The position numbers were made by a program, and so were the translations under genes. This document shows, piece after piece, positions 1 to 57,858 of a stretch of 57,858 nt of DNA; the stretch's first letter is position 1; the number at the start of each line of letters is the position of its first letter. The stretch comes from Acidobacteriota bacterium (GTDB taxonomy: Bacteria > Acidobacteriota > Vicinamibacteria > Vicinamibacterales > SCN-69-37). Below the pieces are notes generated by a model that was given only the letters and a program-made list of their open reading frames with translations, was not told the DNA's origin and made no database searches. The stretch lies in assembly GCA_013203475.1 (NCBI GenBank), contig JABMNV010000027.1, forward strand, positions 1 to 57,858. The letters run 5' to 3'.

Positions 1-1161
1 CGTGATGGCCTGGCGGATCCACCAGGTGGCGTAAGTCGAGAATTTGTAACCGCGGCGGTACTCAAACTTATCAACGGCCTTCATCAGGCCGATGTTGCCT
101 TCCTGAATGAGATCCAGGAACTGCAGGCCGCGGTTCGTGTATTTCTTGGCAATAGACACGACCAGGCGAAGGTTGGCTTCGACCAGTTCCTTCTTGGCCT
201 GTTCCGCTTGCGCCTCACCTTCGAGAATCGTCCGCAGCATCAATGTCAGGTCATCGGCCGGCTGCTCGAGCTTGCTGGCCATGACGCGGACCTCCTTACG
301 GAGCTCCTCCTTGTGCTTGAGCAGAATCTTCTTCTCCTCTTCGCGGAGCTTCTTCTTGCCCTTGGGCTCAAGCCGCAGGTCGATCTGCCGCATCTCGCGT
401 TGCTTCCACTGGATGTCTTCCACGGCCGACTTGAGGCCCTCAATCAGGCGTCGCTTGACCGCCTCGGTGAACGCAATCCTCCGAATCGCCCGTGAGACGG
501 CTACCTTGCCGCGCAAGATCTTCCAACGCGCCTTCCGATATCGTCTCTTTTCGGCCTTGGGAACTGTGCCGATCTTGTCCTCGATCTTGGTCGCGGCCTC
601 CTGCGCAATCCGCACGGCGTCGAGCTGCTTCTCGAGCTGCTTCCGGCGTCGTTCCAGTTTTTCATCGGTGACTTCTTCTTCGTTGAAGATCACCAGCTCT
701 CGAATTGTGCGCTCGCCACGTTTGAGTTGCTCGCCCATCTCGACCACTTCCTGCGTCACCTTCGAGGTGCGGGAAATGAGCTTGATGACGGTCAGCTTGC
801 CGCGCTCAATGCGCTTGGCGATCGCCACTTCACCCTCACGGGTGAGCAGCGGCACGGTACCCATCTCGCGCAGGTACATGCGGACCGGGTCGTTCGTCTT
901 GTCGAGCGCGCCTGGCGTGAGGTCCAGGTCAGGGCTGCTCTCTCCCTCGTCGCCGCCGACCTTTTCGTCACGGTAGGTCTTTTCGGAATCGACGATTTCG
1001 ATACCGGCCGCCCCGAACGCGCTGAACAAGTCGTCGAGCTCCTCGGCCGACGTCACGTCGGCGGGCAGCAGCTCATTGATCTCCTCATACAGGAGATAAC
1101 CCTTTTCCTTGCCCATCGTGATGAGCGCTCTAATTTCGTCGTACTTTTCCTCAATAGACAA
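1..1161 (-). CDS. rpoD: RNA polymerase primary sigma factor RpoD (partial, C-terminus outside window)
   Basis: This is the housekeeping sigma-70 factor, which directs core RNA polymerase to -10/-35 promoters. 387 codons are visible and read through the left edge, so regions 2.4 to 4 are missing. Visible parts in order are: a region 1.1-like N-terminus (about 1-80); region 1.2 with [11 protein letters not shown] and [17 protein letters not shown] (about 88-120); a long charged, helical non-conserved region (about 120-310); and region 2 with [33 protein letters not shown] and [15 protein letters not shown]. The start is a TTG at 1161, because AGGAGA lies about 7 nt upstream and no better start codon precedes it. 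The gene follows dnaG by 21 nt and is probably cotranscribed with mutS2 and dnaG. Identity is near certain; the start is likely. Confidence 0.96.
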
Positions 1162-1182
1162 AGTGTCTCTCCTGGCGTCGCG

Positions 1183-2949
1183 TTAATCGTCCAAAGCCTC
1201 GAGCCGCCGATGCAGCTCCAATTTTCGTGCCCACAACTCGGCGAGTGGCTGGTTCTCTCCAGCGCCGGGACTGTTCTGCAGGCGGTCGATGTCGTCCTGG
1301 ATCCCTGCCACTTCCCGTTCGTATCGCCGACGTTTGAGGGCGTTCACACAATCTGCCGGGGGTGCGGCCGCCTCAGTGGCCGCAGCACGGGCCAGCAGCG
1401 CCCGCTCTCCTTCATTCAGACGCTCACCGAGCAGCTCCGGCAACACGTTGTCCGGCATTTCCACCAGACTCCGCGCCATTTCGAACACCGGCGCCGACAG
1501 CAGCCCGTCCAAATCCCCTGGTTCCAACCGCGCCAGCGCTTCCATCCCTTCAATCGGGTGATGCACCAGCGCCCACAACAACCCCCGCTCGGCATCGAGC
1601 AGCCGCGCGGTCAGCGGAACTGCCACGGCCGGCGCCTCAGTCCTCTTCTGCCCCGCTGCCTTGCGAATCTCGTCACGCACCACCGACTCAGTGATCCGCG
1701 CTTTGTGGGCCAGTCGATCCGCGAACTGATCCCGCGCGGCCGCGTCAGGAATCGTTGCCGCGACAGACAACATCTGCCCAATAAACATCCGTCGACCTTC
1801 AGGACGGCTCAGGTCCAGTCGCTCCGCAGCCCGATCGAGCAGAAACTCCAGATACGGACGCGAGCCCTTCAGACGCTCTACATACCCGTGCCGACCAGCC
1901 GTCCGAATAAACGTATCGGGGTCGCTACCCTCGGGCAGCAGGGCCACGTTGACCTGGAATCCTTCCGACACCAGCAACTCGGACGACCGAGCTGCCGCAC
2001 CTTGACCCGCCGCATCGGGATCAAAACTTAGAACGATTTTCCCGGCAAATCGTTTCAACAGTCGAGCCTGCGACACAGTGAGTGCGGTGCCGCTAGACGC
2101 AACAACAGGTTCCACACCAGCCTGCCAGACTTGAGCCACGTCGAAGTACCCTTCGACCAGTACACAGTAATTGTGCTTCCGAATGGCCCCTTTCGTCACG
2201 TCTAACCCGTACAAATTGCGGCCTTTGGAGTAAATAGGTGTTTCTGGCGAATTTAGATATTTGGGCACTTGCCCTTCGTCCAGGGCCCTCCCCCCGAACC
2301 CAATCAAGGCCCCGGTGTCACGCCGAATCGGAATCATCAGCCGGTGCCGAAACCGATCCACCACCCGCCCCCCGTCGCGCTCCATCACGAGGCCGCTCTT
2401 GACCTGGAGGGCCAGTGGAACCTTTCTCTCAGCAAACAGGCCGTGAACACTGTCTCGTCCCGCAGCCGGGGCGTACCCGTAGCCAAACGTCGTCAATGTG
2501 GCGCCCGACAGCCCTCGAACGTCCAGTTCGTGCCTGGCCCGAGCCCCGCCGGGAGCCGCCAGCTGCTCTTGAAAGAACACCTGGGCGTCTTCATGCAGCT
2601 TGACCAATGCCTCGCGTTCCCCGGCCGCCGCGCGGTCTTCGGACCCGTCCACGGTCTCCGGGATCGGCAGACTGGCACGTTGCGCAAGGTATCGAACCGC
2701 CTCGGGGAACGTAAGCTTCTGGTACAGCTCGACAAATTTGACCACGTCCCCCTTGGCGTCGCAGCCAAAACACTTGAAAAACCCTTTGTCCGGACTCACG
2801 TTGAACGATGGCGTCTTTTCTGTGTGGAATGGGCACAGTCCCTTCCAGGTGCTGCCCGCCTTCTTGAGTGGCGTGACGTCACCAATGATCGACACAATGT
2901 CGGTCTGTGCCTTGAGGTCGTCGACAAAAGACTGAGGAAACAAGGCCAT
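1183..2949 (-). CDS. dnaG: DNA primase DnaG
   Basis: DnaG makes the RNA primers for lagging-strand and origin replication, working with the DnaB helicase. The 588 residues match the usual 580-650. A CHC2 zinc-binding domain lies at the N-terminus (Cys39, His42, Cys60, Cys63, in CPFHTEKTPSF and FKCFGC). A TOPRIM catalytic core sits around 250-340 (VEGYFDVAQVWQAGV and VLSFDPDAAGQGAA, with acidic metal ligands). The C-terminal about 150 residues are the helical helicase-binding part and are weakly conserved. The ATG at 2949 shares one base with the mutS2 stop (TGATG), so translational coupling is likely. rpoD follows 21 nt downstream. The dnaG-rpoD order recalls the macromolecular synthesis operon, but with mutS2 where many bacteria have rpsU. 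Confidence 0.97.
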   Translation of the reverse strand: MALFPQSFVDDLKAQTDIVSIIGDVTPLKKAGSTWKGLCPFHTEKTPSFNVSPDKGFFKCFGCDAKGDVVKFVELYQKLTFPEAVRYLAQRASLPIPETVDGSEDRAAAGEREALVKLHEDAQVFFQEQLAAPGGARARHELDVRGLSGATLTTFGYGYAPAAGRDSVHGLFAERKVPLALQVKSGLVMERDGGRVVDRFRHRLMIPIRRDTGALIGFGGRALDEGQVPKYLNSPETPIYSKGRNLYGLDVTKGAIRKHNYCVLVEGYFDVAQVWQAGVEPVVASSGTALTVSQARLLKRFAGKIVLSFDPDAAGQGAAARSSELLVSEGFQVNVALLPEGSDPDTFIRTAGRHGYVERLKGSRPYLEFLLDRAAERLDLSRPEGRRMFIGQMLSVAATIPDAAARDQFADRLAHKARITESVVRDEIRKAAGQKRTEAPAVAVPLTARLLDAERGLLWALVHHPIEGMEALARLEPGDLDGLLSAPVFEMARSLVEMPDNVLPELLGERLNEGERALLARAAATEAAAPPADCVNALKRRRYEREVAGIQDDIDRLQNSPGAGENQPLAELWARKLELHRRLEALDD

Positions 2950-5360
2950 CAGTCTTTGAGCTCCACGATGGTGGCGCCGTTGCCGCCCTCGTTGTCTGGC
3001 GCCGGCGAGACGCTCGCCACAAGCGGGTGTTCACGGAAGAACTTCGTCATGGCGACCCGAAGGCGTCCGGTCCCGTGACCGTGCACGACGCGCAAGCGTC
3101 TGGAGTCGGCGAGTAACGCGCCGTCTAGGAATTTTTCAGCTTCATCAAGTGCCTGATCGACTCGCTTGCCGATCACCATCAATTCCCGCTCGGCGCTGAC
3201 AAGCCCAGAGGGAGCGGGTGTTGTGACGCCCCCTCCCTGGGGTTTCTTGCCACCGGCAGGCACACGGGCGTTGCCCAGGTCGCGCCATACGACTTTCATA
3301 CGCTTGCCGCGCAGATCGACCTCGGCGTGTTTCCCCGACACGCTGGTGACGATGCCGTCAGCGGCGAAGGCGGAGACAAACACCCGGTCACCAACGGCCG
3401 GAGCGCGGTCCAGTGTGGTGGGCAACTCAGGCGCCGTCGGGTTGTCCAGTGGCGACGCGATGGTGTCGAGCGCTGATCGACCTTGCGCACGCAGTTGGCC
3501 CAGATCGCCGGTCGAGACTACCAGCCGACCTGGCATCGGTCGCGCCTGCGCCTGATGGGCCAGGGCCTCGGCCTTGGTTTTGACTTGGGCGACGACGCGA
3601 TCGATTTCAGCGCGGGCCTCGCGCAAGCGTTCGTTCACGCGGTCGTCCAGGCGCTTGCGCAGGACTGCCTCGCGTTCGGTGACGTGCGATTCCCGCACGA
3701 GAATCGCCCTGCGATTCTCTGCCAGCGCCTGCCGCTCCAGCTTGACGCCCTGCCGCTCTTGTTCAAGGACGGCGATTTCCCTGTCGACGCGGGCGAGGTG
3801 TTCGGCCAACTGGCTCTCCCGATCTGACCGCCGACTGCGGGCGGCGCTGATCACCGAGGCCGGCATCCCCAGACGCTCTGCGATTTCCAGCGCCAGGCTT
3901 CGCCCTGGTGCCCCGTACACCAGACGGTACGTTGGTGCGTACGTCTCGGGGACAAACCCCATTGCTGCCGCGGCAATCCCATCCGTTGTCGCCGCATACG
4001 ACTTCAAGGCATCGTCATGGGTCGTGGCGACCACGGTAGCGCCGCGAGTGCGAAAGTGATCGATGACGGCTGTCCCGAGGGCCCCGCCTTCAATGGGGTC
4101 AGTCCCGCCGCCCACTTCGTCGAGAAGGACAAGGGCCGGTAGTTCCAGCGCTCGTTCCATTTCCACGAGGTGGGCGATCCGGGCGGAGAACGTGGAGAGA
4201 CTCGCGGCGATGGATTGGTCGTCGCCAATGTCGGCAAAGATCGAACGAAACGGCGTCAGCAGACTGCCGGGTTCCACCGGGATGTGCAGGCCAGCTTGAG
4301 CCATCAGCGCCAGGAGTCCCGCGGCTTTGAGCGCCACCGTCTTGCCGCCGGTGTTGGGACCTGAAATCACCAGCGCGCTCGCTGGAGGCACAATCAAGAT
4401 GTCGTTGGCCACCACTCCGGCTCCACCCTCAAGCAGCGGATGACGCGCGCCGCGCAGTTCCAGTCGTCCGTCGACCGCCAGAGTGGGAGCGACGCCTTGC
4501 ATGCGTCCCGCGAGCCTGGCTTTGGCCTGCAGCATGTCCAGTGCAGCCGCCACGTGCAGCGTCGTGTCGAGATCGTCAGCGCGGTCGCGATAGGCGTCGG
4601 TCAGCGCCAACAGGATACGGAAGACTTCGTCCTTCTCCTGTTCAGCCAGTGCGACGATGTCGTTGTTCGTCTGCACCGTCGCCAACGGTTCCAGATACAA
4701 GCTGGCACCACTGGCGGAACTGCCATGGACGATGCCCGGCAACGCGCCCTGGTGCTCGGCGCGTACCATCAGCACATATCGGCCGCCGCGGTCGGCGACG
4801 ATGTGGTCCTGCAGGTACTTCGCGGTGTCACGCCCGCGGGTGATGCCTTCCAATGTGGATCGGAGACGCGCACGCTGGCGGCGGAGGGAATCTCGAATCT
4901 TCCGCAACGCCTCACTGGCATCGTCGACCACGTCGCACGACGGAGCGATCGCGCGGCGGGTGGCGGCCGCCTCCGCGACAAACGAGGCGGCGGCTTCCGC
5001 GATGTCCGCCAGCAATGGTGTGGCACCACTGCCGCGACGGACAGCCGCGCAAACCGCATCAACGGATTCGACGAACGTCGCCAGGCTGACCAGGCCGTGC
5101 GGTTCCAGAGGCTGGCCTCCGAGGCGCAGTTGCTCCAGCAGGTCGAGGAGATCGTCCGGTGCTGTGATCGACAACGTTTCGCCATCGTCGAGCCAGGCGA
5201 CGGCCTGCCCGGTGGCGTCGAGTTGATGCTGGACTTCAACCGGGTCGCTCGACGGATCCAGTTGCCGGGCGCGCGCCTGCCCGAGAGGCGTCAGGGTCTC
5301 GCGCGCTAATGCCTCGCGGATGCGGTCGAACTCAAGGGTTCGAAGAACAGTGGTATCCAT
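2949..5360 (-). CDS. mutS2: MutS2 family ATPase/endonuclease
   Basis: MutS2 is a MutS paralogue that lacks the mismatch-recognition domain. In studied bacteria it limits recombination or helps rescue collided ribosomes. The 803 residues match the family. The central ATPase carries Walker A GPNTGGKTVALKAAG (about 335) and Walker B ALVLLDEVGGGTDP (about 415). A long coiled coil rich in Glu, Arg and Gln follows (about 520-620). The C-terminus is a Smr nuclease domain with HGHGTGRLR (about 765). It is the first gene of the mutS2-dnaG-rpoD run and diverges from the glycosyltransferase at 5537, with 176 nt between the two starts. The start is the ATG at 5360, giving the conserved N-terminal helix TTVLRTLEFDRIREALA. 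Confidence 0.96.
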   Translation of the reverse strand: MDTTVLRTLEFDRIREALARETLTPLGQARARQLDPSSDPVEVQHQLDATGQAVAWLDDGETLSITAPDDLLDLLEQLRLGGQPLEPHGLVSLATFVESVDAVCAAVRRGSGATPLLADIAEAAASFVAEAAATRRAIAPSCDVVDDASEALRKIRDSLRRQRARLRSTLEGITRGRDTAKYLQDHIVADRGGRYVLMVRAEHQGALPGIVHGSSASGASLYLEPLATVQTNNDIVALAEQEKDEVFRILLALTDAYRDRADDLDTTLHVAAALDMLQAKARLAGRMQGVAPTLAVDGRLELRGARHPLLEGGAGVVANDILIVPPASALVISGPNTGGKTVALKAAGLLALMAQAGLHIPVEPGSLLTPFRSIFADIGDDQSIAASLSTFSARIAHLVEMERALELPALVLLDEVGGGTDPIEGGALGTAVIDHFRTRGATVVATTHDDALKSYAATTDGIAAAAMGFVPETYAPTYRLVYGAPGRSLALEIAERLGMPASVISAARSRRSDRESQLAEHLARVDREIAVLEQERQGVKLERQALAENRRAILVRESHVTEREAVLRKRLDDRVNERLREARAEIDRVVAQVKTKAEALAHQAQARPMPGRLVVSTGDLGQLRAQGRSALDTIASPLDNPTAPELPTTLDRAPAVGDRVFVSAFAADGIVTSVSGKHAEVDLRGKRMKVVWRDLGNARVPAGGKKPQGGGVTTPAPSGLVSAERELMVIGKRVDQALDEAEKFLDGALLADSRRLRVVHGHGTGRLRVAMTKFFREHPLVASVSPAPDNEGGNGATIVELKD

Positions 5361-5473
5361 GGGCCTGTCCCCCAGAGGGTGGGGAGCCTGTGATTATCTC
5401 ACGGCTTTTTCGACACGCACTGGTAAAGAGTGGCGCAATCCTGGCTATCTGCTTGATTCTTCATGGGTTTCGT

Positions 5474-5501
5474 TTGACTCCACCTTGGTGCCGTCCATAA
5501 A
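5474..5501 (+). promoter_or_regulatory. possible sigma-70 promoter for the glycosyltransferase gene
   Basis: TTGACT (5474-5479) and CATAAA (5496-5501) are separated by 16 nt, about 35 nt before the ATG at 5537. The -35 matches 5 of 6 consensus bases and the -10 matches 4 of 6. It is the best candidate in the 176-nt divergent gap; I see no strong promoter facing mutS2. Confidence 0.35.
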
Positions 5502-5536
5502 ATGGAGGGTCGCTACTTGCGGCAGGGTCCCGCCTT

Positions 5537-7027
5537 ATGCAGCCATACGAAACGCTCATTCTCGTCGCGTACTTCTTTGTCTTGAGCATCCTCGGTATTT
5601 ATGGATGGCATCGGTACTACCTCGTGTACCAGTACATGAAGAACAAAGATCGCGTGCCCGGTCCGCCGCCTCCGATGGCGGAGCTGCCCGTGGTGACCAT
5701 CCAGTTGCCGATTTTCAACGAGATGTATGTCGTCGATCGACTGATTGATGCCGTGTGCGGAATCGACTACCCGAAGGATAAGCTCGAGATTCAGGTGCTG
5801 GACGACTCCACGGACGAGACTCAGGACATTGCACAACTGGCCGTTCGTCGTCAGGCGGCGCGCGGGTTTGATATTGCGTACCTCCATCGTACCAACCGTA
5901 CGGGCTACAAGGCAGGCGCTCTTGAGGCGGCGCTGGAAGTGGCGCGTGGCGAGTTCGTCGCAATCTTCGACGCAGACTTTGTGCCGGCGCCTGAATTTCT
6001 GAGGCAGACGGTCGGGTACTTCCAGGATCCAAAGGTGGCGTTGGTGCAGGCGCGTTGGGGGCACATCAATCGGGGTTACTCCCTGTTGACAAAGATTCAG
6101 GCCATTCTGCTGGATGGGCATTTCGTGCTCGAGCACGGCGGCCGTAACCGCGCCGGATGTTTTTTTAACTTCAATGGCACGGCTGGCATCTGGCGCAAGA
6201 CCGCCATCGCAGACGCCGGAGGCTGGCAGCACGACACGCTGACCGAGGACCTCGACCTGAGCTATCGGGCGCAGTTGCGTGGATGGCAATTCATTTTTCT
6301 GCCTGACGTGGTGGCCCCAGCCGAAGTTCCCGTGGAGATGAACGCGTTCAAGTCGCAGCAGCACCGCTGGGCCAAGGGCAGCATCCAGACCTGCCGCAAG
6401 GTGTTGCCCGCAATTCTGGCGTCGGACCTGCCACGCAAAGTGAAGGTGGAAGCGTTTTTCCATCTGACCGCCAACTTCAATTACCTGCTGATGTGTGTGC
6501 TGTCGGTGCTGATTTTTCCGGCGATGGTCGTGCGGTACAACATGGGGTGGACAGAGGCCTTGCTCATCGACGTGCCGCTGTTCATGGCAGCCACTGCATC
6601 GGTCTTGAACTTCTATCTGGTGTCGCAGCGTGAGTTGTATGCCGATTGGAAGACTCGCGTGAAGTACCTGCCGATCGTCATGGCGGTAGGAATCGGCCTG
6701 GCGGTCAACAACACCAAGGCCGTGTTCGAGGCGATGTTTGGCGATCCTGGTGAATTTACCCGGACACCGAAGTACGGCATCTCGACCAGACGAGATGACT
6801 GGCAGCACAAGAAGTACCGCCAGTCCATGCCGATTCAACCGTTCATCGAACTGGCGCTGGGCATCTACTTTACGGTGACGGTGATTTACGCGATGGCCAA
6901 TGGGATCTTCGGCACGTTGCCGTTTCTGATGCTCTTCCAGTTTGGATTCATGTACACCGGCGTGGTGTCGCTTCTACAACAACTGGGTGAGGATGTACGG
7001 TTGAAGGCTCCGCAGATCGCGAAGTAG
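5537..7027 (+). CDS. membrane family-2 glycosyltransferase, cellulose-synthase-like
   Basis: This is a processive-type GT-A glycosyltransferase of the inner membrane, 496 residues. A membrane helix opens the protein (about 5-25). The catalytic domain carries Asp89/Asp90 (VLDDSTDE), the DxD-type motif at 145-147 (IFDADFVP), the TED motif with the candidate catalytic base at 237-239 (LTEDLDLSYR) and Q274xxRW278 (QQHRWAKG). Several membrane helices follow, from about 305 onwards. The architecture is that of CesA/CsuA2-like and glucomannan-synthase-like enzymes, so a beta-linked polysaccharide or glycolipid product is likely, but the sugar cannot be read from sequence. No PilZ domain or bcs partner genes are adjacent. 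Citrate synthase follows 36 nt downstream without obvious functional linkage. Confidence 0.9.
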   Translation: MQPYETLILVAYFFVLSILGIYGWHRYYLVYQYMKNKDRVPGPPPPMAELPVVTIQLPIFNEMYVVDRLIDAVCGIDYPKDKLEIQVLDDSTDETQDIAQLAVRRQAARGFDIAYLHRTNRTGYKAGALEAALEVARGEFVAIFDADFVPAPEFLRQTVGYFQDPKVALVQARWGHINRGYSLLTKIQAILLDGHFVLEHGGRNRAGCFFNFNGTAGIWRKTAIADAGGWQHDTLTEDLDLSYRAQLRGWQFIFLPDVVAPAEVPVEMNAFKSQQHRWAKGSIQTCRKVLPAILASDLPRKVKVEAFFHLTANFNYLLMCVLSVLIFPAMVVRYNMGWTEALLIDVPLFMAATASVLNFYLVSQRELYADWKTRVKYLPIVMAVGIGLAVNNTKAVFEAMFGDPGEFTRTPKYGISTRRDDWQHKKYRQSMPIQPFIELALGIYFTVTVIYAMANGIFGTLPFLMLFQFGFMYTGVVSLLQQLGEDVRLKAPQIAK

Positions 7028-7063
7028 GTGGCCGATTGAAGGTCAAATGAAGGTCAGCAAGGC

Positions 7064-8218
7064 ATGAGTAGTGTGACTGAAACAAAGGCCAAGGCTGGGC
7101 TGCAAGACGTCGTCGCCGGCGAGTCGGCCATTTGCTATATCGACGGCGAGCGCGGTGTGTTGTCGTACTGCGGTTACGACATCCACGACCTGGCAGACAT
7201 GGACCGGGGCGTCTCGTTTGAGGAAGTCTGCTTCCTGCTCTGGCATCGTCGCCTGCCAACTCGGGCGGAACTGGGCGATTTGCAGACGCAGCTGGCCGCG
7301 GCTCGCGTGCTTCCTGAGCCGATACTCCGCGCAATGAAGTCGTTGCCGGCGGGCGACGGGATGGACGCGCTTCGGACGTTGACGTCGATGCTCGGCCACT
7401 ACGACTCGGATGCCGGGCTGAGTACCCCTCAGGCCAACTATCGCAAGGCGGTGCGATTAACCGGACAATTGTCTTCTCTGGTCGCGACTTGGGGCCGAAT
7501 GGCGGCCGGCGGCGGGGCGATTACGCCTGACCCCGCGCTGGGCCATGCCGCCAATTTTCTGTACCTGTTGACGGGCACACGACCGGCGCCGTTGGCGACG
7601 CGTGCGTTCGACGTGTCTCTCGTGCTGCATGCAGACCATGAACTGAACGCTTCGACGTTTGCCGCCCGTGTGGCGGCGGCGACCTTGACCGACCTCCACT
7701 CGACGATCGTTGGCGCGATCGGTGCGCTGAAGGGGCCGCTGCATGGTGGTGCGAATGCCGAGGTCATGAAGATGCTTCTGAACATCGGTCAGGATGCGGG
7801 CATCGAACGCGCCGAGGAACATGTGCGCGCGAAACTTGGCCGCAAGGAAAAGATCTCCGGCTTTGGACATCGTGTGTACCGAACCGAGGATCCGCGTGCG
7901 ACCCACCTGCGTCGCTTTTCGCAGTCAATTGGAGAGCGGGCGGGGCAACCCCAGTGGTTCGCCATGTCGGAGCGAATCGAACAGGTCGTCAAGGCCGAGA
8001 AGAACCTGAATCCGAACGTCGATTTTTATTCGGCCTCGATGTTCTATTCGTTGGGGATTGCCATTGACCTGTACACCCCGATGTTCGCGGTCAGCCGCAT
8101 CGCCGGATGGACGGCCCACGTGCTGGAGCAGTTCGAGAACAACCGCCTGATTCGCCCACGGACTGACTACATCGGCCCCGCCTACCCGCAGTCTGTTCTG
8201 CCGATCGATCAGAGATAG
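7064..8218 (+). CDS. gltA: citrate synthase (or 2-methylcitrate synthase)
   Basis: This enzyme condenses acetyl-CoA with oxaloacetate to citrate at the entry to the TCA cycle. The 384 residues fit the short bacterial/archaeal type II-like citrate synthases. Conserved parts include an [10 protein letters not shown] segment with the first active-site histidine, [15 protein letters not shown], a second histidine in [16 protein letters not shown], and an aspartate in NPNVDFYSA. The start is the ATG at 7064; AAGG sequences lie just upstream. No prp genes are nearby, so citrate rather than 2-methylcitrate synthesis is the simpler reading, although the two enzymes are close in sequence. lepA starts 7 nt after the stop. 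Confidence 0.93.
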
Positions 8219-8225
8219 TTCGCGA

Positions 8226-10031
8226 ATGGACCAACGGCTCATTCGGAATTTCTCGATCATCGCCCATATCGATCACGGCAAGTCGACGTTGGCCGACCGT
8301 TTCCTTGAAGCCACCGGCGCGCTGCAGGCTCGGGAAATGGAAGCGCAGGTCCTCGATTCGATGGATCTCGAGCGCGAACGCGGCATCACGATCAAGGCGC
8401 ACGCCGTGCGCCTGAACTACACCGCCGATGATGGGCAGACGTACGTGCTCAACCTGATTGACACGCCAGGCCATGTGGACTTCTCGTACGAAGTCACGCG
8501 TTCGCTGGCGGCCTGTGAAGGCGCGCTCCTGCTGGTCGATGCCTCGCAGGGTGTCGAGGCGCAGACGCTGGCCAACGCCTACCTGGCGGTTGAGAGCAAC
8601 CTCGAAATCATTCCGGTCATTAATAAGATCGACTTGCCCGGGGCGCAACCCGACGAAGCCAAGCGCCAGATTGAGGAAATCATCGGCCTTGATGCCGACG
8701 GTGCCATCCTGGCGAGTGCAAAATCAGGGATTGGCGTGCATGAGATTCTCGAAGCGATCGTCCATCGGCTGCCCCCACCGACCGGTGACGCCGAGGCGCC
8801 TCTCAAGGCGCTCATTTTCGACTCCTGGTACGACGCCTATCGCGGAGTCGTGATTCTCACCCGGGTCATTGACGGCACCATGCGTCCGGGGCAGAAGATT
8901 CGGCTGATGGCCGCTGGGCTGGAGCTGCAGATCGACGCGTTGGGTGTCTTTTCACCCAAACCGGTCGCCGTGGAGTCACTCGGCGTTGGCGAGGCTGGCT
9001 TCATGGTCGCCAACATCAAGAACGTCGCGGACGCGAAAGTCGGCGACACGATTACCGATGCCGCCCGACCCGCGTTGGCGGCGTTCCCCGGCTTCAAGGA
9101 ACTCAAGCCGATGGTCTTCGCTGGTCTGTATCCGGTGGAGAGTTCCGAGTATCAGGATTTGCGCGAGGCGATGGAGAAACTGCGCCTCAACGACTCCGCG
9201 TTCTTCTTCGAACCCGAGACCTCGGCGGCGCTCGGGTTCGGCTTTCGCTGCGGGTTTCTCGGTCTGCTCCATATGGAGATTGTCCAGGAGCGGCTCGAGC
9301 GTGAATACAACATGGATCTGGTGACAACCGCGCCAGGTGTGCTGTATCGCGTGACGACCACAGACGGTGTGGTTCAGGAAATCGACAGTCCGTCGAAGTT
9401 GCCCGAACCTGGCCGAATCCAGAAGTTCGAAGAGCCGATCATCAAGGCGATGATGCTGACGCCAACCGGTCATGTGGGCGCGATCCTGGCGCTGTGTCAG
9501 GAGAAGCGGGGTGTTCAGTTGGGAATGGAGTATCTCAAGTCGGACCGCGTCATGATTACCTACGAGCTGCCGTTTAATGAGGTCGTGCTCGATTTCTACG
9601 ATCGGCTCAAGACGATTTCGCGTGGCTACGCGTCGTTGGATTATCACGTGGTGGGGTACCAGGAGTCGCGACTGGTCAAGCTCGACATCCTGGTGAATGA
9701 GGAACCCGTAGATGCGTTGTCGTCGGTCGTACACAGCGATATGGCGTACAGTCGCGGGCGTGCGCTGGCGGCGAAGATGCGCGAACTGATCCCCCGCCAG
9801 ATGTTCGACATTGCGATTCAGGCGGCCATCGGCAGCCGGATCGTCGCGCGCGAAAGTGTGCGCGCGCTACGCAAGAACGTGCTGGCCAAGTGCTACGGCG
9901 GCGACATCTCGCGGAAGCGGAAATTGCTCGAGAAGCAGAAAGAGGGCAAGAAACGCATGAAGCGAGTCGGTCGCGTTGAGATTCCACAGGAGGCGTTTCT
10001 CGCTGTCCTTAAGATCGGAACGGAGTCATGA
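8226..10031 (+). CDS. lepA: elongation factor 4, ribosomal back-translocase LepA
   Basis: LepA is a translational GTPase that acts on stalled or mistranslocated ribosomes. The 601 residues match the near-universal 595-605. G1 is AHIDHGKST (residues 13-21), G3 DTPGH (about 80) and G4 NKID (about 134). The EF-G-like domains II, III and V follow, and then the LepA-specific C-terminal domain rich in Lys and Arg ([22 protein letters not shown]). Its last four bases (ATGA) overlap the start of lepB, an arrangement also known from other bacteria. This suggests translational coupling of lepA and lepB. Confidence 0.98.
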
Positions 10032-10657
10032 AGAAGTCTGTGCTTCGTGAATACACCGAGTCATTGGTCATCGCCGTCGTGCTGGCGTTGTTCGTTCGCA
10101 CCTGGGTCTTCCAAGCCTTCAAGATACCCACAGGGTCAATGGAGCCCAATCTCCTCGTTGGTGACCATCTCATCGTCAACAAGATGGTCTTCGCGCCGAC
10201 GGCCACCTCGTTTGAGCGAGCGATGCTGCCGCAGCGAGACGTGAGTCGCGGCGACATTGTGGTCTTCAAGTATCCAGAGGAACCCGAGCGCGATTTCATC
10301 AAACGAGTCATCGGCCTTCCGGGCGACCGCCTCGAACTGCGCCGCAAGGTGGTCTACATCAACGGGGAGCCCCTCGACGAACCATACGCGCACCTCATCG
10401 AGCCAGCGTCAGATTCTGCGGGCGTGACAGGCGACCTCCGCGAGTTCTACGGGCCGGTCACGGTGCCCGACGGACAGTACTTCATGATGGGTGACAATCG
10501 CGACAATTCTGAGGACAGTCGGTACTGGGGGTTTCTTCCCGCCCATTATGTGAAGGGCCGCGCCCTGTTTATCTACTTCTCGTTCCAGGACGGTGAGTCC
10601 GTCAGCCGCGCACTGCAAGGCACGCGGTGGGAACGCCTGTTCGCCACCGTCAAATAG
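10028..10657 (+). CDS. lepB: signal peptidase I
   Basis: LepB cleaves Sec and Tat signal peptides on the outer face of the inner membrane. One N-terminal membrane helix (about 12-30) precedes the catalytic serine Ser37 in PTGSMEPNL. The general-base lysine is Lys92 in [13 protein letters not shown]. The later signature [14 protein letters not shown] also matches the S26 family. The 209 residues place it among the compact single-helix type. The start overlaps the lepA stop (ATGA). It is convergent with the cyclodeaminase gene, whose stop lies 11 nt away, with no clear terminator between them. Confidence 0.97.
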
Positions 10658-10668
10658 CCCCAGCGTCG

Positions 10669-11277
10669 TCAGACTGCGAGCACGGACCGCCCATGCGCGG
10701 CGGCTTCGTTCATCAGCGTTGTGACCTCGTCACGGATGACGGTTTGCAGCGCGACGTCGGTCAGTCCGCTCAGGTTGATATCCACATTGTCGCGCGCACC
10801 CTCTGCGGCGGCGATGAGGAGGCGGTAGCCGACCTTGACATCACTGGCCGCCGAAGAGTTCCCATGCGTCGCCGTCGCTCGACCTTCCCGGATGGCGCTG
10901 ACGCACGCGCGGATTGTCTCGAGCGGTACCTCGGTCGCGACGCGCGTGGCCTCCTGAATCGCGGCCCGGCGTTCGGCCTTTTCCTGATCCGTGCCTTTTG
11001 GTTTGCGGAACGCGGCGATGACGAGGTCGTACGCGGAGGCATCACGATCGATGAGATCGGTCAGCAGGTGTCGAAGCTTGAGCAGTTCGGCTGCGGCCAC
11101 ACCGAGCGCCTGGCGCTCGGCGACGGCGTTGGTTCTTGATTTGGGCATGCCCGCCACCATGGCCAGCAGGGCGGCTCCGGTGGCGCCAGCCAGCGCGGCG
11201 GCGGACCCGCCTCCGGGAGTCGGGTCGGCGGCGCTGAAGGCCTCCAGGAGGCCAGTGACTGTGCGATCGGTCAACAT
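10669..11277 (-). CDS. fchA: cyclodeaminase/cyclohydrolase family protein (formimidoyl-THF cyclodeaminase-like)
   Basis: The 202 residues correspond to the cyclodeaminase domain of formiminotransferase-cyclodeaminase, here as a stand-alone protein. The N-terminus has the family signature PTPGGGSAAALAGATGAAL, followed by an all-helical body. Family members convert 5-formimidoyl- to 5,10-methenyl-tetrahydrofolate or hydrolyse the methenyl form. The gene overlaps the end of hutI by 7 nt, which links it to histidine breakdown: HutI makes formiminoglutamate, whose formimino group ends up on tetrahydrofolate. The formiminotransferase half, HutH and HutU are not in the window. Which of the two reactions it performs is open. 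Confidence 0.88.
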   Translation of the reverse strand: MLTDRTVTGLLEAFSAADPTPGGGSAAALAGATGAALLAMVAGMPKSRTNAVAERQALGVAAAELLKLRHLLTDLIDRDASAYDLVIAAFRKPKGTDQEKAERRAAIQEATRVATEVPLETIRACVSAIREGRATATHGNSSAASDVKVGYRLLIAAAEGARDNVDINLSGLTDVALQTVIRDEVTTLMNEAAAHGRSVLAV

Positions 11278-12515
11278 AAAACACCCTTCTTGTAGACGCC
11301 AACAATGGGCGTCGCATTCACGCGTAGGAGATTGACGGCAGGCCCCGACACCAGGACGCCGTCAAATTGTTTGCCGGGCTCCAGGCTTCCGACACGATCG
11401 TGAAGATCCAGAGATGCTGCCGCATTGATCGTTGCAGCGACCAAGGCTTCTTCGAAGGTGAGATTCATCGCGAAACAGGCCAGTGCCATGGCGAACGGCA
11501 TCGACGGTGAAAATCCTCCACCCGGGTTCACGTCAGTGGCCAGAGCGACCGGCACACCGGCCTCGATCAGATCCCTCGCAGGAGCGAATTGGCCAAGCTT
11601 GAGGTGGAATGCAGCACACGGCAACAGGGTGGCGATAACGCCGCCGGCGCGCAGCGCCGCGATGCCGTCGCTGTCGACGCGCACCAAATGATCGGCTGAG
11701 CGGGCACCGACGGCCGCCGCCACCTGCGAACCGCCGCTGGCCGCCAGCTCGTCCGCGTGGATTCTGGGCTTCATGCCACATCGGATCCCCGCTTCCAGAA
11801 TTGCCTGTGATTCTTCGGGCGTAAAAAAACCGCGGTCGCAAAACACGTCGCACCACACCGCGTGCGGCGCGGCTGCCGGAATCATCTCGTCAATGATCAG
11901 TCGCACAAAGTCGGCCTGACGTCCCCGGAACTCAGGCGGCACTTCGTGCGCGCCAATAAACGTGGGCACCAACTCAATCGGCTGCGTGCCGTTGAGTCGC
12001 CCGACGACGCGCAGCATCCTCACTTCGCTCTCGGTGTCGAGTCCGTAGCCACTCTTCGCCTCTGCGGTCGTCGTGCCTTGTGCGAGCATTTCAGCCAGCC
12101 GTACGGCCGTCTGTTCGGCCAGTGCTTCTTCGGACGCCTCGCGCGTGGCGCGGACCGTCGACAGGATGCCCCCGCCGGCCGACGCGATTGCGGCATACGT
12201 GTCACCAGCGAGGCGTCGTCGCAACTCGTCGCGTCGGTCTCCGGCGAAGACCACGTGTGTGTGCGGGTCGACAAATCCAGGGACCAGCGATTGACCTCGG
12301 CCGGCAATCACGACTGTGTGTGGTGCGATGGTGACCCGGGCACGCACCTCGGCCGTCGTCCCGACGGCGAGGATCCGCTCGCCGTCGCACGCGATGGCTC
12401 CGTCGGTGATTGGACCAATGTTGTGCTGGCGGAGGCCTGCTCTCGGACCCGGGCCGGCAACGGTATACAACTGGTCGAGGTGTTCGATGATTAGCGTTGG
12501 CGTGAGCGTGGTCAA
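11271..12515 (-). CDS. hutI: imidazolonepropionase
   Basis: HutI hydrolyses 4-imidazolone-5-propionate to N-formimino-L-glutamate, step three of histidine degradation. The 414 residues match the family. It is an amidohydrolase with the metal-binding HxH in FVDPHTHVVFAGDRRDE (about 80-95), substrate-side residues in TTAEAKSGYGL, metal and active-site histidines in KPRIHADEL, and an aspartate in ALATDVNPGG. The start (12515) overlaps the stop of the YggS-type gene by 4 nt, and its end overlaps the cyclodeaminase gene. The three are probably translated from one message. Confidence 0.95.
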   Translation of the reverse strand: MTTLTPTLIIEHLDQLYTVAGPGPRAGLRQHNIGPITDGAIACDGERILAVGTTAEVRARVTIAPHTVVIAGRGQSLVPGFVDPHTHVVFAGDRRDELRRRLAGDTYAAIASAGGGILSTVRATREASEEALAEQTAVRLAEMLAQGTTTAEAKSGYGLDTESEVRMLRVVGRLNGTQPIELVPTFIGAHEVPPEFRGRQADFVRLIIDEMIPAAAPHAVWCDVFCDRGFFTPEESQAILEAGIRCGMKPRIHADELAASGGSQVAAAVGARSADHLVRVDSDGIAALRAGGVIATLLPCAAFHLKLGQFAPARDLIEAGVPVALATDVNPGGGFSPSMPFAMALACFAMNLTFEEALVAATINAAASLDLHDRVGSLEPGKQFDGVLVSGPAVNLLRVNATPIVGVYKKGVLC

Positions 12516-13240
12516 TGGCCCGCCTCAGGCGACGGGCGCCGGCCAAAGATTGCCGTGCCCACGCGCACCATCGTGGCGCCTTCGGCAACCGCCACCTCGA
12601 AGTCGTGGCTCATCCCCATGGACAATTCGCCCAGCGCCTTGGCTGGAATCTGCTGTTCCACCAGGCTGTCGCGAAGCTGGCGCAGCTGGGCAAACCACGG
12701 TCGTGCTTCCTCCGGGTCGGTCGCGATTGGCGGGACGGTCATCAAGCCTCTCAGTTGCACTGAGGGCGAGGCAACTGCAGCCGCTGCGATGTCAGCGACC
12801 AGCGCGACGTCAGCACCGAACTTCGTGTGTTCGCGCGCCAGGTCAACCTGGATGAGGATGTTCGGGCAGGTACCGGCGTCGGCGGCGCCCGCCGCGACTT
12901 TACACAGCAGGTCCATCGAGTCAATAGAGTGAATCCACTGAAACGCGGCGGCCGCTTTTCTGGCCTTGTTGGTTTGCAGGTGCCCGATGAGGTGCCAGAT
13001 CAGGTGTGTGTCCGCGGTGAGGGCGATCTTGTCCAATCCTTCCTGGACACGGTTTTCGCCGAAGTCGAGCTGACCGTACGCCGCAGCGGCGACCACGGCG
13101 TCAACGGGAAACGTTTTCGAGACGGCAATCAGCCTGAGGCTGTCAGAAGAACGACGTGCGCGGTGCGTCGCCGCTTCCAACTGGCGACGCACCGTGGTGA
13201 GATTCGCTGAGATGTGAACGCCCAGCGCAGAGCCGGGCAT
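12512..13240 (-). CDS. YggS/PROSC family pyridoxal-phosphate homeostasis protein
   Basis: This is a single-domain TIM-barrel protein of 242 residues that binds PLP and buffers its cellular level; no catalytic activity is established for the family. The PLP lysine lies in LIAVSKTFPVDAV (about residue 42) and is followed by the conserved FGENRVQEG. Further family motifs are WHLIGHLQTNKARKA, GLMTVPP and LSMGMSHDFEVAVAEGATMVRVGTAIFG (split by short gaps in the family alignment). It lies between a TPR protein gene (1 nt upstream) and hutI (4-nt overlap). PLP supply could matter to the nearby GlyA, but that is inference. Confidence 0.94.
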   Translation of the reverse strand: MPGSALGVHISANLTTVRRQLEAATHRARRSSDSLRLIAVSKTFPVDAVVAAAAYGQLDFGENRVQEGLDKIALTADTHLIWHLIGHLQTNKARKAAAAFQWIHSIDSMDLLCKVAAGAADAGTCPNILIQVDLAREHTKFGADVALVADIAAAAVASPSVQLRGLMTVPPIATDPEEARPWFAQLRQLRDSLVEQQIPAKALGELSMGMSHDFEVAVAEGATMVRVGTAIFGRRPSPEAGH

Positions 13241-13241
13241 G

Positions 13242-14234
13242 CTACTTGATCTGCTTCAGGATGTCCGTGGCCATTTTGGCAAACTCGCCGGTCGGCGCCA
13301 GCTTGAGGTAGGCCTCGAATCCCTTGACGGCGTCTGGAATCTGACCAAGGTTGATGCTCGCCATGCCGAACCAGTAGTGCGCCTCCGCCATCGTCGGATC
13401 CATCGTGAGGGCCCTTTCGAACTCGGCCTTGGCTTCCGCGGCTTTGCCTCCCTGATTCCAGAAAATGATGCCTTGGTTGAAGACATTCGCCGGGTCTCCC
13501 CCGGTGGTCGATGTCCCGAGCAGGGCATTGGCTTTCTGGCTCATGGCCATGGCGTCTTCGAATTTCTGCTGCTGGTTGTACAGCGTCGCCAACGCCGAGT
13601 ACGAATCGGCCAACTCGGGATCGAACACAATGGCTTGTTTGTAGGAGGCTTCCGCGGCAGCTTCGTCGCCAAGCTTCATGTGGGCGTTACCGATTTTTGC
13701 GGAGCAGAGGGCGCAGTCTGGAACCTCGGCGGCGATTCTGATCAGGACCGCAAGCGATGCCGCCGGGTCGGTGTCCGTGCCCGCGACTGCGGCGTTGAAC
13801 TCCACCTGCATCGCTTCCATGAGCGCATTCTTTTTCTTGATGTCCTCGTCACTCATGCCCGACGTGTCAGTGCGCGTCCCAGTCACCGGCGGTTTGATCA
13901 CCAAGTCATCCGTGGGGGTCATCGCAGCAATGTTGACGCTCACGTTCTGGGTGCCCGAGAGATCGCCCTTGGAGGCATCCATCCTCCATGAGCCGGTCCG
14001 AAGCCCGGCGCGGGCAAACTCTCCCTTATCGTTGGTCTTGACGGTCACCGTGATCTCCAGGTCACCGAGATACGTGAACACAACCTCAGCCTCCGGCACC
14101 GGTTCGCCCAGTTCATTAACGATCTTGCCTCGCAATGATCCGATCGCCTGAGCAACGACAGGGCTGGCCGATGCCAGAATCCCAAGGGTAATCATGCCTA
14201 CTATCCACACACGACACAGTGACTGACGATTCAT
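13242..14234 (-). CDS. secreted TPR protein with carboxypeptidase-like regulatory domain
   Basis: The protein has 330 residues and no recognised enzyme domain. A signal peptide (about 1-29, ending ASPVVAQA) is followed by a beta-sandwich of the carboxypeptidase-regulatory type (about 32-110, GKIVNELGEPVPEAEVVF). An acidic linker comes next, then at least four tetratricopeptide repeats (about 150-325), such as AEASYKQAIVFDPELADSYS and AKAEFERALTMDPTMAEAHY. It is probably a periplasmic or outer-membrane scaffold. This domain pairing is common in Acidobacteriota. GGAGG sits 6 nt before the ATG at 14234, and an AT-rich stretch (about 14251-14259 on the plus strand) could hold a -10 box. The yggS gene starts 1 nt after its stop. 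Confidence 0.85.
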   Translation of the reverse strand: MNRQSLCRVWIVGMITLGILASASPVVAQAIGSLRGKIVNELGEPVPEAEVVFTYLGDLEITVTVKTNDKGEFARAGLRTGSWRMDASKGDLSGTQNVSVNIAAMTPTDDLVIKPPVTGTRTDTSGMSDEDIKKKNALMEAMQVEFNAAVAGTDTDPAASLAVLIRIAAEVPDCALCSAKIGNAHMKLGDEAAAEASYKQAIVFDPELADSYSALATLYNQQQKFEDAMAMSQKANALLGTSTTGGDPANVFNQGIIFWNQGGKAAEAKAEFERALTMDPTMAEAHYWFGMASINLGQIPDAVKGFEAYLKLAPTGEFAKMATDILKQIK

Positions 14235-14270
14235 GGCGTCCTCCGCTTGGTATTTTATATCGGGAGTGGC

Positions 14271-16244
14271 TCAGGTGAGGAACATCCGTGCGACGGCTTC
14301 CAGATCCCGTGTGACTGGCGCCGGAGGAAACGACGACAGGAAGCGACGCCCGTACCCCATGCTTGTCAGCCGAGGGTCCAGCACCGCGAGCACACCTCGG
14401 TCGGACTTGGTGCGAATCAGGCGGCCCATGCCCTGCAGCAAACTCAGGGTCGCGAGTGGCACCTGGTAGTCATGGAACGGATGCCCACCCGCTGCCTGGA
14501 TCGCGGCAATACGGGCGGCGACCAGCGGGTCACCGGGCGACGCAAACGGCAAGCGGTCGATGATCACGCAACTGAGCGACTCACCCGCGACATCCACTCC
14601 CTGCCAAAAGCTGGCCGTCGCAAAAAGGACGGCATTCGGCGTGGCTCGAAAATCACGGAGCAGAGACGGACGGGGCGCGGTGCCCTGCAGGAGCAGGGGC
14701 CACGGCACGTGCGGTTCGACTTGAGCGAAGACGTCCCGCATCGCGGCGTAGGACGTGAAGAGGACGAACGCCCGGCCTTGAGACCGTTCCAGCAGCTCTG
14801 CGATGACGCCGGCGGCAGCCTGATTGAACTCGGGTGAACGAGGCTCAGGCATGTCTGGCGGCAAGTAGATCAGGGCCTGCGTGCGGAAATCGAACTCGGA
14901 CGGCAGGCGGAGCGTCTTCGCCGTCGCGAGACCCAGCCGACCCTGCACGTAATCAAATGCACCAGCCACCGTCAGCGTCGCTGACGTCAAGACGGTCGCG
15001 TATCGATCCCCGATGACTTTGTCACGTACCAATGCCGACACATCAATGGGCGCGGCGCGCAGCGCGACGCCGCGGCCGCGGCTTTCGATGAAGTGGACAA
15101 ACGCCGGGTCGTCTGCGGCTACCAGAATCCGAACATCCTCCCGCAGCGCGACCGTGCGCATGAGAATGGCCTTGACGTCATCGGGGACTGGTTCGAACGC
15201 CTTGATCGCCGATATCAGTCGGTCGAGTTCTTCCTCGACGATGGTTCCCTGGTCGCTCAGGCGGGCCGCAGAATCCGGCGTCAGGGTCGTGCGATCGCCA
15301 CCGCGCTGGCGCGCGGATTCCTGTCGAGCGCAGTCAAACAGGCGATGCGCGGCCCGCTCCACGTCGCCGATAGCGTGTTGCAGGGCGATGGCCTTGCGTC
15401 CTTCACTGGCCGGCACAGAGGCAACGGACTGCAGAGCATCTCGGACGAACTCATCCAGCCGATACGTACTGACGGAGACACCGAAGTACTGCGTCACCAC
15501 ATCTTCAAGTTGATGCGCCTCATCGATCACGGCCAGGTCGCAGACCGGGATCACCGCGCCAAAATCACCCTGGCGCACTGAGGCATCGGCGCACAGCAGG
15601 TGATGGTTCACCACGACCACGTCCGCCGCGTCAGCGCGTTCGCGCATTCGGGTGATGAAACACTCGGCGAACTGTGGACACTCGCGGCCCAGGCACTGTT
15701 CGCTTGTCGCTGTCAGTTCTGACCAGAAGGGGAGTTGGTCCGGCAGGTCCGATATCTCCGACCGGTCGCCCGTCTCTGTTGCAGGGAGCCATTCCTCCAC
15801 GGCAGCCATCCAGCGCTGCTCATCTTCGCTCAGTGCGCTGCGGGCCTCCTGCAGCCGGCTGTAGCGATGACGGCAGAGGTAGTTCGTCCGCCCCTTCATG
15901 TAGGCCGTCCGAAGGTCCAGATCCAGCGCCTTGGCCAGGGCCGGAAGGTCTTTGTAGAAAATCTGGTCCTGCAACGTGCGGGTGCCCGTTGACACCAGAA
16001 CACGGCGGCCCGACAGAGCAGCCGGGACCAGATAGGCCAGTGTCTTGCCCGTGCCCGTGCCCGCTTCGGCCACCAACACCCCGCCTTGCTCAAACGTCTC
16101 GGCGACCCTGACGGCCAGCTCGCGCTGCCCGGGCCGGGCCTCGAAGGCGTGGACTCTTTGCGCCAAGGGGCCTGCGTCGGCAAAGACCGCCGCAGTCCGT
16201 GACGTCAGAGCGCCCAGTCGGGATAGAGCGGGAATGTCCGGCAC
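14271..16244 (-). CDS. DinG/XPD-type ATP-dependent DNA helicase
   Basis: This is an Fe-S-containing superfamily 2 helicase of 657 residues, likely acting 5'-to-3' in DNA repair (DinG/YoaA type). Walker A is in [13 protein letters not shown] (about 60-72). Four cysteines that would hold the 4Fe-4S cluster lie in NYLCRHRY and [12 protein letters not shown] (about 115-200). The DEAH box is [11 protein letters not shown] (about 240), and helicase motif VI is in [14 protein letters not shown] near the C-terminus. The best start is a GTG at 16244 inside the end of glyA (40-nt overlap); no ribosome-binding site is evident, and a slightly later non-ATG start is possible. There is no exonuclease domain, unlike the DinG of Gram-positive bacteria. 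Confidence 0.92.
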
Positions 16245-17452
16245 AGGGCTTCGACATCGGAACGCACCGCGCGCGCGACGGCCTCGTCGTCCGGTGTGGC
16301 GAGCACCCGGGCGATGAACTCGGCGATCCGATCCATCTCGGCTTCGCCCAGGCCACGAGTGGTGACGGCTGGAGTACCGAGGCGGATGCCGCTGGCAACC
16401 ATTGGCGGGTGCTGATCAAACGGAATCGCGTTCTTGTTGACCGTAATCGCGGCTCGGCCCAATGCCGTCTCTGCCACTGTGCCCGTCAAACCTTTCGAAA
16501 AGACATCCACCATGAAGAGGTGGGTGTCCGTGCCGCCGCTGACGATGCGAAAGCCGACGTCTGCCAGCCTTGCCGCGAGTCGGGCAGCGTTATCAATCAC
16601 CTGCTGTTGGTAGGCGCGAAACGTGTCAGCTGCGGCCTCCTTGAAGCAGACAGCCTTGCCAGCGATGACGTGCATCAATGGCCCGCCCTGCACGCCAGGA
16701 AACAGGGCCCGGTTGATCGCTTTTGCAAACTCCCTGCGACACAGAATCAGGCCGCCGCGGGGCCCCCGCAGCGTCTTGTGGGTGGTCGTCGTGACGAAAT
16801 CTGAGTGGGGGACAGGGCTGGGATGCAGCCCCGCAGCCACCAGACCGGCGATGTGGGCCATATCGGTCATGACGAGCGCACCCACGTCGGTCGCCACCGC
16901 ACGAATGCGCGCGTAGTCGATGGTGCGGGCATACGCACTGGCGCCGACGACGATCATCTGGGGCCGGTGTTCGCGAGCCAACCGCTCCAGTTCGTCATAG
17001 TCGAGCCGTTCGTCGTCCTTGCGCACGCCGTACGGCACGATGTTGAAGTACTTGCCGGAGAAGTTCAGGGGATGACCATGGGTCAGATGGCCGCCGTGGG
17101 CGAGGTTCATGCCGAGAATGGTGTCGCCCGGCTTGAGCATCGCGAGGTAGACGGTCATGTTCGCCTGTGCGCCCGAGTGTGGCTGGACATTGGCGTGCTC
17201 GGCACCAAACAGTGCCTTCGCACGGTCAATGGCCAGCGTCTCAGCGACATCCACGAATTCGCAACCGCCGTAGTATCGTTTGCCCGGGTAGCCTTCCGCG
17301 TATTTGTTTGTCATCACGCAGCCCACGGCTTCGAGCACCGCTGGACTTACGAAATTTTCAGAGGCAATGAGTTCCAGGCCGCCCTGCTGGCGACTCAATT
17401 CCTGGCGAATGAGGTGCGCAATTTCGGGGTCAGTTTCGGTCAGGTATGTCAC
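16205..17452 (-). CDS. glyA: serine hydroxymethyltransferase
   Basis: GlyA is a PLP enzyme that moves the serine hydroxymethyl group to tetrahydrofolate, giving glycine and 5,10-methylene-THF. The 415 residues are standard. The PLP lysine lies in [13 protein letters not shown] (about 235). Other signatures are [20 protein letters not shown] and [12 protein letters not shown]. The gene starts 2 nt after rpiB; glyA-rpiB adjacency is known in many bacteria. It overlaps the helicase gene downstream. Start: ATG at 17452. Confidence 0.98.
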
Positions 17453-17454
17453 GG

Positions 17455-17916
17455 TCAGTTCCGATCGGTCGTTGATGCGATGGCATCCAAGTGTGTCAGT
17501 TTGTCGATGCGGCGCTGGTGGCGCCCACCTTCGAAGGGGGTGTTCAAGAATGCTGTCACAATGTCGCGCGCCTTCCCGGAGGGCGTCAGACGGGCCCCAA
17601 GCGCTAACACGTTGGCGTTGTTGTGGCTGCGGCTGAGTCGCGCCGATTCTTCTTCGGTCGCGACCGCGGCTCGAATTCCCGGCACCTTATTGGCGGCCAT
17701 GGCCATTCCGATTCCTGAGCCACAGACCAACAGTCCACGATCGTAGTCGCCAGACGCCACTGCCCGAGCCACCGCGACGGCAAAATCTGGATAGTCCACC
17801 GATTCTGACCCGGCGGTTCCGAAATCCGTGAACGCGATACCCGTGTCTTTCAAGAAATTGGCCAAATCGTTCTTCAAATCGACGCCAGCGTGATCGGCGC
17901 CAAGAGCGATGCGCAT
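17455..17916 (-). CDS. rpiB: ribose-5-phosphate isomerase B
   Basis: RpiB interconverts ribose 5-phosphate and ribulose 5-phosphate. The conserved protein begins [15 protein letters not shown], which fixes the ATG at 17916 (153 residues); an upstream extension in the same frame reaches into the neighbouring gene and carries no family similarity. The active-site cysteine is in [16 protein letters not shown] (about 66), with a conserved [13 protein letters not shown] segment after it. The start codon lies 6 nt downstream of a TATACT box and only 34 nt from the divergent methyltransferase start, with no ribosome-binding site, so the mRNA may be leaderless. glyA follows 2 nt later. Confidence 0.96.
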
Positions 17917-17922
17917 AGGTTG

Positions 17923-17928
17923 AGTATA
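17923..17928 (-). promoter_or_regulatory. -10 box TATACT, 6 nt before rpiB (leaderless candidate)
   Basis: Read on the minus strand, TATACT is followed by six bases and then the rpiB ATG at 17916. With transcription starting about 7 nt after the -10, the mRNA would begin at or within a base or two of the start codon. I find no convincing -35 hexamer. Confidence 0.45.
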
Positions 17929-17939
17929 GTCCGACGGTC

Positions 17940-17945
17940 TACAAT
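17940..17945 (+). promoter_or_regulatory. -10 box TACAAT, 5 nt before the methyltransferase GTG
   Basis: TACAAT on the plus strand is followed by five bases and the GTG at 17951. The whole divergent gap to rpiB is 34 nt, which leaves almost no space for a leader in either direction. No clear -35 is visible. Confidence 0.35.
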
Positions 17946-17950
17946 CATGT

Positions 17951-19108
17951 GTGCTTCCTGTTGCTATCATTTCTGTTCGGGGTGTTGAACGCTGGCGCGC
18001 CGGGCATCCTTGGATCTATCGATCGGATGTGGGGTCGGTGGAAGCCGACCCCGGCGACCTCGTTGAGGTCAAGTCCGAACGCGGGCGCCCGCTGGGTCTG
18101 GCCTTCTTCAGCAGTACGTCCCAAATCACCCTTCGCATGCTGGGCGAAGGGCCGCGCGATGAGCGGGCGTTGTTGTCCGGAAGACTCCAGGCCGCTCTGG
18201 CGTACCGTGAGCACCTCGCCCCCGACGGTACGGCATATCGACTGGTGAGTGCCGAGGCCGACGGCTTGCCGGCGCTTATCGTCGACAGGTATGCCGACTG
18301 GTTGGTGGTGCAGACCCTGTGTCAGGGCAGTGACCGGCGGCTCGATGTGATTGTGGAACTACTGGCCGAGGCCGTCCAGCCGAAGGGCATTTTGGTTCGC
18401 AATGACGCCAAAGTTCGCCGGTTGGAGGATCTGGCCGAATTGGTCGAGGTGCGGATGGGCGACGTGCCCGATGTGATTGAAATCCGGGAAGGGACGATCA
18501 CGCATCAGGTGGATGTGCGCCACGGCCAAAAAACTGGACTGTTTCTTGACCAACGGGAGAATCATCTGGTCGCCGGCCAGTATGCGCGCGGCCGGGCACT
18601 CGATGCGTTTTCTTATACCGGCGGGTTTGCCTTGCAGATGGCCCGCCAGTGCGAGTCCGTCCTGGCTCTGGACGGTTCGGAACTGGCGGTAGCCGCTCTG
18701 GTGAACAATGCGCGGCGCAATGGCCTGACCAACGTCGAGGCGCGAACGGTCAATGTGTTCGATGAACTGCGTGAACTCGAAATCTCGCGCGAGCGTTTTG
18801 ACACCATCGTGCTCGATCCGCCAGCCTTCGCCAAGAACAAGGCGACGCTGGCCAAGGCGTTGGGGGGCTATAAGGAAATCAATCTGCGCGCCCTCAAGTT
18901 GCTCAGACCGGGGGGAATCCTGATGACATGCAGTTGCTCCTATCACGTCGACGAGGTGCTGTTTGAGGACATGCTGCTGCACGCGGCCAACGATGCGGGC
19001 GCGTCGGTGGTCCTGGTTGAAAAGCGTCTCCAGGCCAGAGACCATCCTGTTTTGCTGGGCGTTCCGGAGACCGCGTATCTGAAGTGCTCTGTCCTCCGGC
19101 GTCTGTAG
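17951..19108 (+). CDS. class I SAM-dependent rRNA methyltransferase, RlmI/RlmK type
   Basis: The protein has 385 residues and probably methylates a cytosine at C5 in 23S rRNA (RlmI family). An N-terminal PUA domain (about 1-70, RGVERWRAGHPWIYRSDV) is followed by an EEHUD-like linker domain and the Rossmann methyltransferase. The methyltransferase shows FLDQRENH, LDAFSYTGGFALQMA (SAM loop, about 215-230), LDPPAFAKNKATL (catalytic motif IV, about 280) and TCSCSYHVDE near the end. The GTG at 17951 is the only start that keeps the PUA domain intact. It diverges from rpiB; thiC follows 48 nt downstream. Confidence 0.92.
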   Translation: MLPVAIISVRGVERWRAGHPWIYRSDVGSVEADPGDLVEVKSERGRPLGLAFFSSTSQITLRMLGEGPRDERALLSGRLQAALAYREHLAPDGTAYRLVSAEADGLPALIVDRYADWLVVQTLCQGSDRRLDVIVELLAEAVQPKGILVRNDAKVRRLEDLAELVEVRMGDVPDVIEIREGTITHQVDVRHGQKTGLFLDQRENHLVAGQYARGRALDAFSYTGGFALQMARQCESVLALDGSELAVAALVNNARRNGLTNVEARTVNVFDELRELEISRERFDTIVLDPPAFAKNKATLAKALGGYKEINLRALKLLRPGGILMTCSCSYHVDEVLFEDMLLHAANDAGASVVLVEKRLQARDHPVLLGVPETAYLKCSVLRRL

Positions 19109-20809
<1,701 letters not shown>

Positions 20810-20810
20810 C

Positions 20811-21299
20811 TTAACGGGCCTGTGCTGGAACGATCTGAATGATCGTCCTGTAACGCACGCTGGTGGTGCCCAACACGTGTAGGTAGCCCTCCGCCCCATC
20901 CCAGGTGTAGTCCTTCACAACGACGCTAGGGGGATAGGCCATCGTTTCTTCGCGGAAGCGACCCAACTCGAATTGGTGCATCATCGGCCCCTGGAATATC
21001 ACCCGACCGCCGTTGTTCAGTGTGGTCTTGTAGTAGGTGACGATGTCTTCGTACGGGGTGTCGGTGCCATACAGGTAGTACTGCTGCCCTTTGCCGGCGT
21101 CGATCGTCTCAAGAAACGTCGCGGCCGGATAGGCCGGAAGTTCCCGGGCGTCGTCTGGAACGGTTTGAGGTGAGGGCGTGACGGGCCTTGCGCCGGCCGT
21201 CGGGAAGGGCTTGGGAATTGGCGGCACGGTCTGGGCCTGTGCCGATGCGGCCGTACACACGAGCGAGACGGTCAGCCAGAGAGCGCCAGATCGAATCAT
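20811..21299 (-). CDS. secreted protein of unknown function
   Basis: I do not recognise this protein. It has 162 residues: a signal peptide (about 1-22, ending ASAQA), a short Pro/Thr-rich stretch, then a compact alpha/beta domain (about 50-160). That domain contains KGQQYYLYGTDTPYEDIVTYY, split here as KGQQYYLYGTD and TPYEDIVTYY, plus DYTWDGAEGYLHV and the end YRTIIQIVPAQAR. The start ATG at 21299 is chosen because AGGAGGTGA lies 6 nt upstream and the signal peptide begins there; a longer in-frame reading has no such support. It lies 86 nt after the UbiA gene, so it could be the last gene of that run or have its own promoter (TATACT just upstream of the ribosome-binding site). Confidence 0.8.
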   Translation of the reverse strand: MIRSGALWLTVSLVCTAASAQAQTVPPIPKPFPTAGARPVTPSPQTVPDDARELPAYPAATFLETIDAGKGQQYYLYGTDTPYEDIVTYYKTTLNNGGRVIFQGPMMHQFELGRFREETMAYPPSVVVKDYTWDGAEGYLHVLGTTSVRYRTIIQIVPAQAR

Positions 21300-21385
21300 C
21301 GAAGTCACCTCCTGAGTATAAGACGCTGAACGGCCTCGATGGTCGGTGCCATTTCTCTTCGCCGTGGGCCCAATCCGCGGCCACT

Positions 21386-22294
21386 TCACAGAACATAGGC
21401 CAACGCGAAGCCAATTTGCAGGACGAACATCATGCGATACATGTGCGCCCACGAGACGTGGTTCTCGTCAATCGCCAGATCCTCCGGGCGACGTAACATC
21501 AGATAACACACGTAGATGCCGTAGAGCGCCATGCCGATGCCGAGCGCGTGGAGCAGGAGGCGTCGCCCGGTCAGGATGCCCAGCCACGTGCCCACGTTAA
21601 TCATGAGGAACGGCACGACAAACGACGGTGAGATCATCCAGGCGGCCTTGGTGACGCCATGGACAATTGGCAGCGTGCGGCACCCGCCACGCGCATCCCC
21701 CTCCATGTCGGCGAAGTCCTTAGTCGTAGACGCGCCCAGTAGAAACAGCCCGAAGACTCCTCCGATAAACCAGGGCTCTACCCCTACCACCGTCTTGACG
21801 GCCGACCATCCGGCCACCTTGAGGAGAACCCCCCGGGGAATGGCGATCGTGATGTTGGCCCACATGCCACGCTGCTTGGTGCGCAACGGCGGCGCCGAGT
21901 AGACGATTGTGGCCACGACTGCCACAGCCACGATCCAGAAACACTCATGGCGTCCGTCGGGCGCCACCAGCCACGCCAAGACCAGGGTGAGTGCATACGC
22001 CCATCCGGTGAACGACCAGGCGTGACGGATCGTCAGTCGGCCGGACGGGAGTGGCCGCCCAGGTTTGTTGACACGATCGATTTCAAGGTCGTAGATCTGA
22101 TTCAACGCGTTGCTGCCAGCGTTGAACATCGCCGCCATCGCGGCGCCGATGAGGGCCGGCACAAACAGTCCGGGACTCCACGGCGAGTGGGGTGCCGCGC
22201 CGATGGCGGTGACGGCCCCAGAGAAAAACCCAAGGGCTGGAGCCACCAGAGTGAACGGGCGTGAGAGTTCCGAATAGAGGCGCCAGTGGGACAT
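21386..22294 (-). CDS. UbiA-family prenyltransferase
   Basis: This is an inner-membrane enzyme of 302 residues that would transfer a prenyl group from a prenyl diphosphate to an acceptor. The first Asp-rich motif is N65xxxD69xxxD73 in NQIYDLEIDRVNKPGRPLP, and the second is TTKDFADMEGDARGG (about 190-203). About eight to nine hydrophobic helices are visible. The NKPGRPLPSG block resembles chlorophyll synthase and geranylgeranylglyceryl-phosphate geranylgeranyltransferases more than UbiA or MenA, so a C20 donor is plausible. No quinone or chlorophyll genes are adjacent. Six nt upstream lies a fused isoprenoid-alcohol kinase, which suggests that the kinase supplies the donor. The acceptor is unknown. 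Confidence 0.87.
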   Translation of the reverse strand: MSHWRLYSELSRPFTLVAPALGFFSGAVTAIGAAPHSPWSPGLFVPALIGAAMAAMFNAGSNALNQIYDLEIDRVNKPGRPLPSGRLTIRHAWSFTGWAYALTLVLAWLVAPDGRHECFWIVAVAVVATIVYSAPPLRTKQRGMWANITIAIPRGVLLKVAGWSAVKTVVGVEPWFIGGVFGLFLLGASTTKDFADMEGDARGGCRTLPIVHGVTKAAWMISPSFVVPFLMINVGTWLGILTGRRLLLHALGIGMALYGIYVCYLMLRRPEDLAIDENHVSWAHMYRMMFVLQIGFALAYVL

Positions 22295-22300
22295 GTCTGT

Positions 22301-23626
22301 TTACAGAAGCGACCACGCCGTCAAGGTGAGGCCCGCGCCCATCGCTGAATTCACGAAATTGACGACGTCGTTGGTCAGCATACCTCGGGCTTCCAGCGTT
22401 GCGCCGATCACGCCTTCCAGCAGCGACGCCACCGTCGCGGCCAACCCGATAAGCGGGATGGATGCAATCGGCACGAGGCCGACCGCTGCGCCCAGGCTGG
22501 CCAACCCCACGCTGGCCACTGCGCCCGCCCCTGTCCCTTCCAGCGACACGGCGCCAGTCGTGCCAGGGGGCACCTGTCGTCTGGTGGTGATTTGCCAAGC
22601 GGTGCGGCCCCAGGCCTTGCCCACCTCGCTGGCGACGGTGTCGCCACCTGCCGTCGCCAGGGCTGCGACGAGGGCAAGATGCGCCAGGGTCGGGTCTGTG
22701 AGGCCTGCGGCGACCAGGGCAGCCCAGGCCGCAAGTCCTGTGTTGGCGATGGCATTGCCCGGCCCACGTCGGCCCCCGCGATCTTCCGCGATACCTGCCG
22801 CGGCTTTTCGCGCGTGTCCGAGTCGTGTGGTACCAGACGCGATCAGGAATGTCGCGATCAGCATCAACCACCCAGGGGCGCCGCCGCCCACAATCATGGC
22901 GCCACCGATCGCCGCGCCCGTCACGGATCCCATACCGGTGACCAGCCCCGCTCGCCACCCCAGTAGCGCTGCCGCAGCGTTGACCGCCATCAGGCTCCAG
23001 ACCAGCGTATTTGTCGGTGCCAATTGTGCAGTGAGGTGAGTCAGCAGGACTGCAGCCTGAGTATCGCCCGTGCTCCACAAGATGAGTGTTGTCACAGCCG
23101 GCACGGTGATGTTGTCATCGAGGGCGATTGGCACCGTCTCGGCAAAGGCCGCGACGGTCGCCGCCAGAATGCCCACGGACAGTAACCAGGCGCTGACCGG
23201 TGCGGGTGAGCTCCACCATAGGGTCCCGGCGGCGGCGGCACTGCCAAATATCAGAAACGACACCAGACCCGCCACGGATTTATTGGCGTTCCACGAAAGT
23301 GCTGGGCTCTTGACATGGATGCCGACCAGCGTCGCCATGCCATCGCCGACCGCGAGAATGGCCCAAGCCATCGCCGCCAACGGAAGGTCGTGTCGAAAGA
23401 CCAGGATCAGTGCGAGCACGGCGACGGGATACAGGATGACGCCCGTGTTCCAGGAGCGAGTCCGGTCCGCGGCACGCAGCACCTGGGGGAGGATGCGTGG
23501 AAGGACGAAGGCGTTAAAGGCGATCGCGATGATGGCCAGCAGTACGGCCTGTGGCCACGTGAGCCAGCGCAGCGTGAGCGCGCCGCTGCCGACGGCGATG
23601 TGCAGGAGTTGGCGACGTGTTTCCAT
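22301..23626 (-). CDS. fused isoprenoid-alcohol kinase: VTE5/dolichol-kinase-like domain plus DUF92 (VTE6-like) domain
   Basis: This is a 441-residue polytopic membrane protein with two domains. Residues about 1-190 resemble the phytol/dolichol kinase family: METRRQLLHIAVG start, GDGMATLVG (about 94-102) and the NKSVAGLVSF motif (about 115). Residues about 205-441 match DUF92: GWRAGLVTGMGSVTGAAIGG, TRLGHARKAAAG, GGDTVASEVGKAWG (about 328-341), QVPPGTTGAVSLEGTGAG and TNDVVNFVNS. In plants VTE5 phosphorylates phytol and the DUF92 protein VTE6 phosphorylates phytyl phosphate; here both would sit in one chain and make a prenyl diphosphate. The ATG at 23626 begins the conserved segment and lies 11 nt after the reductase gene. 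The alcohol used is not readable from sequence. Confidence 0.85.
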   Translation of the reverse strand: METRRQLLHIAVGSGALTLRWLTWPQAVLLAIIAIAFNAFVLPRILPQVLRAADRTRSWNTGVILYPVAVLALILVFRHDLPLAAMAWAILAVGDGMATLVGIHVKSPALSWNANKSVAGLVSFLIFGSAAAAGTLWWSSPAPVSAWLLSVGILAATVAAFAETVPIALDDNITVPAVTTLILWSTGDTQAAVLLTHLTAQLAPTNTLVWSLMAVNAAAALLGWRAGLVTGMGSVTGAAIGGAMIVGGGAPGWLMLIATFLIASGTTRLGHARKAAAGIAEDRGGRRGPGNAIANTGLAAWAALVAAGLTDPTLAHLALVAALATAGGDTVASEVGKAWGRTAWQITTRRQVPPGTTGAVSLEGTGAGAVASVGLASLGAAVGLVPIASIPLIGLAATVASLLEGVIGATLEARGMLTNDVVNFVNSAMGAGLTLTAWSLL

Positions 23627-23637
23627 CGGCCTGAACG

Positions 23638-24630
23638 TCAGCGCACGTCGCGTCCAGCCGCGACCTCTTCCCGCCACCAGTCGAGTGTGTCCCCCAGGGT
23701 GTCTGCGATGGCTCGCTGAGGGAGCCATCCCACTTCCGCCCGAAGGCGCGACGCGTCACCCACCAACCTCGGAAGGTCGCTCGGCCGCAGGCGTGCAGGA
23801 TCCACAGCCCGAGTTACCGGAGCGCGTGCCAACGCGATCAGCTGATCGAGCAGGTCGCCGATGCGTACGGCGAGTCCCGTGCAGATGTTGTACGCACGGC
23901 CCGATTGTCCAGTGTCGAGTAGCTGAGCGTAGGCCCGGACCGTGTCGCGCACGTCGGTGAGGTCACGTTCGGCGTCGAGGTTGCCGACGCGCACCTCCGC
24001 GGGTGTCAGCCCGTGTTCGATGCGTGCGATCTGCCGGGCGAAACTTGACAGCGCAAAACTCGGGTCCTGACCAGGCCCAACATGGTTAAACGGGCGGGCG
24101 ATCACCACATCCAGATGGTCGGTCTCAGCGGCCAGCAATGCGAGTTGATCCTGGGCCAGTTTGGCGAGACCGTAGGGGTTGGTCGGCACCAGTGGCGCGT
24201 CTTCCGTGAGCGGGGTGTCCGAGGCGTGGTAGATCATCGCCGATGTTACGACCAGAACACGGCACGACGGACAATGTTGACGCACGGCTTCGAGGATGTG
24301 ATGGGTGCCCATGACGTTTGTGCGCAAGGGGGCCATCGAATTTTTCCAGGACTGTCCAACGTGAGGAGAACCGGCCAGGTGCGCGATGCGCGTCGGCCGC
24401 GCCTCAGCGATCGCCCGATCGACCGCCTCCTTGTCGGTGACGTCGACCACCCGCCACGCAACCCCTGCCTCGTTGGGCTGTGGCCTTCGGCTCCAGGCCA
24501 GGAGCGGTCCGGCTGCGGCGTCGGCTTGCAGGTGGGCAAGCAGGTGTCGCCCAGCGAAGCCCGCCGCGCCCGTGATCAGGGTCGTCTCAGACGTTGGCTC
24601 GGCTGCCGTATTGGGTGTGATAGTAGGCAC
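23638..24630 (-). CDS. NAD(P)-dependent sugar epimerase/reductase, GDP-6-deoxy-mannose reductase (Rmd)-like
   Basis: This is an extended short-chain dehydrogenase of about 330 residues. The nucleotide-binding loop is TGAAGFAGRHLL, and the active site has an upstream Ser in VVTSAMIYH and YGLAK (YxxxK) in NPYGLAKLAQDQL. The block ARPFNHVGPGQDPSFALSSF is typical of Rmd and related GDP-deoxyhexose enzymes, so it may reduce a GDP-4-keto-6-deoxy sugar. The substrate is uncertain because neighbour rmlB makes a dTDP sugar. The start is taken as the GTG at 24630, overlapping rmlB by 44 nt, because the reading frame further upstream shows no family similarity. The exact start is unsure. Confidence 0.85.
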   Translation of the reverse strand: MPTITPNTAAEPTSETTLITGAAGFAGRHLLAHLQADAAAGPLLAWSRRPQPNEAGVAWRVVDVTDKEAVDRAIAEARPTRIAHLAGSPHVGQSWKNSMAPLRTNVMGTHHILEAVRQHCPSCRVLVVTSAMIYHASDTPLTEDAPLVPTNPYGLAKLAQDQLALLAAETDHLDVVIARPFNHVGPGQDPSFALSSFARQIARIEHGLTPAEVRVGNLDAERDLTDVRDTVRAYAQLLDTGQSGRAYNICTGLAVRIGDLLDQLIALARAPVTRAVDPARLRPSDLPRLVGDASRLRAEVGWLPQRAIADTLGDTLDWWREEVAAGRDVR

Positions 24631-25615
24631 GGTAGGCTTGATCTTGTTCTTTGATCGGGCGCCACCATGATTCGTTTTGGCAGTACCAATCGACCGTGGA
24701 CGCCAGCCCTTCTTCAAATGGCACGTGCGGGGCCCATCCAAGTCCCCGGAGTTTGGTTGTGTCCAACGCATACCGTCGATCGTGGCCGAGGCGGTCAGCC
24801 ACGCGCGTGATCAGGGCGTCGGAGCGTCCAGCCAACTCAAGAATGCGGTGTGTCAGGTCGACGTTCGTGACTTCGTTGCCGCCGCCAACGTTGTAGACCT
24901 CGCCATCGGTCCCCTGGGCCATCACCACGTCAATGGCCCGGCAGTGATCGTCGACGTGGAGCCAGTCTCGGACATTGAGTCCGTCTCCGTAGAGGGGGAC
25001 CGGGATGTTGTCGACGGCGTTGGTGATGAAGAGGGGAATGACTTTCTCTGGAAACTGGTTCGGCCCGTAGTTATTCGAGGCGCGTGTAATGACCACCGGG
25101 ATGCCGTAGGTGGCCCAGTAGCTGTACGCCAATCGGTCCGCACCCGCCTTGCTGGCTGAATACGGATTGCGCGGCCGGAGTTCGTCGGTCTCCACGCTGG
25201 CACCCGAAGGCACGCTGCCGTAGACCTCGTCCGTTGAAATCTGGACGAAGCGTTTCAGGTGCGTGGCCTGTCGTGCCGCTTCCAAGAGCACAAACGTCCC
25301 GATGACGTCTGTCGTGATGAAGGCGGCCGCAGACTGGATCGACCTGTCCACGTGGGTTTCAGCCGCGAAGTGCACGACCATGTCAGAGTCGTGCACGAGC
25401 GGGCCCGCGATTGCGGCGTCCGCGATATCGCCTTGAACAAAATGGTGCCGCGCGCTGTCCATGACGGACGACAGATTCTCGAGCCGTCCCGCATAGGTCA
25501 GCTTGTCGAGGGTCGTGATCTGCCAATCGGGGTGCGCGTTGTGAGCCCATCGCACGAAGTTAGAGCCGATAAAGCCGGCACCGCCGGTCACCAATACCTT
25601 TGTCATTTCACTCAT
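24587..25615 (-). CDS. rmlB: dTDP-glucose 4,6-dehydratase
   Basis: RmlB converts dTDP-glucose to dTDP-4-keto-6-deoxyglucose, the branch point to rhamnose and other deoxysugars of surface polysaccharides. The 342 residues are standard. Motifs are VTGGAGFIGSNFVRW (NAD loop), HFAAETHVDRSI, the active-site QISTDEVYGS with Thr-Asp-Glu, and YSASKAGAD (YxxxK). The start overlaps the lptD stop by 4 nt (ATGA). RmlA, RmlC and RmlD are not in the window. Adjacency to lptD suggests use in LPS O-antigen or core synthesis. Confidence 0.96.
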   Translation of the reverse strand: MSEMTKVLVTGGAGFIGSNFVRWAHNAHPDWQITTLDKLTYAGRLENLSSVMDSARHHFVQGDIADAAIAGPLVHDSDMVVHFAAETHVDRSIQSAAAFITTDVIGTFVLLEAARQATHLKRFVQISTDEVYGSVPSGASVETDELRPRNPYSASKAGADRLAYSYWATYGIPVVITRASNNYGPNQFPEKVIPLFITNAVDNIPVPLYGDGLNVRDWLHVDDHCRAIDVVMAQGTDGEVYNVGGGNEVTNVDLTHRILELAGRSDALITRVADRLGHDRRYALDTTKLRGLGWAPHVPFEEGLASTVDWYCQNESWWRPIKEQDQAYRAYYHTQYGSRANV

Positions 25616-27957
25616 CGCCGATTGTCATTATCCCCGAAAACGCCCAGGAGGTTTGTGAAGGACCCGATGCCGGCGAGCGTCAGCGACATACTGAATCGCC
25701 GGTCATTGGGTAGGCCCAGGTGACCCAGGTTCGTGACTGCGTAGTCGATGGCTATTCCACAACACTGGGCGTTATAGAAGCCAGTCAACCGCTGCTGCAG
25801 GAGCCGTTCGCGCAGGACGTCGTAGTAAATGCTGTACGCGAGCGAGGCGCCGCCCTCGCGCTTCTTGAGACGTGTGGAACCACCGATAAAATGGTCCGCA
25901 CTCAAAGGATTGTCATAGCCGACCAGTCCCGGGATCAGTTGTCGTTTTGACCAGTTCACCGAAAAATCCAGCGTTGGGCGAGTCACATTGGCTGACGCTC
26001 GATAACTGCGGACTGCTCCGAACTGGGTGTCGTATTCAATGCCGACCTGTCCAGCTAGTGCCGGGGAGGGGGTGACGCTGATGGTGCCGCGCACAGGGGA
26101 AAAGTTGCCCGGGGGCGTCGCGTAGTAATACAGGCCGCCGTAGCTCGACTGGTACTGGAGGTCATATGACGCAGCTCGTGCGTCCGTGTAATACGTCTGG
26201 TTGACCTCCACATTCAGAATCTCCCGGACCATCGCTGGTGCATCACCCTGACGAACCTTGGCCAAGAGGCTGTTTGAGATCCCATACGTCACCTGCGTGA
26301 CGCCTCCGACAATCGTGTCCACGCCATCGAATTGGACGACTTCGTCAAACCGCTCAAACGCTGATTTTTTTTGAATCGTCACCGAAGGTTCGATCACATG
26401 CTTGAACCGCTCAGCGAATCCACTCCCAGGAGTGTCGAACACTCGAGTAAAGACGGGGCCTCGGATTCGGAAACGCCCCTCAATCAGATTGCGAGTCAGG
26501 GGGGCTTTGAGAAAGGCACCGCTGACGGGGTCGCGCGATTGATCCCAACCCGTCCGCCGTATCGACAGGCTGCCGTTGAGCGTCAGTGCTGACCCCAATG
26601 CGAGTGGTGCCCGCACCGTCACTGAGCCGTCAGTCCTGAGCACGCCTGTTCGCGTCTCAGGACGGTCGACGTCGACATAGCGGACCATGTTCTGGATGTC
26701 GTAAGAGCCACCAATGGAGATACTGGTACGCGCGATTGGCGCCTCCGATACACTCACGCTGATGCGAGGCTGGTATCGATAACTGGAGGCGGTTGTGCCA
26801 TAAAAGACGTCGGTCCGTTCAGCCTGCGCACTGGCACGTAGTCGTCCCCAACTCCCGCTGGCATTCGCTGCGAAATATCGTGATCGTCTGGCGAAGGCTG
26901 CCAGGTCGACCTGATACAGCTGCTGGGCCGTCGCATCAGTGAAATAGTCGGCGCGAGCCTGGAATCGAATCCCTCCTGGGAGCGCCTGCGCGATATTGCC
27001 TTTTACTTCGAATGATTGCCTCGCCAGTGACGTGACGGTGCCCTCGGTGTCCCGTTGCGCTCTCTCTCGAATGACGTAGACGCGCGCGTCGCCGCGCGAA
27101 CTCGGCCCTGCGACATACCGATAGTCCGCCCCGAGCCCCTGGCCCCTGGCCGGAAACCAGTCGTGGTAAATGGTCGCGTCTTGACTCCGACCGAGCGCCA
27201 GGAAAAACGCATTGCTCAGAGAAAACCCGCGGTAGCTGGATGTGCCGTAACTAGGCATCAGGAACCCAGTCGCGCGTCCACCTTCCTGAATCGGGTAGTA
27301 AAACACCGGGAGGTAGAGGAGTGGGACGTCTTTGACCTGAAGGACCGCGTTGCGCAGGATGGCGTATTTGTCGACGGTGAAGGTCATGCGTGAGGCCGTC
27401 ATCTCCCACCGGCGGCTTGGCTGAACGCAGGCCGTAAAGATGGCGTTCGTCAGGCGGTAGGTCTGTGGTCCGGTCTTTTCAATACGGGCTGCCGAAAAAA
27501 TCGCCTCTGGTTCCTGGGCCCCAAACAACGTCCGATCAATTTCCCGATTCGTCAGTTGCAGCGTGCCGCTGGCTTGTTCAAAGAACCCGGTCCGAGTCTT
27601 GACATCAAACTCGCCCCTGATGGCCGCGATACGGGTGCCTGTCTGCTGAAAGACCACCTGCCCGCGCGCGATCAGGCGTTCCTCTGGCAAGAGGTAGTCA
27701 ATTTCCTGTGCGATGAGTTGCACCTCGCCACAGCGGATTTCGATCGGCTGCCCGTTTGTGCCGCGCAGTTCAAGCCGACTCGAGCCCGCAGGACCGTCAA
27801 TGTTCGTCCGGAGGGCGCTGTCATATGTCCCCAGTTCGCAGCTGTTCACGACTTGTGCCGCGCCGGTCGTCGGCCATAGAAGCGCACCGGCGAGCACACA
27901 CACGGATGGGAAGAATCGAGAGATGCTGGGTGTTATTCGGTCAGACGTGCTGGTCAC
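25612..27957 (-). CDS. lptD: LPS-assembly outer-membrane protein LptD
   Basis: LptD is the beta-barrel that, plugged by LptE, inserts lipopolysaccharide into the outer leaflet. The 781 residues are typical. A signal peptide (about 1-34) is followed by a periplasmic beta-jellyroll (about 45-200, with LLPEERLIARGQVVFQQ and IRGEFDVKTRTGFFEQA). The LptD barrel comes next, starting near LLYLPVFYYPIQEG and GFLMPSYGTSSYRGFSLSN (about 215-255), with alternating aromatic beta-strands to the end. Two Cys near the end (NAQCCGIAIDYAV) and two near the N-terminal half (NSCEL, EIRCG) could form the inter-domain disulfides known in E. coli. The start is a GTG at 27957, 18 nt after folC. Confidence 0.93.
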   Translation of the reverse strand: MTSTSDRITPSISRFFPSVCVLAGALLWPTTGAAQVVNSCELGTYDSALRTNIDGPAGSSRLELRGTNGQPIEIRCGEVQLIAQEIDYLLPEERLIARGQVVFQQTGTRIAAIRGEFDVKTRTGFFEQASGTLQLTNREIDRTLFGAQEPEAIFSAARIEKTGPQTYRLTNAIFTACVQPSRRWEMTASRMTFTVDKYAILRNAVLQVKDVPLLYLPVFYYPIQEGGRATGFLMPSYGTSSYRGFSLSNAFFLALGRSQDATIYHDWFPARGQGLGADYRYVAGPSSRGDARVYVIRERAQRDTEGTVTSLARQSFEVKGNIAQALPGGIRFQARADYFTDATAQQLYQVDLAAFARRSRYFAANASGSWGRLRASAQAERTDVFYGTTASSYRYQPRISVSVSEAPIARTSISIGGSYDIQNMVRYVDVDRPETRTGVLRTDGSVTVRAPLALGSALTLNGSLSIRRTGWDQSRDPVSGAFLKAPLTRNLIEGRFRIRGPVFTRVFDTPGSGFAERFKHVIEPSVTIQKKSAFERFDEVVQFDGVDTIVGGVTQVTYGISNSLLAKVRQGDAPAMVREILNVEVNQTYYTDARAASYDLQYQSSYGGLYYYATPPGNFSPVRGTISVTPSPALAGQVGIEYDTQFGAVRSYRASANVTRPTLDFSVNWSKRQLIPGLVGYDNPLSADHFIGGSTRLKKREGGASLAYSIYYDVLRERLLQQRLTGFYNAQCCGIAIDYAVTNLGHLGLPNDRRFSMSLTLAGIGSFTNLLGVFGDNDNRR

Positions 27958-27975
27958 GAAGATGGCCGAAGAATA

Positions 27976-29244
27976 TCACGCACACAACAGCAGCACGTCA
28001 CCAGCGAGAAACAATGACCCCGCTACCACCACTGGGCTGCCCATCAGCACGGCGTGTCCCAAGGCCTCCTCCGGCGACTGGGCGATCACGCAAGGCGCCG
28101 CCGGTGCCATGGTCGCGACAATCTGAGCCAACTGGGAGGGCTTGGCGGCACGCGGCGATCCGGAGGCGGTCACGATGAATGCCGACGCGCACGGCGCGAG
28201 AATGGCGATCACGTCGGCGATGTGCTTGTCCCGCATCATGCCGAACACCATCGGCACCCGCTCGCACGTGGTCTCGGCCAGGTAAGCCACCAGGGCGCGT
28301 GCGCCATCCGGATTGTGTGCGCCGTCCACCAGGACGTCGCAGTGCCTCCACCGCCGCCACTCGAGACGGCCGGCCCACTGCACATCTTCGATGGCCAGAC
28401 GGACTGCCGCATGGCTGACTGGCGCGAACCCGAGGCGACCGGCTTCTTCCAGCGCGCGCACCGCTGTGACGGCATTGTCCACCTGATGCCGTCCGGGCAA
28501 GTTCAGCCGCAGCGTGCCGTAGCGGCTGTGGGGTGTCGTTAGCGTCACGTCCGAAAACCGACGGCCGACCGCGGCAGGCGCGACGACGCCGTCCGGGGCG
28601 TACACCAGGGAGGCGCCCGCGCGCGCGGCTATGGCGGCGATCACGTCGAGCGCTCTCGCCCTCGTCTGTCCGACGACCACGGTCGCCCCGGCTTTGATGA
28701 CCCCTGCTTTTTCCGCCGCGATCGCCTCAATTGTGTCGCCGAGATACGCCTGGTGATCCAATCCAATGTTCGTAATGACGGCCAGGGGCGCATCAACCAC
28801 GTTCGTGGCGTCGAGGCGTCCGCCCAGTCCCACTTCCAGGACCGCGGTTTCCACACCGGCGTCACGAAAGGCCACTAACGCCAGCGCCGTGGTCGCCTCA
28901 AAAAAACTCGGCGGGGACGACAACGCCTGCGCCGCGTCGTGGACGCGCGCGCCCGCCCGGTCAAACGCCGCCGCGTCAATGGGCCTGCCGTCGATGACGA
29001 TGCGCTCTTCGATGTGTGTGAGGTGGGGCGATGTGTAGCGGCCAGTGCGTCTACCGGAGGCCCGCAACCCGCGTTCGATCACGGCGGCGACCGAGCCCTT
29101 CCCGTTGGTGCCGGCCACCGTCACCGCAACGAATGTCTTGTCGGGACGACCCAAGCGGTCCAGCATGGCCCGCATCGGATCGAGGCCAAGCTTGATGCCC
29201 ACGACTTCAAGCTCGAACAGCCACTGCCGAACCGTGAGGTCCAC
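27976..29244 (-). CDS. folC: folylpolyglutamate synthase / dihydrofolate synthase
   Basis: FolC is an ATP-dependent ligase that adds glutamate to dihydropteroate and to reduced folates. The protein has 422 residues from the preferred start. The P-loop is VAGTNGKGSVAAVIERGL, and the Mur-ligase-like body includes HLTHIEERIVIDG, VLEVGLGGRLDATNVV, TNIGLDHQAYLGDT and VDGAHNPDGARALVAYL. The GTG at 29244 lies just after the accD stop, with GGGG about 11 nt upstream; a TTG at 29289 inside accD would add 15 residues and cannot be excluded. Neighbours are accD upstream and lptD downstream. accD-folC adjacency is common in bacteria. Confidence 0.95.
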   Translation of the reverse strand: MDLTVRQWLFELEVVGIKLGLDPMRAMLDRLGRPDKTFVAVTVAGTNGKGSVAAVIERGLRASGRRTGRYTSPHLTHIEERIVIDGRPIDAAAFDRAGARVHDAAQALSSPPSFFEATTALALVAFRDAGVETAVLEVGLGGRLDATNVVDAPLAVITNIGLDHQAYLGDTIEAIAAEKAGVIKAGATVVVGQTRARALDVIAAIAARAGASLVYAPDGVVAPAAVGRRFSDVTLTTPHSRYGTLRLNLPGRHQVDNAVTAVRALEEAGRLGFAPVSHAAVRLAIEDVQWAGRLEWRRWRHCDVLVDGAHNPDGARALVAYLAETTCERVPMVFGMMRDKHIADVIAILAPCASAFIVTASGSPRAAKPSQLAQIVATMAPAAPCVIAQSPEEALGHAVLMGSPVVVAGSLFLAGDVLLLCA

Positions 29245-29260
29245 GTCAGGAATCCCCAAC

Positions 29261-30154
29261 CTAGGAATCAGAGCCCACCGCGACGTCAACGTCCGTGTCA
29301 GACGGCGGCAGGCCCATCATGATGCGCAACGCGCCGGCGATTGCCGCTTTCATCTCACGCCGATCGACGATGACATCGATCATGCCTTTGTCGAGCAGGA
29401 ACTCGCTGCGCTGAAACCCCTCTGGAAGTTTCTGGCGAATCGTCTGTTCGATCACGCGCGGGCCGGCGAACCCGATCAAGGCCTTAGGCTCGGCGATGTT
29501 GAGGTCACCCAGCATGGCAAAACTCGCCGTGACGCCGCCCGTAGTTGGGTCGGTCATCACGGACAGATAGGGCAGGCCGGCCCGATCGAGGCGGCCCAGC
29601 GCCGCGCTGATCTTCGCCATCTGCATGAGAGAGAGCGTGCCTTCCATCATGCGGGCCCCACCCGAGCAGCACACCACGACGACGGGCTGGCGGTTGGCTA
29701 TTCCGTACTCGATCGCGCGAGTGATTTTCTCACCCACCACCACACCCATACTCCCGCCGATGAAGCTGTACTCCATCGCCGCGACGACCGCAGGGATGCC
29801 ATCGATCAGACCGGTGGCAGACACCAGAGCGTCCTGTCGTCCCGTCGCAAGGATGCTCGCGGTCAGGCGGTTGCGGTAGGGCTTGGTATCCGTGAATTGC
29901 AACGGGTCGGTCGACCGCAGGTTCGCGTCGTGCTCGACCCACTGACCTTCGTCGAACAGCAGGGCGAGTCGGTCGGCGGCGTTCATGCGGAAGTGGTGTG
30001 CACACTTCGGGCAGACTCGACGGTTCGCCTCCAGTTCCTTGTTATAAATTACCTGCCCGCAGGAGGGGCACTTGACCCACAGCCCTTCGGGCACACGGCT
30101 CGTCTTGTCGGCCTGCGCCTCGATCGGCTTTCGGGTCTTCTTGAACCACGCCAT
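29261..30154 (-). CDS. accD: acetyl-CoA carboxylase carboxyltransferase subunit beta
   Basis: AccD, with AccA, transfers the carboxyl group from biotin to acetyl-CoA to give malonyl-CoA for fatty acid synthesis. The 297 residues are standard. The N-terminal four-cysteine zinc ribbon is Cys29, Cys32, Cys48 and Cys51 (VKCPSCGQV, RVCPKCAHH). The crotonase-fold core includes YSFIGGSMGVVVGEKITRA and CCSGGARMMEGTLSLMQMAK (about 110-175), then PTTGGVTASFAMLGD and GFAGPRVIEQTI. accA is not in the window. It starts 12 nt after the deoxynucleoside kinase stop. Confidence 0.97.
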   Translation of the reverse strand: MAWFKKTRKPIEAQADKTSRVPEGLWVKCPSCGQVIYNKELEANRRVCPKCAHHFRMNAADRLALLFDEGQWVEHDANLRSTDPLQFTDTKPYRNRLTASILATGRQDALVSATGLIDGIPAVVAAMEYSFIGGSMGVVVGEKITRAIEYGIANRQPVVVVCCSGGARMMEGTLSLMQMAKISAALGRLDRAGLPYLSVMTDPTTGGVTASFAMLGDLNIAEPKALIGFAGPRVIEQTIRQKLPEGFQRSEFLLDKGMIDVIVDRREMKAAIAGALRIMMGLPPSDTDVDVAVGSDS

Positions 30155-30166
30155 CTATTCACTCTA

Positions 30167-30805
30167 TCAGGCGCGAGGAACGTAGTAGCGCGTCCCACCT
30201 GTCATCGACGTGATCTGACGCAGCAGGTCATCGAGCGCGTCATCACCCCACGAGACATCAAATTGCGACGTTTCGACAACCAGAAGCGGGGTGGCCGTGT
30301 AGTGAAAAAAGAAATGATGGTACGCCTCGTTCAATTCAGCCACGTAGGCATCTGTCGGCTGCGGTGGGTCATCTTCGTCGTGACGGACACGACCGCGAAC
30401 GCGACGGCAGAGGACATCCGTTGGACTCTGCAACAAGACCACCAAATCAGGCTGCGGAAGATCCCGGGCGAGTAACTCGAACAAACGCTGGTAGATGAAG
30501 AGTTCGTTGTCGTCCAGATTCAGGTGTGCGTAGATGCGGTCCCGATCAAAAACGTAGTCCGAAACCGTCGTTTGGCTGAACAGATCGCCCTGTCGCAACT
30601 CCATCTGTTGTCGATGGCGCGCCAAGGTATAGAAGAGCTGGGTCTGAAAGGCGGCCCCAGGCCGACCGGCGTAGAAATCGCCCAAAAACGGGTTCTCTCC
30701 GTCGTCGAGCACGACGGTGGCGTCGAGTCTCGCGCCGAGTCGCTCGGCAAGGCTCGTCTTGCCCAAGCCCAGCGGTCCTTCAATCGCGAGGTAGCGAAAG
30801 TCCAC
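30167..30805 (-). CDS. deoxynucleoside kinase (dAK/dGK/dCK family)
   Basis: This salvage kinase phosphorylates deoxyribonucleosides to monophosphates. The P-loop is IEGPLGLGKTSLAERLG (about 7-23), and other family motifs are ENPFLGDFY, SQTTVSDYVFDRDRIYAHL (with the DR catalytic pair) and a lid Arg cluster RRVRGRVRHDED. The start is taken as the GTG at 30805, giving VDFRYLAIEG (212 residues); the longer reading would run into the promoter region of the divergent gene. The base specificity is not readable. It heads a run through accD and folC to the lptD-rmlB genes. Confidence 0.9.
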   Translation of the reverse strand: MDFRYLAIEGPLGLGKTSLAERLGARLDATVVLDDGENPFLGDFYAGRPGAAFQTQLFYTLARHRQQMELRQGDLFSQTTVSDYVFDRDRIYAHLNLDDNELFIYQRLFELLARDLPQPDLVVLLQSPTDVLCRRVRGRVRHDEDDPPQPTDAYVAELNEAYHHFFFHYTATPLLVVETSQFDVSWGDDALDDLLRQITSMTGGTRYYVPRA

Positions 30806-30883
30806 GGTGGCGCGAGTATACGATAAGGCAGGGGATACGGTGGGCCACGACAATACGGCGAGACCCCTCGAAGGACATAACGC

Positions 30884-33085
30884 GTGACAACGGCGACGCA
30901 TCTACGAACAGCAAGTCTGGTACGGAGCCGGGGTCGGCTCCACTGGCTGGCGTCGGCGCTGGCCGTCGTGGGCACTGCCTGCGCTTCGGCGGCGACGGTG
31001 ATTCCGGTCGAGCGAGCGGAGCCTCCGGTGCCGCTTGACCAGCGGGTGGCCTGGACGTTGCGATTGGAGGCCCAGCGGCAACTACGCGATTCCGGTCTTC
31101 CTGATGCCGCCGCTGCCATGGGCGATGAGGGGAGTCTCCTCGGTGCGCTCGCGGTAGCTCCGGCCCGTGCACCCGACTTGGCGATTCTGGTGCGAGACCT
31201 CGAACCCACCGTTCGGGCACGGGCGGCGTTGGCCATCGGCCGGGTAGGTCAAGCGGCGGGCGTCCCGTTGCTGATCGCAGCGCTGGCTGATGATGACGCC
31301 GTTGTCCGCGGCGAGGCGGCATTTGGTCTTGGTCTGTTGGGACGTGTCGAGGCCGAGGCCGCGCTGCGTGCGGCGCTGACCGACGTCGATGTGCGTGTGC
31401 GGGGCCGAGCGGCGGAAGGCCTGGGCCTGATCGCCTCCCAGCTGTCAGGACCGGAGGCTGAGACGTTTCGCCACGCCGTCGCCGGGCCTGTCGGTGAGGC
31501 GTTTGCGTCGTGCGGTGCGTTCACCCAGACGCTGGCGCCCGACGACGATGCGACACCGGTGTCGGATGATCTGGCCGCGTGTCAGTTGGCGATTTTTGCG
31601 CTGGCGCGGCTGCGCGATTTTGATGCGTTGGCCCGCGTGGTGCTGACTCCAGAGGGACGCCCCCTCTCTGCGTGGTGGCCGGTGGCGTATGCGCTACAGC
31701 GCGTCGGTGGTCCCCGCGCGCTGGCGCCATTGGCGGAGTTGGCGCGTGGCTCCGGAGTCTATGCCGCGGCGTTCGCGATGCGGAGCGTGGCGGCCACCGC
31801 CGACGGATTGCCGATCGCGCAGAGGTTCGCGCTTGATGATTCAGCGGATCCGCGTGTGCGCGTGTCGGCGATTCGTGGTCTGGGTCGGCGGGGCTCGGTG
31901 CAGAGCGCGGATACGTTGATGACCCTCCTGCAGAGGCGTGGACTCTCCGCGACGCTGACGCTCGAGGCGATGGCGGCGTTGGCGGTGACCGAAGACTCTC
32001 GGGCGCTCGACATGATGCTGGACCGCCTGACTGATTCCCGGCCGCAGATCCGCGCTGCGGCTGTTGCTGGCGTGGCCCGGATCGATCCCGACAGTTTTCT
32101 GCTGGTGGTGTCGAGTTTGGGACCTGATCCTGACTTTCGTGTTCGCGCGGCATTGGCGACGACCCTCGGGACGCTGGAGCCCGATCGGGTGCGCTCGGGC
32201 CTGATTGATCTGACAGACGATCAGGACCAGCGCGTGCGCGGCCCCGCACTCGAGGCGCTCGCGCGTGTGGGCGCACCGGATCTGGTGGCTCGACTTTTTG
32301 CCGCGCTCGACGCACCAGACTTCTGGGTGCGGGCGACGGCCGCGCGAATCGTTGGGACCCGAAAGCCGTCTGGAGCCGTGCCTGCGCTGACCGACGCCTA
32401 TGAGCGCGGAAAGAGCGATGCAGTCAGTGACGGGCGAATTGCCGCCCTCGAGGCCCTGGCCGAGGTCGGGACTGACGACGCGCTTCAGGTCGTGCGATCG
32501 GGTCTGGCTGATCGCGACTGGCCCGTGCGCTTGCGTGCGGCGGCCTTGCTCGGCGCCGTGGGAGACGTCGCTGAGCCTGAACGCCCGGCGCCCGTGCGCC
32601 AGTCGGCCTCGTTTTTTGAGTCCGCCGCGTTGCTGCATCCTGAGTTTTCGCCCGTTGCTCTTGTTGAGACGCGGCATGGCACGATCGAAATCGCCCTCAA
32701 CGTGGTGGACGCACCGTTAACCACCTTCAATTTTGTGGAACTGGCGCGCGCGGGATTTTTCAATGGGTTGCGCGTGCACGTTCTGACTCCGAATTTTATC
32801 GTGCAGACCGGCGATCCACGAGGCGATGGTGAAGGCGGGCCGGGGTACTCCATTTCAGACGAGTTGAGTGCGCTGCCGTATCGCCGTGGCACCGTGGGCA
32901 TGGCCACCGATGGGCCCGATCGGGCCGGGAGTCAGTTCTTCATCACCCATTCACCCCAGCCACATCTGAACGGTCGGTACACCGTATTTGGGCAAGTGGT
33001 GAAGGGCCTGGATGTGGTGGACCAGTTGTCGTTGTATGACGTCATTGACCGGATTCGCATCTGGGACGGCGTCGTCTTGAAATAG
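30884..33085 (+). CDS. secreted HEAT-repeat protein with C-terminal cyclophilin-type domain
   Basis: The protein has 733 residues. A signal peptide (about 1-38, with GTACASA, possibly a lipobox) is followed by roughly a dozen HEAT-type helical repeats to about 560, for example LAIGRVGQAAGVPLLIAAL and RAAVAGVARIDPD. A cyclophilin domain (about 585-733) has PNFIVQTGDPRGDGEGGPGY, GSQFFITHSPQPHLNGRYTV and FGQVVKGLDVVDQL. The normal FHRV motif reads VHVL here, so the catalytic Arg is a Val and prolyl-isomerase activity is doubtful. A periplasmic scaffold or chaperone is likely. The start is the GTG at 30884, with AAGGA about 9 nt upstream. It diverges from the deoxynucleoside kinase and ends just before a bidirectional terminator. 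Confidence 0.87.
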   Translation: MTTATHLRTASLVRSRGRLHWLASALAVVGTACASAATVIPVERAEPPVPLDQRVAWTLRLEAQRQLRDSGLPDAAAAMGDEGSLLGALAVAPARAPDLAILVRDLEPTVRARAALAIGRVGQAAGVPLLIAALADDDAVVRGEAAFGLGLLGRVEAEAALRAALTDVDVRVRGRAAEGLGLIASQLSGPEAETFRHAVAGPVGEAFASCGAFTQTLAPDDDATPVSDDLAACQLAIFALARLRDFDALARVVLTPEGRPLSAWWPVAYALQRVGGPRALAPLAELARGSGVYAAAFAMRSVAATADGLPIAQRFALDDSADPRVRVSAIRGLGRRGSVQSADTLMTLLQRRGLSATLTLEAMAALAVTEDSRALDMMLDRLTDSRPQIRAAAVAGVARIDPDSFLLVVSSLGPDPDFRVRAALATTLGTLEPDRVRSGLIDLTDDQDQRVRGPALEALARVGAPDLVARLFAALDAPDFWVRATAARIVGTRKPSGAVPALTDAYERGKSDAVSDGRIAALEALAEVGTDDALQVVRSGLADRDWPVRLRAAALLGAVGDVAEPERPAPVRQSASFFESAALLHPEFSPVALVETRHGTIEIALNVVDAPLTTFNFVELARAGFFNGLRVHVLTPNFIVQTGDPRGDGEGGPGYSISDELSALPYRRGTVGMATDGPDRAGSQFFITHSPQPHLNGRYTVFGQVVKGLDVVDQLSLYDVIDRIRIWDGVVLK

Positions 33086-33101
33086 CGTGGTCGTCGTCCA
33101 T

Positions 33102-33135
33102 AAAAAAAGGGGGCGACAGTCGCCCCCTTTTCTCT
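33102..33135. terminator. bidirectional intrinsic terminator
   Basis: A-run, GGGGGCG stem, ACAGT loop, CGCCCCC stem, T-run. It works in both directions and separates the HEAT/cyclophilin gene (plus) from the Lys/Ala-rich peptide gene (minus, stop at 33152). Confidence 0.85.
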
Positions 33136-33151
33136 TATGGTGCAAGAGCGA

Positions 33152-33253
33152 CTAGCGCTTCTTGCCGCCCTTCTTCGCCGCCGCCTTCTTCGCTGCCGGC
33201 TTCTTCGCTGCCGCCTTCTTCACTACCTTCTTCTTGGCTGCTTTCTTTGCCAT
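33152..33253 (-). CDS. 33-residue Lys/Ala-rich histone-H1-like DNA-binding peptide
   Basis: This small gene encodes 33 residues: 15 Lys, 11 Ala, 1 Arg and no acidic residue. Its KK-AAA-KK pattern (starting MAKKAAKKKVVKKAAAKK, with one PAA hinge and ending GGKKR) resembles the C-terminal tail of histone H1 and bacterial H1-like proteins. It probably binds nucleic acid nonspecifically. Support for a real gene is: a strong AAGGGGGGG ribosome-binding stretch 7 nt before the ATG at 33253, a terminator right after the stop, and a promoter-like region upstream. The opposite strand shows only a Phe/Ala-rich shadow. Alternatives are a ribosome-associated basic peptide or an RNA chaperone. Confidence 0.78.
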   Translation of the reverse strand: MAKKAAKKKVVKKAAAKKPAAKKAAAKKGGKKR

Positions 33254-33343
33254 GTGGATTCCCCCCCTTCAAGTTGGAATCGCGCGTCGCCGTGCCTTCG
33301 TACCCAATAGATGGGCTGAGCGGCCAGTCGTCACGCAAGATGT

Positions 33344-33407
33344 AGGTTATGGATGAGATGAAAACCTGTCAAGCACAAAATGCGTTTTGTTGTCAAAACT
33401 TGACAGG
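33344..33407 (-). promoter_or_regulatory. promoter/operator region of the basic peptide gene with TGTCAA/TTGACA inverted repeats
   Basis: CCTGTCAAG (33365-33373) and CTTGACAGG (33399-33407) are perfect inverted 9-mers. A further TGTCAA at 33391-33396 forms a tight TGTCAA-AAC-TTGACA dyad with the right arm. On the minus strand the TTGACA at 33372-33367 can serve as a -35, with weak -10 options at 33351-33346 (CATAAC, 15-nt spacing) or 33349-33344 (TAACCT, 17-nt spacing). A repressor or activator binding to the repeats is possible. Confidence 0.45.
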
Positions 33408-33428
33408 CCTTGCGCGCTGATGTTGGCC

Positions 33429-34577
33429 TCAGCTGGCGCTCGTCTGACGCCGACGCTGTCCGGAATGTCGATCCACAGCGAGGGTGATCAGTCGATCGAT
33501 CACGGTGGAATAGTCGACGCCACTGGCTGCCCACAACTGTGTGTACATGCTGATCGTGGTGAACCCAGGCATCGTGTTGATCTCGTTGATGAACAGTCGA
33601 TTGGTGGATGACAGCAAAAAATCCACGCGCGCCAGGCCTGCGCCGTCGATGGCATCAAATGCGATGAGCGACTGCTGTCGCACATCCTCCGCGATGTGTG
33701 TTGGCAGCGACGCAGGAATCTGAATCCGTGATCCACTGCTGATGTACTTGGCGGTGTAGTCGTAAAAGTCGCCCGACGGGATCACTTCTCCCGGGACTGA
33801 CGCTTCCGGCGTGTCGTTGCCGAGCACGGCGCATTCAATTTCGCGCGCCCCTTTGACGGCGTGTTCGACCACCACCTTGGGATCGAACACACCGGCCAGA
33901 TCGATGGCGGCGCCAAGGGTGTCGGGCGTGGACACTTTGGAAATGCCCAGACTCGATCCGAGGTTGGCGGGTTTGACGAAGAGCGGGTATTTCAGCGTGG
34001 CGCCGATGTGCGCGATCACGGCGTCGCGTTCGGCGGTCCACTGCGGTTGCCGGACCTGCACCCACGGTGCGATGCGCAGGCCACGCGCTTTGAACAACAC
34101 TTTCATCACGGCCTTGTCCATGCCGACCGCTGAGGCCAGCACTCCGCAACCGACATACGCGACGTCGGCCAGCTCCAAGAGGCCCTGTACGGTGCCGTCC
34201 TCCCCATAGGGGCCGTGCAATACCGGGAAAATGACATCAAGCCCGAGACCCGTGACGATAGCCGCAGCGTCGTCAGACCCGCCGGCGCGCCGGTCGACCA
34301 CCAAGAGGGTGTCGTCGCCCGGGCGGGCCTGCATCATCACTTCTCGGCCGCCGCGCGCGCGATTGCCCTGGCGGACCTGCTCGATCACATCGGCGGCCGA
34401 GGCGGCTGATGGTGGGCGATCGGCCAGGACCCATCGCCCGTCCTTTTCGATGCGGATAGCGACGGGTTCGTATTTGTCTCGATCCAGATTGGCAAGTACG
34501 GCTGCCGCCGACGCGAGGGACACTTCGTGTTCCCCCGAACGACCCCCGTACACGATGCCGACTCGAAGACGCTTCAC
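33429..34577 (-). CDS. ddl: D-alanine--D-alanine ligase
   Basis: Ddl joins two D-alanines with ATP to make the terminal dipeptide of the peptidoglycan precursor. The 382 residues fit the longer DdlA/VanA-like forms. It has the N-terminal VGIVYGGRSGEHEVS, then FPVLHGPYGEDGTVQGLLE, VGCGVLASAVGMDKAVMK, PLFVKPANLGSSLGISKV (ATP-grasp), GDFYDYTAKY and the Mg-binding FINEINTMPGFT near the end. The GTG at 34577 is fixed by the conserved N-terminus five residues later. It lies only 24 nt from the divergent tgt start, and a TATAAT box sits 8 nt before it. Confidence 0.96.
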   Translation of the reverse strand: MKRLRVGIVYGGRSGEHEVSLASAAAVLANLDRDKYEPVAIRIEKDGRWVLADRPPSAASAADVIEQVRQGNRARGGREVMMQARPGDDTLLVVDRRAGGSDDAAAIVTGLGLDVIFPVLHGPYGEDGTVQGLLELADVAYVGCGVLASAVGMDKAVMKVLFKARGLRIAPWVQVRQPQWTAERDAVIAHIGATLKYPLFVKPANLGSSLGISKVSTPDTLGAAIDLAGVFDPKVVVEHAVKGAREIECAVLGNDTPEASVPGEVIPSGDFYDYTAKYISSGSRIQIPASLPTHIAEDVRQQSLIAFDAIDGAGLARVDFLLSSTNRLFINEINTMPGFTTISMYTQLWAASGVDYSTVIDRLITLAVDRHSGQRRRQTSAS

Positions 34578-34585
34578 GCGCGGAC

Positions 34586-34593
34586 ATTATAGG
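34586..34593. promoter_or_regulatory. overlapping divergent -10 boxes for ddl and tgt
   Basis: The 24 nt between the ddl GTG (34577) and the tgt GTG (34602) contain ATTATAGG. On the minus strand this reads TATAAT (34591-34586), 8 nt before ddl; on the plus strand it reads TATAGG (34588-34593), 8 nt before tgt. Neither gene has a Shine-Dalgarno sequence here. The two promoters would share bases and should compete. Confidence 0.4.
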
Positions 34594-34601
34594 CTATCGG
34601 G

Positions 34602-35768
34602 GTGCCTGCCGACTTCGCGTTCACCGTGACGCACACCGATGGCCGTGCGCGACGTGGTCATCTGCGACTGCCGCACGGCGAGATTGAGACGCCGGTGTTC
34701 ATGCCGGTCGGCACGCGCGCGGCCATCAAAGGCCTGGCGCACGATCAGGTGATGGCACTCGATCCTGCGATTATTCTCGGGAACACGTATCACCTCCATT
34801 TGCGGCCAGGCGATGATCTGATCGCCCGCGCTGGTGGACTGCACGCCTTCATGGGATGGGAGCGCCCGATCCTGACCGATTCGGGTGGCTACCAGGTGTT
34901 CAGTTTGGCCGGGCGTCGATCGATCACCGAAAACGGTGCCACGTTTCGATCCCATATTGATGGTCGCGCCCACGTACTCACTCCAGAGACGGCCGTCGAT
35001 ATTCAGGCTCGTTTGGGATCAGACATCGCCATGATCTTCGACGAATGTGCGCCGTGGCCGGCCACCGGGGACGTCGTGGAATCGGCGATGGCGCGAACCC
35101 TCCGATGGGCGCGTCGCGGCCGCGATCATTTTCTAGGAGGTCAGTTCCTGGAGGCGTCGGCGAATGACCGCCCCCGCGCCACGCCGGGCCAGGCCCAATT
35201 TGGGATCGTGCAAGGTGGAACGGACCTGAACCTGCGTGACGCCAGCGTAGCCGGGACGGTGGCCATTGGATTTGAGGGGTACGCGATCGGCGGACTGTCA
35301 GTCGGCGAGCCGGTCGCGGTCATGTACGACGTGGTCGCCCACACCGCCGCGCAGCTGCCGGCCGAGCAGCCCCGCTACCTGATGGGGACGGGGATGCCGG
35401 ACGACCTGGTGGAATGTGTGGCCAGGGGCATCGACATGTTCGATTGTGTATTACCCACCAGGAACGCGCGGAACGGCCAGCTGTTGACCCGGCATGGCCT
35501 GTTGTCCATCAAGAATGCCAGATACGCCGAAGATCTACGGCCGCCTGACCCGGATTGCGATTGCCCGACGTGCCGGAGGCACTCCAGGGCCTACCTGCGT
35601 CACCTCTATATGGTGGGCGAGATGGCGGCAGCCACCCTTAATACCGTGCATAATCTCCACTTTTACCTTGACACCATGCGGGGGATTAGAAAGGCTATTG
35701 AGTTCGGAACCTTCGACCACTTCAGACAAGAGTTCCATCGAACCTTTTCCCGCCGCCAAGTGACCTAA
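34602..35768 (+). CDS. tgt: tRNA-guanine(34) transglycosylase
   Basis: Tgt replaces guanine 34 in tRNAs for Asp, Asn, His and Tyr with preQ1 on the way to queuosine. The 388 residues are typical. Motifs are TPVFMPVGTRAAIKGL, LTDSGGYQVFSLA with the active-site Asp, QARLGSDIAMIFDECAP, GIVQGGTDLNLRDAS, and MFDCVLPTRNARNGQ with the nucleophile Asp. The zinc site is CDCPTC plus a downstream His. It heads tgt-yajC-secD-secF, the same order as in E. coli. yajC starts directly after its stop codon. Confidence 0.97.
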   Translation: MPADFAFTVTHTDGRARRGHLRLPHGEIETPVFMPVGTRAAIKGLAHDQVMALDPAIILGNTYHLHLRPGDDLIARAGGLHAFMGWERPILTDSGGYQVFSLAGRRSITENGATFRSHIDGRAHVLTPETAVDIQARLGSDIAMIFDECAPWPATGDVVESAMARTLRWARRGRDHFLGGQFLEASANDRPRATPGQAQFGIVQGGTDLNLRDASVAGTVAIGFEGYAIGGLSVGEPVAVMYDVVAHTAAQLPAEQPRYLMGTGMPDDLVECVARGIDMFDCVLPTRNARNGQLLTRHGLLSIKNARYAEDLRPPDPDCDCPTCRRHSRAYLRHLYMVGEMAAATLNTVHNLHFYLDTMRGIRKAIEFGTFDHFRQEFHRTFSRRQVT

Positions 35769-36122
35769 ATGCCTGACTTAATCACACTGCCGCTCATCGT
35801 TGCCTTGGCGTCCGCGCCGCAGGCCGGACAGCCCAATATCTGGGTCCAGATTTTCCCCTTTGCCCTCATGCTCGGCGTGTTCTACGTGCTCGTGCTGTTG
35901 CCAATGCGGCGCAGGCAGAAGAAGATTCAAGAGTTTCAGGCCGGACTTCAGGTCGGTGACAAGGTCATTACCACGAGCGGCATCTATGGTCAGGTGACCA
36001 AACTGGCCGACTCGTCGGTGCAGTTGCAGATTGCCGATAAGGTCAAAATCGAGGTGGCCAAGGCGTCGGTGGGTGGATATCAGGGACAGGAACCGGTAGT
36101 CAAAGAAGCCGGTGGGCTCTAA
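35769..36122 (+). CDS. yajC: Sec translocon accessory protein YajC
   Basis: This is a small inner-membrane protein that joins the SecDF complex. The 117 residues contain one membrane helix (about 25-48, QIFPFALMLGVFYVLVLLPM), then RRRQKKIQEFQAGLQVGDKV and the conserved TTSGIYGQVTKLADSSVQLQ, the usual YajC core. It is encoded between tgt (0-nt gap) and secD (3-nt gap). Confidence 0.95.
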   Translation: MPDLITLPLIVALASAPQAGQPNIWVQIFPFALMLGVFYVLVLLPMRRRQKKIQEFQAGLQVGDKVITTSGIYGQVTKLADSSVQLQIADKVKIEVAKASVGGYQGQEPVVKEAGGL

Positions 36123-36125
36123 AAA

Positions 36126-37688
36126 ATGTACAAGAACCTTCGTTGGAAAGTCATCACGTGCGTGGCCGCGGCCGTCCTGGCCGTTTTTTCGTTCTATCCA
36201 CCCAAGGACAAGATCAAGCTCGGTCTTGACCTTCAGGGCGGTGTGCATCTTGTCCTGCGCGTCAATACAGACGACGCGCTGGAACTTGAGACCGACACCA
36301 CGGCTGAGCAGCTCAAGGCGGCGCTCGCCGACGCCGGGATCACGGTCGGCGCCATTCGGACATCGAGTTTAACCACGTTTCAGGCCGAGGGCGTCCCGCC
36401 GGCCAGCGATCAGCAGTTCCGGCAGTTGGCCCAGGATCAAGTGGGCCTGAGCTTCGATCGGGAAACCGGTGTGGGAGGGGCGTACACGTACCGCATGAAG
36501 CCCAACATCGCCGCTGACCGCCGACGTGAGGCGGTCGTCCAGGCGATTCAGACGATTGAACGACGCGTCAACGAATATGGTGTCGCCGAACCCATCGTGG
36601 CTGAATACGGCAACGCCGGGAATCAAATCGTCGTGCAACTCCCCGGCGTGACCGATGTGCCACGCGCCAAGGAACTCATCAGCAGTACGGCCGTGCTCGA
36701 ACTCAAGCTCGTCGAGTCTGGCCCGATGCCGGATGAGGTGACGCTGCTTCAGCCGTTTGGCGGCGCCGTCCCCGAAGGCCAGGAGGTCGTGCAGGGCTCG
36801 CCGTCAGCGGGGCAGGTGGGCAACCAGTTCTATCTCGTGGGGCGTGTTCCCGTGATCACGGGCAATGACCTGCGCAACGCGAAGTCGACGATCGACATGA
36901 TTGGGCAGCCTGCGGTCGGGTTCACCCTCAATAGCGAAGGCGTGTCGAAGTTCAGTCGGGTCACGTCCGCCAATGTGGGCCGGTACCTGGCCATCATTCT
37001 CGACGATCGTGTGCAGTCGTCTCCCGTCATCGAGAGCGCGATCACGACCGCGGACGCGCAAATCACGGGGACGTTCACGCAGCAGGAAGTGGCAGACTTG
37101 TCGCTGGTGCTGCGTTCGGGGGCGCTGCCCGCGTCGTTGACCTACCTCGAAGAGCGCTCGGTCGGGCCGACGTTGGGCGAAGCGTCTGTGCGCGCTGGTG
37201 TACAGGCCTCGATTGCCGGTTTGATCGTCGTGGCCCTCTTCATGGTGACGTACTACAAATTGGCCGGGTTCAACTCGGTGGTCACGGTCTCGCTCAATTT
37301 GATGATCCTGATGGGCTTCATGGCCTACCTGGGAGCGGTGATGACCCTGCCGGGCATTGCTGGCTTCATCTTGACCATCGGGATGGGCGTCGACTCAAAC
37401 GTGCTGATTTTTGAGCGCATTCGCGAGGAGCTTGCTAATGGCAAAGGGGCGCGACAGGCCGTGGCTGCGGGATTTGACCGCGTCTTCGTCACCATCCTCG
37501 ACACGCACGTCGCCTCACTCATTGCCGCTGCGTTTCTGTTTCAGTTCGGCACGGGGCCGATTCGTGGGTTCGCGACGACCCTCTTTTTTGGTCTGGTGTC
37601 CAACGTGTTCACCGCGGTGTTTGTATCGCGGACGTTGTTCGAAATTTCTCTCTCGCGGCGGCCTGGGACGGCACGCCTGAGTATTTGA
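36126..37688 (+). CDS. secD: protein translocase subunit SecD
   Basis: SecD, with SecF, uses the proton gradient to pull exported proteins into the periplasm. The 520 residues include an N-terminal membrane helix (about 8-25), then LGLDLQGGVHLVLRVN, the large periplasmic P1 domain (about 40-340), and five membrane helices from about 357 with AGFILTIGMGVDSNVLIFER and the conserved REEL block. The gap to secF is 18 nt. Separate SecD and SecF proteins are the usual Gram-negative arrangement. Confidence 0.97.
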   Translation: MYKNLRWKVITCVAAAVLAVFSFYPPKDKIKLGLDLQGGVHLVLRVNTDDALELETDTTAEQLKAALADAGITVGAIRTSSLTTFQAEGVPPASDQQFRQLAQDQVGLSFDRETGVGGAYTYRMKPNIAADRRREAVVQAIQTIERRVNEYGVAEPIVAEYGNAGNQIVVQLPGVTDVPRAKELISSTAVLELKLVESGPMPDEVTLLQPFGGAVPEGQEVVQGSPSAGQVGNQFYLVGRVPVITGNDLRNAKSTIDMIGQPAVGFTLNSEGVSKFSRVTSANVGRYLAIILDDRVQSSPVIESAITTADAQITGTFTQQEVADLSLVLRSGALPASLTYLEERSVGPTLGEASVRAGVQASIAGLIVVALFMVTYYKLAGFNSVVTVSLNLMILMGFMAYLGAVMTLPGIAGFILTIGMGVDSNVLIFERIREELANGKGARQAVAAGFDRVFVTILDTHVASLIAAAFLFQFGTGPIRGFATTLFFGLVSNVFTAVFVSRTLFEISLSRRPGTARLSI

Positions 37689-37706
37689 TTTTCTTACGGA
37701 AAACCC

Positions 37707-38654
37707 ATGCAGATTTTTGGCAAGACGAACATCAATTTCATCAAGTGGCGGTGGCACGCAATCGTTGTCTCGTCACTCGTGATCGTGGCGGGGATTGGAC
37801 AGATCATCGCCCAGGGCGGCCCAAGGCTCGGTGTCGATTTTTCGGGCGGCACGGCGCTTGTGCTGCGGTTCGATGGGCCCATTAGCGAAGACGCTGTCCG
37901 GACGGCGCTCAGTGGCATTGAGGGAAACAAGAGCGTCCAGCAATATGGACCAGCGTCTGCCAATGAGGTGTTCGTGCGACTGCCGCAGGGACCGGTGGCC
38001 GAGGAGGGGACGAACCTTGACGACTCGGCCCAGCGGGTTGACGACCTGATTCGCGCGGCGAATCTCGGCGTCTTCACACGAGAGAGTACTGAAATTGTCG
38101 GGCCCGTCGTAGGGGCCGACCTGCAGCGGAAGGGGATCTACGCCACGCTGACCGCGATGCTCGGCATCATGGTGTATGTCGGGTTCAGGTTCCGCTTCAC
38201 GTTCGCGTTCGGTGCCGTGGTGGCCACGTTCCACGACGTCTTGGTGACCCTCGTCATGTTGAACTGGTTCGGTTACGAACTCTCGCTCAACATCGTTGCG
38301 GCGCTGTTGACGATGACCGGGTATTCCGTCAACGACACGATCGTCATTTTTGACCGTGTCCGCGAGAACTCGCGCACATCACGGCGGGACGGACTCGAGA
38401 ATGTGGTGAACACCAGTGTCAATCAGATGCTGGGACGCACAATTATCACGTCAGGCACGACGTTCATCGCGGTGATGGGCTTGTACTTCTACGGTGGGGA
38501 AGTGCTCCAGGGCTTTGCGTTCACCATGCTGGTGGGCATCGTCGTCGGCACGTATTCAACTGTCTTTATCGCGGCGGCCGTGGCCATTGGACTGTCCAAA
38601 CCCAGCCCCGCCGTGGTGGCTGCTGACGCGAAGAGGAATCGCGCCAAGAAGTAG
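37707..38654 (+). CDS. secF: protein translocase subunit SecF
   Basis: SecF is the partner of SecD. It has 315 residues: a first membrane helix (about 18-36), the VDFSGGTALVLRF motif, a small periplasmic domain, and five membrane helices from about 135. The family residues are in MTGYSVNDTIVIFDRVREN (about 208-226) and TSGTTFIAVMGLYFYGG. The Lys-rich C-terminus is short. It starts with ATG at 37707. The undecaprenyl-diphosphatase gene follows 16 nt downstream. Confidence 0.97.
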   Translation: MQIFGKTNINFIKWRWHAIVVSSLVIVAGIGQIIAQGGPRLGVDFSGGTALVLRFDGPISEDAVRTALSGIEGNKSVQQYGPASANEVFVRLPQGPVAEEGTNLDDSAQRVDDLIRAANLGVFTRESTEIVGPVVGADLQRKGIYATLTAMLGIMVYVGFRFRFTFAFGAVVATFHDVLVTLVMLNWFGYELSLNIVAALLTMTGYSVNDTIVIFDRVRENSRTSRRDGLENVVNTSVNQMLGRTIITSGTTFIAVMGLYFYGGEVLQGFAFTMLVGIVVGTYSTVFIAAAVAIGLSKPSPAVVAADAKRNRAKK

Positions 38655-38670
38655 CCCCTAGGCCGCACTT

Positions 38671-39471
38671 GTGACTCTCGTCGAAGCCGCACTGCTCGGA
38701 GTTGTGCAGGGACTCACGGAGTTCCTGCCGATCTCCAGTTCGGCACACCTCATTCTTGCGCGCGCGGTTTTTGGCTGGGACGCCGGCAGTTTCAATCGTG
38801 CCTTTGACGTGGCCTGCCACCTTGGCACGCTCGGGGCCGTGGTCGTGTTCTTTCGGGCCGACCTCACCTCGATGATTCGGGCGGTGCCCAGTGCCTTCTC
38901 CGCCCGACCTGGGCCGGACGCTCGACGGATCTGGATGATCGCGTTCGCCACCCTGCCAATCGTGATCGTCGGGGCATTGTTTTCCGATGGCGTGAACGCC
39001 GTGCGTGGCCGCACCGATCTCACGGCCGCCGCCCTGATCCTGGGGGCAGGATTATTGTTTCTGGTCGAGCGGCTTGGGAGCCGAACGGGAACCGACCGCT
39101 CCCTGACCGCCACTCGTGCCGTGCTCGTGGGCATCGCCCAGGCGGTGGCCCTGGTGCCTGGTGTGTCGCGGTCCGGCGCCACGATCACCGTCGGCATGTG
39201 GCTGGGCATGAGCCGGCTCGCGGCCGCCAGGTTCGCTTTCCTCATCGCCGTTCCCGCGATCGGTGCCGCGGCGGCCAACGAAGCTTGGGGCCTCAGGACG
39301 GCCGTGCTGACCGCACACGATTGGCAACTGTTTGCCACCGGCGTGGTCACGTCTGGGTTGGTCGGATACTTCGCCGTCAGTGTCCTCCTGAAGTTCCTGG
39401 TCAGCCATCGTCTGGACGTGTTTTCCTGGTATCGGATCGTGATTGGTCTGGCGATTTTCTACTGGCTGTGA
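38671..39471 (+). CDS. uppP: undecaprenyl-diphosphate phosphatase UppP/BacA
   Basis: UppP dephosphorylates undecaprenyl diphosphate, recycling the lipid carrier of peptidoglycan and O-antigen synthesis. The 266 residues have about eight membrane helices. The two family motifs are VQGLTEFLPISSSAHLIL (with the catalytic Glu and Ser residues, about 11-28) and LVPGVSRSGATITVGM (about 158-173, with the essential Arg). The start is the GTG at 38671. It lies behind the sec genes and 11 nt before the DUF502 gene. Confidence 0.96.
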   Translation: MTLVEAALLGVVQGLTEFLPISSSAHLILARAVFGWDAGSFNRAFDVACHLGTLGAVVVFFRADLTSMIRAVPSAFSARPGPDARRIWMIAFATLPIVIVGALFSDGVNAVRGRTDLTAAALILGAGLLFLVERLGSRTGTDRSLTATRAVLVGIAQAVALVPGVSRSGATITVGMWLGMSRLAAARFAFLIAVPAIGAAAANEAWGLRTAVLTAHDWQLFATGVVTSGLVGYFAVSVLLKFLVSHRLDVFSWYRIVIGLAIFYWL

Positions 39472-39482
39472 GGCGAGGCTTA

Positions 39483-40031
39483 ATGATTTCTTGGTTACGC
39501 AGGGCGTTTATCGCTGGTTTCTTCGTGACGGTGCCACTCGCTGTGTCGTTGGCCGCCGTTGTCTGGATGTTTCGCGTCGTCGATGGCCTCACGCGTGGTT
39601 GGTACGAGCAGTGGATGGGCGGGTACTTGCCCGGGCTCGGGTTTGTGACCACGATCCTCATTGTCTTGGCGATTGGGGCGCTGACGACCAATGTGTTTGG
39701 TCGCCGCGTCCTCGGGCAAGGCGAAAAAATACTCATGCGCGTGCCGGTGTTTCGAACGGTGTACGCGCCGGTGAAGCAGTTGATTCTGGCCTTTTCTCCC
39801 GACAACGAGTCTGGTTTCAAGCGGGTGGTCCTGGTGGAGGAATCGGCCCGTGGGTGTGTCATGGGTTTTCTCACCAAGGAGTTCACGGTTGAGCGCGGCA
39901 ATGGGCCTGAGCACCTGTTGGCGATCTACGTGCCAACAAATCATCTGTACTTGGGAGACGTGCTCATTTGTCGGCCGTCCCAGGTCACGTTTCCGGACCT
40001 GACCGTGGAGCAGGCATCAGAGTGTTTCTGA
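39483..40031 (+). CDS. DUF502 family membrane protein
   Basis: This 182-residue protein belongs to the DUF502 family, whose function is unknown. Two membrane helices (about 8-30 and 55-80, LRRAFIAGFFVTVPLAVSL and FVTTILIVLAIGALTTNVFG) are followed by the signature RVPVFRTVYAPVKQLI (about 97-112) and a soluble beta-rich tail that ends with VPTNHLYLGDVLICRPSQV. The start ATG at 39483 is set by GAGGCGAGG upstream and the onset of the first helix. It is the last gene of the tgt-to-DUF502 run. Its link with uppP may point to envelope function, but this is inference. Confidence 0.88.
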   Translation: MISWLRRAFIAGFFVTVPLAVSLAAVVWMFRVVDGLTRGWYEQWMGGYLPGLGFVTTILIVLAIGALTTNVFGRRVLGQGEKILMRVPVFRTVYAPVKQLILAFSPDNESGFKRVVLVEESARGCVMGFLTKEFTVERGNGPEHLLAIYVPTNHLYLGDVLICRPSQVTFPDLTVEQASECF

Positions 40032-40171
40032 CCGGAGGAATGGGATTGCCCCAGCGATTAACCACCGGTACACATTCGGTACTCGACACCGGGGGTGAGT
40101 CCGGGGGATGATGTCGCACTGCAGGGCAGGACGCGTTCTTTCTGGGTTCTGCGGGCCATTTATTTAAGGAT

Positions 40172-40214
40172 GGTGTCAAAGGAAATGGGTGTGCCATTGT
40201 TGACACCGTTTTTG
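40172..40214 (+). terminator. hairpin plus T-run after the DUF502 gene (overlaps the tonB promoter)
   Basis: GGTGTCAA (40172-40179) pairs with TTGACACC (40200-40207); inside it AATGG pairs with CCATT. GTTTTT follows. It can act as an intrinsic terminator for the tgt-to-DUF502 run. The right arm is also the -35 hexamer of the downstream promoter, so it could equally be an operator. About 140 nt of unremarkable sequence precede it. Confidence 0.5.
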
Positions 40215-40229
40215 GGCTCTGACTATAAT
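40200..40229 (+). promoter_or_regulatory. consensus sigma-70 promoter of the tonB-exbB-exbD genes
   Basis: TTGACA (40200-40205), 18 nt, TATAAT (40224-40229): both hexamers match consensus perfectly. The expected start of transcription lies near 40236, leaving a leader of about 120 nt before the tonB GTG at 40358. I see no known riboswitch or protein-binding box in the leader. Confidence 0.8.
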
Positions 40230-40357
40230 CCCGGACTTCATAAAGGCCGGAAATAAAGATTAGCGATCAGGGTACGGTTAGAGGCAGAGTAACAAGGCGC
40301 CGAGTGAGGCGCGGCTGACGTTGATTGAGACGTGAGTCAGGTGGAGGAGGTTCAAGC

Positions 40358-41077
40358 GTGCCACGTGAAATGTTTGGGGACGTGAGCGATCCGTCGGTAA
40401 AGCTGGGGACAAAACAGTGGTACACGGTGCCGCTCTCGATTTTGGTCCACACGGTTTTGCTTGGCGCGATGATCGTGATTCCACTCCTGGCGTCTGATAT
40501 TTTGCCGACGCCTCAGTCGGTGATGGCGTTTGTGGCGGTGCCGCCGCCGCCGCCGCCGCCGCCGCCACCGCCGCCACCGCCGGCGGCACCGGCGCCTCCA
40601 ACGCCCGTGGTGGATGTCAATCCTGAGGCCGCGCCAATCGAGGCGCCGCCGGAAGTGAAACCCGAACCGCCACCACGTCCTAAAGTCGGGTCGTTTGGTG
40701 TGGTCGGAGGCGTGGCTGGTGGTATTCCTGGTGGCACCGGTGGAGGTGTCGTGGGTGGCATTCCCGCCCCGCCTCCGCCCCCCCCACCACAGCCCGTCCG
40801 CGTGGGTGGCCAGATTCAGGCGCCGAAGAAGCTCGTTGATGTCGCGCCGATCTACCCGCCGATTGCACAGTCTGCCCGCGTGTCTGGCATTGTGATCATC
40901 GAGGCGACGATTGGCGTCGATGGGAGTGTGACGGACGCACGTGTGATTCGTCCGGTGGCACTGCTGGATCAGGCCGCGCTCACTGCGGTGCGCCAGTGGA
41001 AGTTCTCGCCCACCACGCTCAACGGAGTGGCCGTGCCGGTCATCATGACGGTGACGGTGAATTTTACTCTGCGCTAG
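40358..41077 (+). CDS. TonB-family energy-transducing protein
   Basis: TonB passes proton-motive force from ExbB/ExbD to outer-membrane receptors. The 239 residues contain one membrane helix (about 26-50, SILVHTVLLGAMIVIPLL), a 14-Pro run (residues 62-75), then Pro/Glu- and Gly-rich linkers (GGVAGGIPGGTGGGVVGG, PAPPPPPPPQPVRVGG). A C-terminal TonB domain follows (about 160-239, PIYPPIAQSARVSGIVIIEA and LTAVRQWKFSPTTLNG). The GTG at 40358 is chosen because GGAGGAGG lies 7 nt upstream. exbB follows 56 nt downstream. The Gly-rich linker is typical of acidobacterial TonB proteins, in my experience of the family. Confidence 0.93.
   Translation: MPREMFGDVSDPSVKLGTKQWYTVPLSILVHTVLLGAMIVIPLLASDILPTPQSVMAFVAVPPPPPPPPPPPPPPAAPAPPTPVVDVNPEAAPIEAPPEVKPEPPPRPKVGSFGVVGGVAGGIPGGTGGGVVGGIPAPPPPPPPQPVRVGGQIQAPKKLVDVAPIYPPIAQSARVSGIVIIEATIGVDGSVTDARVIRPVALLDQAALTAVRQWKFSPTTLNGVAVPVIMTVTVNFTLR
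40541..40582 (+). repeat. (CCG)n-type proline codon repeat in tonB
   Basis: Fourteen proline codons in a row: eight CCG first, then CCA interruptions. It encodes the rigid linker that spans the periplasm. The uninterrupted CCG part is prone to slippage, which would change linker length in whole codons. Confidence 0.9.
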
Positions 41078-41133
41078 TCGGGTGTTTCAGGTAAGTAATT
41101 TGTTTGTGTCGTTTACGTATTTCGGAGGCTTTA

Positions 41134-41814
41134 ATGGGTGAATTGGATCTGCTGCACATGTGGGAACAGATGGGCTACGTCGCGAAGAGCGTCGCGTTTG
41201 TCCTCGTCTTTATGTCGATGTGGTCGTTTGGTGTCTCAATTGAGCGTTACTACACGTTCACGCAGGCGAAGAAGCAGTCGAAGCTGTATGCGCCGCAGGT
41301 GGCGAAGCACCTCAAGGAAGGCCGCCTCAAGGACGCGCTCGTGGTGTCGCAGTCCAAGACCTATCAATACAGCCATCTGGCCAAGGTCGTGCTCGCCGGC
41401 TTGCAGGAATATCAGTTCCAGCTCGATACCGGGGCGAACCTGACTCGCGATGACCTGATGGACACCGTGCGTCGCGCCATTCAGCGGGCCACGGCCCTGA
41501 CCGCCAACGACCTGAAGAAGGGTGTCCCGGCCCTGGCCACCATCGGAGCCACGGCGCCGTTCGTCGGTTTGCTCGGCACGGTTGTCGGTGTTATCAACGC
41601 GTTCGCTGGTATTGGCAGCACGGGCTCGGCCGGTCTCGGCGCGGTCTCGGCCGGTATCTCCGAAGCCCTGATCGAGACGGCGCTCGGCCTCGTTGTGGCC
41701 ATCCCGGCAGTGTGGCTCTACAACTATTTCTCAGGCAGCCTTGAGTACTTCAACGTCGAGATGGATAACTCGTCGTCGGAACTCGTGGACTACTTCATCA
41801 AGAAGACGGCGTAA
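41134..41814 (+). CDS. exbB: ExbB/TolQ-type proton channel subunit
   Basis: This is the pentameric proton channel that powers TonB. The 226 residues contain three membrane helices: about 20-40 (VAFVLVFMSMWSFGVSI), about 140-165 (PALATIGATAPFVGLLGTVV, the MotA/TolQ/ExbB signature) and about 180-205 (GISEALIETALGLVVAIPAV). The ATG at 41134 follows GGAGG by 6 nt. Being placed between tonB and two exbD genes, it is ExbB rather than TolQ. An 82-nt gap with a strong hairpin separates it from exbD. Confidence 0.95.
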   Translation: MGELDLLHMWEQMGYVAKSVAFVLVFMSMWSFGVSIERYYTFTQAKKQSKLYAPQVAKHLKEGRLKDALVVSQSKTYQYSHLAKVVLAGLQEYQFQLDTGANLTRDDLMDTVRRAIQRATALTANDLKKGVPALATIGATAPFVGLLGTVVGVINAFAGIGSTGSAGLGAVSAGISEALIETALGLVVAIPAVWLYNYFSGSLEYFNVEMDNSSSELVDYFIKKTA

Positions 41815-41836
41815 TACAGCCTGGTGTTTGGTCGCG

Positions 41837-41863
41837 CCCCGAGTGGTGATGTGCCACTCGGGG
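41837..41863 (+). other. intercistronic hairpin between exbB and exbD
   Basis: CCCCGAGTGG (41837-41846), loop TGATGTG, CCACTCGGGG (41854-41863): a perfect 10-bp stem without a T-run. It is not a standard terminator. A role in RNA processing or in stabilising the exbB message over exbD would fit, since exbB is needed in excess. Confidence 0.65.
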
Positions 41864-41896
41864 ATGCGTCGAATGCCCTGTTGAAAGGAAGTTTCC

Positions 41897-42334
41897 ATGT
41901 CAATGGACATCGGGGGCGCCAAGGGCGGCCCCAAGTCGGATATCAACGTCACGCCGTTAGTCGACGTCATGCTTGTGCTGCTGATCATCGTCATGCTGAT
42001 TGCGCCGATGTTGCAAAAGGGTGTCGACGTCGCGCTGCCAGAGGCGACCAACGCCGAGGACAAACCCGATACTGCCGACCAGACGGTCGTGCACGTTGAC
42101 GCGAACAGTAACTTGTACGTGAACGCGCTCCCCGTCAACGAGGGCGACGTGATTACTCGTTTGCAGACGATCCTGGAATCGGTGGCCGACAAGGTCGTCT
42201 ACCTCAAGGGTGACAAGGACGCACCCTACGGTGCCATCATGAAAATGATGGACGCACTGCGGGGGGCCGGCATTGAAACGGTCGGCCTGATTACCGAAAA
42301 ACAGGGCGGCAACCGCGAAGAGGGAGGCCAGTAA
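41897..42334 (+). CDS. exbD: ExbD/TolR-type biopolymer transport protein (first copy)
   Basis: ExbD has 145 residues: a short cytoplasmic start, one membrane helix (about 21-40) with the proton-carrying Asp in TPLVDVMLVLLIIVMLI, then a periplasmic domain to the end. AAAGGAAG lies 7 nt before the ATG at 41897. Its stop shares one base with the next exbD (TAATG), so the two are translationally coupled. The two ExbDs may form a heterodimer in the channel. Confidence 0.94.
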   Translation: MSMDIGGAKGGPKSDINVTPLVDVMLVLLIIVMLIAPMLQKGVDVALPEATNAEDKPDTADQTVVHVDANSNLYVNALPVNEGDVITRLQTILESVADKVVYLKGDKDAPYGAIMKMMDALRGAGIETVGLITEKQGGNREEGGQ

Positions 42335-42798
42335 TGGCGCACTTACACATGCACCACGGCGCCGACAAGGTCGTCACCGCGGCCAAGACCGAAGCGTCGT
42401 CGGAAATGAACGTGACGCCGCTCATCGACGTCCTTCTCGTGCTCCTCGTGATCTTCATTGCGGCGCTGCCACTGACCCAGAAGGGTGTCGACATCAATCT
42501 GCCGCTTGAGGTGAATAAGTCGGCCTCCGCAGCAATCGACTTGAGCCAGATCGTTGTTGATTACACCGCTGACCGGCGCCTGACCGTCAACAAGCAGGAA
42601 GTGGCGATGGCGGCCTTGCAGGAGCATCTGCGCGGGGTCTATGAGACGCGCAAAGACAAGACGATCTTCATCATCGGCGACAGCACAGTCCGGTATGGTG
42701 AGATTGTCCAGATCATCGACGCAGCCCAGGGCGCAGGTGTGACCAAGGTGGGGATCGTCACTGACGGTATGCGGCAGGCTGCCATGGGCGGCAACTAG
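42334..42798 (+). CDS. exbD: ExbD/TolR-type biopolymer transport protein (second copy)
   Basis: This is a second ExbD of 154 residues that starts within the stop of the first (TAATG). A His-rich N-terminus (MAHLHMHHGADK) precedes the single membrane helix (about 28-48) with Asp in TPLIDVLLVLLVIF. The periplasmic domain includes KGVDINLPLEVNK, which parallels KGVDVALPEATN in the first copy. The two are clearly paralogues but have diverged. The His-rich N-terminus is unusual. A strong terminator follows 32 nt after the stop. Confidence 0.93.
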   Translation: MAHLHMHHGADKVVTAAKTEASSEMNVTPLIDVLLVLLVIFIAALPLTQKGVDINLPLEVNKSASAAIDLSQIVVDYTADRRLTVNKQEVAMAALQEHLRGVYETRKDKTIFIIGDSTVRYGEIVQIIDAAQGAGVTKVGIVTDGMRQAAMGGN

Positions 42799-42830
42799 TC
42801 GTCCGATTCGTCACGATCGTGGGTGTTCAA

Positions 42831-42861
42831 GCGCGACCGGGTCTTCCCGGTCGCGCTTTTT
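42831..42861 (+). terminator. intrinsic terminator of the tonB-exb genes
   Basis: GCGCGACCGGG (42831-42841), loop TCTT, CCCGGTCGCGC (42846-42856), then TTTTTG: a perfect 11-bp stem with a T-run. Confidence 0.92.
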
Positions 42862-43147
42862 GTTTGTGCGGCCTGAGATGGGATGGAGCGTGAGTCCGGG
42901 AGTCTGGCCACATCTCGATGAAACCCCCTGTCGCCTCCTGGGGGGCACAAGCGGCGCTCCGACACTAGCCCCCCCAAGGAACCATTGGCCAGCTCTCTCC
43001 AGTCGGCCTCATGGCGCCCTTGGTGGAGCGCCCTCAGCGGACTGCAGCCTGGACATTCCCGGATTCACGAGCGACCATTCGGCGATTCGGCCCAACCCGA
43101 TTCCCAATCTCGCATCCGAGTCCTCACGGGCCTTCCCACGGGCGCAC
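42862..43147. other. 286-nt intergenic stretch without a gene
   Basis: It lies between two convergent terminators. I find no reading frame with a ribosome-binding site or recognisable protein. TGGGGGGC (42939-42946) and GCCCCCC (42968-42974) could pair across a 21-nt loop, but there is no promoter or conserved structure I can name. It may simply be a spacer or decayed sequence. Confidence 0.5.
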
Positions 43148-43181
43148 AAAAAAAGGCGACCGGCATAAGAAGCCGGCCGCC
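43148..43181 (-). terminator. intrinsic terminator of the TPR lipoprotein gene
   Basis: On the minus strand: GGCGGCCGGC, loop TTCTTAT, GCCGGTCGCC (one G-T pair), then seven Ts. It lies about 40 nt after the stop at 43222. Confidence 0.88.
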
Positions 43182-43221
43182 TTGTTGAAACGAGGGCTCT
43201 TCTCTGGCCTCTTGGGACGGG

Positions 43222-44205
43222 TTAGTTCCCGCCGCCACCCGCGCCCTGGGCCTTCTGGAGCTCCATGGCGCGGTTACGAAGTATGTCGGCTTCGTCGATG
43301 AGGGCCTTCTGCTTCTTCGTATCCTTCTCCATGTTGGCCTGGAGGCGCAGAAGGATGTTCTTGAACGTCAAGGCTTCAATGTAGTCACCGTGAAGCGCAA
43401 GTGCTGCATCCTCGGCTGCGATGCCTTTGGCAATGTACTCACGCTTCAGTGCGGTAGACAGCCGGAAGTCATTGAACGCCTTGTCCCAGTAGTACTGTCC
43501 AATCGTCTGGAAGGCCTCCGGGTTATTTGGCTCAACTTTGGCTCGGTCTTCCCACGCTTGCATCGTCTGTTCGAAATCGCCTTGGCGGTTGAAATATCCG
43601 GCCAACACCATGTAGCCGAGTGCTTCGTTCGGACGCACCTCAACGCCCTTGCGGAACATCGCTTCGGCTTCATCATAGCGTCCCTGGTCCTCGTAGAGCT
43701 TGCCGAGCGACAGGTAGTTGCCCGGCTCGTTCGGCTCGAGAGAAATGAGCTTCTGGGCAATTGGTTCGGCTGCTTCGAAGTCGTCGATCTTGTCGACGCC
43801 GTAGGCGGCGATCAGGTATTCGTAGGACAGTTTGCGGATTTCCGGACCCTGCACGTCTTCGTCCTTGATGATTTCTGTGGCCTTGAGGTAGTTTTCGACG
43901 GCCCGGACCAGGTAGGCATCGTTCTCAGGCTCCCCCTGTCTCGACGGCTTATACATGTTGTCGTACGAGTTCCCCAGGAAGAAATAGACGACTCCCATGT
44001 CGGGATTGTGAGAGAGGGCCTTCTGATAGGCCTCGATCGCCTGGGGAAACTTACCCCCCCCATAGAGCTGGTTGGCTTCTTTGAAGGCCATCAGCGACCG
44101 GAGGTTTCCGATTGAGTACTTGCCACAGGCCGTTGTCGACAACCCGACTGCCAGAACAAGTGCCACAATGGCGACGACGCGCGAGAGCTTGAAGGGAGCG
44201 TGCAT
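43222..44205 (-). CDS. TPR-repeat lipoprotein
   Basis: The protein has 327 residues. A lipoprotein signal peptide (HAPFKLSRVVAIVALVLAVG then LSTTAC, lipobox Cys about 27) is followed by at least five tetratricopeptide repeats (about 45-270), for example AIEAYQKALSHNPDMGVVYF and AEAMFRKGVEVRPNEALGYM. The C-terminal part is charged and helical and ends in a Gly-rich tail. It should be an outer-membrane or periplasmic lipoprotein scaffold; no enzyme domain is seen. The start ATG at 44205 is favoured over the in-frame ATG at 44217 because TGAGGA sits 6 nt upstream. It has its own promoter (44314-44285) and terminator, so it is a single-gene unit divergent from rel. Confidence 0.87.
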   Translation of the reverse strand: MHAPFKLSRVVAIVALVLAVGLSTTACGKYSIGNLRSLMAFKEANQLYGGGKFPQAIEAYQKALSHNPDMGVVYFFLGNSYDNMYKPSRQGEPENDAYLVRAVENYLKATEIIKDEDVQGPEIRKLSYEYLIAAYGVDKIDDFEAAEPIAQKLISLEPNEPGNYLSLGKLYEDQGRYDEAEAMFRKGVEVRPNEALGYMVLAGYFNRQGDFEQTMQAWEDRAKVEPNNPEAFQTIGQYYWDKAFNDFRLSTALKREYIAKGIAAEDAALALHGDYIEALTFKNILLRLQANMEKDTKKQKALIDEADILRNRAMELQKAQGAGGGGN

Positions 44206-44284
44206 GTAAATCCTCATGTGTGGCGCCGGGGCGCCGGTCCGTGCGGCTTCTCCCGCCGCAGCTTCGGGATCGTGAAGTGGCGCA

Positions 44285-44314
44285 AGTATAGTGAACCGAA
44301 AAAAGCGCCGTCAA
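44285..44314 (-). promoter_or_regulatory. sigma-70 promoter of the TPR lipoprotein gene
   Basis: On the minus strand TTGACG (44314-44309), 18 nt, TATACT (44290-44285); each hexamer matches 5 of 6 consensus bases. The predicted leader is about 70 nt. Confidence 0.7.
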
Positions 44315-44379
44315 GGGGCTTCCGACAGGAGCCAGCTGACCGTTTCCGATATTCTCTCTTAAAGTTAGACACCAGTCCC

Positions 44380-46533
44380 ATGATTCGGTTCGAAGATCTC
44401 ATCGATAAAGTAAGGACAGCGACGCCAGAGGCGGATACCGAGTTGCTGAGGCGGGCCTATGTGTTTTCGGCCTATGAACATAAGGGCCAGGTCCGTCGGT
44501 CAGGCGAGCCCTACCTGGTCCACCCTCTGGAAGTGGCGGATTTGCTGGCCGATATGCGACTGGACGTCGTGGCCGTGGCGGCTGGCCTCTTGCACGACAT
44601 CGTGGAAGACACCCCGACGACAATCGAGAAGATTCGGGAGCTCTTTGGCGAGGAGGTGGCCCACGTCGTGGAGGGGGTCACCAAGTTGACGGCCCTCCAG
44701 TTTTCCTCCAACGAAGAGCGTCAGGCTGAAAGTTTTCGAAAAATGCTGCTCGCCATGGTGGATGACATCAGGGTCATCATGGTGAAACTTGCCGACCGTT
44801 TGCACAATATGCGGACTCTGCAGTACCTGCCGGAGGACCGCCGCCAGCGCATTTCCCAGGAAACCCGAGACATTTACGCGCCCATCGCGAACCGGCTGGG
44901 CATGAGCAAGGTCAAGAACGAGCTCGAAGAACTGGCGTTCCGGCACCTCGAACCCCAGGCGTACAAGGCCCTGCGCGCCGACGTTGAGGCCAAGCGCAAG
45001 GCCACCGAAGGGTTGATGGAAGAGTTGCGCCAGAACCTTGTTCAGAAGCTGGCCGACGCTCAGATTCCTGTGGTGGCGCTTGAGGGCCGAATCAAGCGCC
45101 TGTGGTCCATTCACCAGAAACTCGAGCGCCGGAAGGTCGACCTCGATCAGGTGTACGACTTCATCGCTCTGCGCGTCGTCACCGACGACGTGAAGGATTG
45201 TTACGGCGTGCTGGGGATCATCCACCAGACCTGGTCGCCAGTGCCTGGGCGGTTCAAGGACTTTATCGCCATGCCGCGTCCCAACGGCTACCAGTCGTTG
45301 CATACCTCGGTCGTGAGCGCGCGAGGGACGCCGTTTGAGGTGCAGATTCGGACCCAGGACATGCACCGCATCGCTGAGGAAGGGATTGCAGCGCACTGGA
45401 AGTACAAGGAAGGGCGGGTGGGGGCGGCGCGCGACGAGCAGTACTTCCACTGGCTGCGCCAGTTGCTCGAGTCACAGAAGGACGTACGCGACCCGGCCGA
45501 GTTCCTCCAGAACCTGCGGATTGAGCTCTATCCAGACGAGGTGTACATCTTCACACCGCGCGGCGAGGTCAAGTCATTGCCGCTTGGCGCGACGGCTGTG
45601 GACTTTGCCTACTCCGTGCACACGGATGTAGGACATCGGTGTGTGGGGGCTCGGGTGAACGGGCGCATGATTCCGCTCCGGACGCGACTCGCCAACGGCG
45701 ATATTGTCGAGATTCTCACCCAGCAAGGGCACACACCCAGCCGCGACTGGTTGACGTTTGTCGCGACGACGCGGGCCAGAAACAAGATCAAACACTATAT
45801 TCAGGCGCAGGAAAAGACTCGCAGTGTGGAGTTGGGGCGGCGACTGTTTGAAAAGGAAGCGCGCCGGTTCAGCCTGGACAAGGCCTTGGTCACCGATGAG
45901 GCACTCGCCAGAGTGGCCACCGACTACGGGGCTCAGAAGGCCGACGACCTCTATGCAGCCATCGGATACGGCAAAGCCACTGCGCGGGCGGTACTCACAA
46001 GACTCGTGGGGCAGGACGGCCTGAGTGAGCGTCCTCCCGATGGCGCAATCGCCAGCGTCGTCAAGCGCGTCCTTGGGGGGGGGGAGGCCAAGATCAAAGT
46101 TCGCGGCATGGATGACCTGATGGTCTTCCGGGCGCGTTGCTGCAATCCGATTCGTGGCGAGAAAATCGTGGGCTACATCACCCGCGGCAAAGGAGTCTCC
46201 GTCCATTCAGCCGCGTGTCCCAACGTCGTCAACCTGCTCTATGACCCCGAGCGTCGCATGGACGTGGAATGGGACAAGGGGACCGATGCATCACCGTACG
46301 TGGTGCGACTCAAGATTGGCGTAGCCGACCGGAAGGGCATTTTGGCCGACATCAGCACCAGAATCGCTGGGATCAACACCAACATCAAGGAGGCCGAAGC
46401 GACGACCGATGCCGATCATCGAGGATCGATCAGGATTACGGTCGAAATCACCGACATGAAACACCTCGATCGAGTGGTCAAGGCGCTCAAAGCAATCGAC
46501 GGCGTGCTGGCGGTGGAGCGGGCGGCCCGCTAA
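44380..46533 (+). CDS. rel: bifunctional (p)ppGpp synthetase/hydrolase (Rel/SpoT)
   Basis: Rel makes and degrades the alarmones ppGpp and pppGpp of the stringent response. It has 717 residues from the ATG at 44380. The HD hydrolase domain (about 20-180) has intact motifs YLVHPLEVADLL, LLHDIVEDT and KLADRLHNMRTL. The synthetase domain (about 220-350) has LDQVYDFIALRVV, MPRPNGYQSLHTSV and EVQIRTQDMH. TGS (about 385-445, VYIFTPRGEVKSLPLGATAV), a helical region and an ACT domain (about 640-717, GSIRITVEITDMKHL) follow. The upstream extension of the frame lacks similarity. The intact HD argues for hydrolase activity, so it is probably the sole Rel. A DksA/TraR-like gene lies 1 kb downstream. Confidence 0.95.
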   Translation: MIRFEDLIDKVRTATPEADTELLRRAYVFSAYEHKGQVRRSGEPYLVHPLEVADLLADMRLDVVAVAAGLLHDIVEDTPTTIEKIRELFGEEVAHVVEGVTKLTALQFSSNEERQAESFRKMLLAMVDDIRVIMVKLADRLHNMRTLQYLPEDRRQRISQETRDIYAPIANRLGMSKVKNELEELAFRHLEPQAYKALRADVEAKRKATEGLMEELRQNLVQKLADAQIPVVALEGRIKRLWSIHQKLERRKVDLDQVYDFIALRVVTDDVKDCYGVLGIIHQTWSPVPGRFKDFIAMPRPNGYQSLHTSVVSARGTPFEVQIRTQDMHRIAEEGIAAHWKYKEGRVGAARDEQYFHWLRQLLESQKDVRDPAEFLQNLRIELYPDEVYIFTPRGEVKSLPLGATAVDFAYSVHTDVGHRCVGARVNGRMIPLRTRLANGDIVEILTQQGHTPSRDWLTFVATTRARNKIKHYIQAQEKTRSVELGRRLFEKEARRFSLDKALVTDEALARVATDYGAQKADDLYAAIGYGKATARAVLTRLVGQDGLSERPPDGAIASVVKRVLGGGEAKIKVRGMDDLMVFRARCCNPIRGEKIVGYITRGKGVSVHSAACPNVVNLLYDPERRMDVEWDKGTDASPYVVRLKIGVADRKGILADISTRIAGINTNIKEAEATTDADHRGSIRITVEITDMKHLDRVVKALKAIDGVLAVERAAR

Positions 46534-46537
46534 TCTG

Positions 46538-46927
46538 CTACCCGAGGGTAGCGATGAGGTCGATTTCGACGCGAACGTTCTTGGGGAGCCCAGCCGCCTG
46601 GATGGTGGCGCGTGCTGGGGCTGGGGCGGGAAAATACGAGGCGTACACTTCGTTGACCGCCGGAAAATCGGCCATGTCCGCCAAATAGACAGTCGTCTTG
46701 ACGACCCGGTCGTACGAAATACCCGCCGCCGCCAGGACTGCGCCGAGATTCTGCAGGACCTGGTGAGCCTGCGCCGAAATACCACCCTCAGTAATCGTGC
46801 CCGTGGCCGGGTCGAGTGGAATCTGGCCGGAGGCAAACAAGAAACCGCCAGCCTTGATCGCCTGGCTGTACGGTCCGATCGCCCCGGGGGCGTCGGCCGT
46901 GGCCACGGGTTCGAGCGGTGACGCCAC
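46538..46927 (-). CDS. ridA: RidA/YjgF family reactive-intermediate deaminase
   Basis: RidA hydrolyses reactive enamines and imines released by PLP enzymes. The 129 residues include [39 protein letters not shown] and the signature [20 protein letters not shown] with the active-site Arg (about 106). The GTG at 46927 is one base after the rpmB stop, with AAGG upstream in rpmB; the frame further upstream is rpmB in another phase. It is convergent with rel, 4 nt apart, with no terminator between. Confidence 0.93.
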
Positions 46928-46928
46928 T

Positions 46929-47120
46929 TTACGCAGCCTTAGTGATCTTGTTGGAGCGGATGCACCGCGTGCAAACGCGCATCCGACGGGTCGCACCGTT
47001 GATGACTGCTCGAACTCGCTGGAGATTCGGTTCAAACCGTCGTGCGGTCACGTTGTTTGCGTGGCTGGCCTGTCGGCCGACAACGGGCTTCTTGCCGCAT
47101 ACTTCACACTGCTTTGCCAT
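46929..47120 (-). CDS. rpmB: 50S ribosomal protein L28
   Basis: L28 is a 63-residue protein of the large ribosomal subunit, beginning [20 protein letters not shown]. Two CxxC pairs (Cys5/Cys8 in CEVC and CTRC near the end) show it is the zinc-binding C+ form. GAGGG lies 7 nt before the ATG at 47120, and this fixes the start. Coupling to ridA one nt downstream is unusual. The usual partner rpmG is absent. Confidence 0.95.
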
Positions 47121-47147
47121 AGTTCCCTCGCGCTGACTAAACACAGG

Positions 47148-47176
47148 AGTATAACAGCCTTTCCGACAGGAAAGGC
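47148..47176 (-). promoter_or_regulatory. rpmB -10 box with a dyad over the -35 region
   Basis: TATACT (47153-47148, minus strand) lies 27 nt before the rpmB ATG. The expected -35 position reads GCCTTT and falls in a perfect dyad GCCTTTCC-GACA-GGAAAGGC (47157-47176). The dyad could be a regulator site that substitutes for a weak -35, or an RNA hairpin if transcription starts farther upstream. Confidence 0.4.
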
Positions 47177-47223
47177 CTCGTGCACCCTGTCTCATTTGGT
47201 GACAAACGGTGTCCACAACGGGG

Positions 47224-47245
47224 GAGAACCTAAATGGGGGTTCTC
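47224..47245. repeat. inverted repeat GAGAACC/GGTTCTC in the rpmB - dksA/traR-like gap
   Basis: GAGAACC (47224-47230) and GGTTCTC (47239-47245) are perfect inverted 7-mers separated by 8 nt. A second dyad, CTTATAAC (47300-47307) and GTTATGAG (47314-47321), lies 55 nt on with one mismatch. Both are in the 407-nt non-coding gap and could be operators; I cannot name a regulator. The rest of the gap shows no gene. Confidence 0.4.
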
Positions 47246-47451
47246 ATCGTCTAATACTGATGGAAAGGCAGACCGAAACGGTCCTAAACGGACAATTTTC
47301 TTATAACGCCTTTGTTATGAGTCGTTTATCGCAACACGCCTGACGTAGGGTGTATCCAATACGCTGCATTCAACGTAGGAGAAATTACGCGTCGCTGATG
47401 TCGACTGAGACACCATCGAGGATTTTGCGATTGTGGGAACTTCGATTACTA

Positions 47452-47469
47452 TTGGCATTTTATTTGCAA
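47452..47469 (+). promoter_or_regulatory. sigma-54-like promoter before the DksA/TraR-like gene
   Basis: TTGGCATTTTATTTGCAA contains the invariant GG and GC pairs (47454-47455 and 47466-47467) exactly 10 nt apart, as in the TGGCAC-N5-TTGC consensus. The start of transcription would be near 47479, giving a leader of about 50 nt to the ATG at 47528. No clear sigma-70 promoter competes here. Confidence 0.55.
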
Positions 47470-47527
47470 GACAATCCTGTCAACAGGGTGTCCTGAAGCG
47501 TCGGAGCGGAGAGAAGGAGTGAAGATC

Positions 47528-47992
47528 ATGAAGGCACGAACAACCACCTCAAAGAAGGCAGTGAAGACCGATACGGCTCGCGAGCGGTACGTGGAATTGA
47601 AGCGCATTCTTGAAGAGCGTCGGCGGGAGATTCTCGCGCAGGTGCAGGGAAAGATGCGAAACGTGCGTGCAGAGGGCAGTAGCGGTGAGGGGCAAGGCGT
47701 GCTGGACGAGGCAGAGTCTTCGGAATCGGACATCCAGGACGATATCGAGTTTGCCCTGATCCAGATGAAGTCAGAGACGTTGCATCGGATTGAAGAGGCG
47801 CTCTCGCGGCTCGACTCCGGCTTGTTCGGGAACTGCTTCGAGTGCGGCGATGAAATCGCCGGACGCCGACTGCGTGCGTTGCCCTTTGCCGTGCGGTGCA
47901 AAGACTGTGAAGAGGAACACGAGATGGAAGAGCGCCGCGAGCGAGTGATGTCGCAGCGTCGGCCATCCGGTGTGCTGCTCGACGCGAGCTAA
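47528..47992 (+). CDS. DksA/TraR-family zinc-finger transcription regulator
   Basis: The protein has 154 residues. A Lys/Arg/Thr-rich start is followed by a long coiled-coil hairpin (about 18-90, ARERYVELKRILEERRREI through LIQMKSETLHRIEEALSRLD) with the acidic tip LDEAESSESDIQDD. A C4 zinc finger comes next, CFECG and RCKDC (about 101-125). DksA-type proteins reach through the RNA polymerase secondary channel and act with ppGpp. The tip lacks the classical DPADxA form, so activity may differ. The start is the ATG at 47528 with GAAGGAG upstream; a GTG at 47519 would overlap that site. lon follows 74 nt downstream behind a hairpin. Confidence 0.9.
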   Translation: MKARTTTSKKAVKTDTARERYVELKRILEERRREILAQVQGKMRNVRAEGSSGEGQGVLDEAESSESDIQDDIEFALIQMKSETLHRIEEALSRLDSGLFGNCFECGDEIAGRRLRALPFAVRCKDCEEEHEMEERRERVMSQRRPSGVLLDAS

Positions 47993-48020
47993 CTCCCTCG
48001 CGGAACGCGCGATAAATTTG

Positions 48021-48054
48021 CAGGCTCCGCCTCTGGCGGAGCCTGATATTTTTT
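48021..48054 (+). terminator. intrinsic terminator (or attenuator) between the DksA/TraR-like gene and lon
   Basis: CAGGCTCCGCC (48021-48031), loop TCT, GGCGGAGCCTG (48035-48045), then ATATTTTTT. The stem is a perfect 11 bp. The lon ribosome-binding site AGGAGG begins 2 nt after the T-run. Confidence 0.85.
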
Positions 48055-48066
48055 AGGAGGTCCTCC

Positions 48067-50492
<2,426 letters not shown>

Positions 50493-50505
<13 letters not shown>

Positions 50506-51059
50506 GTCTCGTGTGAACCGGCCTGGCGCTGTTGCACCAGTGTCAGGCCGACGACCGTCTTCATGTCAACGATGCGACCGTCCGCGATCATCGTGCGGAC
50601 GTCTGCCAGGCTGAAGGTGGCCGGCTCGATTTGTTCGTCCTCGTCCTGTGCGACGGGGGCCCCCGGTGTGACCAGGTCTTCGCACAGGTAGAAGTGCATG
50701 AGTTCGTCGCAGAATCCCGGCGTCGGATACCACGAGGCCAAGTGGGTCACGCGGCGGGGCGTCAGCGTGATTTCCTCTTCGCACTCACGCACGGCAGCCA
50801 ATGCTGGCGCTTCACCTTCGTCAAGGCTGCCTGCGGGCAGTTCCCAAATCCAGCGGTTGATCACGGGGCGAAACTGTCGCACGAGCACCATCGACTCCGG
50901 CGTCGGTTGCGGGATCATCACCACGGAACCGCGATGTCGTACGGCCTCGATCAATGTCGTGCGACCGTTGGCCAGGGTGACCATGTTCCGTTCCACCCGA
51001 ATCACACGACCATCAAAAACGACCTCGGGGACTACGTTCGACTGGATGGTGGCTGACAC
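50493..51059 (-). CDS. NUDIX hydrolase, ADP-ribose pyrophosphatase type
   Basis: This is a 188-residue NUDIX enzyme of the NudF/ADP-ribose pyrophosphatase type, likely cleaving a nucleotide sugar. The Nudix box reads G-SLDEG-E...RECEEE-ITL: the Gly, the Arg-Glu and the Glu-Glu metal ligands are present, but the final Gly is a Thr. ELPAG just before it and the TPGFCDE block after it are typical of the ADPRase group. The start is the GTG at 51059, because AAGGA lies upstream (about 11 nt) and the longer frame runs into rluD. It is the last gene of the ileS-lspA-lgt-rluD run and overlaps the lon 3' end. Confidence 0.88.
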
Positions 51060-51078
51060 GAGTGTGACGTCCTTTCGG

Positions 51079-52029
51079 TCAACGGCGCGCGGCGGTATGC
51101 CGGAGCGCCGTGATTGTGGCGTGGAGATCGTCTGGGAGCGGGGCATCAAAGGTCATCTGACGGCCATCGGCCGGATGTGTGAAAGCCAGATGTGCGGCGT
51201 GGAGAAACGGACGTGTGAGCCGCGCGATCGCCGCGAGGTGTGTGGGAAGGCGTTTGCGGAGGCCATTGTAGAGTCCGTCGCCGACGAGCGGAAATCCGTG
51301 TTCACTCAGATGCACCCGAATTTGGTGCGTGCGTCCCGTGCCGATCATGACGCGCACGAGTGAGACGCCGCGAAGCGCTTCGACATGAATGACTTCCGTC
51401 AAAGCGGTCCGCCCTCGCCGGGCGCGGCCCGACATCCGCTGCCGATGATTCGGATCGCGTCCGATGGGATCTTCGATACGCAACCCGACCGCGGGGGCCC
51501 CCCAGACGAGTGCGACATACTCCTTTCGCACCAGGCGATCATGGAACTGTGAGGAGATGGCGCGATGGGCGCGATCATTCTTCGCGACGACCATGACGCC
51601 TGACGTGCCTCGGTCGAGCCGATGCACGATGCCTGGCCGCTCGGCGCCGCCGATGCCCGACAGGTCATCGACATGGTGGAGCAGGGCGTTCACCAGAGTG
51701 CCTGTCGCGTGTCCGGGGGCCGGATGCACGACCATCCCAGCCGGCTTGTCGATCACGACGAGGTCGGTGTCGTCATAGAGGATCGAGAGTGGTAGCGCCT
51801 CGGCTGACGGCGTGGCTGGCAGGGGAGGCGGCACGTCGACGTCGATCTCCAGGCCTTCGGGCACCGCCAGTCCTGGCTTGACTTCGCCTGCCGAGAGCGT
51901 CACGCGGTTCTCGCGCATGAGGCGCTGCACCTGGGACCGTGAGACGCTATCCAGGTGCGTGGCGAGGTACTGATCCAACCGCGTGCCGACGTCGTCGGCG
52001 CTGACCACGAGTCGCGTGTGTCCGGTCAT
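51079..52029 (-). CDS. rluD: ribosomal large-subunit pseudouridine synthase, RluD family
   Basis: This enzyme makes pseudouridines in 23S rRNA (positions 1911, 1915, 1917 in E. coli). The 316 residues start at the ATG at 52029. An S4 RNA-binding domain (about 10-75, VGTRLDQYLATHLDSVSRSQ) precedes the catalytic domain with IVHRLDRGTSGVMVVAKND (catalytic Asp about 140), then RVMIGTGRTHQIRVHLSEHG. A longer in-frame start overlaps lgt and has no support. lgt ends 23 nt upstream. RluA, RluC and RluD are close relatives, so the target sites are by analogy. Confidence 0.93.
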   Translation of the reverse strand: MTGHTRLVVSADDVGTRLDQYLATHLDSVSRSQVQRLMRENRVTLSAGEVKPGLAVPEGLEIDVDVPPPLPATPSAEALPLSILYDDTDLVVIDKPAGMVVHPAPGHATGTLVNALLHHVDDLSGIGGAERPGIVHRLDRGTSGVMVVAKNDRAHRAISSQFHDRLVRKEYVALVWGAPAVGLRIEDPIGRDPNHRQRMSGRARRGRTALTEVIHVEALRGVSLVRVMIGTGRTHQIRVHLSEHGFPLVGDGLYNGLRKRLPTHLAAIARLTRPFLHAAHLAFTHPADGRQMTFDAPLPDDLHATITALRHTAARR

Positions 52030-52052
52030 GGCTTCTCGGCGATCGACAACGG

Positions 52053-52841
52053 TCAGGAGGTGGCGACCTGACCACGGCGACGCAGATACCACAGCATGGA
52101 GAGGCTCAGTGGCACCAACAACAGCGAGATAAACTGGGAGGTCGAAATATCCCCAAACACGGCGCCCCGATTGAGGTCGCCGCGATAGAACTCGATGACG
52201 AATCTGGAGACACCGTAGAGCGCGAGGTAGCCCCAGAACGTTCGCCCGGCGAACGGGCGGCCTTTGCGTTCGAAGCCCAGCAGCAGCCCGAGGATCAAAA
52301 GTTCGGCACCGGCGTCATAGAGTTGTGTTGGATGGAGCGGCGTCTGCAGTGGAGTCCCCACGTTCGAGAAGGCGACGGGGTCGGTGAACGTGATGGCCCA
52401 GGGGACGTCAGTGGGACGGCCATAGCAGCAACCCGCCAGCAGGCACCCGAAGCGCCCCACGACGTGACCCAGCGCGATGCCCGGGGCCATCAGGTCGGCC
52501 GTGGACCAGGCGGGCAGGCGATACCGTCGGACCATCCAGAGTCCGACGACCACGGCAGCGATCAGGCCACCGTAGAAGACCCCTCCGGCTCGGACCAACG
52601 AGAGCAGTTGGCGCGGCTGTGCTCGAAAGTACTCAAAGTCCACGGCCACCAGCATCAGCTTGGCGCCGACGAGCGCCGCGATAATCAGGTAGATACCGAG
52701 GTCCATCACCCGAGCCGGATCGACGCCGGCTCGTCGTGCGCGGGCAACCGCCAACTGCAAACCGATGAGGTAGGCCGCGGCCAGCAGGACGCCGTAGGAA
52801 TAGACAGGCCAGTCGCCAATTTCAAACAGGATCGGATACAT
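52053..52841 (-). CDS. lgt: prolipoprotein diacylglyceryl transferase, GCCYG-variant
   Basis: Lgt attaches diacylglycerol to the lipobox cysteine of prolipoproteins in the inner membrane. The 262 residues and about seven membrane helices fit. The first segment PVYSYGVLLAAAYLIGL matches the conserved N-terminus. The Lgt signature reads GRFGCLLAGCCYGRPT, so the positions of E. coli Asn146 and Glu151 hold Cys, and the SFHGG motif is FYGG (His103 to Tyr). This variant may be a distinct subfamily of Lgt or a related acyltransferase. lspA overlaps its start by 20 nt, which supports a lipoprotein-processing role. The last signature, YGVSRFVIEFYRGD with conserved Arg and Glu, is intact. Confidence 0.88.
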   Translation of the reverse strand: MYPILFEIGDWPVYSYGVLLAAAYLIGLQLAVARARRAGVDPARVMDLGIYLIIAALVGAKLMLVAVDFEYFRAQPRQLLSLVRAGGVFYGGLIAAVVVGLWMVRRYRLPAWSTADLMAPGIALGHVVGRFGCLLAGCCYGRPTDVPWAITFTDPVAFSNVGTPLQTPLHPTQLYDAGAELLILGLLLGFERKGRPFAGRTFWGYLALYGVSRFVIEFYRGDLNRGAVFGDISTSQFISLLLVPLSLSMLWYLRRRGQVATS

Positions 52842-53322
52842 GAGGTTTCACCAGAAGGAGATCCACGAAGACGAGAAATGCGCCGATTGTGATGGCCGCG
52901 TCGGCCACGTTGAAGGCCCAGAAGTGCCATGAATTCCAGTAGACGTCAACGAAATCGAGCACGAAACCCTGCCGTGCCCGATCAATCAGGTTACCCACCG
53001 CACCGCCAAGAATGCACGCCAGGCCCAGCCGGGCTACCCGTTCGTGTGATCGCAACTGGCGTGCGTACATCGCGATGCCTGCCAGCGCAACCAGCGCCAA
53101 CGTGGTCGTGATGGCCGTCTTGTACGCCAGGGTGGAGCTATTGAGCAAGCCAAAGGCCACGCCCGTGTTCCGGACGTGGACTAAATCGATGAACCCCGGA
53201 ATAACCGTCGTGCTTTCGTAGAGGCTCAGGCTGGCGAACACCAGCGCCTTGGTCACCTGATCCGTCGCAACGACGGCGAGCGTGAGCCACCAAAATTGCG
53301 GAGTCTTGGGCTCAGGAAGCAC
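52822..53322 (-). CDS. lspA: lipoprotein signal peptidase LspA
   Basis: LspA removes signal peptides from diacylglyceryl-modified prolipoproteins. The 166 residues have four membrane helices. The catalytic Asp pair lies in GNLIDRARQGFVLDFVDVYW and AFNVADAAITIG (about 115-145), and ATDQVTKAL with an early Asp is also family-typical. The GTG at 53322 overlaps the ileS stop by 11 nt; a longer frame would run deep into ileS. It overlaps lgt by 20 nt, making an ileS-lspA-lgt block. Confidence 0.94.
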   Translation of the reverse strand: MLPEPKTPQFWWLTLAVVATDQVTKALVFASLSLYESTTVIPGFIDLVHVRNTGVAFGLLNSSTLAYKTAITTTLALVALAGIAMYARQLRSHERVARLGLACILGGAVGNLIDRARQGFVLDFVDVYWNSWHFWAFNVADAAITIGAFLVFVDLLLVKPHVSDPV

Positions 53323-56122
53323 GCGCGGCCTCGAAGCATTTCGCACAGCGGAGGCACACACTGACTTGCTCGTCGTCGTCGATCTCGGCCACAGCCTTGA
53401 TGAGGACCGGTAAAAGGTCCGCCACGTACCGCCAGCAGCGCGGACACTTTTCGCCGCCGGCGTGCGTGATGACAACCTCGAGTGCCGTTTCCTGAGCGGG
53501 CGACAGCTTCAGCGTGACTCCGGACACGATGAAGATCATCGGCAAGTCGGCTTCCTTGGCTTTGAGGATCCTGTGCGTTTCCTCGTCACGCACCGTCACG
53601 CTGACATGGGCGGTCAACGACGCGCCTATTGTTTTCTTGGCTCGTGACAGTTCAAGCTTCTCGTTCACTTCACGTCGTACCCGTATCAAAATTTCCCAAT
53701 GCAACTGCGGGTCGGCTTCCTGCCAGGCCAGCGGGCTGTGCGGAAAATCAGCCAAATGCACTGAGGCTTCTCGCTGGCCTGGGAGGCGCGACCAAATCTC
53801 GTCCGCCGTCATCGGCATCAGCGGCGCCAGCAGGCGCGTCAGGCCGTCGGCGATGATGAACAGTGTCGTTTGGGCCGACCGACGTTCCGGTGAGGTCGCC
53901 GGGAACGTATACAGGCGATCCTTTGACACATCGAGATACAGCGCGCTGAGGTCCACCGTCACAAATTCAATCGCCGCATGCGCCAGCGCTTGAAAATCGT
54001 ACTGTTCATACCCCTCACGCATCGTCTGTTCCAAACGTGCATACCGCGAGAGAGTATACCGATCCACATCGACCAAGGCGTCGATCGCGATGCGGTCGTG
54101 CGTTGGATCAAAGTCGTACAGGTTCGACAGCAGGTAGCGGCACGTATTGCGCACTTTCCGGTAGGCTTCGACCGTGCGGGCGAGGACTTCCTTGCCGAGG
54201 CGAATTTCATCGCGGAAGTTGACGAGCGCTACCCACAGGCGCAGGACGTCGGCGCCGCTGTCCTTCATGATCTGTTGTGGCGAGATCACATTGCCAATCG
54301 ACTTCGACATTTTCCGGCCGTGGTCGTCCACGACAAATCCGTGCGTCAGCACCGCGTTGTAAGGCGCGCGGCCACGCGTGCCGACGCCCACGAGCAGGGA
54401 CGACTGGAACCAGCCGCGGTATTGGTCGGTGCCCTCCAGATACAGGTCCGCAGGCCATGCCAACTCGGGCCGTTGGGCGAGCACGGCCTGATGGCTCGAT
54501 CCTGAATCGAACCAGACGTCAAGAATGTCGCGCTCACGCTCAAAACGGTCGCTTCCACACGCATCGCACACAAATCCGTCCGGCAGGAATTCTTCAAGCG
54601 GACGGTCGTACCAGGCGTCGGCGTTGTCTCGCTCGAAGATCGCCGCTGCGCGCTCCACCAGCGCTGGAGTCAAGTGCGATCGGCCGCAGTCGAGGCACGT
54701 CATGGCCGGAATGGGCACGCCCCACGCCCGCTGGCGGGAGATGCACCAGTCGGGACGAGACGCGAACATTCCCGTCATCCGTTCCCGGCCCCACGCTGGA
54801 ATCCAGTCTGTGTGTTGGGCTGCGGCGGTGGCGTCGGCTCGGAGATCGTCCATCCTGATGAACCACTGTGGCGTGGCCAGGAAAATCACCGGCTGATGAC
54901 ACCGCCAGCAATGGGGATACGAGTGTTCAAAGTCCGACCGAAACCACAGACGACCGCGTTCCTGAAGCGCCGATTCCACAACGGGGTTCGCCTCAAAGAC
55001 CTTCAGTCCCCCGACGATGGGGGTGTCGGCTTCGAATCGGCCATGTGTGCCAACCGGCGTCGTGATGGGCAGGCCATAGCGGGTGCCCGTGTTGAAGTCA
55101 TCGACCCCGTGACCCGGTGCCGTATGCACGGCACCGGTGCCCTGCTCCAGAGTGACGTAGTCTCCCAGGACAGCCACCGAGTCTCGGTCAAACAGGGGAT
55201 GACGGAAGGTGACGGATTCGACCAGCCGTCCGGGGAATGTCGCCAATGGGGCGCCCAAGGGTTTACCCGTGGTCTCGCCGACGCGTTCAGCCAGGCCCGT
55301 CGCGACGATGACGACGCGGTCTTGGTACGTGTAGGCGCCGTAATCGAGGTCGGGATGAAACGCGACCGCGAGATTAGCGGGAATCGTCCACGGCGTAGTG
55401 GTCCAAATCAGGACCGAGACCTGACGTCCTGCCAACGCCGGCACCCGGTCGGCCAGCGTCGTATCAGCCTCAGCCAGCGGAAACTCGACGTAGATCGACG
55501 GCGACCGGTGCGTTTCGTATTCCACCTCCGCTTCGGCCAACGCCGTGCGATCGCGAAGGCACCAGTGCACGGGCTTCTTGCCTTTGTACACCAGTCCTCG
55601 GTCGACAAACTGGCCCAGTGCCCGGACAATGGCCGCCTGGTAGCCATAGTTCATCGTCAGGTACGGATGGTCCCAATCGCCGAAGACTCCAAGGCGTTCG
55701 AAGTCGGTGCGCTGTGACGCCACAAACTTCGTGGCGTAGTCACGGCAGGCGCGCCGGAAGTCACCAGTCGATAGTTCCTTCCTCCTGGGGCCCAACTCGC
55801 GTTCGACGTTGAGTTCGATGGGGAGTCCGTGGCAATCCCACCCGGGTACGTACGGCGCGTCAAACCCAGCCATCGTCTTGGACTTGACGACGAAGTCCTT
55901 GATGATTTTGTTGAGCGCGTGGCCGATGTGAATCTGGCCGTTGGCGTAAGGCGGACCGTCATGCAGCACGAATCGTGGCGCCGTGGCCCGGCGTGCACGG
56001 ATGGCCGCGTACAGGTTCATTGCTTCCCATCGGGCCAGCGCCGCCGGCTCAGCCGTCGGCAGGTTCGCCTTCATGGGGAAGTCCGTGCGGGGGAGATTGA
56101 GTGTGTCTTTCAGGTCGCGCAT
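53312..56122 (-). CDS. ileS: isoleucyl-tRNA synthetase
   Basis: IleRS charges tRNA-Ile and edits mischarged valine. The 936 residues are typical of the bacterial type with a C-terminal zinc site. HIGH lies at residues 65-68 (IHIGHALNKI) and KMSKS in GRKMSKSIGNVI (about 600). The CP1 editing domain (about 200-400) includes TTTPWTIPANLAVAFHPDLD and TAPGHGVDDFNTG. The C-terminal zinc cysteines are CPRCWRYVAD and CLRCAKCFE. ileS-lspA adjacency is common in bacteria. The ATG at 56122 is preceded by 71 nt after the HIT gene. Confidence 0.98.
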   Translation of the reverse strand: MRDLKDTLNLPRTDFPMKANLPTAEPAALARWEAMNLYAAIRARRATAPRFVLHDGPPYANGQIHIGHALNKIIKDFVVKSKTMAGFDAPYVPGWDCHGLPIELNVERELGPRRKELSTGDFRRACRDYATKFVASQRTDFERLGVFGDWDHPYLTMNYGYQAAIVRALGQFVDRGLVYKGKKPVHWCLRDRTALAEAEVEYETHRSPSIYVEFPLAEADTTLADRVPALAGRQVSVLIWTTTPWTIPANLAVAFHPDLDYGAYTYQDRVVIVATGLAERVGETTGKPLGAPLATFPGRLVESVTFRHPLFDRDSVAVLGDYVTLEQGTGAVHTAPGHGVDDFNTGTRYGLPITTPVGTHGRFEADTPIVGGLKVFEANPVVESALQERGRLWFRSDFEHSYPHCWRCHQPVIFLATPQWFIRMDDLRADATAAAQHTDWIPAWGRERMTGMFASRPDWCISRQRAWGVPIPAMTCLDCGRSHLTPALVERAAAIFERDNADAWYDRPLEEFLPDGFVCDACGSDRFERERDILDVWFDSGSSHQAVLAQRPELAWPADLYLEGTDQYRGWFQSSLLVGVGTRGRAPYNAVLTHGFVVDDHGRKMSKSIGNVISPQQIMKDSGADVLRLWVALVNFRDEIRLGKEVLARTVEAYRKVRNTCRYLLSNLYDFDPTHDRIAIDALVDVDRYTLSRYARLEQTMREGYEQYDFQALAHAAIEFVTVDLSALYLDVSKDRLYTFPATSPERRSAQTTLFIIADGLTRLLAPLMPMTADEIWSRLPGQREASVHLADFPHSPLAWQEADPQLHWEILIRVRREVNEKLELSRAKKTIGASLTAHVSVTVRDEETHRILKAKEADLPMIFIVSGVTLKLSPAQETALEVVITHAGGEKCPRCWRYVADLLPVLIKAVAEIDDDEQVSVCLRCAKCFEAARAS

Positions 56123-56193
56123 CGGGTGGTGTAAACCCTTATTCTATAATCAGTTCGGTGGTTCATACAGCGGCCGTGTTTTTTGACGCTGCT

Positions 56194-56538
56194 TTACCCT
56201 GGCGGCCACGTCATCGTTCGACCACCCAGCACGTGCAGGTGCACGTGGAAGACCGTTTGGCCTGCGGCGGCGTTGCAATTGAAGACCGTACGGAAGCCGC
56301 CATCAGCGAAGCCGTGGTCGGCGGCGATGGCGGCGGCTCGCCGAATCATTGCGCCCACAACCACATCGTGCTCTGGTCCCAAATCGTTTAGCGTGGCCAC
56401 ATGAGCGCGCGGCACGATCAGGACGTGCATCGGCGCCTGAGGAGTGATGTCGTTGAAGGCGACCAGGAGGTCGTCTTCGTAGACGCGCGTCGCTGGAATA
56501 TCACCCGAGACGATGCGACAGAACAGGCAGGAAGACAT
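56194..56538 (-). CDS. HIT family protein (histidine triad hydrolase)
   Basis: This 114-residue HIT-domain protein is of the HinT branch and likely a purine nucleoside phosphoramidase. It opens SSCLFCRIVSGDIPATRVYE, with Cys4 and Cys7 as a possible zinc pair, and has MHVLIVPRAHVATLNDL and the triad TVFHVHLHVLGGR (His-x-His-x-His) near the end. The start ATG at 56538 lies 6 nt after TATAAT, without a ribosome-binding site, and immediately after the prmC stop. The longer in-frame reading into prmC has no similarity. Confidence 0.94.
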   Translation of the reverse strand: MSSCLFCRIVSGDIPATRVYEDDLLVAFNDITPQAPMHVLIVPRAHVATLNDLGPEHDVVVGAMIRRAAAIAADHGFADGGFRTVFNCNAAAGQTVFHVHLHVLGGRTMTWPPG

Positions 56539-56544
56539 CCCAGG

Positions 56545-56550
56545 ATTATA
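56545..56550 (-). promoter_or_regulatory. -10 box TATAAT, 6 nt before the HIT gene (leaderless candidate)
   Basis: A perfect TATAAT on the minus strand overlaps the prmC stop codon and is followed by CCTGGG and the ATG at 56538. Spacing of 6 nt predicts transcription starting at the ATG. No Shine-Dalgarno or convincing -35 is present. Confidence 0.5.
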
Positions 56551-57439
56551 GGCCCGGCCAGGCAGCCGATACCGGTGCATGACCGACCACCACTCGAGCG
56601 ATGCCCTGGAGGTCTGGATGTTGTTCCGGTGCGACAAAACCCGCCGACTCGAGCCACGCGGTGACGCGGTCGGCCTGCCCGACGCCGACCTCCATCAGGA
56701 GCACGCCTCCCGGCGCAATGGCGCGTCTGGCCTCGGGAATCAATTCCGCGATGACATCGAGACCTGAATCCCCGCCGAACAGGGCGCGTGCCGGTTCATA
56801 CCGGAGAACGTCGTCCTGCATCGCGTCTCGGTCGAGGCGAGACACGTAGGGGGGATTGGAGACAACCACGTCGATCGGGAGGGCAGCCTTGGCGAGAAGG
56901 TGGCCAAGTCGGAAGTCGATCGCGGGTGCGTTGAGCCGCGAGGCGTTGGCGGTGGCCACCGCCAACGCCGCTGCCGAGATGTCCGTCGCCGTGAGCTGCA
57001 TCCGGACGGGAGCGCACTCAAGCGCCAGAGTGATCGCGATACAGCCGGTGCCGGTGCCGACGTCGACAAGGGAAATGGGGCCGGGGCGCGTGGCGACCCG
57101 TCGACGGATCCACAAGAGCGTGATCTCGACAAGTCCCTCGGTTTCCGGCCTTGGAATCAGTGTGTCGGCAGTCACCTCAAACCTTCGACCGTAAAACTCC
57201 TTCTCGCCCAGCAAGTAGGCCACAGGCTCCCGTGCAGCACGGCGTGCCACCAGGGCGTCAAAGGTGGACGGGAACCCGGCTGGCGCGGGCTGGTGAGACT
57301 GCGACAGCCAGTCGGCCAGGGTCCAGCCGAGCACGCCGCGCGCCAGAACAGCGGCATCCTGCCGAGCGTCACTGGGAGGCAGGCCGGCATCGCGGAGTCG
57401 GGCCGCGGCCGCCGCAGCGACGGAGGCCACCGTGATCAC
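56546..57439 (-). CDS. prmC: peptide chain release factor N5-glutamine methyltransferase
   Basis: PrmC methylates the Gln of the GGQ motif in release factors 1 and 2. The 297 residues have a helical N-terminal domain (about 1-80), then the SAM-binding [16 protein letters not shown] (about 125) and the signature [10 protein letters not shown] (about 197), which holds the substrate Gln. The GTG at 57439 overlaps the prfA stop (GTGA). The prfA-prmC pair is common, and the substrate and modifying enzyme are therefore made from one message. The HIT gene begins 7 nt after its stop. Confidence 0.95.
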
Positions 57440-57858
57440 GCTGACGGCGGCGGCTCCGCGGTCGCCTGTTTCAGCTTCTGCGCCTGCACGTGGTTGTTCA
57501 TCTGTTCGATGAGCTCAGTCAGGTCACCAGCCAGGGCGCCTTGCAACTGATGCATGGTGAAGTTGATGCGGTGATCCGTGATTCGGTTTTCCTTGAAGTT
57601 GTACGTGCGGATTTTCTCCGAGCGTTCGCCGGTGCCGACCTGACCACGCCGTTCTAGCGCGATGGCGTCATGCTGTTTGCGAAGTTCCATTTCGTAAAGA
57701 CGTGACCGCAGCACCTTCATCGCTTTTTGCCGATTCTTGATTTGCGATTTCTCGTCCTGCTGGGAGACCACCAGACCGCTTGGCAAGTGGGTGATACGCA
57801 CGGCCGAGTACGTCGTGTTCACGCTCTGGCCGCCGGGACCGCTGGAACAAAATGTGTC
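57436..57858 (-). CDS. prfA: peptide chain release factor 1 (partial, N-terminus outside window)
   Basis: RF1 ends translation at UAA and UAG. Only the last 140 residues are visible; the frame runs off the right edge. It begins inside domain 3 with [20 protein letters not shown], where GGQ reaches the peptidyl-transferase centre, then [38 protein letters not shown] and the [14 protein letters not shown] block. The distinction between RF1 and RF2 rests on the prmC neighbour and on this last block; the codon-recognition PxT or SPF motif is outside the window. The stop overlaps the prmC start by 4 nt. Confidence 0.92.

What the first reader, a model, noticed from the sequence alone, without database searches (positions are those of the whole stretch)
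21386..23626. Isoprenoid-alcohol salvage module: VTE5/VTE6-like kinase fusion next to a UbiA prenyltransferase
Seen: one 441-residue membrane protein joins a phytol/dolichol-kinase-like half (about 1-190) to a DUF92 half (about 205-441), and a UbiA prenyltransferase with NxxxDxxxD follows 6 nt later. Known: plant VTE5 phosphorylates phytol and the DUF92 protein VTE6 phosphorylates phytyl phosphate, giving a prenyl diphosphate. Inferred: a single protein could carry both steps, and the UbiA would move the product to an acceptor. I see no tocopherol, chlorophyll or quinone genes beside it, so substrate and acceptor are open. Phytol or geranylgeraniol from decaying phototrophs, or recycling of the cell's own prenol, are options.
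Basis: partly seen in the sequence, partly recalled or inferred. Interest (0 to 1): 0.72.

Follow-up and report, generated by a model that had tools for sequence, protein, structure and literature searches.

The report
Fused prenol kinase with dedicated prenyltransferase
Many Acidobacteriota carry a small gene set that appears to rescue isoprenoid alcohols: a dehydrogenase like the plant farnesol dehydrogenase, one membrane protein joining the two kinases that plants use to salvage phytol, and a membrane enzyme that should attach the re-activated chain to a still unknown partner; this points to an isoprenoid lipid not yet described in this phylum.

Summary
Window 22301-23626 (-) encodes a 441-residue membrane protein and 21386-22294 (-) a 302-residue UbiA enzyme, 6 nt apart. 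The C-half is DUF92/VTE6-like. The N-half has no single-sequence Pfam hit, but its family profile finds the cyanobacterial VTE5-like kinase and archaeal relatives, and the catalytic residues of both halves are nearly invariant in 55 relatives. In 297 Acidobacteriota genomes the UbiA clade occurs in 84 and DUF92 in 83 of those; 53 pairs are adjacent, always kinase first, and 23 lie on other contigs. A third member was found: an extended SDR directly upstream of the fusion in 34 genomes. Its orthologs are in 15 of 17 fusion+UbiA relatives, including the window's genome on another contig, and in none of 23 others. It groups with plant farnesol dehydrogenase (reference recalled, 34 residues verified in print). 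Best reading: prenal/prenol -> prenyl-P -> prenyl-PP -> UbiA product. The donor is probably C15-C20. The acceptor is unknown: tocopherol and archaeal DGGGP routes lack their partner genes. The kinase fusion itself was reported in Methanosarcina in 2015. The operon is a new variant of a known kind.

The parts
23012..23626 (-). N-half of the fusion (residues 1-205): VTE5/SEC59-like prenol kinase domain; R5, H9, D95, K116, G120, E163, D171-N172 nearly invariant
22301..23011 (-). C-half of the fusion (residues 206-441): DUF92/VTE6-like prenyl-phosphate kinase domain; K274, R287, D329-T330, E334, G355, G358 invariant
21386..22294 (-). UbiA-family prenyltransferase, 302 aa, 6 nt downstream; separate clade near DGGGP synthase, homogentisate phytyltransferase and chlorophyll synthase
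23638..24771 (-). NAD-dependent epimerase/dehydratase directly upstream (NCBIfam best hit dTDP-glucose 4,6-dehydratase, below cut-off); occupies the place that the farnesol-dehydrogenase-like SDR has in other families
24587..25615 (-). RmlB, dTDP-glucose 4,6-dehydratase (over NCBIfam cut-off); conserved neighbourhood, probably not part of the prenol pathway
25612..27957 (-). LptD-like outer-membrane protein; conserved upstream neighbour in most loci

Best explanation
This is a prenol-salvage and prenyl-transfer module. An FLDH-like SDR (on another contig in this genome, directly upstream of the fusion in most other families) interconverts a C15-C20 prenal and its prenol. The N-half of the fusion phosphorylates the prenol to prenyl monophosphate, the DUF92 half phosphorylates that to prenyl diphosphate (CTP is the likely donor by analogy with VTE5/VTE6), and the UbiA enzyme transfers the prenyl group to an acceptor that could not be identified, giving a prenyl lipid. 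Shown here: family membership, catalytic residues, operon structure and near-strict co-occurrence. Inferred: both activities in one protein, chain length, direction of the SDR, and the acceptor class.
For: Both halves keep their motifs in 55 relatives. The N-half profile finds cyanobacterial and archaeal VTE5-like kinases. UbiA clade and DUF92 co-occur in 83 of 84 UbiA genomes among 297 (Fisher p 6e-43; not corrected for shared ancestry); 53 adjacent on the same strand with the kinase first, 23 on different contigs. ATGA overlaps in many relatives. SDR orthologs: 15 of 17 module-positive relatives and 0 of 23 others; 45 of 47 SDR-positive genomes in the phylum have the UbiA (p 2e-27), and in 34 the SDR ends where the fusion begins. 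Arabidopsis FLDH scores 376 bits against the SDR profile (HpnA-like paralogs mostly under 260, other SDRs at most 82) and nests in the SDR clade. Two UbiA genes without the kinase next to them adjoin a short-chain prenyl-PP synthase. Structure: UbiA closest to DGGGP synthase 6m31; the fusion model shows weak similarity to CdsA and CarS. Literature: VTE5 and VTE6 accept geranylgeraniol and geranylgeranyl-P, and FLDH reduces farnesal (PMC13415981); plant and cyanobacterial kinases prefer CTP (PMC9782597).
Against: No biochemistry exists for any member. The SDR is unlinked in this genus, missing from one 98%-complete fusion genome (G005), and below the ortholog score in 39 of 84 UbiA genomes (four of these have a lower-scoring SDR directly upstream). 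The FLDH reference was recalled from memory, verified for 34 residues only, and other bacterial FLDH-like SDRs were not sampled. The neighbourhood is rich in dTDP-sugar and LPS genes, which also suits a polyprenyl-carrier role. The conserved lysine of the RKxxH clamp is Q in 32 of 55. Fold matches of the fusion are weak (Z at most 7.2).
Confidence: 0.6

Rival explanations
1. Polyprenyl-carrier recycling: the fusion phosphorylates long-chain polyprenol (undecaprenol type) to renew the lipid carrier for LPS or O-antigen sugars made by the neighbouring dTDP-sugar genes, and the UbiA works on the same long-chain lipid, like the UbiA-family decaprenyl-phosphate phosphoribosyltransferase.
For: lptD, rmlA/B/C/D and epimerases lie directly upstream in most loci across classes; a glycosyltransferase and a mannose-1-P guanylyltransferase-like gene lie beside one unlinked fusion; dolichol kinase belongs to the same superfamily (PMC5898192); the archaeal DUF92 context is uppS (PMC5898192).
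Against: A carrier needs only a monophosphate, yet both kinase halves are conserved. UbiA is closest to C20-donor enzymes and adjoins short-chain prenyl-PP synthases when unlinked. The SDR tested by presence and absence and found to track the module is FLDH-like, not a sugar epimerase.
Confidence: 0.15
2. Archaeal-type ether lipid branch: the UbiA is a DGGGP-synthase-like ether former and the fusion acts as a cytidylyltransferase, as CarS or CdsA do, making CDP-activated isoprenoid ether lipids.
For: UbiA model closest to DGGGP synthase 6m31; the DUF92 half shows weak structural similarity to CdsA and archaeal CarS; one archaeal contig carries DUF92, UbiA and a VTE5-like gene.
Against: GGGP synthase PF01884, which makes the acceptor, is not over cut-off in the own genome or any of 40 relatives; DGGGPS NCBIfam cut-offs are not met; the halves match kinase families (VTE5, DUF92), not CarS.
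Confidence: 0.07
3. Housekeeping repair rather than salvage of outside prenols: the kinases only re-phosphorylate prenols made when the cell's own FPP or GGPP is hydrolysed, keeping the donor pool of the UbiA full.
For: The own genome belongs to a lineage not known to be phototrophic (own knowledge); two UbiA genes sit next to FPP/GGPP-type synthases, so the donor can also be made de novo.
Against: Does not by itself explain the prenal/prenol SDR as an operon partner. The two readings overlap in chemistry and differ only in the source of the prenol.
Confidence: 0.15

Closest known systems
Plant and cyanobacterial phytol salvage VTE5 + VTE6 feeding homogentisate phytyltransferase (tocopherol)
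   Same: Same two kinase families in series followed by a UbiA enzyme; DUF92 half 47-49% identical to a cyanobacterial DUF92; NQIxDxxID motif shared with HPT
   Different: Kinases fused; UbiA is not HPT (86.5 bits against cut-off 226); no HPPD over cut-off in the own genome and no tocopherol cyclase
Archaeal SEC59-like + DUF92 fusion, e.g. Methanosarcina barkeri Mbar_A3310 (PMC5898192)
   Same: Same domain order in one protein
   Different: That paper names uppS as the only conserved context; here the context is an FLDH-like SDR and a UbiA
Arabidopsis farnesol salvage FLDH + FOLK (PMC13415981)
   Same: Dehydrogenase plus prenol kinase logic; SDR 36-44% identical to FLDH
   Different: In plants the second kinase of the cytosolic route is unidentified and there is no dedicated UbiA; here they are one operon
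Archaeal DGGGP synthase (6m31) and (bacterio)chlorophyll synthases
   Same: Closest UbiA relatives with solved structure or by profile
   Different: Separate clade; equivalog cut-offs not met; no GGGP synthase over cut-off

Membership tests
VTE5/SEC59 prenol kinase (COG0170) | RKxxH charged clamp (as in PfPolK, PMC10849223) | tested here: met
   R5 in 52/55 and H9 in 51/55; the K position is Q in 32, K in 16
VTE5/SEC59 prenol kinase (COG0170) | GDxxA, K[ST]xxG, E...(D)DN motifs | tested here: met
   D95 52/55, K116 51/55, G120 52/55, E163 53/55, D171 53/55, N172 52/55
VTE5/SEC59 prenol kinase (COG0170) | Profile relationship to standalone VTE5-like proteins | tested here: met
   A2 profile: cyanobacterium E 9e-11, archaea E 1e-10 to 4e-6, whole genomes
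VTE5/SEC59 prenol kinase (COG0170) | Pfam PF01148 match | tested here: inconclusive
   4 of 15 members match, best E 2e-5; the window protein does not; a cyanobacterial VTE5-like protein does not match either
VTE5/SEC59 prenol kinase (COG0170) | Prenol kinase activity | not testable with these tools
   needs assay
DUF92 / VTE6 (PF01940) | Pfam cut-off | tested here: met
   139.9 bits against 27.5
DUF92 / VTE6 (PF01940) | NCBIfam TIGR00297 hypothetical-equivalog cut-off | tested here: not met
   137.6 against 205.85 bits
DUF92 / VTE6 (PF01940) | Prenyl-phosphate kinase activity | not testable with these tools
   needs assay
UbiA prenyltransferase superfamily (PF01040) | Pfam cut-off and two Asp-rich motifs | tested here: met
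   135 bits against 34.2; NQIYDLEID and KDFADMEGD with invariant Asp
Chlorophyll/bacteriochlorophyll synthase | NCBIfam equivalog/subfamily cut-off | tested here: not met
   111.8 against 313; 97 against 212
Homogentisate phytyltransferase | NCBIfam PRK12887 cut-off | tested here: not met
   86.5 against 226; control cyanobacterial HPT 413.5
Tocopherol pathway | HPPD and tocopherol cyclase present | tested here: not met
   no HPPD over cut-off in own genome; cyclase 0 of 40
DGGGP synthase | NCBIfam equivalog cut-off and partner GGGP synthase | tested here: not met
   88.3 against 296; PF01884 over cut-off in 0 of 40
Farnesol dehydrogenase FLDH (the SDR partner) | Groups with Arabidopsis FLDH rather than HpnA-like SDRs | tested here: inconclusive
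   376 bits and nested in the clade, but the FLDH reference is recalled (34 aa verified in PMC4657912) and bacterial sampling is sparse
HpnA hopanoid-associated epimerase (the SDR partner) | TIGR03466 cut-off | tested here: not met
   148-246 against 367.65 bits

The most novel reading that the evidence does not exclude
About a quarter of sampled Acidobacteriota genomes make an undescribed C15-C20 prenyl lipid with a dedicated UbiA enzyme, fed by a complete bacterial prenal-to-prenyl-diphosphate salvage operon in which one bifunctional protein performs both phosphorylations.
Probability: 0.4. Interest if true: 0.75.

Novelty: new variant of a known kind. Interest (0 to 1): 0.58.

Why it matters
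Genes for prenol salvage are known for few organisms; a 2022 review calls it a missing pathway (PMC9782597), and the second kinase of farnesol and geranylgeraniol salvage is still unidentified in the plant cytosol (PMC13415981). A three-gene bacterial operon with both kinases in one protein gives a compact enzyme to test, and a one-pot source of prenyl diphosphates from cheap alcohols. The UbiA clade marks an unassigned prenyl lipid in an abundant soil and freshwater phylum, and its gene presence pattern tells which strains to compare by lipidomics.

Tried and rejected
(1) Chance or artefact ORF: rejected by conservation in the phylum. (2) Tocopherol-type acceptor: HPPD is not over cut-off in the own genome and is over it in only 2 fusion-positive relatives; tocopherol cyclase absent. 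(3) Archaeal ether-lipid synthesis: no GGGP synthase over cut-off. (4) Geranylgeranyl reductase as a marker gene: matches in 40 of 40, uninformative. (5) Solved structures for the N-half by sequence: only a spurious antibody hit; Foldseek for the fusion: no match E<0.001; VIA-align: CdsA Z 7.2, CarS Z 6.7, within the range of common arrangements. (6) The SDR's own locus in genomes where it is unlinked: rhomboid, another epimerase, ferredoxin; no acceptor clue. (7) UbiA-type terpene cyclase, which would need no acceptor: considered; papers found were nearly all fungal; not excluded. (8) UbiA tree: long branches make the exact sister group unsure. (10) The VTE6 paper and the FLDH paper are not held.

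Full report
WHAT IS THERE. On the minus strand of the window a 441-aa membrane protein (22301-23626) is followed after 6 nt by a 302-aa UbiA enzyme (21386-22294). Pfam sees DUF92 in residues 216-431 and UbiA in the second protein; it sees nothing in residues 1-205. The window lies in a 3.58-Mb, 264-contig genome; close relatives in named collections are Acidobacteria/Vicinamibacterales MAGs.

THE N-HALF. An alignment of 15 homologous N-halves (A2) gives PF01148 hits for four members (best E 2e-5). As a profile it finds, in whole genomes, a standalone 234-aa VTE5-like protein of a cyanobacterium (E 9e-11) and of archaea (E 1e-10 to 4e-6). The motifs line up: R(K/Q)xxH, GDG, K(S/T)xxG, E..(D)DN. 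Over 55 aligned relatives (two of them, standalone DUF92 proteins, lack the N-half) R5, H9, D95, K116, G120, E163, D171 and N172, and in the DUF92 half K274, R287, D329, T330, E334, G355, G358 and G364, are invariant or nearly so. Both halves are therefore kept as enzymes. The AlphaFold model is confident (pLDDT 93). Its best structural neighbours are CdsA and the archaeal CarS, at Z values that may only show a common arrangement.

PRIOR ART. Makarova et al. 2015 (PMC5898192) described the same SEC59-like + DUF92 fusion in Methanosarcina barkeri and proposed a kinase step in isoprenoid metabolism. The fusion as such is not new.

THE PAIR. In 40 relatives the UbiA (64-85% identical) and the fusion occur together, kinase first. 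The UbiA is much more conserved than the fusion. ATGA overlaps are common. In 297 genomes of the phylum the UbiA clade is in 84 and DUF92 in 120; 83 have both (Fisher p 6e-43, not corrected for phylogeny); the one exception is a 75%-complete genome. 53 pairs are adjacent on the same strand, all kinase first; 6 are near, 1 is 21 kb away, 23 are on different contigs. Two divergent loci have the order reversed (L080, L082). One archaeal contig (L092) carries DUF92, then a UbiA, and a standalone VTE5-like gene.

A THIRD MEMBER. Scanning neighbourhoods across the phylum showed an extended SDR directly upstream of the fusion. Its profile (A6) finds orthologs (over 300 bits) in 15 of 17 module-positive relatives and in none of 23 others (p 3e-9). 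In the window's genus it is unlinked (own copy G000:C131:358-1290). In the phylum sample 45 of 47 SDR genomes have the UbiA (p 2e-27). In 34 genomes the SDR ends 600-830 nt before the DUF92 profile start, i.e. just where the N-half begins, and four more have a lower-scoring SDR in that place. It is not HpnA: 148-246 bits against a cut-off of 367.65. It resembles Arabidopsis farnesol dehydrogenase FLDH: 36-44% identity over full length, against at most about 31% for the other SDRs of the loci; 376 bits to A6; nested inside the SDR clade in a tree. The FLDH sequence was recalled, so this is a lead; a 34-residue piece printed in PMC4657912 is verbatim in it.

DONOR AND ACCEPTOR. The UbiA's nearest profiles and structures are enzymes that use C20 donors: DGGGP synthase, (bacterio)chlorophyll synthase and homogentisate phytyltransferase; no equivalog cut-off is met, and in the tree it forms its own clade. 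In two genomes where the UbiA is away from the kinase it adjoins an FPP/GGPP-type synthase. A C15-C20 donor follows as an inference. For the acceptor, homogentisate (HPPD, cyclase) and GGGP are unlikely, because their partner genes are missing. The neighbouring lptD and dTDP-sugar genes leave a glycan-related acceptor or a polyprenyl-carrier role open.

MECHANISM. Most likely: prenal <-> prenol (SDR) -> prenyl-P (N-half) -> prenyl-PP (DUF92 half) -> prenylated lipid (UbiA). Plant VTE5 and VTE6 accept geranylgeraniol and its phosphate (PMC13415981), and the characterised plant and cyanobacterial kinases prefer CTP (PMC9782597), so the chemistry has precedent. Whether the prenol comes from outside (phytol, geranylgeraniol) or from the cell's own diphosphates cannot be told from sequence.

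LIMITS. No activity data; co-occurrence statistics ignore shared ancestry; many genomes are MAGs; FLDH reference partly verified; acceptor unknown.

Noticed in passing
L034:10143-10904 (G010), also L089: A lone DUF92 gene remains at the same syntenic site, without the N-half and without the UbiA.
   Followed up: partly
L092:821-2412 and 6704-7405: An archaeon (MAG from horse feces) carries DUF92 next to a UbiA, with a standalone VTE5-like gene on the same 7.9-kb contig.
   Followed up: partly
G129, G154, G192 (L136, L145, L146): Genomes of 3.7 Mb in two contigs with BchG- and BchK-type UbiAs (Chloracidobacterium-like by inference) have the kinase fusion but not this UbiA clade; the fusion may serve bacteriochlorophyll prenol there.
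   Followed up: partly
L121, L127, L131, L132 (and htpX in L052, L020): UbiA genes of this clade often lie beside ClpB, Hsp20, HtpX or GrpE heat-shock genes; meaning unknown.
   Followed up: no
L080:2901-6035, L082:4631-9399: Gene order reversed (UbiA then fusion), followed by a convergent gene that looks like inorganic pyrophosphatase; in L082 a glycerol-3-phosphate-oxidase-type FAD protein ends 4 nt before the UbiA reading frame.
   Followed up: no
window 20811-21452 (-): Secreted-looking conserved protein without any Pfam match, kept next to the locus in many relatives.
   Followed up: no
L049 (VFZF01000002.1): Record titled Acidimicrobiia carries the Vicinamibacterales-type locus; probably a mislabelled MAG.
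   Followed up: no
G241, G286 (L137, L138) and other genomes of family f23: This Acidobacteriota family mostly has a standalone DUF92 of about 250-320 aa; in the two genomes checked the VTE5-like half was not found, and the UbiA clade was not found in this family. Its role there is unknown.
   Followed up: no
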